A program made the position numbers and the translations under genes. A stretch of DNA of 37,787 nucleotides. Origin: Syntrophomonas sp. GTDB lineage: Bacteria > Bacillota > Syntrophomonadia > Syntrophomonadales > Syntrophomonadaceae. Numbering within the stretch: the first letter of the stretch is position 1; the number at the start of each line of letters is the position of its first letter. Below the pieces are notes generated by a model that was not told the DNA's origin, searched no databases, and worked only from the letters and a program-made list of their open reading frames with translations. Below are positions 1 to 37,787 of this stretch, piece by piece. The stretch spans positions 1 through 37,787 of the forward strand of contig NZ_JAQVZX010000014.1 of NCBI RefSeq assembly GCF_028707975.1, read 5' to 3'.

Positions 1-118
1 GCCGACTTCCTTCAGATTCCTCGTCGCCGAGGACACCCTTGTCTTTGGCTGTACACTTCCCACTATCAGGGCGTGTTAGGGACTTTCACCCGTTAGACTA
101 TGCCCATGCAAGGCGAAC
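1..118 (-). mobile_element. 5' end of a group II intron (partial, runs off the left edge)
   Basis: Read on the minus strand, this stretch begins GTTCGCCTTGCATGGG and continues through GGTGAAAGTCCC and CAAGGGTGTCC to GAATCTGAAGGAAGTCGGC. These blocks and their order match the 5' part (domain I) of bacterial group II introns, which normally start with a GUGYG-like motif. It begins right after the T-run of the jag terminator. That is the placement known for class C introns, which insert behind rho-independent terminators. Domains II-VI and any reverse transcriptase would lie left of the window. The match is by memory of the family, and the exact 5' splice site is inferred from the terminator boundary. 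Confidence 0.75.
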
Positions 119-119
119 T

Positions 120-148
120 AAAAAAGGAGGCCCTCGCCTCGGGCCTCC
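120..148 (-). terminator. rho-independent terminator of the yidC-jag operon
   Basis: An 8-bp GC-rich stem (GGAGGCCC pairing with GGGCCTCC, positions 126-133 and 141-148) is followed on the minus strand by six T's. It lies 14 bases beyond the jag stop codon. The group II intron begins directly after the T-run. Confidence 0.9.
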
Positions 149-161
149 ATCACTGTCTTTT

Positions 162-791
162 TTATTTCTTCAAAGATATTACCACTTTCCTATTAGGCTC
201 ATCTCCCAGCGAAAAAGTAGTTATCTGGGGATCGGCCTGTAGAATGGTATGTACTACTCTTCTTTCCTGGGAACTCATCGGCCTCATGACTACATTTTTT
301 CGGGTTTTCTTAACCTTGTCTGAAAGTCTTAGGGCCAAGGCCTCGAGAGATTCCTCTCTTTTCTTGCGGTAGTCCTCTACATCAAGCAAGACCCGAATTC
401 TTTCCTCACGCTGCCGGTTAATGATTAAGCTGATAATATATTGCACCGCATTTAAAGTTTCGCCTTTCCGTCCAATCAAAAGGCCCATGTCATTGCCTAT
501 TATGTTTACTCTAACTCGACCGTCTTCCCATTCCACCCGATTAATCTGATAATCAATTTTCATCCGGCCAAGCAACTCATCTACCACCTGGCGAACTTCT
601 TCTTCCGGTTTCACCATCAGGGAAACCCTTACCACGGCGGGCTTTCTTCCTACCAGGCCAAGTATTCCTTTACTTGCTTCTTCCAGCACTTCAATAGAAA
701 CATCGTCAATTTCACATTCTAGTTCATCCAGGGCAGCTTTAATAGCTTCATCAACGTTTTTTCCTTTTTTTTCTACTGTTTGGATTTCCAT
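162..791 (-). CDS. jag: Jag/KhpB RNA-binding protein
   Basis: The 209-residue product has the three-part Jag layout: an N-terminal Jag_N region (about 1-50), a KH domain with the loop GLLIGRKGETLNAVQ near residues 103-117, and a C-terminal R3H domain with RRVVHTIL near 178-185. Family members bind RNA in the cytoplasm and influence cell elongation and division in Firmicutes. The ATG start is preceded by AGGAGG at good distance. The first 41 bases overlap the end of yidC in another frame, so the two genes are almost certainly co-transcribed and translationally linked, as is usual at the clostridial origin. Nothing in the domains looks damaged. Confidence 0.95.
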   Translation of the reverse strand: MEIQTVEKKGKNVDEAIKAALDELECEIDDVSIEVLEEASKGILGLVGRKPAVVRVSLMVKPEEEVRQVVDELLGRMKIDYQINRVEWEDGRVRVNIIGNDMGLLIGRKGETLNAVQYIISLIINRQREERIRVLLDVEDYRKKREESLEALALRLSDKVKKTRKNVVMRPMSSQERRVVHTILQADPQITTFSLGDEPNRKVVISLKK

Positions 792-1554
792 TAACGTTCT
801 TTCCTCCTTTTTCCCTCCCTGCTACCTTTTCCTCGGCCAAAGTATGCTGACCACTTGATTCCTCCAGTACCTCGTTCGCCATTTCCACCTGAACTCCTGT
901 TTCAGTTGCCAGTTTCACTTTATCACTGCTCCAGTTGATATAAAGCTGCTGCAAAATACCTAAAATATTAAAGGTTACCCAGTATAAAGGTAAGCCTGCC
1001 GGCATGGTAGCCGCTATCCAGGCCATAAAAAGTGGCATCACATACAACATGGACTTTTGCGTGGGATCTTTGGTATCAACCATAGATACTCGTTGCTGTA
1101 TAAAGGTGGTTGCCGCCGCTAGAACCGCTAGAATATACCAGGGGTCAGAACTGCCAATATTAGGAATCCATAAAAATCGAGCATGCTCCTCTACCGCAAA
1201 CTTGAAGTTGAATAATGACTGGTAAAAAGCAATAAATATCGGCATCTGTATCAAGAGGGGTAAGCATCCTCCCAAGGGATTAACCCCATGTTCTTTATAC
1301 AGTTCCATTACTTTTAACTGCATGGTTTGCGGGTCTTCTTTATATTTTTCCTGGATATATTTCATCCGGGGTTGAATTTTTTGCATAGCCCGCATGGATT
1401 TTAACTGCTTTTGCGTTACCGGAAAAAGAGCCAATTTTATCAATATGGTCATAAAAATAATAGCCAGCCCGTAATTAGCTACGCCCAGGCTATCGGTAAT
1501 ACCATACATAAACTGGATTACACTGGCAAACCACTGAACAAAAGAATGCCACAA
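751..1554 (-). CDS. yidC: YidC/SpoIIIJ/Oxa1 membrane protein insertase
   Basis: The 267-residue protein has the YidC core: a first membrane segment around NYGLAIIFMTILIKLALFPV, a charged loop (QKQLKSMRAMQ), then hydrophobic segments with CLPLLIQMPIFIAFYQ and ATMPAGLPLYW. Family members insert small membrane proteins into the cytoplasmic membrane with or without Sec. The C-terminus is long, lysine- and arginine-rich (ends RKKRKKR) and probably faces the ribosome. The start is a TTG with AGGAGG four bases upstream. The N-terminus has no lipoprotein signal with cysteine, unlike many Bacillus homologues. It follows yidD and overlaps jag. Confidence 0.95.
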   Translation of the reverse strand: MWHSFVQWFASVIQFMYGITDSLGVANYGLAIIFMTILIKLALFPVTQKQLKSMRAMQKIQPRMKYIQEKYKEDPQTMQLKVMELYKEHGVNPLGGCLPLLIQMPIFIAFYQSLFNFKFAVEEHARFLWIPNIGSSDPWYILAVLAAATTFIQQRVSMVDTKDPTQKSMLYVMPLFMAWIAATMPAGLPLYWVTFNILGILQQLYINWSSDKVKLATETGVQVEMANEVLEESSGQHTLAEEKVAGREKGGKNVNGNPNSRKKRKKR

Positions 1555-1637
1555 AGTTCCTCCTGCCTATCAAATTCAAGTGATGGCAGGTTCCACCTCC
1601 TTGCTAGCGAGGCAAATGCTCGCGAGGTAACCTATTA

Positions 1638-1844
1638 TTAAGGTACCGGATCATAGCCACCCGGATTGTACGGGTGACACCTGGCCAGTCTTTTTGCAGT
1701 TAACCAGCCTCCTTTGACTATTCCGTATTTCTTTATCGCTTCAATGGAATAGTGAGAACAGGAAGGATAGAAACGACATGAAGCAGGCCTGAAAAAGGTC
1801 GCCTTTTGATATATTTTAATTAGTATTATTAGCAGTTTTTGCAA
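1638..1844 (-). CDS. yidD: YidD membrane protein insertion efficiency factor
   Basis: This 68-residue protein carries the diagnostic YidD block [20 protein letters not shown], with three cysteines, followed by [21 protein letters not shown] and a Gly/Pro-rich end. YidD proteins are small amphipathic, membrane-associated factors that help YidC-dependent insertion. The start is a TTG that lies inside the 3' end of rnpA (29-base overlap), with only a weak GGCGGG ribosome site. Translation is therefore probably coupled to rnpA. The gene sits between rnpA and yidC, its usual position. Confidence 0.95.
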
Positions 1845-2175
1845 AAAGTCCCGCCTTCTTCATGATGAAAATATAATCTTTTTCTATACCCTCAAAAGAA
1901 GTCTTCCCGATACCGGCACGGGCTACCAGAACAATATCATGGTTTTTCCTTACTTGTCCCGGGTATTTGCGCACTATGGCTCGCAACTGTCTTTTTATCC
2001 TATTCCTTATTACAGCCATACCTACTTTTTTGTTGGTAATGAAACCAAAACGATTATTCTCCGCGGCATTTTCCAAGTAATACATTATTAAGTATCGCCC
2101 CGAAAATCTTTTTCCTTTTTCAAAAACGTTCCGGTATTCTTTACCGGTTCTAATCCTTGTTTTTTTATCCAGCAT
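1816..2175 (-). CDS. rnpA: ribonuclease P protein component
   Basis: The 119-residue basic protein contains the RNR motif in the form [16 protein letters not shown] near residues 55-70. This is the signature that contacts the RNase P RNA and the pre-tRNA leader. It assists the catalytic RNA in 5' maturation of tRNAs. The [13 protein letters not shown] stretch before it is also typical. It lies 41 bases after rpmH and overlaps yidD, giving the usual rpmH-rnpA-yidD-yidC-jag order. The last residues (KTANNTN) are in the overlap with yidD and look like an unconserved tail. Confidence 0.96.
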
Positions 2176-2216
2176 AAAAACCTTCCCTGGGGAAAATAAA
2201 AGGCCGCTTTTACGAC

Positions 2217-2351
2217 CTATGCGGAAATAATCTTTCTTCCCTTTTTCCTCCTGTTGGCCAGAATTTTTCTTCCACCCGCGCTTGCCATCCTGGCTCTAAA
2301 ACCATGTTCTCGTTTTCTTTGCCGATTCTTCGGCTGAAAGGTTCTCTTCAC
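2217..2351 (-). CDS. rpmH: 50S ribosomal protein L34
   Basis: Reading the minus strand from a GTG at 2351 gives 44 residues: a [20 protein letters not shown] opening, then [19 protein letters not shown] and IISA. This is the full length and consensus of L34, a small very basic protein of the large ribosomal subunit. AGGAGG lies 11 bases before the GTG, and no better start is available. It is the first gene of the leftward operon and has a strong promoter about 80 bases upstream. Confidence 0.97.
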
Positions 2352-2430
2352 TATATCCCTTGCCTCCTAACTGGTTAACTGTAACCCTGTCAACAGAGCT
2401 CAACTGCATAAATAATATAAATACCCTACT

Positions 2431-2460
2431 ATTATATTGATTAAACCCCTTAAATGTCAA
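2431..2460 (-). promoter_or_regulatory. promoter of the rpmH operon
   Basis: On the minus strand TTGACA (2460-2455) and TATAAT (2436-2431) are separated by 18 bases, both perfect sigma-A hexamers. This is the best promoter in the rpmH-dnaA intergenic region and points at rpmH. Confidence 0.85.
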
Positions 2461-2665
2461 GAATTCAAGGAAGTTTGTGCACTTCAAATTTAATTTTTTT
2501 TCTGCTATGATTATACTATATTTGTGCTTTAATCCCAAATAACCTGTAAACGCGCATTAGCATGTGATCGCTATTGATTTTGCCGGAGTAAGTTTATTCT
2601 AATATATCTATGCAAGCAAAATAATAATTATGACTTTTCGCAGTGGAATCAAGAGAGACTTTGTT

Positions 2666-2705
2666 TTTTCCACAGCCTGTGTAATTCTTTATTTGCTTTT
2701 CCACA
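2666..2705 (+). promoter_or_regulatory. two DnaA-box-like sites upstream of dnaA
   Basis: TTTTCCACA occurs at 2666-2674 and again at 2697-2705, one mismatch from the DnaA box TTATCCACA and 31 bases apart (about three helical turns). The second ends 18 bases before the dnaA start. They could serve autoregulation of dnaA or the upstream half of a bipartite origin. The rest of 2352-2723 is AT-rich; I see no clear sigma-A promoter for dnaA in it. Confidence 0.5.
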
Positions 2706-2723
2706 ACAAAGCGGAGGTTAAGT

Positions 2724-4034
2724 ATGTCTAATTATAAAGAATATTCTCTTGTCTGGAATGAAGTTTTGGATTATATGTATAAAGAGATCGGCTCAACCAG
2801 CTTTGAAATCTGGTTTTCTCGGGTAAAATTCTCCTCCTTTAAAAACAATAGCTTTTGCATAATCGTCCCTGATTCTCTGAGCAAAGAGTGGATTGAATCA
2901 CGCTATATGGACATAATGCAAAACAAATTGCGCAGTTTAATCGATCAAAGTGTGACTCTGAGCATTACTTCGGAAATTATCTCTGGTAAAAAAGAGCCTG
3001 TATCCGCTTTAAATCCAAAATATACTTTTGACACTTTTGTTGTGGGAAACAGTAATCGCTTTGCTCATGCTGCTTGTTATGCCGTAGGTGAATCTCCTTT
3101 TAAATCCTATAATCCTCTTTTTATCTATGGGGGGGTAGGCCTGGGTAAAACTCATTTAATGCAAGCCATCGGTCATCACATTCTTTCTAGAAGATCCACT
3201 TATCAGGTTATGTATGTCTCCTCCGAACAATTTACCAATGACCTGATAAGTTCCATCAAAGACGATACTACTTCTTCATTTAGAAATAAATACCGCAGTA
3301 TTGATGTTTTGCTCGTTGATGATATTCAATTCCTGGCGGGGAAGGAGCGAACTCAGGAAGAATTCTTTCACACTTTTAATACCCTCCACGAATCAAATAA
3401 ACAGGTAGTTATCTCCAGTGATCGGCCACCCCGGAATATTCCTACACTGGAAGACCGTTTGCGCTCGCGCTTTGAATGGGGTTTAATTACTGATATTCAA
3501 CCACCTGATCTGGAAACAAGAATCGCGATATTAAGAAAAAAAGCCCAGGTAGAAAACCTTAATATCCCCTATTCCATACTGGACTACATAGCCAATTATA
3601 TAGATTCGAACATCAGGGAACTGGAGGGGGCACTTATTCGCCTGGTGGCCTTTGCTACTATTAATAATAAACCTCTGGACATGAATACTGCGGCTGAAGC
3701 ATTGAAGGATATTCTGCCTCCTCCTAGACCCCGAAAAATTACTATAGAAACTATTCAAAAAACGGTAGCCGCACATTATAATTTGGAAATTAACGAAATT
3801 ATTTCAAAAAAAAGAAATAAACCACTGGTCTACCCCCGCCATATAGCCATGTATCTTTGTCGTAAACTGACCGATGCTTCCTTTCCACAGATTGGAGAGC
3901 AATTTGGCGGAAGAGACCATACCACGGTTATGCATGCCAATGAAAAATTAACCAATGAATTATTATCTGACCGTGAACTGGCCGCCGAAATAGAAGTATT
4001 GTGCAAAAAAATCGACCCTAACCATATTATTTAA
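2724..4034 (+). CDS. dnaA: chromosomal replication initiator protein DnaA
   Basis: The 436-residue protein has all four DnaA domains: an N-terminal oligomerisation domain (about 1-80), a short linker, an AAA+ ATPase with Walker A GGVGLGKTH (136-144) and Walker B LLVDD (196-200), and a C-terminal DNA-binding domain with the signature GGRDHTTVMHANEKL starting at 395. It binds DnaA boxes and opens the origin. The ATG has GGAGG seven bases upstream. The linker is short, so the protein is slightly smaller than B. subtilis DnaA (446). The box and trio array that follows is its likely target. Confidence 0.98.
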   Translation: MSNYKEYSLVWNEVLDYMYKEIGSTSFEIWFSRVKFSSFKNNSFCIIVPDSLSKEWIESRYMDIMQNKLRSLIDQSVTLSITSEIISGKKEPVSALNPKYTFDTFVVGNSNRFAHAACYAVGESPFKSYNPLFIYGGVGLGKTHLMQAIGHHILSRRSTYQVMYVSSEQFTNDLISSIKDDTTSSFRNKYRSIDVLLVDDIQFLAGKERTQEEFFHTFNTLHESNKQVVISSDRPPRNIPTLEDRLRSRFEWGLITDIQPPDLETRIAILRKKAQVENLNIPYSILDYIANYIDSNIRELEGALIRLVAFATINNKPLDMNTAAEALKDILPPPRPRKITIETIQKTVAAHYNLEINEIISKKRNKPLVYPRHIAMYLCRKLTDASFPQIGEQFGGRDHTTVMHANEKLTNELLSDRELAAEIEVLCKKIDPNHII

Positions 4035-4160
4035 AAATTATCAACAAGCTTATCAACCGCAAGATATCCCTTGTTTTAAGGGTTTGAGACGCTTATCCAC
4101 AATTTTCAAGCCCCTACTACTATTACTACTAAATTGTTAATAAAAAAAAGAAAAAGAGGA
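4035..4160 (+). other. oriC: replication origin: DnaA boxes and DnaA-trio unwinding element
   Basis: The dnaA-dnaN gap holds TTATCAACA (4038-4046), TTATCAACC (4050-4058) and a perfect DnaA box TTATCCACA (4093-4101). These are followed by a short GC patch (4110-4114), then the triplets CTA CTA CTA TTA CTA CTA (4114-4131), and an A-rich tract to about 4155. A box, a GC-rich spacer and tandem trinucleotides is the layout of the basal unwinding system described for B. subtilis, where DnaA is loaded onto a single strand through DnaA-trios. Strand opening would proceed toward dnaN. Confidence 0.85.
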
Positions 4161-4176
4161 CGATGGAGGTTTTTGT

Positions 4177-5319
4177 ATGAAACTAACTATTGAGAAGAGA
4201 GATTTACTTGCTATCACCAGTCTAGTCTATAGAGCTGCTTCCAGTAAAAATGCTATACCAGTTTTGTCAGGACTCCTCCTGGAGACAGATCCAGATACTG
4301 GTTTAACTATGACCGCAACCGATATGGAGATAGGAGTAAAGGCTAGCACTGCTAAAAGCGAAGTTATTGAAAAAGGCAGTGTTTTGGTCAATGCTCATTA
4401 TTTTTTTGATTTTGTCAAGTTGTTGCCTGAAGCGCAAATTTTTATTGGATTAAACCAGGAAACATCTAGATTAGATATTAATTACGGGCGTTCAACAGGT
4501 TTCATTAATACCTATAGAGACTATGAATATCCAGAACTTCCCTTAAAAAAAATTAAACCCTGTTTTTCCATAAGCCAGGAAATATTAAAAGATGCTCTTA
4601 AGAAGACAGTATTTGCCGCTGCCAACACCCATTTTCGTCAGGTCTTTACGGGAGTTTTGTTCGATTTAAAGGAAGGAGGCCAATTAAATATAGTGGCTTC
4701 TGATACCCACCGCTTGGCCCGTTATTTTTGTACTATCCAGCCAACGGCTCCAGAACCCTTAAGTTTTATTATTCCGGCCCGAACAGCTACTGAAGTTCTC
4801 CGATTATTAGATGACAGCCCGGAAGAGATAAATATAGGTTTAAGTGATAATAATGTGAGTTTTTATCGCAACAATGTTTTGTTGCTATCACGGCTTATAG
4901 AAGGACAATACCCCAATTATGAGCAGGTAATACCCCGCTCTTTTAGCTACAAAGTAAAGCTGGATACGCAGATTTTGGCTGATACTCTGGAAAGAGCTCG
5001 GGTCATGCCTTCGGATGATAAATTAAAAATACAGTATACCCGCTTTAAGTTCGAAGAAAATGAGGTGGAGGTAAATACTTTTTCGGAAATAATGGGGGAA
5101 ATTGCTGAAGTTATAGAGATTAGTAATGCAAGTGAAGGCGAAGGGGGATTAAATATTGCTTTTAATACCAATTACTTTCTTGATGTGGTAAAAATTCTAG
5201 ATGGGGAAGCCAGGGAACTAGTAATAAATCTATCCAGTTTATTAGGACCAGCCATGATTGAAAATCCGCAAAAAGACAACTATCTTTATGTATTGGTACC
5301 TTTACGAACAAGTAACTAA
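4177..5319 (+). CDS. dnaN: DNA polymerase III beta sliding clamp
   Basis: At 380 residues this has the normal beta-clamp length and opening (MKLTIEKRDLLAITSLVYRA). It contains the typical LSGLLLETD, GVLFDLKEGG and ASDTHRLARY blocks that mark the domain boundaries. The dimeric ring encircles DNA and tethers the replicative polymerase and repair enzymes. GGAGG lies nine bases before the ATG. It follows dnaA across the origin element and precedes recF by 19 bases. The C-terminus (YVLVPLRTSN) keeps the hydrophobic pocket-forming end, although the more usual MPMR is replaced by VPLR. Confidence 0.97.
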   Translation: MKLTIEKRDLLAITSLVYRAASSKNAIPVLSGLLLETDPDTGLTMTATDMEIGVKASTAKSEVIEKGSVLVNAHYFFDFVKLLPEAQIFIGLNQETSRLDINYGRSTGFINTYRDYEYPELPLKKIKPCFSISQEILKDALKKTVFAAANTHFRQVFTGVLFDLKEGGQLNIVASDTHRLARYFCTIQPTAPEPLSFIIPARTATEVLRLLDDSPEEINIGLSDNNVSFYRNNVLLLSRLIEGQYPNYEQVIPRSFSYKVKLDTQILADTLERARVMPSDDKLKIQYTRFKFEENEVEVNTFSEIMGEIAEVIEISNASEGEGGLNIAFNTNYFLDVVKILDGEARELVINLSSLLGPAMIENPQKDNYLYVLVPLRTSN

Positions 5320-5338
5320 AATGAAAGAAAGATAGATA

Positions 5339-6436
5339 TTGAAAATTAAGAATTTTCAAATTAGAGATTTTCGTAATTTAAAAAAGATTGAATACCACCC
5401 TTCGCCCGGCCTAAATATTTTTTATGGAGATAATGCCCAGGGTAAGACTAATATTTTGGAAGCATTATTCTATTTGTCAACGGGGATTTCTTTCCGTACG
5501 AACAAAGAAAAAACTTTAATTAGATATGAGGCCCCAAGCTTTCAGATTCATGCACGCTATAATCACCAGGATAGAATTATTGATTCTAGTATTAATTATG
5601 GTCAGGAAGCTAAGATTTTTAGAATCAATAAGAAAAGAGCTAGCTATAATCATCCTGACCGTTTGAGAGTAATTCTTTTTTCTCCAGATGATCTCTATTT
5701 AGTTAAAGGAGCGCCTAATAAGCGCCGTTTTTTTATAGATTTCCTCCTGGGACAGATATCTAACGAATATTTATTTAACTTAGATAATTATAGAAAATCT
5801 CTAAAAAAAAGGAATTTATTATTAAAAAAAGAAGAAGCTAATGGTAGAAGTTTTGCTATAATTAATGATATTTTTATTGAGTATGCAGCCAAATTGCTAA
5901 TATCAAGATTAAATCTGATCAATGTTCTAGATGAAGCCATACAGGATATTTACCCACAGATAAACGATGATGATGGGCTATTAAAAATACGATATGCCCT
6001 TTCATTTCCTGTTGATAGTGGTAAAATTAATCTGGATATACTCCAGGACAGCTTAAAGAAACAAATCGAAAATGAAGCGGAAAAGGAAAGGAAAAGAAAA
6101 ACCACTCTGCTGGGTCCACATCTGGATGATGTGCATATTTATCTAAACGAACAGATGGCCCGCTTATTTGCCTCCCAAGGCCAGCAAAGAAATATAGTTA
6201 TTTGTTTGAAACTGGCAGAAATAATGACTTTTCAAAAGATAAAAGGCAATTTTCCCATATTCCTGCTGGATGAGGTACTGGCCGAACTGGATGATGCTAG
6301 AAGCAATAAACTATTGAATTTTTTGGACCAGTCCTCTTTTCAGAGTTTCCTTACATCGGTAAAAATGGAGAATACAGATGCTTTGTCCGTCTCGATTTCA
6401 ATGGTTAAGGATGGCTGTTTACTTGGAAAGGAGTAG
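5339..6436 (+). CDS. recF: DNA replication and repair protein RecF
   Basis: The 365-residue protein is an ABC/SMC-like ATPase. Walker A is GDNAQGKT (30-37), the signature motif is ASQGQQRN near 278-285, and Walker B plus the D-loop read [12 protein letters not shown] near 310-321. RecF loads RecA at gaps together with RecO and RecR in the cytoplasm. The start is a TTG; the first residues [13 protein letters not shown] fit RecF N-termini exactly. The ribosome site is weak (GAAAGAAAG), so expression may be low or coupled to dnaN 19 bases upstream. Family members also share this dnaN-recF-gyrB neighbourhood. Confidence 0.96.
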
Positions 6437-6441
6437 TTTTT

Positions 6442-8603
<2,162 letters not shown>

Positions 8604-8617
8604 GAGGAAGACAGAAA

Positions 8618-11056
8618 TTGGCACAGGATAGTCTGTTTGGTAAAGTAATACCCATAGATATTGAAAAGGAAGTAAAGAAATCCTTTCTGGAATACTCCAT
8701 GAGCGTCATAGTATCCCGGGCCTTGCCAGACGTACGCGATGGGCTAAAACCAGTGCATCGCCGGATTTTGTATGCTTTGCATGAACAGGGTATGACCCAT
8801 GATAAACCGCATAAAAAATCCGCCAATATCGTGGGAGAGGTAATGGGTAAATATCATCCCCATGGGGATTCGGCTATTTACCAGACCATGGTCAAACTGG
8901 CCCAGAAATTTGCCATGCGCTACCCGCTGGTTGATGGACATGGGAACTTTGGTTCCATTGACGGAGATGCTGCGGCGGCCATGAGGTATACGGAATCCAG
9001 AATGGCCCGGATAGCGGCGGAACTACTTAAGGATATTGACAAGGACACCGTAGACTGGCGGGCCAATTATGATGACAGCCGGGAAGAACCGCAGGTGCTG
9101 CCGGCCCGGATACCCAATCTTTTGATCAACGGTTCCGCTGGGATAGCTGTAGGCATGGCCACCAATATACCTCCGCATAATTTGCGGGAAGTAATAACGG
9201 GAATTAAAGAATATATTGATAATCCGGAGATCACTATTGACGAGCTAATGCTAAGCATTCCCGGCCCAGATTTTCCCACCGGGGGAATTTTGGCGGCCCG
9301 CGGTATCAGACAAGCTTATGAGACCGGCCGTGCAACCATAAGAACCAGAGCTCGTTACGAAATCGAAGAAAAAAGGGGCGGCAAGTGTGCTATTGTGGTT
9401 AACGAGATACCCTATCAGGTTAATAAAGCCCGCCTAGTCGAAAAGATTGCGGGATTGGTACGGGACAAGAAGGTAGAAGGCATTGTCGACCTCAGGGACG
9501 AATCCGACCGTAAAGGAATCCGGATAGTTATAGAATTACGCAAAGATGTGAATGTCAATGTGGTCTTGAACAAGCTCTTCCGGCATACCCAGATGGAAGA
9601 CAGTTTCGGCATCATCATGCTGAGCCTGGTTAACGGAGAACCCCGGATACTGAACCTGAAGGAAATGATACAATATTATGTTCAACACCGGCAGGAAGTC
9701 ATTAAGCGAAGAACAGCCTATGAACTCAAGCTGGCCAGGAACCGCAAACATATTTTGGAAGGCTTGAAAATAGCCCTGGACAACCTGGATGAGATCATAG
9801 AGCTGATAAGGAACTCACGCGACCGTGAAACCGCCAGAGGCGGCTTGCAGAGTCGCTTTGGCTTGAGCGAAATACAGGCCAATGCCATACTGGATATGCG
9901 CTTAGCCCAACTGACCGGATTGGAAAGAAGCAAAGTAGAAAACGAATATGAGGAAGTGCTGCTGAAAATCGCCGACTTTGAAGATATTCTGGCCCGCCCG
10001 GAAAGAGTTCTGGCCATAATAAAAGAAGACCTGGATGAGATTGAAAAAAGGTATGGCGACAAGAGACGGACGGAGATAAGCCAGGAAGAAAACACCTATG
10101 CCGAAGAAGATTTTATCGAGGATCATGAAGTGGTTATAACCCTCAGCAATCGGGGCTATGTCAAACGACAGCCGCTGGACACTTATCGGTCCCAGAAAAG
10201 GGGAGGGAAAGGTGTAAGTGCCACTACTATCAGAGCTGAGGATTTTGCCAATGATGTGCTGGTTACTTCAGCCCTGGCTACCTTGCTTTTCTTCACCAAC
10301 CAGGGCCGGGTTTTCACCACCAGAGCCTTTCAGATACCTGAATCCTCGCGACAGGCCAAGGGAATGCCCCTGGTGAATTTTTTGGAATTGCGTCCCGGGG
10401 AAAAGGTGAGCACTATAGTGGGGGCCAGGGACTTTAATGTCGATCATCGCCTGCTGATGGTAACCCGAAAAGGAATAATAAAGAAAACCGCCTTGAAGGC
10501 TTTCGAAAATGTAAGGAGAACCGGAATGATAGCGGTTAACCTTCGTGAGGGCGATGAACTGGTGGGAGTCATACGGGTAAAGACCGGGAGCAAAGTAATG
10601 ATAGCAAATTCCCGGGGGATATCAATCATGTTTGATGAAAAGCAGGTGCGAACCATGGGTAGGACCGCCGCCGGGGTTAAAGCCATAAGGCTTGCGAAAG
10701 ATGATTATGTGGTGGGGCTGGATCGCTATCGGGAAGATGCCGATGTCTTGCTGGTAACCGAGAAGGGCTATGGCAAGAGAACGGCCTTAAGCGAATTCAG
10801 GCTGCAGAATCGAGGAGGGAAAGGCTTAAAAGCCATTGAAATAACTAGGAAAAATGGCAAGTTAGTAGCCTTCAAAATCGTATCGAAGGAGGATGAGCTG
10901 GTTATTCTAACGAGTGAAGGCAACATTATCCGCCTGGAAGTAGACGATATTTCGCAACAGAAACGCTATTCCCGAGGGGTATTATTGATGAGGTTGCCGG
11001 AAGAAGACCGTATTGTAGGCGTGGCTCGTTTTAGGATTGAAAAAGAAGAGGACTAG
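8618..11056 (+). CDS. gyrA: DNA gyrase subunit A
   Basis: The 812-residue protein carries the breakage-reunion domain, with the active-site tyrosine in [12 protein letters not shown] (Tyr124), and a C-terminal six-bladed pinwheel with the GyrA-box SQKRGGKG, which distinguishes gyrase from topoisomerase IV. The quinolone-resistance region reads HGDSAIYQT: the serine is wild type but the acidic residue found in E. coli and B. subtilis (Asp87, Glu88) is a glutamine here. The start is a TTG with AGGAGG upstream. It lies 14 bases after gyrB, so both subunits come from one transcript. Confidence 0.98.
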
Positions 11057-11105
11057 AGAGGGAATAAAAGACCCCTAATCCCCAGAATTAAGGGAGGGAA
11101 AAAAG

Positions 11106-11990
11106 ATGGAAGAAAAAGGAATTTTCAAAGCAAAATCCGGCCTGGCCCAGATGCTAAAGGGTGGCGTCATAATGGATGTCACTACTCCCGAGCAGGCCAA
11201 AATAGCAGAAGAAGCTGGAGCCTGTGCGGTGATGGCATTGGAAAGGGTTCCGGCGGATATAAGAGCGGCCGGAGGTATTGCCCGTATGGCTGACCCCAGT
11301 GTGATTCTTCGCATTATGGAGAAAGTCACTATTCCTGTAATGGCTAAATGCCGGATAGGGCATTTTGTTGAGGCCCAGATTCTGGAGTCCCTGGGAATTG
11401 ATTATATCGATGAAAGCGAAGTTCTAACCCCGGCTGATGATAAACACCATGTAAATAAGCACACTTTTAAAGTACCTTTTGTTTGTGGAGCCCGCAATCT
11501 GGGCGAAGCCCTTCGCCGTATTGGTGAAGGAGCGGCCATGATTAGAACCAAAGGAGAACCAGGCACCGGGAATGTAATTGAAGCGGTTCGGCATATCAGA
11601 CAGGTCAATGACCAGATTAGATGGGTCAGCAGCCTGCCCGCAGAAGAACTAATGGCCGCAGCTAAAGAGCTGGAAGCACCATATGAATTACTGCAGGAGG
11701 TAGTGCGGTTAAAAGGGCTGCCGGTAGTAAATTTTGCCGCAGGGGGTATAGCCACTCCGGCGGATGCAGCTATGATGATGCAACTGGGTTGTGATGGAAT
11801 ATTCGTAGGCTCCGGCATATTCAAATCCGGCGATCCCATGAAGAGAGCTCGGGCCATAGTAACCGCCACCACCCATTACCAGGATCCGGCAGTTTTAGCA
11901 GAAGTATCCCGGGATTTGGGTGAAGCTATGGTAGGAATAGATATCAGCACCATAAGGCCAGAGGAGAGAATGCAGGAACGCGGCTGGTAA
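11106..11990 (+). CDS. pdxS: pyridoxal 5'-phosphate synthase subunit PdxS
   Basis: The 294-residue protein is full length and highly conserved ([62 protein letters not shown]). PdxS condenses ribose 5-phosphate, glyceraldehyde 3-phosphate and ammonia to PLP. Ammonia normally comes from the glutaminase PdxT, whose gene usually follows directly but is absent here. The start is an ATG with GGGAGGG upstream. It lies 49 bases after gyrA with no clear terminator between. The next transcription unit encodes a PLP-dependent aminotransferase, so cofactor supply and use are neighbours. Confidence 0.97.
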
Positions 11991-11997
11991 TCGGGTG

Positions 11998-12028
11998 GGA
12001 GCTTTTAAAAATCACTTGCAAAAGCTCC
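11998..12028. repeat. inverted repeat overlapping the T-box promoter
   Basis: GGAGCTTTT (11998-12006) pairs perfectly with AAAAGCTCC (12020-12028) across 13 bases. There is no T-run. The right arm lies over the -35 end and the spacer of the promoter at 12016-12044, so it may be an operator or a weak end signal for pdxS. Confidence 0.4.
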
Positions 12029-12044
12029 GGGGCTGTAATATAAT
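12016..12044 (+). promoter_or_regulatory. promoter of the serine T-box operon
   Basis: TTGCAA (12016-12021) and a perfect TATAAT (12039-12044) stand 17 bases apart. Transcription would start near 12051, just before the T-box stem I. Confidence 0.85.
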
Positions 12045-12050
12045 CAATGC

Positions 12051-12281
12051 CAAACCTTAATAGCAAAACTGTTGATGAAAGGAAAAAGTAGGAACTGTAA
12101 ACTGGTAAAGAGAGCTGGTGGAAGCTGCGAACCAGCCCGGTGCAGTTTTGAATCCAACCTGGAAACAGATCTAAAGAATAAGCGGTGGTTCCGTTATAAC
12201 CTTCAAGTGGGTGTTGAGAACACCAACAAGGGTGGCAACGCGGGAAAATACCTCTCGTCCCTATGGGGCGAGGGGTTTTTT
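12051..12281 (+). ncRNA. T-box leader, serine type (UCC specifier)
   Basis: The leader shows the T-box elements in order: an AGTAG bulge, an AGAGA box with the GCTGGTGG stem I apex, and the specifier loop GAATCCAACC in which TCC (12153-12155) sits in the specifier position. The T-box sequence AAGGGTGGCAACGCGGG (12228-12244) follows, and then a terminator. Uncharged tRNA pairs with the specifier and, through its free 3' end, with the T-box bulge, favouring antitermination. UCC is a serine codon and the downstream genes make serine, which supports the reading. The alignment is by eye; the specifier frame is the least certain part. Confidence 0.93.
12251..12281 (+). terminator. T-box controlled terminator
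   Basis: CCTCTCGTCCC (12251-12261) pairs along 11 positions (two G-T pairs) with GGGGCGAGGGG (12265-12275) over a three-base loop and is followed by six T's. The 5' arm would be taken up by the T-box antiterminator when tRNA-Ser is uncharged. Confidence 0.9.
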
Positions 12282-12352
12282 GCATAATGTATACACGAGT
12301 TACAAGGGGGAAAAGTTATAGCAGGCATCAAAATGGTTTCATAATAGAAATG

Positions 12353-12419
12353 TGATTCCACTGCAAAAAGTTATACATATGCATTAGCTTGCATAAAAAG
12401 GGGTTTTGCAGCAGAGTCA
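12353..12419. mobile_element. 67-bp MITE-like element (short copy)
   Basis: Terminal inverted repeats TGATTCCACTGCAAAA (12353-12368) and, reverse-complemented, TGACTCTGCTGCAAAA (12404-12419) agree at 13 of 16 positions. Between them lies a small palindrome TATGCATTAGCTTGCATA. The same ends and inner motifs flank the 400-bp element at 26309-26708, of which this looks like an internal deletion. It sits between the T-box terminator and the aminotransferase gene, inside the leader transcript. Confidence 0.7.
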
Positions 12420-12454
12420 AATGTAGTTTCAATATTAAGGAGGCTATTACAGGA

Positions 12455-13606
12455 ATGATAGGTGAACAATATTTGCTCTTACCCGGGCCTACACCCGTTC
12501 CCGAAAGAGTTGTCCGTGCTATGAGCCGACCCATGGTCAATCATCGTGGAAGTGAGTTTAAGGAAATTTTAATTAATGTAACAGACGGAATCAAACAAGT
12601 CTACCATACCCAGCATCAGGTTTTAATCTACCCGGCATCCGGTACGGGTGCGCTGGAAGCGGCGGTAGTTAATTTTATATCTCCCGGAGATAAAGTGCTG
12701 GCAGTCTCCATCGGCGTTTTCGGGGATCGCTTTGCCACTATTGCTCGGGAATTTGGTGCCCAGGTAGAGAAGCTGGACTTTCCCTGGGGAGAGCCCGCCG
12801 ATCCCCAGGTGGTTAAAGAAAGGCTGGAGCAGGATAAAAAGCAGGAAATAAAGGCGGTATTGATTACCCACAATGAGACTTCCACCGGGGTATTCAATGA
12901 TTTAGCCGCCATCAGAGCTGCTGTAGGCGAACACCCCGCCCTTTTTATGGTTGACGCCGTAAGCGGGTTAGCGGCCGTGGCGTTCAAAATGGATGAATGG
13001 AAACTGGACGTGGTTGCCAGTGGTTCCCAAAAAGCCTTTATGATTCCACCGGGATTGAGTTTCCTGGCCTTTAACGACCGGGCTTTAAGAGTACATAAGG
13101 AAAATAAAAACCACAAATATTATTGGGATGTCTCTTCCGGCCTTAAATACCTGGAAAAAGGCCAGACCCCTTATACACCAGCCATCTCACTATTCTATGG
13201 TCTGGAAGAAGCCCTGAAAATGATGCAGGAAGAAGGATTGGATAATATTCTTTTAAGACAGCTGAATTACCGGGAGATGGTTCGGGCAGCCTTAAAGGAA
13301 ATGGGATTAAAACTGCTGGCGGCAGATGATAATGCCTCCCCCGCCCTGACTTCGGTAATAGCACCTCAGGGAATAGGGGGCAATAAAATCCGCCAATATA
13401 TGAGGGAAAGATTTAATATAATCCTGGCCGGCGGGCAGCAGAGGCTGGATGATGTCATCTTCAGGATAGGCCATCTGGGTTATGTCCGGGAACTGGATCT
13501 CTTATCAGTGTTGGTAGCCCTGGAGATAACCCTGCTCAAGTCCGGTTACCCGATCGAACTGGGTAAGGGTATCAAAAAGGCTCAGGAGTACATTTCTGCC
13601 ACTTAA
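12455..13606 (+). CDS. class V PLP-dependent aminotransferase of the serine operon
   Basis: Starting from the ATG at 12455, preceded by AAGGAGG, the protein has 383 residues. An upstream in-frame start at 12389 would lie in the MITE and is not used in my view. It opens LLPGPTPVPERVVRAM, has the cofactor-phosphate region PASGTGALEAAV, the PLP aspartate in FMVDAVSGLA and the Schiff-base lysine in ASGSQKAFMIPPG. This is the alanine-glyoxylate / serine-pyruvate aminotransferase family. Because it is behind a serine T-box and directly before serA, its likely job is transamination of 3-phosphohydroxypyruvate to phosphoserine, replacing classical SerC. That role is inference; serine-glyoxylate exchange is the alternative. 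Confidence 0.88.
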   Translation: MIGEQYLLLPGPTPVPERVVRAMSRPMVNHRGSEFKEILINVTDGIKQVYHTQHQVLIYPASGTGALEAAVVNFISPGDKVLAVSIGVFGDRFATIAREFGAQVEKLDFPWGEPADPQVVKERLEQDKKQEIKAVLITHNETSTGVFNDLAAIRAAVGEHPALFMVDAVSGLAAVAFKMDEWKLDVVASGSQKAFMIPPGLSFLAFNDRALRVHKENKNHKYYWDVSSGLKYLEKGQTPYTPAISLFYGLEEALKMMQEEGLDNILLRQLNYREMVRAALKEMGLKLLAADDNASPALTSVIAPQGIGGNKIRQYMRERFNIILAGGQQRLDDVIFRIGHLGYVRELDLLSVLVALEITLLKSGYPIELGKGIKKAQEYISAT

Positions 13607-13721
13607 TGCTTTTGCGGGCAGGAGTGAAGTGTTACTTTGACAAGCCGAATAAGCGACAACCAAGGGTAAACTCGGTCAAAGGAAGCATTTCTGGCGCCAA
13701 ACAACAGAAGGAGGAAGAAAC

Positions 13722-15314
13722 ATGGAAAGAAAAAAGGTTATAGTCAGTGAGCGCATAGCCGATGAAGGCATTGAACTGCTAAAGAGCGAATTGGCGGTAG
13801 ATTACCGGGACGGGATTTCCCGGGAAGACCTACTGGAGATTATTGAGCACTATGATGCCTTGATAGTAAGAAGCGTCACCCAGGTTGACGAAGAATTGAT
13901 CAGCCGGGGTAAACGACTCAAGATAGTTGGTCGTGCAGGCAATGGAATAGACAACATTGATGTAGATGTTTGTACCCGTTATGGAGTGATAGTAGCCAAT
14001 ACTCCGGATAGCAACACCATTTCTGCGGCTGAACAAACCATAAGCCTTTTGTTATCCTCCATTCGCAATACCGCCTGGGCCAGCGAGTATCTGAAAGGGG
14101 GAACCTGGGATCGCAAACCCTTCCGGGGAGTGGAACTCTATGGCAAAACTGTTGGCATTGTCGGCCTGGGAAGGATAGGCTCCATGGTAGCTACCCGCTT
14201 AAAGGCCTTTAACATGAGAGTTATTGCCTATGATCCGTATATATCCGATGAACGCTTTGCCCGCTTTGGGGCGGAAAAGAAGGAGAGCCTGGAAGAACTG
14301 GCCAAAGAGGCCGATTTCATTACCGTGCATACCCCTAGAAACGAAGAAACCATGCATATGATTGATGAACGAATACTTAGCCTGGCCAAAGAGGGCGTCC
14401 GGGTAGTTAACTGTGCCCGGGGGGGCATTATCAAGGAAGCAGCGCTATTAAAAGGACTGGAGTCCAAAAAGGTATTAAGTGCCGGGTTGGATGTTTTTGA
14501 GAAAGAACCAGCCGTTGACAACCCCTTGTTCAATTTAAAGAATGTGGTAGTAACGCCGCATTTGGGAGCGGACACTTTTGAAGCTCAGAAACGGGTGGGG
14601 GAAAACATTGCCGAGCAGGTCATTAAAGCTCTGAGAGGCGAAATTGTACCCAACCTGGTAAACTTACCGGCTATGCTGAAAGACGAGCTGGAATACCTGA
14701 AGCCCTATATTACCCTGGCGGAAAAGCTGGGCAATATCTATTACCAGATGGAAAAGGCAGCGGTCAGCCGGGTGGAGTTAACCTATAGTGGCCCCATCAG
14801 CAGCAATGAGACCGAAATTTTAACGGTAGCTTTCCTCAAAGGCTTGCTGGAGCCGGTCTTGGGGGATAAGGTCAGCTATGTTAACGCCCGTCTAATGTCA
14901 GAAGACCGGGGAATCAAGGTTTTTGACCATAAGGAAGAACAGAGTCCCAAAAGATATAAAAACCTTATCACGGCCAGGGTATTTGATCACGAGCATGAAT
15001 TGACCTTGGAAGGAACCCTTTCCCGAGCGCGATTTCCTCTCCTGGTTGAAATCAACGGCTATGAAACCGAAAGCAACCTGGAAGGATATCTGCTGGTGGT
15101 GGAAAATGAGGATAGACCTCGAGTAATCGGTCCTTTTGCCACGGCATTGGGAGATGAAGGAATAAATATCGCCGGGATGAAGGTGGCACGCAAGACCAAA
15201 GGGGAAAAGGCCATAATGATAATCAACGTGGATAATAAAGTGGAAGAACCGGTTCTGGAGAAATTGAGCCGGTTGGATGGAATGGTAGGAAAACCCATAC
15301 TGCTGCAGTTGTAG
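13722..15314 (+). CDS. serA: D-3-phosphoglycerate dehydrogenase
   Basis: The 530-residue protein is the long type of SerA. The catalytic and NAD domains (about 1-310) contain the Rossmann motif GIVGLGRIGSMVA, the arginine in NCARGGI, the glutamate in FEKEPAVDNPL and the histidine in TPHLGADT. An intervening allosteric domain and a C-terminal ACT domain (about 455-530, NEDRPRVIGPFATALGDEGI) follow, the site of serine feedback in this class. It oxidises 3-phosphoglycerate, the first step of serine synthesis. AGGAGGAAG precedes the ATG. It lies 115 bases after the aminotransferase, with no terminator I can see, so both respond to the T-box. Confidence 0.97.
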   Translation: MERKKVIVSERIADEGIELLKSELAVDYRDGISREDLLEIIEHYDALIVRSVTQVDEELISRGKRLKIVGRAGNGIDNIDVDVCTRYGVIVANTPDSNTISAAEQTISLLLSSIRNTAWASEYLKGGTWDRKPFRGVELYGKTVGIVGLGRIGSMVATRLKAFNMRVIAYDPYISDERFARFGAEKKESLEELAKEADFITVHTPRNEETMHMIDERILSLAKEGVRVVNCARGGIIKEAALLKGLESKKVLSAGLDVFEKEPAVDNPLFNLKNVVVTPHLGADTFEAQKRVGENIAEQVIKALRGEIVPNLVNLPAMLKDELEYLKPYITLAEKLGNIYYQMEKAAVSRVELTYSGPISSNETEILTVAFLKGLLEPVLGDKVSYVNARLMSEDRGIKVFDHKEEQSPKRYKNLITARVFDHEHELTLEGTLSRARFPLLVEINGYETESNLEGYLLVVENEDRPRVIGPFATALGDEGINIAGMKVARKTKGEKAIMIINVDNKVEEPVLEKLSRLDGMVGKPILLQL

Positions 15315-15349
15315 CAAAAGAAGTGAGGAGTAAGGGGTTAATATACTAA

Positions 15350-16783
<1,434 letters not shown>

Positions 16784-16796
16784 GCCCCCGGCTTTA

Positions 16797-16825
16797 TTGA
16801 CAAGAAGAAAAGCCTGTGCTATACT
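16797..16825 (+). promoter_or_regulatory. promoter of the tRNA-Ser/Ser/Arg cluster
   Basis: A perfect TTGACA (16797-16802) and TATACT (16820-16825) are 17 bases apart and end 31 bases before tRNA-Ser(TGA). Confidence 0.85.
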
Positions 16826-16856
16826 TTCCTTTGCATTGCAGATGCAACCGCTATGT

Positions 16857-16946
16857 GGAGGGGTGTCCGAGCGGTTGAAGGAGGCGGTCTTGAAAACCGT
16901 TGAACCTTTACGGGTTCCGTGGGTTCGAATCCCACCTCCTCCGCCA
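16857..16946 (+). tRNA. tRNA-Ser (anticodon TGA)
   Basis: The 90-base gene has the 7-bp acceptor GGAGGGG/CTCCTCC (one G-T), the anticodon loop CTTGAAA with TGA, a long variable arm typical of serine tRNAs, the T-loop TTCGAAT and an encoded CCA. It reads UCA and probably UCG, UCU and UCC by wobble. Confidence 0.97.
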
Positions 16947-17073
16947 TTTAAGTAAATTGACTGTAACCTGGTAAAATAAATCAGCTTTTGACTGCATGAT
17001 TTTTGACCGGTCAGGCAAATATCATGAAAAAATTAAACAAACTGTGCCCAAATTAATAAATTAGATTTTATGT

Positions 17074-17167
17074 GGAGAGATGGCCGAGATGGCTGAAGGC
17101 GCTCGCCTGCTAAGCGAGTAGACGGCTAATAACTGTCTCGAGGGTTCGAATCCCTCTCTCTCCGCCA
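17074..17167 (+). tRNA. tRNA-Ser (anticodon GCT)
   Basis: The 94-base gene has the acceptor GGAGAGA/TCTCTCC, the anticodon loop CTGCTAA with GCT, a long variable arm, the T-loop TTCGAAT and an encoded CCA. It reads AGC and AGU. It follows tRNA-Ser(TGA) by 127 bases. Confidence 0.97.
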
Positions 17168-17173
17168 TGAAAT

Positions 17174-17250
<77 letters not shown>

Positions 17251-17264
17251 TTTATAGCCTGCAA

Positions 17265-17287
17265 AGCCTGAAATTTCGGGCTTTTTC
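17265..17287 (+). terminator. terminator of the tRNA cluster
   Basis: AGCCTGAAATTTCGGGCT (17265-17282) folds on itself (one G-T) and is followed by five T's. It lies 15 bases after tRNA-Arg. The following 17288-17499 holds no gene I can support. Confidence 0.8.
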
Positions 17288-17478
17288 TGTTGTGAGGGAA
17301 GGTATTTTGGGCCGGACTGGGTAATTAAGAATTCCTTAGTTTCGGGATTTATCTCTAAGGTGGGTAGCAGGAGGATAGCAAGAATATCAGGCTATAACAT
17401 TCGCCCTTCTGTGCTTAAGATATATGAAAAAGGCCAGTATGTAAGAACGGTACAAAGGGAGGCAGATAAGTTCTGTTT

Positions 17479-17502
17479 CCCTTTGTCATGCATGTCAAAG
17501 GG
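17479..17502. repeat. REP-like hairpin upstream of the RAYT gene
   Basis: CCCTTTG (17480-17486) and CAAAGGG (17496-17502) pair around a 9-base centre containing ATGCAT. It partly overlaps the left inverted repeat of the transposon-like unit and resembles the folded ends recognised by REP-associated transposases. Confidence 0.55.
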
Positions 17503-18399
17503 ACGGTTCTCTTGTCATAATCTGACCGGTATGGTAACATGGTGTTGGGAATAAAATCTAACTAAATTAGGAGAGTACATATGCCCAGACACCAGCGGAT
17601 ATTGAGTAAAACCGGAACGTATCATGTAATGATGCGAGGAAATGAAAGAAAGAACCTGTTTCTTGATGAAGAAGACAAACAGCGATTTCTTGAAACCCTG
17701 TTTGCCAAGAAAAAAGAAGCAGGTTTTTCTCTTTTTGCCTTTTGTTTAATGGACAATCACGTCCACCTGGTTATCCAGGAAGGCCAAGAGAGACTGGCAA
17801 CGACCATGAAACGAATCAACGCCAGTTATGCCTACTACTTCAATCAGAAATACAATCGGGTAGGTCACCTGTTTCAGGACCGTTTTAAAAGTGAGACCAT
17901 AGAAGACGAAAGATATCTGATGGCGGTTACCAGGTATATTCATAACAACCCGGTAAAAGCCGACATCGTTGAAAAAGCCGAAGATTACAAATGGAGCAGT
18001 TACAAATACTATTTAGCACCTGATAAGCCGGAATCAAGGAATATAAACACCGATGTTATTCTAAGCTCTATTTCCTTAGACCAAACACAAGCCATAAAAG
18101 AATTCAAAGACTTTTCATTGCAGAAAGATACGAATCAATTCATGGATATAAATGAGGATGAGGCATGGACATTGGAAGAGAGCAAGGTATATCTGGAGGA
18201 ATACCTGAAAAAAGAATGGTCTGGATATCAGATGCAGGAGTTGATGAAAAACAAGAATACGCGAAATGAAATCGTCCTACACATAAGGGAAAAAACCAAT
18301 CTCTCGATTCGAAAAACTGCTGACTTGTTAGGAATCACGCGAGGCAGCATCCAGTATCTGAAATAGGGTATATCTGAATTATGACAAGAGAACCGTCCC
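17500..18399. mobile_element. RAYT unit bounded by perfect 21-bp inverted repeats
   Basis: GGGACGGTTCTCTTGTCATA plus A (17500-17520) is repeated exactly, inverted, at 18379-18399. The only gene between is the Y1-type transposase at 17581. Sequences with a GACGGTTCTCTTGTC core are familiar neighbours of TnpA_REP genes in Firmicutes. HUH transposases recognise hairpins, not classical inverted ends, so the symmetry may reflect two REP copies in opposite orientation. Confidence 0.7.
17581..18366 (+). CDS. REP-associated tyrosine transposase (Y1/HUH family)
   Basis: The 261-residue protein opens MPRHQRILSKTGTYHVMMRG, the hallmark of TnpA_REP (RAYT) proteins. The metal-binding HUH pair appears as MDNHVHLVIQ near residues 58-67. 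GHLFQDRFKSE and RYIHNNPVKAD are further family blocks, and the tyrosine-rich NASYAYYFNQKY includes the probable nucleophile. After about residue 185 an extra C-terminal region ends in a helix-turn-helix-like segment (RKTADLLGITRGSIQYLK). RAYTs nick single-stranded DNA at REP hairpins. AGGAG lies ahead of the ATG. The gene looks intact and may be active on the flanking repeats. Confidence 0.93.
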   Translation: MPRHQRILSKTGTYHVMMRGNERKNLFLDEEDKQRFLETLFAKKKEAGFSLFAFCLMDNHVHLVIQEGQERLATTMKRINASYAYYFNQKYNRVGHLFQDRFKSETIEDERYLMAVTRYIHNNPVKADIVEKAEDYKWSSYKYYLAPDKPESRNINTDVILSSISLDQTQAIKEFKDFSLQKDTNQFMDINEDEAWTLEESKVYLEEYLKKEWSGYQMQELMKNKNTRNEIVLHIREKTNLSIRKTADLLGITRGSIQYLK

Positions 18400-18448
18400 C
18401 AATATATACATGGCCCTATTGATTATAACTCGGCCCTGGCCATTTATT

Positions 18449-18485
18449 CCGCCGCAATGAACTGCGAAAGAAAGCTTTGCGGCGG
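18449..18485. repeat. GC-rich inverted repeat before the lectin gene
   Basis: CCGCCGCA (18449-18456) pairs perfectly with TGCGGCGG (18478-18485) over 21 bases. There is no T-run. It may be a leader structure or the end of an older insertion. Confidence 0.4.
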
Positions 18486-18532
18486 CAACTAAATCACATA
18501 CTTTATTTAATAAATCGAGAGGATGATAAGCA

Positions 18533-18911
18533 ATGGCTCAAAAAACATTTACCATTGATTCTTTTCCCCCGGGTTACTATATGTCCTGGTTTGTTACCTC
18601 CCAGGCGGCTTATTCGGTTAATGCCAGGCTATTTGACGGCGCCAAGCAAGTATTTTAACAAGACAAAAATGAGCACCGATATCGAACCGCCTCTGGCTCA
18701 GGGGGCGGCTTTCATTCAGAGCAACGGGCTTAAACTATCCATTGATGTACCCCAATCCTCCAGCCTGGACAGTAGTATTAATACTTACGCCATTACCACC
18801 GATACCGGCTCTATAGTGGGCTATGGCTACAATATCTGCATTGAGGACAGTAATGACAAGGATTATAACGATGTGTGCGTTGCGCTGGTAGCCTGGCGCA
18901 ATAAGGGGTAA
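18533..18911 (+). pseudogene. LecB/PA-IIL-like calcium-dependent lectin, frameshifted
   Basis: Reading from the ATG at 18533 (GAGAGG upstream) gives MAQKTFTIDSFPPGYYMSWF and on to residue 41, where TTT TAA ends the frame at 18658. Skipping one base of the TTTT run continues smoothly as NKTKMSTDIEPPLAQG to a stop at 18911, for about 125 residues. The end contains CIEDSNDKDYNDVCVALVAW and a final NKG. The acidic DxDYND stretch plus a C-terminal glycine is the calcium and sugar site of the LecB/PA-IIL lectins, where the last glycine reaches into the partner's site. The family is usually about 115 residues. The frameshift could be a mutation, a sequencing error in a T run, or +1 recoding at a stop. 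Confidence 0.7.
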
Positions 18912-19017
18912 GCTGAAAACAGCATCTTCCTGCCGGAATAATAACCAGCAACGGAGGCCAAACGATTTCCAACCTTTTGGCGCTGAGGCAAAACAAACTG
19001 GGAAGGGGGTGTATAAT

Positions 19018-19221
19018 ATGCCGGTAATAACTGTGGATATTGGACAGATGCCCGGAAAGCAGAAGCCGCTGCTTATTAAACAATTAAGCTGTAGCGCTGC
19101 CGAGATAACAGGAATCCCATTAAGTGCTTTTACTGTAGTTATCCACGAACTGCCCGATGAAAATATTGGTATCGGAGCGAAAACAGTAACTGAAATGAAG
19201 GCAGAGGCGCGCGGAGGTTAA
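19018..19221 (+). CDS. 4-oxalocrotonate tautomerase family protein
   Basis: From the ATG at 19018 (AGGGGGTG upstream) the protein has 67 residues and begins MPVITVDIG, so the catalytic Pro-1 would be exposed after methionine removal. QKPLLIKQLSCSAAEITGIP and FTVVIHELPDENIGIGAK are typical of the small 4-OT-like tautomerases (DmpI group). These enzymes isomerise enol and keto forms of unsaturated acids. The natural substrate here cannot be told from sequence. A start three codons earlier would bury the proline, so I chose the internal ATG. It follows the lectin gene by about 100 bases. Confidence 0.85.
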   Translation: MPVITVDIGQMPGKQKPLLIKQLSCSAAEITGIPLSAFTVVIHELPDENIGIGAKTVTEMKAEARGG

Positions 19222-19330
19222 TTCCGGAGTTCCCCCCGCTTATTGCCCTGATTGGAAGGCTAGACAATTGCTTTTCGAATAGAGGGATGAGTAAAAACCG
19301 TGATTATCATGGTATCATAGTGAATATTAG

Positions 19331-19537
19331 TCAGCGCAACAAGAGCATTTTTGCGCGGCTGAAGATATTATTGAGTATATCGATACCCGAACAGACTGCA
19401 ATACAATTATAGAGATTACCATGTTCGAGGGCCGTAACCGGGCCGCCAAAGCAGAACTCTATTCAGCTATCTGTCGTAATCTGGAAACCAACCCTGGCAT
19501 ACTGGCTAATGATATAGATAATTATAGTTTCCTATAA
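19331..19537 (+). pseudogene. C-terminal remnant of a tautomerase_2-type protein
   Basis: This frame opens after a TAG and has no start codon. Its middle reads CNTIIEITMFEGRNRAAKAE, then LYSAICRNLETNPGILANDI, and ends in SFL at 19537. The block 'IIEITMFxGRxxxAKxxLYxAI..NL...PGIxxNDI' is characteristic of the larger tautomerase family, which normally continues with a conserved ENWG end that is missing here. Both ends are lost, so it is a decayed copy beside the intact small tautomerase. Recognition is from memory of the family. Confidence 0.65.
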
Positions 19538-19543
19538 AGCCAT

Positions 19544-19590
19544 AAAAGGCGCCTTGAATCTCCACTTTACTGGAGTTTCAAAGCGCCTTT
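19544..19590 (+). terminator. long imperfect hairpin after the tautomerase remnant
   Basis: AAAGGCGC (19545-19552) pairs with GCGCCTTT (19583-19590), with TTGAA/TTCAA and CTCCA/TGGAG inside, closing on CTTTAC. The tail is only weakly T-rich, so it could also be an element end. Confidence 0.5.
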
Positions 19591-19645
19591 GCTTTAACTG
19601 GGTTTAATAAACGGGCCGGGACAGAAGAAAACCACCTGCCATAAT

Positions 19646-19677
19646 TAAAAGCCTGTTCCCCTTATGAGAAACAGGCT
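19646..19677 (-). terminator. minus-strand terminator
   Basis: AGCCTGTT (19650-19657) pairs with AACAGGCT (19670-19677). On the minus strand the stem is followed by five T's. It is downstream of the coding remnant at 19741-19890. Confidence 0.6.
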
Positions 19678-19740
19678 CCATTGCCCAGTTGTTATATTGA
19701 TTTTTACATTTGAAATAGTCTTCTATGACTATGGTTTATT

Positions 19741-19890
19741 TTAGTTTGCTGCTGCCTTGCTGTCAATACAATACCCATAGGTATACAGTATTTTGCCCAA
19801 TTGATCACCCCCCAAGCTCGCACCCAGCAGGGCCGCTTCCTCGGTATCGGTCAGGAACAGGGGCTGGTAATTGAATAAGCTAAACGACTG
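19741..19890 (-). pseudogene. C-terminal coding remnant, unrecognised family
   Basis: A minus-strand frame with no start codon runs 49 residues to a TAA at 19741. It contains NYQPLFLTDTEEAALLGASL and GGDQLGKILYTYGYCIDSK. Its composition is protein-like and a terminator follows it, so I take it as the tail of a deleted gene. I do not recognise the family. The remainder of 19591-20001 shows nothing else. Confidence 0.35.
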
Positions 19891-20001
19891 TTAGCCGACT
19901 TGGGGTATTTAAGCCCGGGTCGGATTGTTCGTCGGTCAATACCAGGAAAAAAGAAAATGGATATCTGGATGCTACCAAGCCTAAATAGGCAAATGGACTA
20001 T

Positions 20002-20036
20002 TTGAATTGCTTTTGTACGTACAATATCATATGATA
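20002..20036 (+). promoter_or_regulatory. promoter and operator of the RelBE-type operon
   Basis: TTGAAT (20002-20007) and TATCAT (20025-20030) are 17 bases apart. The -10 lies inside a perfect 12-bp palindrome TATCATATGATA (20025-20036), a likely binding site for the antitoxin, as in other autoregulated toxin-antitoxin operons. Confidence 0.65.
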
Positions 20037-20069
20037 GTATTAAAAAGAACGAGAACGGAAGTGGATTTC

Positions 20070-20375
20070 ATGCGAAAATCATCAAATCTTTATGTGCGCA
20101 TTGAACCAGATGTAAAAGAACAGGCGGAAAAGGTGTTTGATAGTCTGGGAATCTCAATGTCAAATGCTGTAGGTCTTTTCTTAAAGCAAGTGGTTATTAA
20201 TCAGGCGATACCTTTTGAATTAAGATTAGCACCGGCTAAAATTAAATCTGTCGCTACCATGACCGAGGTAGAATTTAATGCAGAATTAGAGAAAGGGTAT
20301 GCTGATTATTTGGCAGGCAAAGGTCGTCCTACGGAGGAAGTATTTTCGGATATTCGAAAAGGACTGAATGCATGA
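20070..20375 (+). CDS. RelB/DinJ-family antitoxin
   Basis: I start at the ATG at 20070, which has GGAAGTGG upstream and gives 101 residues. The longer frame from 20007 would begin inside the promoter. MRKSSNLYVRIEPDVKEQAE and VFDSLGISMSNAVGLFLKQV form the ribbon-helix-helix DNA-binding domain of RelB/DinJ antitoxins. The C-terminal half (after about 60) is the flexible toxin-wrapping region. It would bind the palindrome over its own promoter and neutralise the toxin, whose start overlaps its stop by four bases. Confidence 0.93.
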   Translation: MRKSSNLYVRIEPDVKEQAEKVFDSLGISMSNAVGLFLKQVVINQAIPFELRLAPAKIKSVATMTEVEFNAELEKGYADYLAGKGRPTEEVFSDIRKGLNA

Positions 20376-20686
20376 GACAGTACGCGATAATTATTACGCC
20401 TGCTGCAGAAAATGATCTGCAGCAGGCTTTTTCTTATATTGCTACTGAATTATTAGAACCGCAAACAGCTGTCAACCTGTGTGATAGAATTGAACAGGAA
20501 ATCTTAAAATTGTGCACCATGCCAAACAGACATGCGCCATACAAGAAAGAACCTTGGTTCTCAAGAGGAGTGCGATTCTTCCCCGTTGGTAACTTTCTTA
20601 TTTTTTACATTACAAGAAAGTCCGATTGTACAGTGCACGTTCTTCGTGTGATGTATGGCGGAAGAAATGTGGAAAAACAATTATAA
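20372..20686 (+). CDS. RelE/ParE-superfamily toxin
   Basis: The 104-residue protein begins MRQYAIIITPAAENDLQQAF and has the compact RelE/ParE fold signature. The helical pair includes PQTAVNLCDRIEQEIL and the strands end in RVMYGGRN. RelE members cut mRNA on the ribosome and ParE members poison gyrase; the conserved RVxYGxR end fits the broader superfamily but does not decide between them. The gene overlaps the antitoxin by ATGA, the usual sign of translational coupling. Toxin and antitoxin both look intact. Confidence 0.9.
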   Translation: MRQYAIIITPAAENDLQQAFSYIATELLEPQTAVNLCDRIEQEILKLCTMPNRHAPYKKEPWFSRGVRFFPVGNFLIFYITRKSDCTVHVLRVMYGGRNVEKQL

Positions 20687-20701
20687 GTTGATAAGTTGGT
20701 G

Positions 20702-21025
20702 TCAGGCACCGAAAGTACTTTCGATCTCTGCTGCCACGCTGTTATCAAGCAGGGCAATGTGGAGCATGTAGTCATCATCCAATACCTGGCGGGAAACGCC
20801 TAAGGCTTCAGGTACAAAACCGACTGCGCCGATGCCGCCGCTTTTGCCATTGCCGCGGTTGTTCATCTGTACCGAAGGCTCAAAGATGTTTTTTCCGGTG
20901 ACCGGAATTGAGCTGATAAATCCGGTAACTCCACAGCCGCCTTCCTCTTCCGTGTTAGGGGCCAGCGGCGGTACCTGACGTAAGAGCTTACTACGCGATT
21001 CTAATATTTTGTCAGCTTTATCCAT
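20702..21025 (-). pseudogene. truncated glutamate synthase glutaminase-domain gene
   Basis: The minus-strand frame begins at an ATG with CGGAG upstream. After about 29 residues it reads GGCGVTGFISSIPVTGKNIF, then EPSVQMNNRGNGKSGGIGAV and DDDYMLHIALLDNSVAAEIE. This is the start of the stand-alone class II glutamine amidotransferase subunit of archaeal-type glutamate synthase, including the catalytic cysteine region. The normal protein is over 350 residues, but here it stops after 107, at a GGTGCCTGACACC sequence. That motif is often found at the edges of small mobile repeats, so an insertion or deletion probably removed the rest. Confidence 0.7.
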
Positions 21026-21265
21026 GTTAATCCAACTCCGTTTATTTACTGTAATCGATATGTTCCAGCAGGTCTGTACGGCTTACTATGAAGTTAATGT
21101 GTATCGATAATGCTAATCTCAATTACATACTCATCACATAAAATCTTTGTTTTAAAACCATTTTTCAAAGGGTTATCTATAGCCCCAGATCAAATGACCA
21201 TCAAATATCACGCCCTTTTAAAGTTATATACAAAACTCACTTCGAAAAAATTATATTGTATTAAC

Positions 21266-21580
21266 TCAACTTTCGTAGCAGAAATTGCTGAACAACCTCT
21301 GGATATATAGGGGTTGTGACGTAATCCAGAACATCACTTGACATGAAACAATTTTAGCTAGTTCTTTGGGAACATAATCAAGCAACATCATGCAGTAATA
21401 CATTAACTGCCTTAAGGCTGTTGCATAGTCTAAATCTTGTATCTCTTCGCAGAGAAGGAAGAATAGTTCTCCAAAACTGCGTAAATCTTGATTGTGACGA
21501 CGTTCCCACTCTAACAGAATATATCGGGTGAAAACTATCGTTGTATGGGCAATTTTGGATTTCGTTAATAACCTTTTCAT
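21266..21580 (-). pseudogene. C-terminal fragment of an IS4-type transposase
   Basis: The frame contains AHTTIVFTRYILLEWERRHN, then QDLRSFGELFFLLCEEIQDL and YATALRQLMYYCMMLLDYV. This matches the conserved tail of DDE transposases of the IS4 group common in clostridia. The upstream part is not in frame and stops at a TGA near 21617, so the catalytic DDE core is missing or scrambled. A second minus frame covers 21378-21653 but looks like a shadow. The 240 bases between this fragment and 21026 show nothing else. Confidence 0.65.
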
Positions 21581-21715
21581 ACGGATCGATTTGATGTAAC
21601 ATGATATTGTGCATCATTTCTACGTTTGGCCGTGTTTTTGTGCTTATTAACATTTTACCAAACGGGGATGCACTTTTGGCGTCAATATGGGTTTTTTTAA
21701 TGATTATTAATCCCG

Positions 21716-21817
21716 ATGACTAGAGCAGAAAAACGGCAAGAGAAACGGGCCCAAGAAGAAGAACTCAAACTAAAAGCGTTAGAGGCTCAAGGATTTAAGA
21801 TTTCCAGAGAAAAGTAA
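21716..21817 (+). CDS. possible small charged peptide (33 aa)
   Basis: An ATG opens MTRAEKRQEKRAQEEELKLK, then ALEAQGFKISREK. The peptide is a continuous charged helix. There is no good ribosome site (ATTAATCCCG), so it may be the remnant of a longer coiled-coil protein. I assign no function. Confidence 0.3.
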   Translation: MTRAEKRQEKRAQEEELKLKALEAQGFKISREK

Positions 21818-21896
21818 TCTTATAATCAATGCCGCATGATTTTATAAAATGGCGACTTAAAACAATCCTAAATAATAAAGGCAAAGAGGTCATACA

Positions 21897-22416
21897 GTGA
21901 AAAGAGCAGAAAAAAAGGATTTAATACGATTGCGATTTATTGTTGGATATTTAGGTGAACAGCTCAAGCCAGCCTGGTGGAATAGTTCTTTTTTTGCACC
22001 CGGTAGTACAGCGTTTCTTGCTCCGATATTTTCGAAAACGACTATACTTGCTCAATATCATGGATTACAGGAGGCGGCAAGCAAAATTCACGATGAGCGC
22101 ATTGGTATCGGTACCAGCGTATTTCACTTGTTTCGTCTGCCTGATGTTATTGAGAGGGAACTGCATTATTTCATAAGGGATAGTGAAAATATGGGGGGGG
22201 CTTGTAAAAGAGCTTACCAGCACATCTGACGCCCTTAATGCTTTGGCATCATTTGGGGATAGTGAATCTCGTCAGGCTGTGGGTCCGGTGCGAATCGGGG
22301 GGCATTTAGATCTAGGGAAAACAGACAGCTGGCGAACTACTGCCACATATTATCAACAGGCGTTTGAGAATCAAAAGCAAATTTTTCCTTACTTAATTAT
22401 TGTTATTTTATTTTAA
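21897..22416 (+). pseudogene. brxE: BrxE-family protein, frameshifted at a G8 tract
   Basis: From a GTG (AGAGGT upstream) the first frame reads RLRFIVGYLGEQLKPAWWNS and then QEAASKIHDERIGIG and VFHLFRLPDVIERELHYFI, and stops at 22229. These are the conserved blocks of BrxE, a protein of type 6 BREX phage-defence loci that is also found alone. At 22193-22200 there are eight G's. Dropping one joins the second frame, which gives VKELTSTSDALNALASFGD, GPVRIGGHLDL and FENQKQIFPYL, the expected end, for about 173 residues. No other BREX gene is in the window. It could be a dead gene, a sequencing error, or a switchable homopolymer. Confidence 0.75.
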
Positions 22417-22449
22417 TTTATGTTATTTTATAAGAAGGAGAGGGATAAC

Positions 22450-22776
22450 TTGTCGTTCCCTATTACCTGGGTAAAGGCACTGGCTAAAGCCAACCGTATT
22501 CATGTGTCTGCCCATGCCTTTGACCGCATGGGTGAAAGAATGATTCCATTAGATGATGTAATGCGGGCTATTGAATATGGAGAGGTTATCGAAATACAAG
22601 ACGGCCCCTGGCATTTTGATGTTAAGGTATTGTTCCAAAAGGCAACCCCGGATAAACCGCAATTTTATGTCGTTGTAGCGGCCAGTTATCCTGAAGCAGA
22701 GATTGTGACCGTAATTTTGCCAGATGATGATGAATGGGAACTATGCGGGACTATGCTAAGGAGGAAAAAACAATGA
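22450..22776 (+). CDS. DUF4258 protein, probable toxin
   Basis: I start at the TTG at 22450 because AAGGAGAGGG lies just before it; an ATG at 22420 has no ribosome site. The 108-residue protein has the DUF4258 pattern: HVSAHAFDRMGERMIPLDDV, IEYGEVIEIQDG, FYVVVAASYPEAEIVTVI. The fold is related to MqsR/RelE-like mRNA-interferase toxins, with His and Arg in the AHAFDRMGER segment as plausible active residues. It overlaps the next gene by ATGA. Pairing with a YgiT-type zinc-finger protein is common for this family and supports a toxin-antitoxin role, which is not proven. Confidence 0.8.
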   Translation: MSFPITWVKALAKANRIHVSAHAFDRMGERMIPLDDVMRAIEYGEVIEIQDGPWHFDVKVLFQKATPDKPQFYVVVAASYPEAEIVTVILPDDDEWELCGTMLRRKKQ

Positions 22777-23207
22777 AATGTGTCTATTGTAATAAGGAAA
22801 TGGATTCTGTCGTAACCGCGCATGAAGCAAAATGGGGAAAATATCGCCTATTATTAGATGGTATAAATCTATATAAATGCCCCGATTGTGGGCGGAAGGT
22901 ATTTAGTCCCGAGGAAGCTGCTATGGTGCAGAATCTTACTAAGGCCTTGGCTGAAAATTTATCAGGAAATAAACCGGATTTCTTAAACATTCTGGAGGTA
23001 GCTGATATTTTAAGAGTAAGCAAACAAACGGTTTATAACATGATTCGCGATGGAAGAATTAATGCATTTAAGTGTGGCCGGGAATGGCGGTTTAGAAAAG
23101 AAGATATTCTAGACTCCATAGAAGGTAATTATAATGTCGCTGCCCGGGGAGATACAGTTTCTACCAAAGTTCCAGAGTTAGTCAGAGAATTATTAGGTCA
23201 AAAATAG
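22773..23207 (+). CDS. YgiT-type zinc finger and excisionase-like HTH protein, probable antitoxin
   Basis: The ATG at 22773 (AAGGAGG upstream) overlaps the DUF4258 stop. The 144-residue protein opens MKCVYCNKEM and has YKCPDCGRKVFSPEEA near 34-49, giving two CxxC pairs for zinc as in MqsA/YgiT. Instead of the Xre-type helix-turn-helix of MqsA, residues about 70-112 form an excisionase/MerR-like domain (LEVADILRVSKQTVYNMI, then GREWRFRKEDI). It probably neutralises the DUF4258 protein and represses the operon. The domain combination is worth noting. Confidence 0.82.
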   Translation: MKCVYCNKEMDSVVTAHEAKWGKYRLLLDGINLYKCPDCGRKVFSPEEAAMVQNLTKALAENLSGNKPDFLNILEVADILRVSKQTVYNMIRDGRINAFKCGREWRFRKEDILDSIEGNYNVAARGDTVSTKVPELVRELLGQK

Positions 23208-23239
23208 AGGGTATATTATGAAGAAAACATTCTCAATCC

Positions 23240-23268
23240 CTCCCGAGCAGTATGCTCGGGAGTTTGTT
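23240..23268 (+). terminator. terminator after the DUF4258/YgiT pair
   Basis: CTCCCGAGCA (23240-23249) pairs perfectly with TGCTCGGGAG (23253-23262) over a GTA loop, and TTTGTT follows. Confidence 0.8.
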
Positions 23269-23348
23269 ACATAATGCAGCTGTCGGGTACCTGCGGACTG
23301 GGTTATAATGAGGTGTTTTCGCCTGGTTTATATGAAGCTTAGGAATTT

Positions 23349-23482
23349 ATAACGAGGTGAAAAATGTCCCCCGCTTCTTTAAGCGGTCGGGTTCCTATTA
23401 ACAAACAGGTGGTGGTTTCTAATCCCCCGCCGCGTTGCAGAGCCGTGTTGAAACTGCTCCTCAGTTTCTTCCAATGCTTAAA
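23349..23482 (-). repeat. structured repeat, copy 1 (about 134 bp)
   Basis: This stretch aligns, as reverse complement, with 32364-32503 and in part with 36041-36093. Shared features are AACGAGGTG at one edge, the hairpin CCGCTTCTTTAAGCGG (23371-23386), a TCTAATCCCCCGC block, GTGTTGAAAC, and CAGTTTCTTCC ending in ATGCTTAA. AACGAGGTG (23351-23359) can pair with CGCCGCGTT (23428-23436) with one mismatch, which closes the fold. It abuts the end of the GGDEF/HD-GYP gene. Confidence 0.75.
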
Positions 23483-23491
23483 TAAATGGCA

Positions 23492-25072
23492 TCATGCTTT
23501 TGATCCGGGTGAAGGGAACTTTGTTTCTATTTCTGACAGAAATAAGCGGACTAATTCAGGATCAAACTGGGTTCCGGCTTTGCTTTTTATCTCCTCAATA
23601 GCCTCTTCATGGCTCATGGCCTTGCGGTAGGGACGATCGCTGGTCATGGCATCATAGGCATCAACCAGGGTTAGTATGCGACACTCCAGTGGAATATCTT
23701 CACCCGCCAGGGCACAGGGGTAACCCTGTCCATTCCACCACTCGTGATGTCTTAGTATCCAATCAGCTATCGGCATCAGTTCCGGCGATAAACGGGCGAT
23801 ACGATAGCCTATTTCCGGATGCCGTTCTATCTGTAAGCGCTCTTGAGAATTAAGGAGGCCTTTCTTAAAGATTACAGCGTCAGATATCCCTACCTTACCT
23901 ATATCATGAAATTGCGCCAGTAGTTTCATGTGGGATATTTGATTGGGGGACATACCTAGAGCTTCAGCCATCATACAGACCAGCTTCTGCATGTGTTCGA
24001 CATGTCCTTGATTGAAAAAATCCCTTTTATCCATGGATTTTATTAAGGTACTGACCAGGTTATTATTAACATTCTTGCGATGATCAAGCTTTTCCTTGTA
24101 CATATTATCATCGGCTTCCTTGAAGAGTTCATCTATGCTGGTAGATGCATCTTTTTTTACAGCATAGCCCAGGGAAAGACTTAAGGGGAGCGTTGGATTA
24201 CGGGAGTTAATCAGGGTAATATTATTTCTGATACGGCTAATTACACCTTCTATTCCCTGGTGATTGCAGTTGTAAAGAATAGCGGCAAATTCATCACCCC
24301 CAATACGGGCTACAAAATCACACTCGCGCAAGGAGTCTCTAATGGTATGCGCAGCTTTAATAAGCAGATCATCGCCTGCTTCGTGGCCCAGAGTATCATT
24401 AACCAGCTTCAGGCCATCAACATCGCCGACAATAAGACCAATCCAGCGATGTGATTGCTTTTTCAGATGGGCGGTCTCCAGCTTAAAATAGGCGCGGTTA
24501 TACAAACCGGTCAGGGCATCATGCATACTAAGATAGCGCAATTGGTCTTCCATAATACGACGTTCGGTGACATTTCGGATGATAGCGAAAACATGATCCC
24601 CGGATACCGGCAGCAACCTGGCTTCAAAATAGAGTTCGTGCTGGTTTAGCGTAACGGGATACTCGAAAGTGATAAGCTTTCCGCTTTGCTGAACCTGCTC
24701 TACTGCCATGGCAAACGGCGAATTGATGGTATCGGGATGAATCACTTCAATGTGCTGGCCCAGCAGTTGCTCCGGGGACATATACAGTTCAGTGGAACTG
24801 CCGGATTTAAGCTCAATAATAATACCCTGGGAGTCCAGCAATAAAAACACATCGGGAAAAGCCTCTAATACGGCCCGGAGCTGTGAGTTAGTCTCCAGCA
24901 ATTCCTGGGAACTTATTTCCAAAGCACGTTCCAACATATTGCGATCAACATCGAATTCTCGGTAAGCATCATTTACCTGCTGGAGAAAGCTCTCCCACCC
25001 AGGAATATCCAGAGGTTTGTTCCCAAATTGCTTGCGTAACTGGCGTTTTAGCAAACTATGCATATTTTCCAA
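23492..25072 (-). CDS. PAS-GGDEF-HD-GYP cyclic-di-GMP protein
   Basis: The 526-residue protein combines an N-terminal helical region, a PAS domain (about 65-175), a GGDEF domain (about 183-335, motif GGDEF at 258-262) and an HD-GYP domain (about 345-520, HD at 389-390, HHEWWNGQGYP from 442). The product-inhibition site RECD (249-252) stands five residues before GGDEF, so the cyclase half can probably be feedback controlled. Synthesis and hydrolysis motifs both look intact. No transmembrane segment is visible, so it acts in the cytoplasm on a PAS-sensed signal. The TTG start has GGGAGG upstream. The FIST gene ends four bases before it, so they form one operon. Confidence 0.95.
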   Translation of the reverse strand: MENMHSLLKRQLRKQFGNKPLDIPGWESFLQQVNDAYREFDVDRNMLERALEISSQELLETNSQLRAVLEAFPDVFLLLDSQGIIIELKSGSSTELYMSPEQLLGQHIEVIHPDTINSPFAMAVEQVQQSGKLITFEYPVTLNQHELYFEARLLPVSGDHVFAIIRNVTERRIMEDQLRYLSMHDALTGLYNRAYFKLETAHLKKQSHRWIGLIVGDVDGLKLVNDTLGHEAGDDLLIKAAHTIRDSLRECDFVARIGGDEFAAILYNCNHQGIEGVISRIRNNITLINSRNPTLPLSLSLGYAVKKDASTSIDELFKEADDNMYKEKLDHRKNVNNNLVSTLIKSMDKRDFFNQGHVEHMQKLVCMMAEALGMSPNQISHMKLLAQFHDIGKVGISDAVIFKKGLLNSQERLQIERHPEIGYRIARLSPELMPIADWILRHHEWWNGQGYPCALAGEDIPLECRILTLVDAYDAMTSDRPYRKAMSHEEAIEEIKSKAGTQFDPELVRLFLSEIETKFPSPGSKA

Positions 25073-25076
25073 ACTA

Positions 25077-26216
25077 CTATACCTCCCTTAGAGTGGTGAT
25101 AGTCATGGTCTGGTTGTGGAACACGGACTTCTCTCCGGGTTTGAAGGGCGAAATTTCGCCATAGGAATAGAAACCGGTGAGAATGCTGCCTGAACCCAGC
25201 ACATCGCTAACGGCTTCTACTTCTTCTTCGATTCTCTGCTTGAGTACGGCGCGGCGACCAAAGCAGCTAATGAGTATGGCCAGTTCGGGTGAAACGCCGT
25301 TAACTGCGCTCAGACTAGTTTCTGCAGCCCCCACGGCGCCATCGATCAGGCGATCGAGGTTAGCCTTCATCATCCGGGCAAAAGCTCCGGTAGGGACATC
25401 TCCCCCGAAGGTCAGGCTTTGATCTTCTTCGTTTACTTTCAGAATAGTACGTACCAGGTTTCCAGCTATTTGCTTACCGCTAATGGAAAGGGGGAAAAAT
25501 ACTCCCGTAGCGGGTAAGCCGTCAGCATATTCTCCCAGGTATTTCTTATATAGTTCCAGGGCGGAACGACCGTCCATTTCGTAAAGGACATTGGCAGCAG
25601 AGCGGGTTATGAGACGCTGGGGGCCAAAAGGGTCAAAACCACCCATAGAGCCACAACCTACCCTTATATGCTTGCCATAAAAACCTAGCACAGCCATGGT
25701 ATCCGGTGCTGGTGGAGCATCCCAAAAGACCAGGGTTTCTTCAAAAGATATTTTGTCACCAGCCATTCCTCCGGTAATGGCGATTCCTGGGGGCAGACTG
25801 GAAGTTAAGCCTTGAAGCAATTCGCTACCATTGACATGCAGGCCATCGCTAAGTAGCAGGACATGAGATAAATCCTCGTGGGTAAGCGAAGAGGCCAGGT
25901 ATTTGCCCGCTTGCAGGCTGTTCTGAACCTGGCTTAAAGGTACTTGGCGGCCTTCAATACGGGTGTGCTCAAATTCCAGAGCAGTAATGACAATAGAATC
26001 TTCAAAAACACTGGTACCGCAAATCTCGCCAGCAGTTGAACAGCCAAAGATATGGGCTCCGGGATAGAAGCCTTTGATTTCATCAAATCTTACTTTTTGT
26101 TGGAGGCATTTACGAGTGCCGAAGACTAACAAGAGTTGAGGCTGGAGACCATCGACTCTGGGAATCTGGTCTGACCAGCCGACATTTTCCTTCCAAAGTT
26201 TCTGTTCTATACGCAT
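25077..26216 (-). CDS. FIST domain sensory protein
   Basis: The 379-residue protein has the FIST N domain (about 20-200; HIFGCSTAGEICG near 54-66, LLLSDGLHVNGSELLQGL near 120-137, AITGGMAGD near 146-154) and the FIST C domain (about 210-365; LPATGVFFPLSIS, FSYGEISP-like FYSYGEISPFKPG near the end). FIST proteins are soluble small-molecule sensors, proposed to bind amino acids, and often sit next to cyclic-di-GMP enzymes or chemoreceptors. Directly upstream of a GGDEF/HD-GYP gene, it probably feeds a signal to it. The ATG is preceded by GGGGGGC only, a modest ribosome site. Confidence 0.93.
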   Translation of the reverse strand: MRIEQKLWKENVGWSDQIPRVDGLQPQLLLVFGTRKCLQQKVRFDEIKGFYPGAHIFGCSTAGEICGTSVFEDSIVITALEFEHTRIEGRQVPLSQVQNSLQAGKYLASSLTHEDLSHVLLLSDGLHVNGSELLQGLTSSLPPGIAITGGMAGDKISFEETLVFWDAPPAPDTMAVLGFYGKHIRVGCGSMGGFDPFGPQRLITRSAANVLYEMDGRSALELYKKYLGEYADGLPATGVFFPLSISGKQIAGNLVRTILKVNEEDQSLTFGGDVPTGAFARMMKANLDRLIDGAVGAAETSLSAVNGVSPELAILISCFGRRAVLKQRIEEEVEAVSDVLGSGSILTGFYSYGEISPFKPGEKSVFHNQTMTITTLREV

Positions 26217-26308
26217 ATTAGCCCCCCTTACTTCCCGTTTCTATAAACACCCAAGTTTTCGGGTTCTTAGGTTTTTGCCTAAAGCATTGTTTGCCCGCAG
26301 ACAAATTT

Positions 26309-26708
26309 TGATGTCACTCAAAAAGTTATTAATATGCATTCGTTTGCATAAATATACCGCTCAGCAACATTAAAAGCGACCAAAGGGAGCATCAGGCGTA
26401 CCCGACAGGGCGCGAAGCATGGGCAACACCTGCGGCTTGTCTTGCGGCGAAAGGGGTACCGCGCTAATCTCCCGTCCATGGGAGACAACCTTAATAGCGA
26501 CACCTAAAGGGTGGAGCATCAGGCGTACCCGCAACATTAATAGTAACACTCGCAGGGTGCAGGGTGCAGCGCTCTCACGACATCCTGTCGCTCGCCCCCT
26601 TTCGCCTGCTCGCCTTCGCTTAGGTGTTGCATCCATGCTTCGCCAATGCTCGCTTTGTATATTTATGCAACCCTTATGCAACAAAAAGGGGTTTTTGCAG
26701 GGGAATCA
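26309..26708. mobile_element. 400-bp fold-back element (long copy of the MITE at 12353)
   Basis: The ends match the 67-bp element: AAAAAGTTAT followed by the ATATGCATT...TTGCATAAA palindrome on the left, and CAAAAAGGGGTTTTTGCAG with GGGAATCA on the right. Inside, GCGAAGCATGG...CAACACCT (from 26411) is mirrored by AGGTGTTGCATCCATGCTTCGC (26621-26642), and GCGAAAGGGG by CCCCTTTCGC. GGAGCATCAGGCGTACCCG appears twice in direct orientation (26387 and 26514). Frames on both strands reflect the symmetry and are not genes. Confidence 0.7.
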
Positions 26709-26865
26709 AATTTTGAAATTTTGAATAGCTTATATTTCTTTATCGTAGCAGACAATTCCTTTATTTGTTGTGTCAAGAGATGCTTGGGATAAAAAACCCA
26801 GGACTAGAGAATTGTTTGCCCGCAATCAGAAGATAATGAAAATTCCTGGATTATATTATAGGGGC

Positions 26866-26894
26866 TTGCAAAAGGGCCGTCGGCGTTTTAAAAT
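26866..26894 (+). promoter_or_regulatory. promoter-like pair in the gap before tRNA-Arg
   Basis: TTGCAA (26866-26871) and TAAAAT (26889-26894) are 17 bases apart. The hairpin at 26976 would end the transcript after roughly 100 bases, so a short RNA is possible. Confidence 0.45.
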
Positions 26895-26975
26895 ATAGTA
26901 GCACAGGATGACAAAAAGGCAATGACAGCTTGGAATATTACCGGGGGCGTCATCTGCCTTTAATGAAGTTGCAAT

Positions 26976-27001
26976 AAAAGAAATGCCCGGGCATTTCTTT
27001 T
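26976..27001. terminator. perfect palindrome, probable bidirectional terminator
   Basis: AAAAGAAATGCCC (26976-26988) is followed directly by its reverse complement, with A's and T's at the edges on both strands. It lies 100 bases before tRNA-Arg(CCT). Confidence 0.6.
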
Positions 27002-27012
27002 ACATTTTAGGA

Positions 27013-27041
27013 TTCAAACCGGGATAAGGCAAGGTTATAAT
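27013..27041 (+). promoter_or_regulatory. promoter of tRNA-Arg(CCT)
   Basis: A perfect TATAAT (27036-27041) stands 17 bases after TTCAAA (27013-27018), 62 bases before the tRNA. Confidence 0.55.
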
Positions 27042-27103
27042 TTGATTTATTCAGGTAGCAAGGAAGCCTTAATCACTGTTGGAACCAGGTAATCCAAAAA
27101 CTT

Positions 27104-27180
27104 GCGCCCGTAGCTCAGTTGGATAGAGCGACGGTTTCCTAAACCGCAGGTCGGGGGTTCGAGTCCCTCCGGGCGCACCA
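27104..27180 (+). tRNA. tRNA-Arg (anticodon CCT)
   Basis: The 77-base gene has the acceptor GCGCCCG/CGGGCGC, the anticodon loop TTCCTAA with CCT, the T-loop TTCGAGT and an encoded CCA. It reads AGG. Confidence 0.97.
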
Positions 27181-27357
27181 TTTAAGCTGTTTTCCTTACC
27201 GCATAGATAAAGCGGGGGCAATGCTGTATCTGCGCGGGTGCCGTTATGGCGGCCTTCCACGACAGCTAAGCTTGAGTAGCGGATGGCCTTTGCTTTTGCT
27301 GGAAAAATACCGCTTTTTCATAGAAATTTGAAGCAAATACCCCCAGGGGGTTGACAA

Positions 27358-27813
27358 GTGCAGCATGAAGATTTCATGCGCCACGCGCTCGAACAGGCCC
27401 GGGAGGCTTATAATAGGGGAGAAATTCCCGTAGGAGCAATCGTGGTGCATAATGGAAAAATAATTGCCCGGGCTCATAATGAAAAGGAGTCTTGCCAGGA
27501 CGCCACAGCGCATGCCGAGCTTTTAGCTATACAAAGAGCAACCCGGCACCTGGGACACTGGCGATTGAGTGAGTCCATATTATATTGTACTCTGGAACCC
27601 TGTGCCATGTGCGCCGGAGCGATGGTCAATGCTCGCCTGGGATGTCTGGTTTATGGGGTGACAGATCCGAAGGCAGGTTCAGCCGGATCAATCTATGATA
27701 TCGTGAGGTCCCCGGCCTTAAACCACCAGGTTCTGGTGGAAGGGGGGGTTTTAAAAGAGGAGTGCAGCGAGCTCCTGAAAAGATTTTTTGCCAATCTACG
27801 GAGAGATGGCTGA
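27358..27813 (+). CDS. tadA: tRNA-specific adenosine deaminase TadA
   Basis: The 151-residue protein has the zinc deaminase core: HAELLAIQ (the histidine and catalytic glutamate near 60) and PCAMCAGAMVNAR (two zinc cysteines near 90-93). The family block GEIPVGAIVVHNG and the SAGSIYDI segment distinguish TadA from cytidine deaminases. It converts A34 to inosine in tRNA-Arg(ACG), which is encoded at 17174. The start is a GTG with AGGGGGT upstream. Its last 14 bases overlap the 5' end of an orphan tRNA-Ser half. Confidence 0.95.
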   Translation: MQHEDFMRHALEQAREAYNRGEIPVGAIVVHNGKIIARAHNEKESCQDATAHAELLAIQRATRHLGHWRLSESILYCTLEPCAMCAGAMVNARLGCLVYGVTDPKAGSAGSIYDIVRSPALNHQVLVEGGVLKEECSELLKRFFANLRRDG

Positions 27814-27840
27814 GTCCGGTTGAAGGCGCTCGACTCGAAA
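27800..27840 (+). pseudogene. orphan 5' half of a tRNA-Ser gene (CGA anticodon)
   Basis: The sequence runs as a normal serine tRNA from the acceptor GGAGAGA through the D arm (GGCTGAGTCCGGTTGAAGGC) to the anticodon loop CTCGAAA. Then it loses all tRNA pairing: the 3' anticodon stem, variable arm and acceptor are absent. It overlaps the tadA stop codon. An intact tRNA-Ser(CGA) of clearly different sequence begins 138 bases later. This fits disruption of the resident gene at the anticodon and replacement by an incoming copy. Confidence 0.7.
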
Positions 27841-27978
27841 TGTGTTGGGCTATGTGGAAATCATGTGGCGAAAAACCTTGATTTTATCGGGTTTTCCAAG
27901 CCCTCGGAGTTCGAATAGACATGGATTTTGGGGTTGTTCTATCCGAGTTCTATCCGGGGCACTTAGATAATTTAACTT

Positions 27979-28066
27979 GGAGGGTTGTCCGAGAGGCTGA
28001 AGGAGCTGGTCTCGAAAACCAGTGTACCGCAAGGTATCTAGGGTTCAAATCCCTAACCCTCCGCCA
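27979..28066 (+). tRNA. tRNA-Ser (anticodon CGA)
   Basis: The 88-base gene has the acceptor GGAGGGT/ACCCTCC, the anticodon loop TCTCGAAAA with CGA, a long variable arm, the T-loop TTCAAAT and an encoded CCA. Its T-loop and stems differ from the other serine tRNAs here. It lies next to a tyrosine-recombinase remnant. Confidence 0.96.
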
Positions 28067-28070
28067 TGAA

Positions 28071-28095
28071 GCTGTTAATTTCAAAGATTAACAGC
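28071..28095 (+). terminator. hairpin after tRNA-Ser(CGA)
   Basis: GCTGTTAAT (28071-28079) pairs perfectly with ATTAACAGC (28087-28095) over seven bases; TTTTT follows ten bases later. It also covers the last codons of the recombinase remnant on the other strand. Confidence 0.55.
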
Positions 28096-28251
28096 TCCTA
28101 CCTTTTTAAGCGGTAAAGATTTTTCAATAATCTTTGCTGTTTTTTTCTTGGACTGATATTCCAAATGTCCATAGGTATTAACCGTTGTCCGAATATCGCT
28201 GTGGCCCACCCAATCCCGGATACGCTCCCTCGGCACTTCGTTGGCCATCAT
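28081..28251 (-). pseudogene. C-terminal remnant of a tyrosine recombinase (integrase)
   Basis: The minus frame reads MMANEVPRERIRDWVGHSDI, RTTVNTYGHLEYQSKKKTAK and on to a TGA at 28081. GHSDIxTTxNxYGHL is the end of the phage-integrase catalytic domain and includes the last conserved His and the nucleophilic Tyr. The upstream Arg-Lys-HxxR part is missing, and the frame closes at a TAG near 28288. Its position right beside tRNA-Ser(CGA), pointing at it, is typical of integrases of elements that insert into tRNA genes. The rest of that element is gone. Confidence 0.8.
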
Positions 28252-28307
28252 CAAGTTTTTTATTTTTCTTGTAGCGCACTAACATAATTTCCTCCCTTCC
28301 GGAAAAC

Positions 28308-28361
28308 AAAAAGAGCCGGAGAATTGAAGTGCATTCTCGCACTCCGATTCTCCGGCTCTTT
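28308..28361. terminator. strong bidirectional terminator
   Basis: AAAGAGCCGGAGAAT (28309-28323) pairs perfectly with ATTCTCCGGCTCTTT (28347-28361); an inner GTGC/GCAC pairing is also possible. Between this and 28506 lies only the promoter region of the next gene. Confidence 0.8.
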
Positions 28362-28411
28362 AACTGAACTTTGGTTTGTAATGTTGAATTTTGTTAGAAA
28401 TGTGCATCTTG

Positions 28412-28472
28412 TAAGTTATAACTTATAAAAAATATAAATTAACTTGAATTAGAGATGTAACCGTGATAATAT
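28412..28472 (+). promoter_or_regulatory. promoter and palindrome upstream of the DUF4143 ATPase
   Basis: TTGAAT (28444-28449) and TAATAT (28467-28472) are 17 bases apart. A perfect 14-bp palindrome TAAGTTATAACTTA (28412-28425) lies 18 bases upstream of the -35 and could be an operator. Confidence 0.6.
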
Positions 28473-28506
28473 AAGTGTCAGATATGGTCAAGGGGGTCTT
28501 TTATTT

Positions 28507-29721
28507 ATGATTAATCGAGAGTTATATATGAGCCGCATCCGTCCCTTTATCGGAAATGAGCTTATTAAGGTTTTAACCGGCATCCGCCGCGGCGGAAAGT
28601 CCGTCATGCTGGATTTGATTCAGCGAGAGCTGGTTGCCTCCGGTGTAAATGAGAATCAGTTTATTTCTATCAACTTTGAGAATATGAGCAACGCACACCT
28701 TTGCTTTGCCGAGGCACTGCACGAGGAAGTCACTCGGCGGGTAAATGGTATTTCCGGTAAGACATATCTTTTTTTTGATGAGATTCAGGAAGTCGTTGGT
28801 TGGGAAAAGTGCATCAATTCCTTTCGGGTTGAATTTGACTGTGATATCTATATCACCGGCTCAAATGCCAAGCTGCTTTCGGGAGAGTTGGTCACATACC
28901 TTGCGGGGAGGTATGTAGAGTTTGTGATTTATCCCTTTTCCTTTGGAGAGTTTTCAGAGCTGTATCATACCGTTTTTCCTGACTCCGATTCAAGAGCGAT
29001 GTTTACCCGGTATCTGACCAACGGCGGGATGCCGTATTTGAGCAACCTCCGTTATGCCGAGCAGCCGAGCCGTCAGTATCTGCAAGACCTCTACAACTCC
29101 GTTGTCCTTAAAGATGTCGTAAAACGCAACAGCATCCGGGATGTTGATCTGCTGGAGCGTATCATCGCATATATTACGGCAAATGTCGGGACGACTTTCT
29201 CCGCTACGGCAATTTCAAAATATCTCAAAAGTGAGGGACGCACTGTTGCGCCGGAAACAATCTTGAACTACATTAAGGCTTGCGAGGATGCCTTTCTGTT
29301 CTACCGTGTCCGCAGGCAGGATTTGCAGGGGAAGAAGATTCTCACTGTCAATGAAAAATACTACATTGCTGACCACGGAATCAGGGAGGCTGTTTTCGGC
29401 GGGAATATGAAGGATATTAACCTCATTTTTGAGAACATTGTGTATATGGAACTCCTGCGGCGAGGGTATAAGGTCACAGTTGGAAAAGCAGGAGAAAAAG
29501 AGATTGATTTTATTGCTGAAAAGCAAACTCAAAAGTTCTATGTTCAGGTGGCCTATCTGCTTGCATCCGAGGAAACGATCCAGCGTGAATTCGGGGCATA
29601 TGATACGATCAGGGATAACTTTCCCAAGTATGTTGTGTCATATGATGAATTTGATATGAGCAGGGATGGTTTGAAACATATGAATATACGCGAGTTTTTA
29701 CTGTCTGAGCAATGGAATTGA
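28507..29721 (+). CDS. AAA_14/DUF4143 ATPase (first of two)
   Basis: The 404-residue protein has Walker A GIRRGGKS (25-32), Walker B LFFDEIQE near 89-96, and the sensor-like ITGSNAKLLSGEL near 117-129. A winged-helix region follows, and then the C-terminal DUF4143 part with the nuclease-like remnant EKEIDFIAEKQTQKFYVQVAY. The catalytic ExK is replaced by QxA, which is common in this branch. These ATPases are abundant in clostridia and bacteroidetes; their function is unknown. Codon choice is richer in GGC, CGC and GAC than in its neighbours, suggesting transfer. GGGGGT precedes the ATG. Confidence 0.9.
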   Translation: MINRELYMSRIRPFIGNELIKVLTGIRRGGKSVMLDLIQRELVASGVNENQFISINFENMSNAHLCFAEALHEEVTRRVNGISGKTYLFFDEIQEVVGWEKCINSFRVEFDCDIYITGSNAKLLSGELVTYLAGRYVEFVIYPFSFGEFSELYHTVFPDSDSRAMFTRYLTNGGMPYLSNLRYAEQPSRQYLQDLYNSVVLKDVVKRNSIRDVDLLERIIAYITANVGTTFSATAISKYLKSEGRTVAPETILNYIKACEDAFLFYRVRRQDLQGKKILTVNEKYYIADHGIREAVFGGNMKDINLIFENIVYMELLRRGYKVTVGKAGEKEIDFIAEKQTQKFYVQVAYLLASEETIQREFGAYDTIRDNFPKYVVSYDEFDMSRDGLKHMNIREFLLSEQWN

Positions 29722-29760
29722 GCTCCTGTTTTCTGCTTTTGAAGAGAACTGCCATAAGCA

Positions 29761-29795
29761 AATGCCCGTCGTGGTTCACTGCCAATACGGGCATT
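29761..29795 (+). terminator. terminator of the first DUF4143 gene
   Basis: AATGCCCGT (29761-29769) pairs perfectly with ACGGGCATT (29787-29795); a TTTTTT run starts seven bases later. Confidence 0.7.
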
Positions 29796-29798
29796 CGT

Positions 29799-30022
29799 TC
29801 AGTTTTTTCGATTTTCAGCCCGTGGCTGTTCCTCTTGATATTTTCGTATTAGACCTATGTGCTTCTCGGACTTCTGATGAATGTGGTGCGCTTTGGTTGC
29901 CATAAATTCTATCAGGCAGTCCTTTGGAATCAAGTATTTGTTGTTACCACACGCCCAATAATTTCTCTTTCGATATCCCTTCTGATATTGTGGTTGGGCA
30001 ATAGCCCGTTAACTTCAATCAT
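29799..30022 (-). pseudogene. frameshifted small HTH (excisionase-like) protein
   Basis: On the minus strand an ATG at 30022 opens MIEVNGLLPNHNIRRDIER. A one-base shift then joins NYWACGNNKYLIPKDCLIEF, MATKAHHIHQKSEKHIGLIR and ends KYQEEQPRAENRKN at 29799. The wording 'KYLIPKxxLIEF' after a helix-turn-helix is typical of small Xis-like DNA-binding proteins of mobile elements. No ribosome site is visible and the frame is broken, so it is a remnant. The rest of 29722-30084 contains the terminator and the rmuC leader. Confidence 0.5.
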
Positions 30023-30084
30023 GGTCCATTTGACACTGGCCAGGGCAGGGTATAGAATGGCAGCAAAAAGGACGGGGGTGGTTA

Positions 30085-31437
30085 ATGATGGAGCAAGCGG
30101 CAATAATGGCAGTGTTTATAGGCATAGTTTTGCTATTTTTTTTGCTTTTTCAACTACAGCAGCGAATGAATACCCTTCGGGACCAACTGGATAAGCTGGC
30201 AGCCGGCAATCTTCATCTGGAGAAAAACCAGGAAAGGATGGAACAGCTGCTAAGAGAGGAAATCGGCCGCAACCGGGAAGAAATGAGTTTAACGGCTCGT
30301 CAGGGCAGGGAAGAGCTAAGCAATTCATTTAAGACTTTAAGCGATTCGCTCTCGGCGCGTATGGCGGAAATGGGGAATTTGCAGCAATACCAGCTGGAGG
30401 GTTTCTCCCAACAGATGGCCCACTTGACCCAGAGCAATGAGCAGAAGCTGGAACAGATGAGGGGAACCATAGAAGAAAGGGTGAGGGAACTACAGAAGGA
30501 AAACGCCCAAAAGTTAGATCAGATGAGAAATGTGGTGGATGAGAAGCTGCATGCCACTCTGGAACAGCGCCTGGGCGAATCCTTCAAACTGGTAAGTGAG
30601 CGCCTGGAACAGGTACATAAGGGTTTGGGTGAAATGCAAGCACTGGCGACCGGTGTAGGTGATCTGAAGAAAGTTCTCACCAATGTTAAAACCAGGGGAA
30701 CCTGGGGGGAGGTGCAATTGGGCAATATACTGGAAGACATTCTCGCTCCAGAGCAATACGGGACGAATGTGGCGGTAAAGAAGGGTGCGGAGAGAGTGGA
30801 GTTTGCAATTAAACTCCCCGGGCCGGATAAAGAAAATTCCCCTCTGTGGCTGCCGATAGATGCCAAATTCCCTATGGAGGATTATTACCGCCTCCTGGAA
30901 GCTTATGATGGAGCTGATTTGACGGCCATTGAACAGGCGGGCAAAAACCTGGAAAACCGGATCAAAGCCCAGGCCAAAGAGATCTGCGGCAAATATATTG
31001 AACCCCCGGCCACCACAGACTTTGCTATAATGTTTCTGCCCACCGAAGGACTTTATGCGGAAGTATTACGCCGGCCGGGACTTTTTGAGAATCTGCGCCA
31101 GGATTACCGGGTGACGGTTGCCGGTCCCACCACCCTGGCAGCCATACTGAACAGTTTATCCATGGGTTTTCGTACTCTGGCCATTCAAAAGAGATCGGGG
31201 GAAGTATGGGCCATACTGGGGGCCGTAAAGAGCGAGTTTGGCAAATTCGGCACGGTATTGGAAAAAACCCGCAAGAAATTGCAGGAAGCCAGCAACAGTA
31301 TTGAGGAGGCCGCCAGGAGGTCGCGGGTAATGGAGCGAAAACTAAAGGATGTGGAAGAGCTTCCCGAAAAACAGGCGGGCGAATTATTAAGTGCGGAGGG
31401 CTTTGGAGAGGAAATAGCCGCCGGAAGTGATGGATGA
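30085..31437 (+). CDS. rmuC: DNA recombination protein RmuC
   Basis: The 450-residue protein has an N-terminal membrane anchor (IMAVFIGIVLLFFLLFQL, about 7-24), a long coiled coil (about 25-180), and the RmuC nuclease-like domain (about 195-400). That domain contains TRGTWGEVQLGNILEDIL, LPIDAKFPMEDYYRL and FLPTEGLYAEVL. RmuC limits inversions at repeats and is related to PD-(D/E)XK nucleases; the DAKFP segment carries the acid-x-lysine pair. Two adjacent ATGs are possible (30085 and 30088), with GGGGGTGG upstream. It ends two bases before the convergent pgeF gene, and I see no terminator between them. Confidence 0.94.
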   Translation: MMEQAAIMAVFIGIVLLFFLLFQLQQRMNTLRDQLDKLAAGNLHLEKNQERMEQLLREEIGRNREEMSLTARQGREELSNSFKTLSDSLSARMAEMGNLQQYQLEGFSQQMAHLTQSNEQKLEQMRGTIEERVRELQKENAQKLDQMRNVVDEKLHATLEQRLGESFKLVSERLEQVHKGLGEMQALATGVGDLKKVLTNVKTRGTWGEVQLGNILEDILAPEQYGTNVAVKKGAERVEFAIKLPGPDKENSPLWLPIDAKFPMEDYYRLLEAYDGADLTAIEQAGKNLENRIKAQAKEICGKYIEPPATTDFAIMFLPTEGLYAEVLRRPGLFENLRQDYRVTVAGPTTLAAILNSLSMGFRTLAIQKRSGEVWAILGAVKSEFGKFGTVLEKTRKKLQEASNSIEEAARRSRVMERKLKDVEELPEKQAGELLSAEGFGEEIAAGSDG

Positions 31438-31439
31438 TT

Positions 31440-32252
31440 CTAATCCTGCAGACCGATAAAAGCTCCCATCCTTCCCGTCCGGCCCTTTTCGGCCCGATAG
31501 GAGAAGAAAAGATGGCAATTGCAGGCGGTGCAGAGATGGGAGTCAATGATATGGGCTTCCTGAATACCGCTTTCCTGCAAGCTTTGCTTTATGCTTTCTC
31601 GCAAATCCCAGTAATAGCCATGGGCATTTTCGCGCAATATGGCCTGGTGTTGGGGAAAGGTTGTTTTAACTTTAAGAGCCAGCTCCGGCTGAATCGGAAA
31701 ACAGCAGGGGCCGATGCCCGGGCCGAGAAAAACCTCGATGTTTCGCGGCAGGCAACCCAGCTTCAACATTTCTTTTATGCTCTCAGCGGCAATTTTACCC
31801 ATAGTGCCCTTCCAGCCACTGTGCGCCATAGCTACCACCCGTTTTTGGGGGTCAAAGAAGAAAAGGGGGATGCAGTCGGCGTAAAAGCTGCCCAGGATGA
31901 TGCCCGGGCTATGTCCAACCATAGCATCAATGCCGGGGAGAGCGGTTGCATAATCCCAGGCGCCGGAACCCGCCAGGCTTTTATCCACCCGCAGCACCCG
32001 CTGGCCATGAATCTGCTGGCAGCAAACCAGATTTTCGAGCTTTTGCCCCAGGCCAGCCAGGAAGCGGCGGCGATTATCCAGCACCTTTTCCCGTTCATCT
32101 CCCACATGCAGCCCCAGGTTAAGCGAGGCAAAAGGAGGAGAACTGCGACCACCCCAGCGGGAAGAAAAGGCTATATTAACTCCCGCCTCACGCCAGTGAG
32201 GTATAGTTATATAGGATATTTCGCTGCCATGGGTCCATTGCCATTGCTGCAT
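31440..32252 (-). CDS. pgeF: PgeF/YfiH purine nucleoside phosphorylase-like (laccase domain) protein
   Basis: I choose the ATG at 32252 (GGAGG eight bases upstream), giving 270 residues; a GTG five codons earlier is possible. The family motifs are present: FSSRWGGRSSPPFASLNLGL, QQIHGQRV, FYADCIPLFFFDPQKR, AMAHSGWKGTMGKIA and GPGIGPCCF, which hold the zinc histidines and cysteine. Members cleave purine nucleosides with phosphate and, in some bacteria, edit misincorporated residues in peptidoglycan precursors. A long frame exists on the opposite strand but it has no family signature. The gene is convergent with rmuC. Confidence 0.94.
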   Translation of the reverse strand: MQQWQWTHGSEISYITIPHWREAGVNIAFSSRWGGRSSPPFASLNLGLHVGDEREKVLDNRRRFLAGLGQKLENLVCCQQIHGQRVLRVDKSLAGSGAWDYATALPGIDAMVGHSPGIILGSFYADCIPLFFFDPQKRVVAMAHSGWKGTMGKIAAESIKEMLKLGCLPRNIEVFLGPGIGPCCFPIQPELALKVKTTFPQHQAILRENAHGYYWDLRESIKQSLQESGIQEAHIIDSHLCTACNCHLFFSYRAEKGRTGRMGAFIGLQD

Positions 32253-32363
32253 TTGTCCATCCTCCACTTTTAGTTTAAAATAATGAGTCAGAGATCAGTC
32301 AGGGGTAAGTCAAGCTGCGGTTTCCTGACTCACTTGCATTATATAATACACCAGATTCCCTAT

Positions 32364-32503
32364 TATTTAAGCATCGGAAGAAACTGCGGAGCTGTTTCAA
32401 CACAGCGCTGCAACGAGGTGCGGGGGATTAGAACCCGCCGCCCGCTTTGTTTACAAAAACCCGACCGCTTAAAGAAGCGGTGGACATATTTTCACCTCGT
32501 TAT
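32364..32503 (+). repeat. structured repeat, copy 2 (about 140 bp)
   Basis: This is the fullest copy. AACGAGGTG (32412-32420) pairs perfectly with CACCTCGTT (32493-32501). Inside are the hairpin CCGCTTAAAGAAGCGG (32465-32480) and a GGGGGATTAGAACCC block, and before the closing stem is GCTGT...ACAGC (32391-32406). The 110 bases before it contain a GAGTCAG/CTGACTC inverted repeat and nothing coding. Confidence 0.75.
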
Positions 32504-32597
32504 AAGATATGATTGCTATAGAGAATAAGGGCAGAAAAGGAAAAGATAGAAGATTAGCCATAGGGTTAGAGCAGTATTTGGAGAAGAGGGAAGCCAA

Positions 32598-33449
32598 GTG
32601 TTGACCATCAGCGAAGTGGCCGGCCGCTTTAATATCAGCAATCGCCAGGTGCATGAACTTATGGATTACGGCTATCTCACGGTGGCTCAGGTGGAGCGGA
32701 AAGATAATCGCGGCATCAGTTTTCTTTTTTCGGAGCAAGAAATAGAAACCCTGGATATCCCTTCGCTATTAGCCGAGATAAAGGAGAAAAGGGAGCGTAA
32801 TGAAAAGCCCCGCTACCAGGGTTCATCAGATATAAGGAAAATATTGAAGGCCTTCAATTATTATGATCGTTTTTTGGAGGAGATTGAAGACTACCCAGAA
32901 GCCGAGCTTCTTAAAGCCTGTTTTCATCTTTTTCATCTCAACCACTACGCTAAAAGCTACCCGGAGCTTAGTAACAACCTCTACCAGCTAAAGGCCAGAG
33001 TTCTTAAGAAAATCTACCGGGAGAATCAGGCCAAATTCAAGGTGCTCTATTTATTGGGAGCGGATAAAGAGAAAGTCTGGCTTTGTGAAGATTGCAAAGA
33101 AGCAGCCCACTCCCGAGGGGTCTCTTATAATCGCTTTATAAGAGAGGAAGCGTATTGCTCCAAGTGTTATATTCAGTCGGTGGAAAAGGAATATTACTCT
33201 CTGCTGGAGTTTATACTGCGGGTGGGAGATTATCGCTTTATCTTCCATAGCCCCCGTTCACTCGCTGCTGCCTGGGTGGATAATTTGCCTGAACTACCCT
33301 GCGAAGTTCGCCAGGAGGGCTTTTATGTAGACAGAATGTACCTTTACGGTCGCCGGGTAACAGCGGTGGAAGAGAGGGTTTTCCCCCTGGAAATGATCAA
33401 AGAGAAATTAATGGCGTATCTGGGGAGAGATCCGGATACCAATGATTAA
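32598..33449 (+). CDS. MerR-like HTH protein with a possible zinc site, unknown function
   Basis: The 283-residue protein starts with a GTG (GAGGGA upstream) and opens LTISEVAGRFNISNRQVHEL, a MerR/excisionase-type helix-turn-helix (about 1-55). A charged linker and an all-helical middle follow (about 80-150). Residues about 160-195 contain CEDCKEA and YCSKCY, two CxxC pairs that could bind zinc. The end is not familiar. I know no characterised homologue; a transcription regulator is the simplest guess. It has its own upstream region after the repeat at 32503, and no partner gene. Confidence 0.75.
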   Translation: MLTISEVAGRFNISNRQVHELMDYGYLTVAQVERKDNRGISFLFSEQEIETLDIPSLLAEIKEKRERNEKPRYQGSSDIRKILKAFNYYDRFLEEIEDYPEAELLKACFHLFHLNHYAKSYPELSNNLYQLKARVLKKIYRENQAKFKVLYLLGADKEKVWLCEDCKEAAHSRGVSYNRFIREEAYCSKCYIQSVEKEYYSLLEFILRVGDYRFIFHSPRSLAAAWVDNLPELPCEVRQEGFYVDRMYLYGRRVTAVEERVFPLEMIKEKLMAYLGRDPDTND

Positions 33450-33589
33450 AATTTCCTTGTTCGCATACATCCAAGCCTTCAATCCGTTTCGTTATGTTTT
33501 TTTATCGTTGCTTGTGCCCTGGGAGCACCGGAGGTTATGGCCAGGTGAGGGGATTAAGTTCCCTGATAAAACCTGGTGGATTAAGACAC

Positions 33590-33618
33590 TTGCGATGGAG
33601 ACGAAATCAATGTATAAT
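33590..33618 (+). promoter_or_regulatory. promoter of tRNA-Ser(GGA)
   Basis: TTGCGA (33590-33595) and a perfect TATAAT (33613-33618) are 17 bases apart, 71 bases before the tRNA. Confidence 0.8.
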
Positions 33619-33689
33619 GGCATAGTGCCAAAGGCTCAAGAGAAGTTGCCGGCAGCATATCTAGAAGTTAATAAAAGTTAATATTTGCT

Positions 33690-33786
<97 letters not shown>

Positions 33787-33798
33787 AAAGATTTATCA

Positions 33799-33832
33799 GG
33801 GGGTTTCGGAATTGTGTCCGAAACCCCCTTTT
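33799..33832 (+). terminator. terminator of tRNA-Ser(GGA)
   Basis: GGGGGTTTCGGA (33799-33810) pairs perfectly with TCCGAAACCCCC (33817-33828), followed by TTTT. Confidence 0.92.
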
Positions 33833-33925
33833 GATATTTTTTACAAATGGCAGGACGGGAGTAGCCGAAATAGGAGAGAATAGCCGAGAATAGGTAAGAT
33901 GAAAATGGTTATTGCATTAAAACAT

Positions 33926-34126
33926 CTACACAACCTTTGGCATATCGTCCCAGGTCCTGCCCAACAGCTTGCGACCATTTTTCTTTTTGTTGACCCCGCC
34001 CCACTGCTTAAAGTAGAAGGCCAATCCTTGATAATCACACGAATCCTTTATTGACAGGACCCAGTCCGTTTTAATTTCTCTGGACTTGGGACCGCTTTCC
34101 CCGCCGACTATAGCCCAATGAATACC
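33926..34126 (-). pseudogene. C-terminal fragment of a DUF5131 (phage Gp37/Gp68-like) protein
   Basis: The minus frame contains [40 protein letters not shown] and [20 protein letters not shown]. '[12 protein letters not shown]...DW...FFKQWG...GR.LdGRtWdemP' is the conserved end of the Gp37/Gp68 family. The full protein is over 200 residues, but here the frame before this block (to 34225) has unrelated sequence. It is a phage-derived remnant directly behind tRNA-Ser(GGA), a common integration spot. Confidence 0.8.
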
Positions 34127-34226
34127 ATGGGAGCGGACCCCGGAAGGATACCCTGCCCGGTCATAGCAGGAGATAACTCCAGCTATCTGTTTACTGTAAC
34201 GTTGTGTAAGCAACATCGTTTTCACT

Positions 34227-34263
34227 CCATGCTGTGATATTTTCTGGCATATTTCAGCATGGA
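34227..34263. repeat. 9-bp inverted repeat
   Basis: TCCATGCTG and CAGCATGGA are perfectly complementary across about 20 bases. There is no T-run. It may mark the edge of the phage remnant. Confidence 0.4.
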
Positions 34264-34324
34264 ATATTAAAATCCTTTTTGGTTCCGGCTATGCCGGGTT
34301 AGGAAAAGCTGGATAATAAAGAAC

Positions 34325-34353
34325 TTGATTCTAAAAATATGATAAAATATGAT
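34325..34353 (+). promoter_or_regulatory. promoter upstream of the conserved unknown gene
   Basis: TTGATT (34325-34330) and TATGAT (34348-34353) are 17 bases apart; ATATGATAA occurs twice around the -10. The predicted leader is about 180 bases. Confidence 0.6.
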
Positions 34354-34449
34354 AAGTAATGGTAACGTGGGTAAAATAAAAAACAATGGATAAGCAAGAT
34401 TTACTTAGTGTTTATTAAAATAGATCGGGTTTTCTTCAAAAATAAGCGG

Positions 34450-34500
34450 CTTGATTACTAGCGGGAGTTTTTCGGATAGCATCCGGAAAGGGAAATCAAG
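34450..34500 (+). repeat. nested hairpin in the leader of the conserved unknown gene
   Basis: CTTGATT (34450-34456) pairs with AATCAAG (34494-34500). Inside, TTTTCGGAT and ATCCGGAAA form a second 9-bp stem (one G-T) with an AGC loop. It ends 41 bases before the start codon. Confidence 0.5.
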
Positions 34501-34541
34501 CTGTTATTGCCCCGAAAGATCTCTTTGGATGGGGGTGTAGT

Positions 34542-35720
34542 ATGAGACAACAGCCATTTATAAGTCCACGCTTTGTGGGTAAACGGTTTTCGGAACATTC
34601 CATTCCCCTTGAGTTTCTCAAGGATTTGGCTGTTATCGAAGAAATGATAATAGAGGTAGCTAAATGGCATTTCCGACAGGATCATCCGGATCGAAAACGT
34701 TCTCCGCGTGGTTTTACTGAGGGAATTTCTCTGAACTTGGCTCGAATTAATAGTGGAAGTGCTATTGCTGATATTGTGCTTGTGACAGAAGATCAGGTGC
34801 TTTTCCCGTCTGAAAATCAGATATACTTCCAAAAAGCTCGTAACAGTATTATAAAAGCCATTGGGGCTGCTGAACGAAGCGAATCTGTCCACAGTTATCT
34901 TCCGGAAAATTTATTAGGATACTTTGATCGTTTTGGGCGAAGTTTGAAGAATGAAGAAGCAATTGAGTTTTGTACTCCGGATTTAAATGAAACATCAAAA
35001 CTTAATAAGAATAGTAGACGTCGCCTAATTCTTGCCTCATCTCAAGTCCAAGAACTTACCGAAGAGGTAACAATCAGGGGAATTATACCAGAAGCGGATC
35101 AAGGCAAAAAAACATTCCAAATTATGACGAGGGATGGATCAAAACTTGTTGCACCTATGGAACCTCAGCACCGAGATACTGTTTTAGAAGCTTTCAATGG
35201 CTTTGAAAATGGTTTGCATGTTTTATTGCATGGTATCGGTAAATTCAATCGTTTAGATAAGCTACAAAGCATTGAATTGGTAGAACACATAGGCATATTG
35301 GATCCTAATGATATTGCGGCAAGAATTGAAGAACTCAATGAACTAGGAGATGGTTGGTTCAATGGCTTTGGTTTTGCACTTAATAAAGAAGGATTAGTAT
35401 GGCTACTTAATAAGTTTGATACCTATTATCCCGAAGAACTACTTCTTCCCTATCTCTACCCCACTGCTGAGGGCAAAGTACAAGCAGAATGGACAATCGC
35501 AAACATTGAGATTTCTTTAGAAATAGATATTGAAAATCATCAAGGTGAATGGCAGAGCTTGGAAATGACACAGCTCAATGAGTGTTTCAAAGAACTAAAT
35601 TTGAATAATGAGGAAGACTGGCAGTGGGTTACTGCAAAGATCAGGAGTCTTTTACAGGTCGGGGAAGGTCATCATCGTGATACAAGAACTCTACCATATA
35701 GGCTTCCTTTGGGGAACTAA
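34542..35720 (+). CDS. conserved two-domain protein of unknown function
   Basis: The 392-residue protein begins at an ATG with GGGGGTG upstream. Residues 1-85 (SPRFVGKRFSEHSIPLEFLK, VAKWHFRQDHPDRKRSPRGF, TEGISLNLARINSGSAI) look like a conserved N-terminal domain. The part after about 265 (ELNELGDGWFNGFGFALNKE, LLLPYLYPTAEGKVQAEWTI, SLEIDIENHQGEW) forms a second, tryptophan-rich domain. I recall uncharacterised homologues with the same N- and C-terminal wording in varied bacteria but no assigned function. The last 19 residues overlap a DUF4926 remnant on the other strand and may not be ancestral. It has its own promoter and a structured leader. I do not invent a role. Confidence 0.75.
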   Translation: MRQQPFISPRFVGKRFSEHSIPLEFLKDLAVIEEMIIEVAKWHFRQDHPDRKRSPRGFTEGISLNLARINSGSAIADIVLVTEDQVLFPSENQIYFQKARNSIIKAIGAAERSESVHSYLPENLLGYFDRFGRSLKNEEAIEFCTPDLNETSKLNKNSRRRLILASSQVQELTEEVTIRGIIPEADQGKKTFQIMTRDGSKLVAPMEPQHRDTVLEAFNGFENGLHVLLHGIGKFNRLDKLQSIELVEHIGILDPNDIAARIEELNELGDGWFNGFGFALNKEGLVWLLNKFDTYYPEELLLPYLYPTAEGKVQAEWTIANIEISLEIDIENHQGEWQSLEMTQLNECFKELNLNNEEDWQWVTAKIRSLLQVGEGHHRDTRTLPYRLPLGN

Positions 35721-35811
35721 AAGCCGCAACTATTGTTCCCTCTTCCCCGGTTTTCAGCCCTAATTTGGGAAAATCAACAGTTAATCTAACTGCATCAAAT
35801 TCCTTAAATTT
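35641..35811 (-). pseudogene. DUF4926 protein remnant without a start codon
   Basis: The minus frame reads KFKEFDAVRLTVDFPKLGLK, TGEEGTIVAAFSS, EAYMVEFL and ends at a TGA. 'D.V.L..D.P..gLk.G..GTIV..y....aYeVEF' is the DUF4926 pattern; these small proteins often accompany DUF6883 proteins. No ATG, GTG or TTG lies in frame before the first residues, although AAAGGGGG is there, so the start has probably been lost. Its 3' half is antisense to the end of the gene at 34542. Confidence 0.7.
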
Positions 35812-35878
35812 CCCCCTTTATCAGCTTAACAAAAACCGTTATCATTCTGGGATAATCACTGTCCGATTCATATAGCCA
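35804..35878 (-). pseudogene. C-terminal remnant of the partner gene (DUF6883-like)
   Basis: Just upstream of the DUF4926 remnant, and overlapping it by eight bases, a minus frame ends WLYESDSDYPRMITVFVKLI KGEI. A W-x-Y...YPR-x-x-T-x-V end fits DUF6883 proteins, the usual partner. Only about 24 residues look conserved. The match is weak and rests mainly on the gene pairing. Confidence 0.4.
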
Positions 35879-35930
35879 TCTACTGGAAGATGACGAGCTT
35901 TGGACGGGAGGAATGTAGGGATGGCGGTTA

Positions 35931-35999
35931 CTGCTACGATTGCCAGCCTTTTCGGTCTCTTGACGTCTTTTTCAGCCATGGTTATGTAAAAAAACCTTT
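35931..35999 (+). CDS. possible 22-residue hydrophobic peptide
   Basis: An ATG behind GGGAGG opens MAVTATIASLFGLLTSFSAM and ends VM. The peptide is almost entirely apolar and could cross a membrane. Good ribosome spacing makes translation possible, but a chance frame or a gene fragment is as likely. Otherwise 35879-36040 shows nothing. Confidence 0.3.
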
Positions 36000-36040
36000 G
36001 ATTCTATAGATCAGGTTTTAGACAGTGTGTTAGCCAGGAA

Positions 36041-36093
36041 TTAATAGGACCCCGACCGTTTAAAGAAGCGGAGGACGTTTTTCACTGCGTTAT
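36041..36093 (+). repeat. structured repeat, copy 3 (truncated)
   Basis: The 53 bases match one edge of copies 1 and 2: TTAATAGGACCCCGACC, the hairpin CCGTTTAAAGAAGCGG (36055-36070), GAGGACGTTTTTCAC and GCGTTAT. In the stem, C becomes T opposite G, so pairing is kept. The other half is missing. Confidence 0.7.
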
Positions 36094-36145
36094 ATTGGCT
36101 TGACACTCCAAAGCTGAAACATTGGGATACTCAAGGAAGGGAAAC

Positions 36146-36174
36146 TTGACAACTCGAGCAGCAAAGTCTAATAT
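36146..36174 (+). promoter_or_regulatory. promoter of the second DUF4143 ATPase
   Basis: A perfect TTGACA (36146-36151) and TAATAT (36169-36174) are 17 bases apart, 29 bases before the start codon. Confidence 0.8.
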
Positions 36175-36203
36175 AAAATTATATTTTAGAAAAGTCGGAA
36201 GTG

Positions 36204-37430
36204 ATGCGGGTGTATATAAAAAGGGCGTTGGAACAAAGCGTTATAAATATTTCAAGTAGTTTCCCGGTTGTACTGCTTACCGGAGCAAGACAAGTGGGCA
36301 AAACAACGATGCTGAAAAAGCTGGGGGGAGAGAAACGCAGCTATGTTACCTTGGATGATCCTATGGTGAGAGAACTGGCGGTTACAGATCCGGCTCTATT
36401 TTTACAAAGATATACTCCACCTTTGCTTATTGATGAAATACAATATGCACCACAACTATTACCATATATCAAAATAATGGTTGACAGAGAGCGTAAAAAT
36501 GGTCAGTTTTGGCTAACGGGTTCGCAGGTGTTTCATTTAATGAAAGGGGTAAGTGAATCACTGGCAGGCAGGGTTGGAATTGTTAATTTGCTGGGTTTAT
36601 CCCGTGCGGAAGTTATGGATCAAAGCCATCATAGTGGATTTGTTCCGCAGAGTAACGAACTAAAAAACATAAATAAACTGGCGATGCCTCTGGATTTAAA
36701 AACGCTATATGAGGAGATCTACAGAGGCGGCATGCCGGCTGTTTTTGTTGATAAAAAAATAAATTTGGAAATCTTTTTTTCTTCTTATGTGCAGACTTAT
36801 TTGGAGCGTGATATAAAGGATTTAACCCAGGTAGGGGACGAACTGGTCTTTTTTCGTTTTTTGACTGCGGCAGCAGCGAGAACGGCTCAGGAAGTGAATT
36901 ACGCATCATTAGCCGGTGATGTCGGGATCAGTGAGCCAACGGCTAAACAATGGCTGTCGATTTTGGTATCTTCGGGAATAGTCTACTTGCTGGAACCTTA
37001 CTTTAATAACACCTTAAAACGGCTTATAAAAAGACCTAAGATGTATTTTCTTGATACTGGTTTATGCGCCTATTTGACCAAGTGGACGAGTGCAGAAACA
37101 TTAGAAGTGGGTGCAATGTCCGGGGCCTTTTTTGAGACCTGGGTGGTTACGGAAATAATAAAAAGTTACTATTTTCAAGGTAAGAGACCACCGCTTTGTT
37201 ATTATCGGGATAAGGATCAAAAGGAGATTGATTTATTAATTATTGAGGATAATAAGGTATATCCCCTGGAGATTAAAAAAAGCGCCAATCCTGGCAGAGA
37301 GACCATTAAGCATTTTGCGGTTCTTGCCAGAACTCCATTAGAAATAGCTGGTGGAGGCATCATTTGTTTGTGCAATGACTTGATACCCATCAACGAACAG
37401 TATTGGTTTATACCGGTTAAAGTTCTGTAG
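36204..37430 (+). CDS. AAA_14/DUF4143 ATPase (second of two)
   Basis: From the ATG at 36204 (a GTG directly before it is also possible; only CGGAAG lies upstream) the protein has 408 residues. Walker A is LTGARQVGKTTML near 26-38 and Walker B LLIDEIQYAP near 72-81. LTGSQVFHLMKGVSESLAGR follows as the sensor region, and then YLERDIKDL. The DUF4143 end keeps a nuclease-like motif, EIDLLIIEDNKVYPLEIKKS, with an intact D...ExK. It is only distantly related to the copy at 28507, so the two were acquired separately. Function of the family is unknown. Confidence 0.92.
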   Translation: MRVYIKRALEQSVINISSSFPVVLLTGARQVGKTTMLKKLGGEKRSYVTLDDPMVRELAVTDPALFLQRYTPPLLIDEIQYAPQLLPYIKIMVDRERKNGQFWLTGSQVFHLMKGVSESLAGRVGIVNLLGLSRAEVMDQSHHSGFVPQSNELKNINKLAMPLDLKTLYEEIYRGGMPAVFVDKKINLEIFFSSYVQTYLERDIKDLTQVGDELVFFRFLTAAAARTAQEVNYASLAGDVGISEPTAKQWLSILVSSGIVYLLEPYFNNTLKRLIKRPKMYFLDTGLCAYLTKWTSAETLEVGAMSGAFFETWVVTEIIKSYYFQGKRPPLCYYRDKDQKEIDLLIIEDNKVYPLEIKKSANPGRETIKHFAVLARTPLEIAGGGIICLCNDLIPINEQYWFIPVKVL

Positions 37431-37482
37431 CTGTGAGGGTAAACATTTCTCTTAGATAAATGAAATTGAACGGAGTTTTGAG

Positions 37483-37787
37483 ATGGCTAAAATTGAACTT
37501 ATTGCTACCGCTACCTTTGGGCTGGAAGCTATTGTAGCTCGGGAAGTGCGTAAACTGGGTTTTGACGAGGTGAAGGTGGAAAATGCCCGGGTTACCTTCC
37601 CGGCCTCCCGGGCGGATATCTGTCGGGCCAATCTCTGGCTGCGCAGTGCTGACCGGGTGTTGGTCAAGATGGGAGAATTCCCGGCCCGTTCTTTTACTGA
37701 GCTTTTTGATCAGACCCGCGAATTACCCTGGTCTGATTGGCTGCCGGTCAACGCTAACTTCCCGGTGCAGGGAAAGTCCATCCGCTC
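37483..37787 (+). CDS. RlmL-like 23S rRNA methyltransferase, N-terminal part (runs off the right edge)
   Basis: The ATG at 37483 (CGGAG upstream) opens MAKIELIATATFGLEAIVAR, followed by EVRKLGFDEVKVENARVTF and ANLWLRSADRVLVKMGEFPA. This is the ferredoxin-like plus THUMP start of the RlmL/YpsC family, which methylates N2 of a guanine in 23S rRNA. About 101 residues are visible; the SAM-binding domain lies outside the window. It begins 52 bases after the DUF4143 gene, with no terminator seen between them. Confidence 0.88.
   Translation, partial: MAKIELIATATFGLEAIVAREVRKLGFDEVKVENARVTFPASRADICRANLWLRSADRVLVKMGEFPARSFTELFDQTRELPWSDWLPVNANFPVQGKSIR

Follow-up and report, generated by a model that had tools for sequence, protein, structure and literature searches.

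A Syntrophomonas copy of the candidate defence gene PDC-M32A, probably truncated and orphaned by a deletion

PDC-M32 is listed in PADLOC-DB 2.0.0 as a candidate anti-phage system of two genes, PDC-M32A and PDC-M32B (A and B in the following). The PDC families derive from a guilt-by-embedding screen, and most of them await validation (PMC12988326). PDC-M32 has been reported in prophages of Sinorhizobium, in the only paper we found that names it (PMC12429752), and our search of the literature returned no paper in which it had been assayed for phage defence.

Here we describe a member of this family on a contig of Syntrophomonas sp. (NCBI RefSeq assembly GCF_028707975.1, contig NZ_JAQVZX010000014.1). 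The window is the whole stretch of DNA that was analysed, 37,787 nucleotides in length, and the coordinates of the features under discussion are collected in Table 1. An earlier note on this DNA, made from the sequence alone, had taken gene A for a real gene of a conserved family, and this was borne out by the confirmed 392-codon frame and by the alignment of homologues. It had also described the gene as having no known function; the family indeed has no Pfam match, yet it is catalogued as the candidate defence gene PDC-M32A. Both this identity and the partner gene B had been missed. A gene previously regarded as unknown can now be named together with its partner, and the first fold models are provided for both A and B.

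In a PADLOC profile search, gene A matched the PDC-M32A profile PDLC04574 over nearly its full length, with residues 2-371 aligned to profile positions 2-372 of 376 (E 1.4e-152), and a second PDC-M32A profile, PDLC04575, was matched at E 5.9e-139. Judged by these alignments, gene A is a member of the PDC-M32A family, that is, gene A of the two-gene candidate anti-phage system. Neither A nor B had any match in Pfam or NCBIfam, and sequence searches of the PDB with the two proteins returned none. As far as the genomes searched can tell, the family is sparse and patchy in its occurrence: A had matches in 4 of the 399 genomes of the source phylum, one of them strong, and in 13 of 396 genomes of the phylum of L003, and it was found neither in 100 relatives nor in the E. 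coli genomes that were searched. No relatives of A were detected in phages or, by means of A patterns, in viral contigs; patterns of B retrieved nine viral contigs.

Table 1. Positions of the features at and around gene A, numbered from the first letter of the window.
Feature	Position	Strand	Evidence
tRNA-Ser (gga), left border of the variable spot	33690..33784	+	ARAGORN, Rfam tRNA
DUF5131 3' remnant	33938..34129	-	Pfam PF07505, E 1e-22, profile 173-243 of 243
Multi-copy element end, inner side truncated, terminal CCGGCTATGCCGGGTTAGG	34137..34298	-	Copies on three other contigs
Gene A leader, predicted nested hairpin ~34442-34505	34299..34541	+	~95% identical leader in L002
Gene A	34542-35720	+	392-codon open frame, ATG start; real gene
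PDC-M32A-homologous part of gene A, residues 1-375	34542..35668	+	PADLOC PDLC04574, comparison with the L002 protein
Foreign C-terminal tail of gene A, ~17 residues, antisense to DUF4926	35669..35720	+	Tail unmatched in 11 aligned homologues
DUF4926 pseudogene, 3' third missing	35662..35817	-	Pfam PF16277, profile 1-38 of 57, E 5e-11
Possible DUF6883 C-terminal tail	35825..35893	-	Pfam PF21814, E 0.13, sub-threshold; just before DUF4926

The clearest departure of the window from its relatives is the missing partner. PDC-M32B lies directly downstream of A in 18 of the 18 intact comparison loci, which come from other genomes, plasmids and prophages; the intact relatives examined comprised Bacteroidota genomes, plasmids of Rhodococcus, Rhizobium, Limnohabitans and Sinomonas, and viral contigs. 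The two genes overlap by 1-11 nt in 17 of these 18 loci, which suggests translational coupling, and are separated by a 7-nt gap in the remaining one. When PDC-M32B was sought in the window and in the whole genome assembly, it was absent from both; what the window contains is therefore a single PDC-M32 family gene and not a complete two-gene system, and the function of the pair cannot be exercised there. Since the assembly is 88% complete, B could sit on a missing contig.

Judging from gene neighbourhoods, the context of the A-B relatives is defence-like or mobile. The pair stands beside hsdR-M-S genes on contig JAQVBQ010000070.1 (L002), which is labelled Bacteroidales, and it adjoins a NACHT gene and a GmrSD-N gene at two further loci (L058 and L059, respectively). 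A DNA methyltransferase or a type I R gene lies near the pair on two plasmids (L013 and L016), toxin-antitoxin genes are present at another locus with A-B relatives (L012), and on three prophage contigs (L061-L063) the pair adjoins an S24 repressor-type gene, which it follows in the last two. A second decayed copy of PDC-M32 was observed in another genome (G822, locus L026), in which A carries an internal deletion and B ends after 28 residues.

The right-hand end of the A block is a sharp junction. The leader and gene A without its last codons (34299-35668, a block of 1.37 kb) are 97% identical in DNA to L002, and this identity ends at 35668, 11 nt before the ATG of B. The residues that follow in the window are common to none of the 11 aligned homologues, and AlphaFold predicts residues 376-392 to be disordered (pLDDT below 50); the natural C-terminal residues that the window copy has lost are not conserved among homologues. 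The last 19 codons had been described in the earlier note as running antisense to DUF4926, and the overlap is indeed of about that length, with the last ~17 codons being foreign. The absence of the tail from all homologues, for which we had looked because a shared tail would speak for an ancient overlap, and the departure of L002 at 35668 argue that the overlap is recent.

The DUF4926 frame itself is a pseudogene, since it corresponds to the first two thirds of its profile only and has lost its start, as previously proposed: no ATG, GTG or TTG stands at its beginning. No other piece of DUF4926 was found in the genome. A DUF6883 partner had also been claimed to survive as a tail, and a C-terminal match (profile 87-109 of 110) does lie upstream of DUF4926, yet with an E value of 0.13 it falls short of the Pfam cut-off, so that the tail is a possible one.

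At the left-hand end, the A block borders on a repeated element. The genome carries further copies of this element on contigs C19, C143 and C170, which are 91-93% identical to the window copy, and all four diverge right after GGTTAGG, the element ending in CCGGCTATGCCGGGTTAGG. Because the copies diverge at this shared end, the A block starts flush with the end of the element (34298/34299). In the window and at L052, L053 and L054, the end of the element has a terminal hairpin and the start of an open reading frame, whose N-terminal piece of 91 aa gave no Pfam hit above cut-off; in the window the inner side of the element is cut and adjoins the DUF5131 remnant. A separate 54-bp dispersed repeat occurs at 36041-36094, with more copies at 23348-23401 of the window, on contig C175 and in relatives.

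On the tRNA side the flank is conserved with two genus-mates, G001 and G002, as far as about 33875-33899, and the spot between 33785 and 36579 is variable. G002 carries there a TetR gene and an FMN reductase followed by an AAA-DUF4143 gene (L050), and in G001 (L051) an IS21-like pair and a DNA methylase form part of ~10 kb that precede the methyltransferase gene found at 37483 in the window. As the two genus-mates carry quite different genes, we regard the site as a variable integration spot. An identity of 97% to a contig labelled as belonging to another phylum is most naturally read as horizontal transfer, with mis-binning of the L002 contig as a standing alternative to a recent transfer.

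Taking these observations together, we consider it probable that gene A is an orphaned, 3'-truncated copy of PDC-M32A, which is the best explanation as a whole, with its history and mechanism included. The A-B operon would have arrived horizontally in a hot spot beside tRNA-Ser, the repeated element would have split it from its neighbours, and a deletion into a convergent DUF4926-DUF6883 pair would have removed B. To its left the A block abuts the element end; to its right it meets a junction at which the final codons of A, the whole of B and the 3' portion of DUF4926 are missing, and one deletion accounts for the cut tail of A, the missing B and the cut DUF4926 alike. We infer this deletion history from one genome, and no intermediate was found. 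Without B, the defence function has probably been lost at the window locus, and A may persist as a remnant. The odd antisense tail is then supported as the scar of a recent deletion and not as an evolved overlap.

It is also conceivable, although unlikely, that A is useful alone and has been kept as an immunity factor or antitoxin against the B effector of incoming prophages or plasmids. All neighbours of A are broken, whereas its own frame is still open almost as far as the natural end, from which it falls short by a few codons; B is found on prophages and plasmids, and what A has lost at its C-terminus is not conserved. The L002 allele encodes a protein 96.5% identical to that of the window (dN 0.016, dS 0.057), and the resulting dN/dS of about 0.28 would also be expected of a still-functional A, though most of this record predates the loss of B. 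Against such a role, no neutralisation of B is known, the loss of B is recent and A may simply not have decayed yet, and both A and B have decayed in the G822 genome.

The earlier note had favoured a simple insertion of A into a DUF6883/DUF4926 pair, in which case A would always have worked alone here. The sharp edges of the A block and its lower G+C (38.4%, compared with 44.6% in the part of the window that runs up to the tRNA) would agree with this. However, after an insertion the 3' half of DUF4926 would be expected to the left of A, where only the element end and the DUF5131 remnant were found; the left edge is thus formed by the element and not by DUF4926, and relatives of A always carry B. 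We regard an insertion as quite improbable, and a deletion fits the locus better. That the contigs were misjoined at the repeat end and at 35668, the true locus having an intact A-B pair, is highly unlikely: the assembly is fragmented (177 contigs) and contig C19 ends with one of the repeat copies, but the window copy differs by 7-9% from the others and is therefore unique sequence, the right junction involves no repeat, and both flanks are syntenic with genus-mates.

Upstream of A, the promoter candidate TTGATT-17-TATGAT at 34325 matches 9 of 12 positions. It had been called a good promoter, an assessment that was not confirmed, as promoter-like sites in the region are no more frequent than in shuffled sequences (5 seen, 5.0 expected by chance). 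The nested hairpin described in the leader is predicted both in the window and in the near-identical allele of L002, with folding z-scores of -2.1 and -3.8, respectively, but most other family members have no unusually stable leader: when leaders of 203 nt from 16 relatives were folded, most of them were no more stable than shuffled versions. An RNA element common to the whole family was rejected on these grounds. Rfam matched the tRNA only, with two sub-threshold hits that overlap it.

The AlphaFold model of A, built from eight sequences, has a pLDDT of 80.5 and a pTM of 0.60. It divides the protein into about three regions (1-165, an OB-like 172-252 and 256-377), in place of the two conserved domains that had been proposed. 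In the middle region the order of strands fits an OB barrel (beta-1-2-3-alpha-beta-4-5), and the closest structures returned by Foldseek are OB folds from RPA and from aminoacyl-tRNA synthetases, at E about 0.01, with probabilities of up to 1.00 and TM-scores that are local only; the model thus weakly suggests an OB-like domain. The model of B (pLDDT 94.7) has 1s21 and 7kw8 among its best hits by TM-score (0.42, E 0.2-2), a fold that may be called only weakly ADP-ribosyltransferase-like. Profile comparison did not support B as an ADP-ribosyltransferase, the hhalign probability being below 1% for both the KptA and the DarT alignments. Residues R9, S37, Y39 and H89 of B are conserved.

In an intact system, translational coupling would set a fixed A:B ratio, A and B would form a complex in which nucleic acid is sensed or held by the OB-like middle domain of A, and B, which is small and compact, would be the effector or its regulator. 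A coupled complex with A on nucleic acid and B acting is the likeliest scheme, within which the division into a sensor or holder and an actor is a guess. We put forward only as a doubtful proposal that the two PDC-M32 proteins make up a defence or toxin-antitoxin module, with B as a small, divergent ADP-ribosyltransferase-like effector that is held or triggered by an OB-fold A, and that solitary copies of A, the present one included, persist because they confer immunity against B.

Several described systems and families resemble the locus to different degrees. PDC-M63B of PADLOC, which belongs to a different candidate system, shows weak similarity to A in its N-terminal part (E 0.0098 with the window protein and 0.0012 with that of the prophage contig L061), and one locus (L008, 1219-2184) matches both PDC-M63B and PDC-M32A; the similarity to A is distant. 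For B, two of the best structural hits by TM-score are Tpt1/KptA and AvrPphF ORF2 (PDB 1s21), both at 0.42, although compared with ADP-ribosyltransferase-like folds B reaches E values of 0.2 and 2 and has no profile-profile support. The PHROG families phrog_30544 and phrog_31579, both listed as of unknown function, are matched by A of the window (E 3e-93) and by B of L002 (E 1.5e-42), respectively; unlike these, the copy in the window is chromosomal and stands beside remnants, with no recognisable prophage. PDC-M32 itself is matched over the full length of its A profile, whereas B is missing and A ends in 17 foreign residues in place of its own last ones, and the window offers a natural B-less copy of this candidate defence system.
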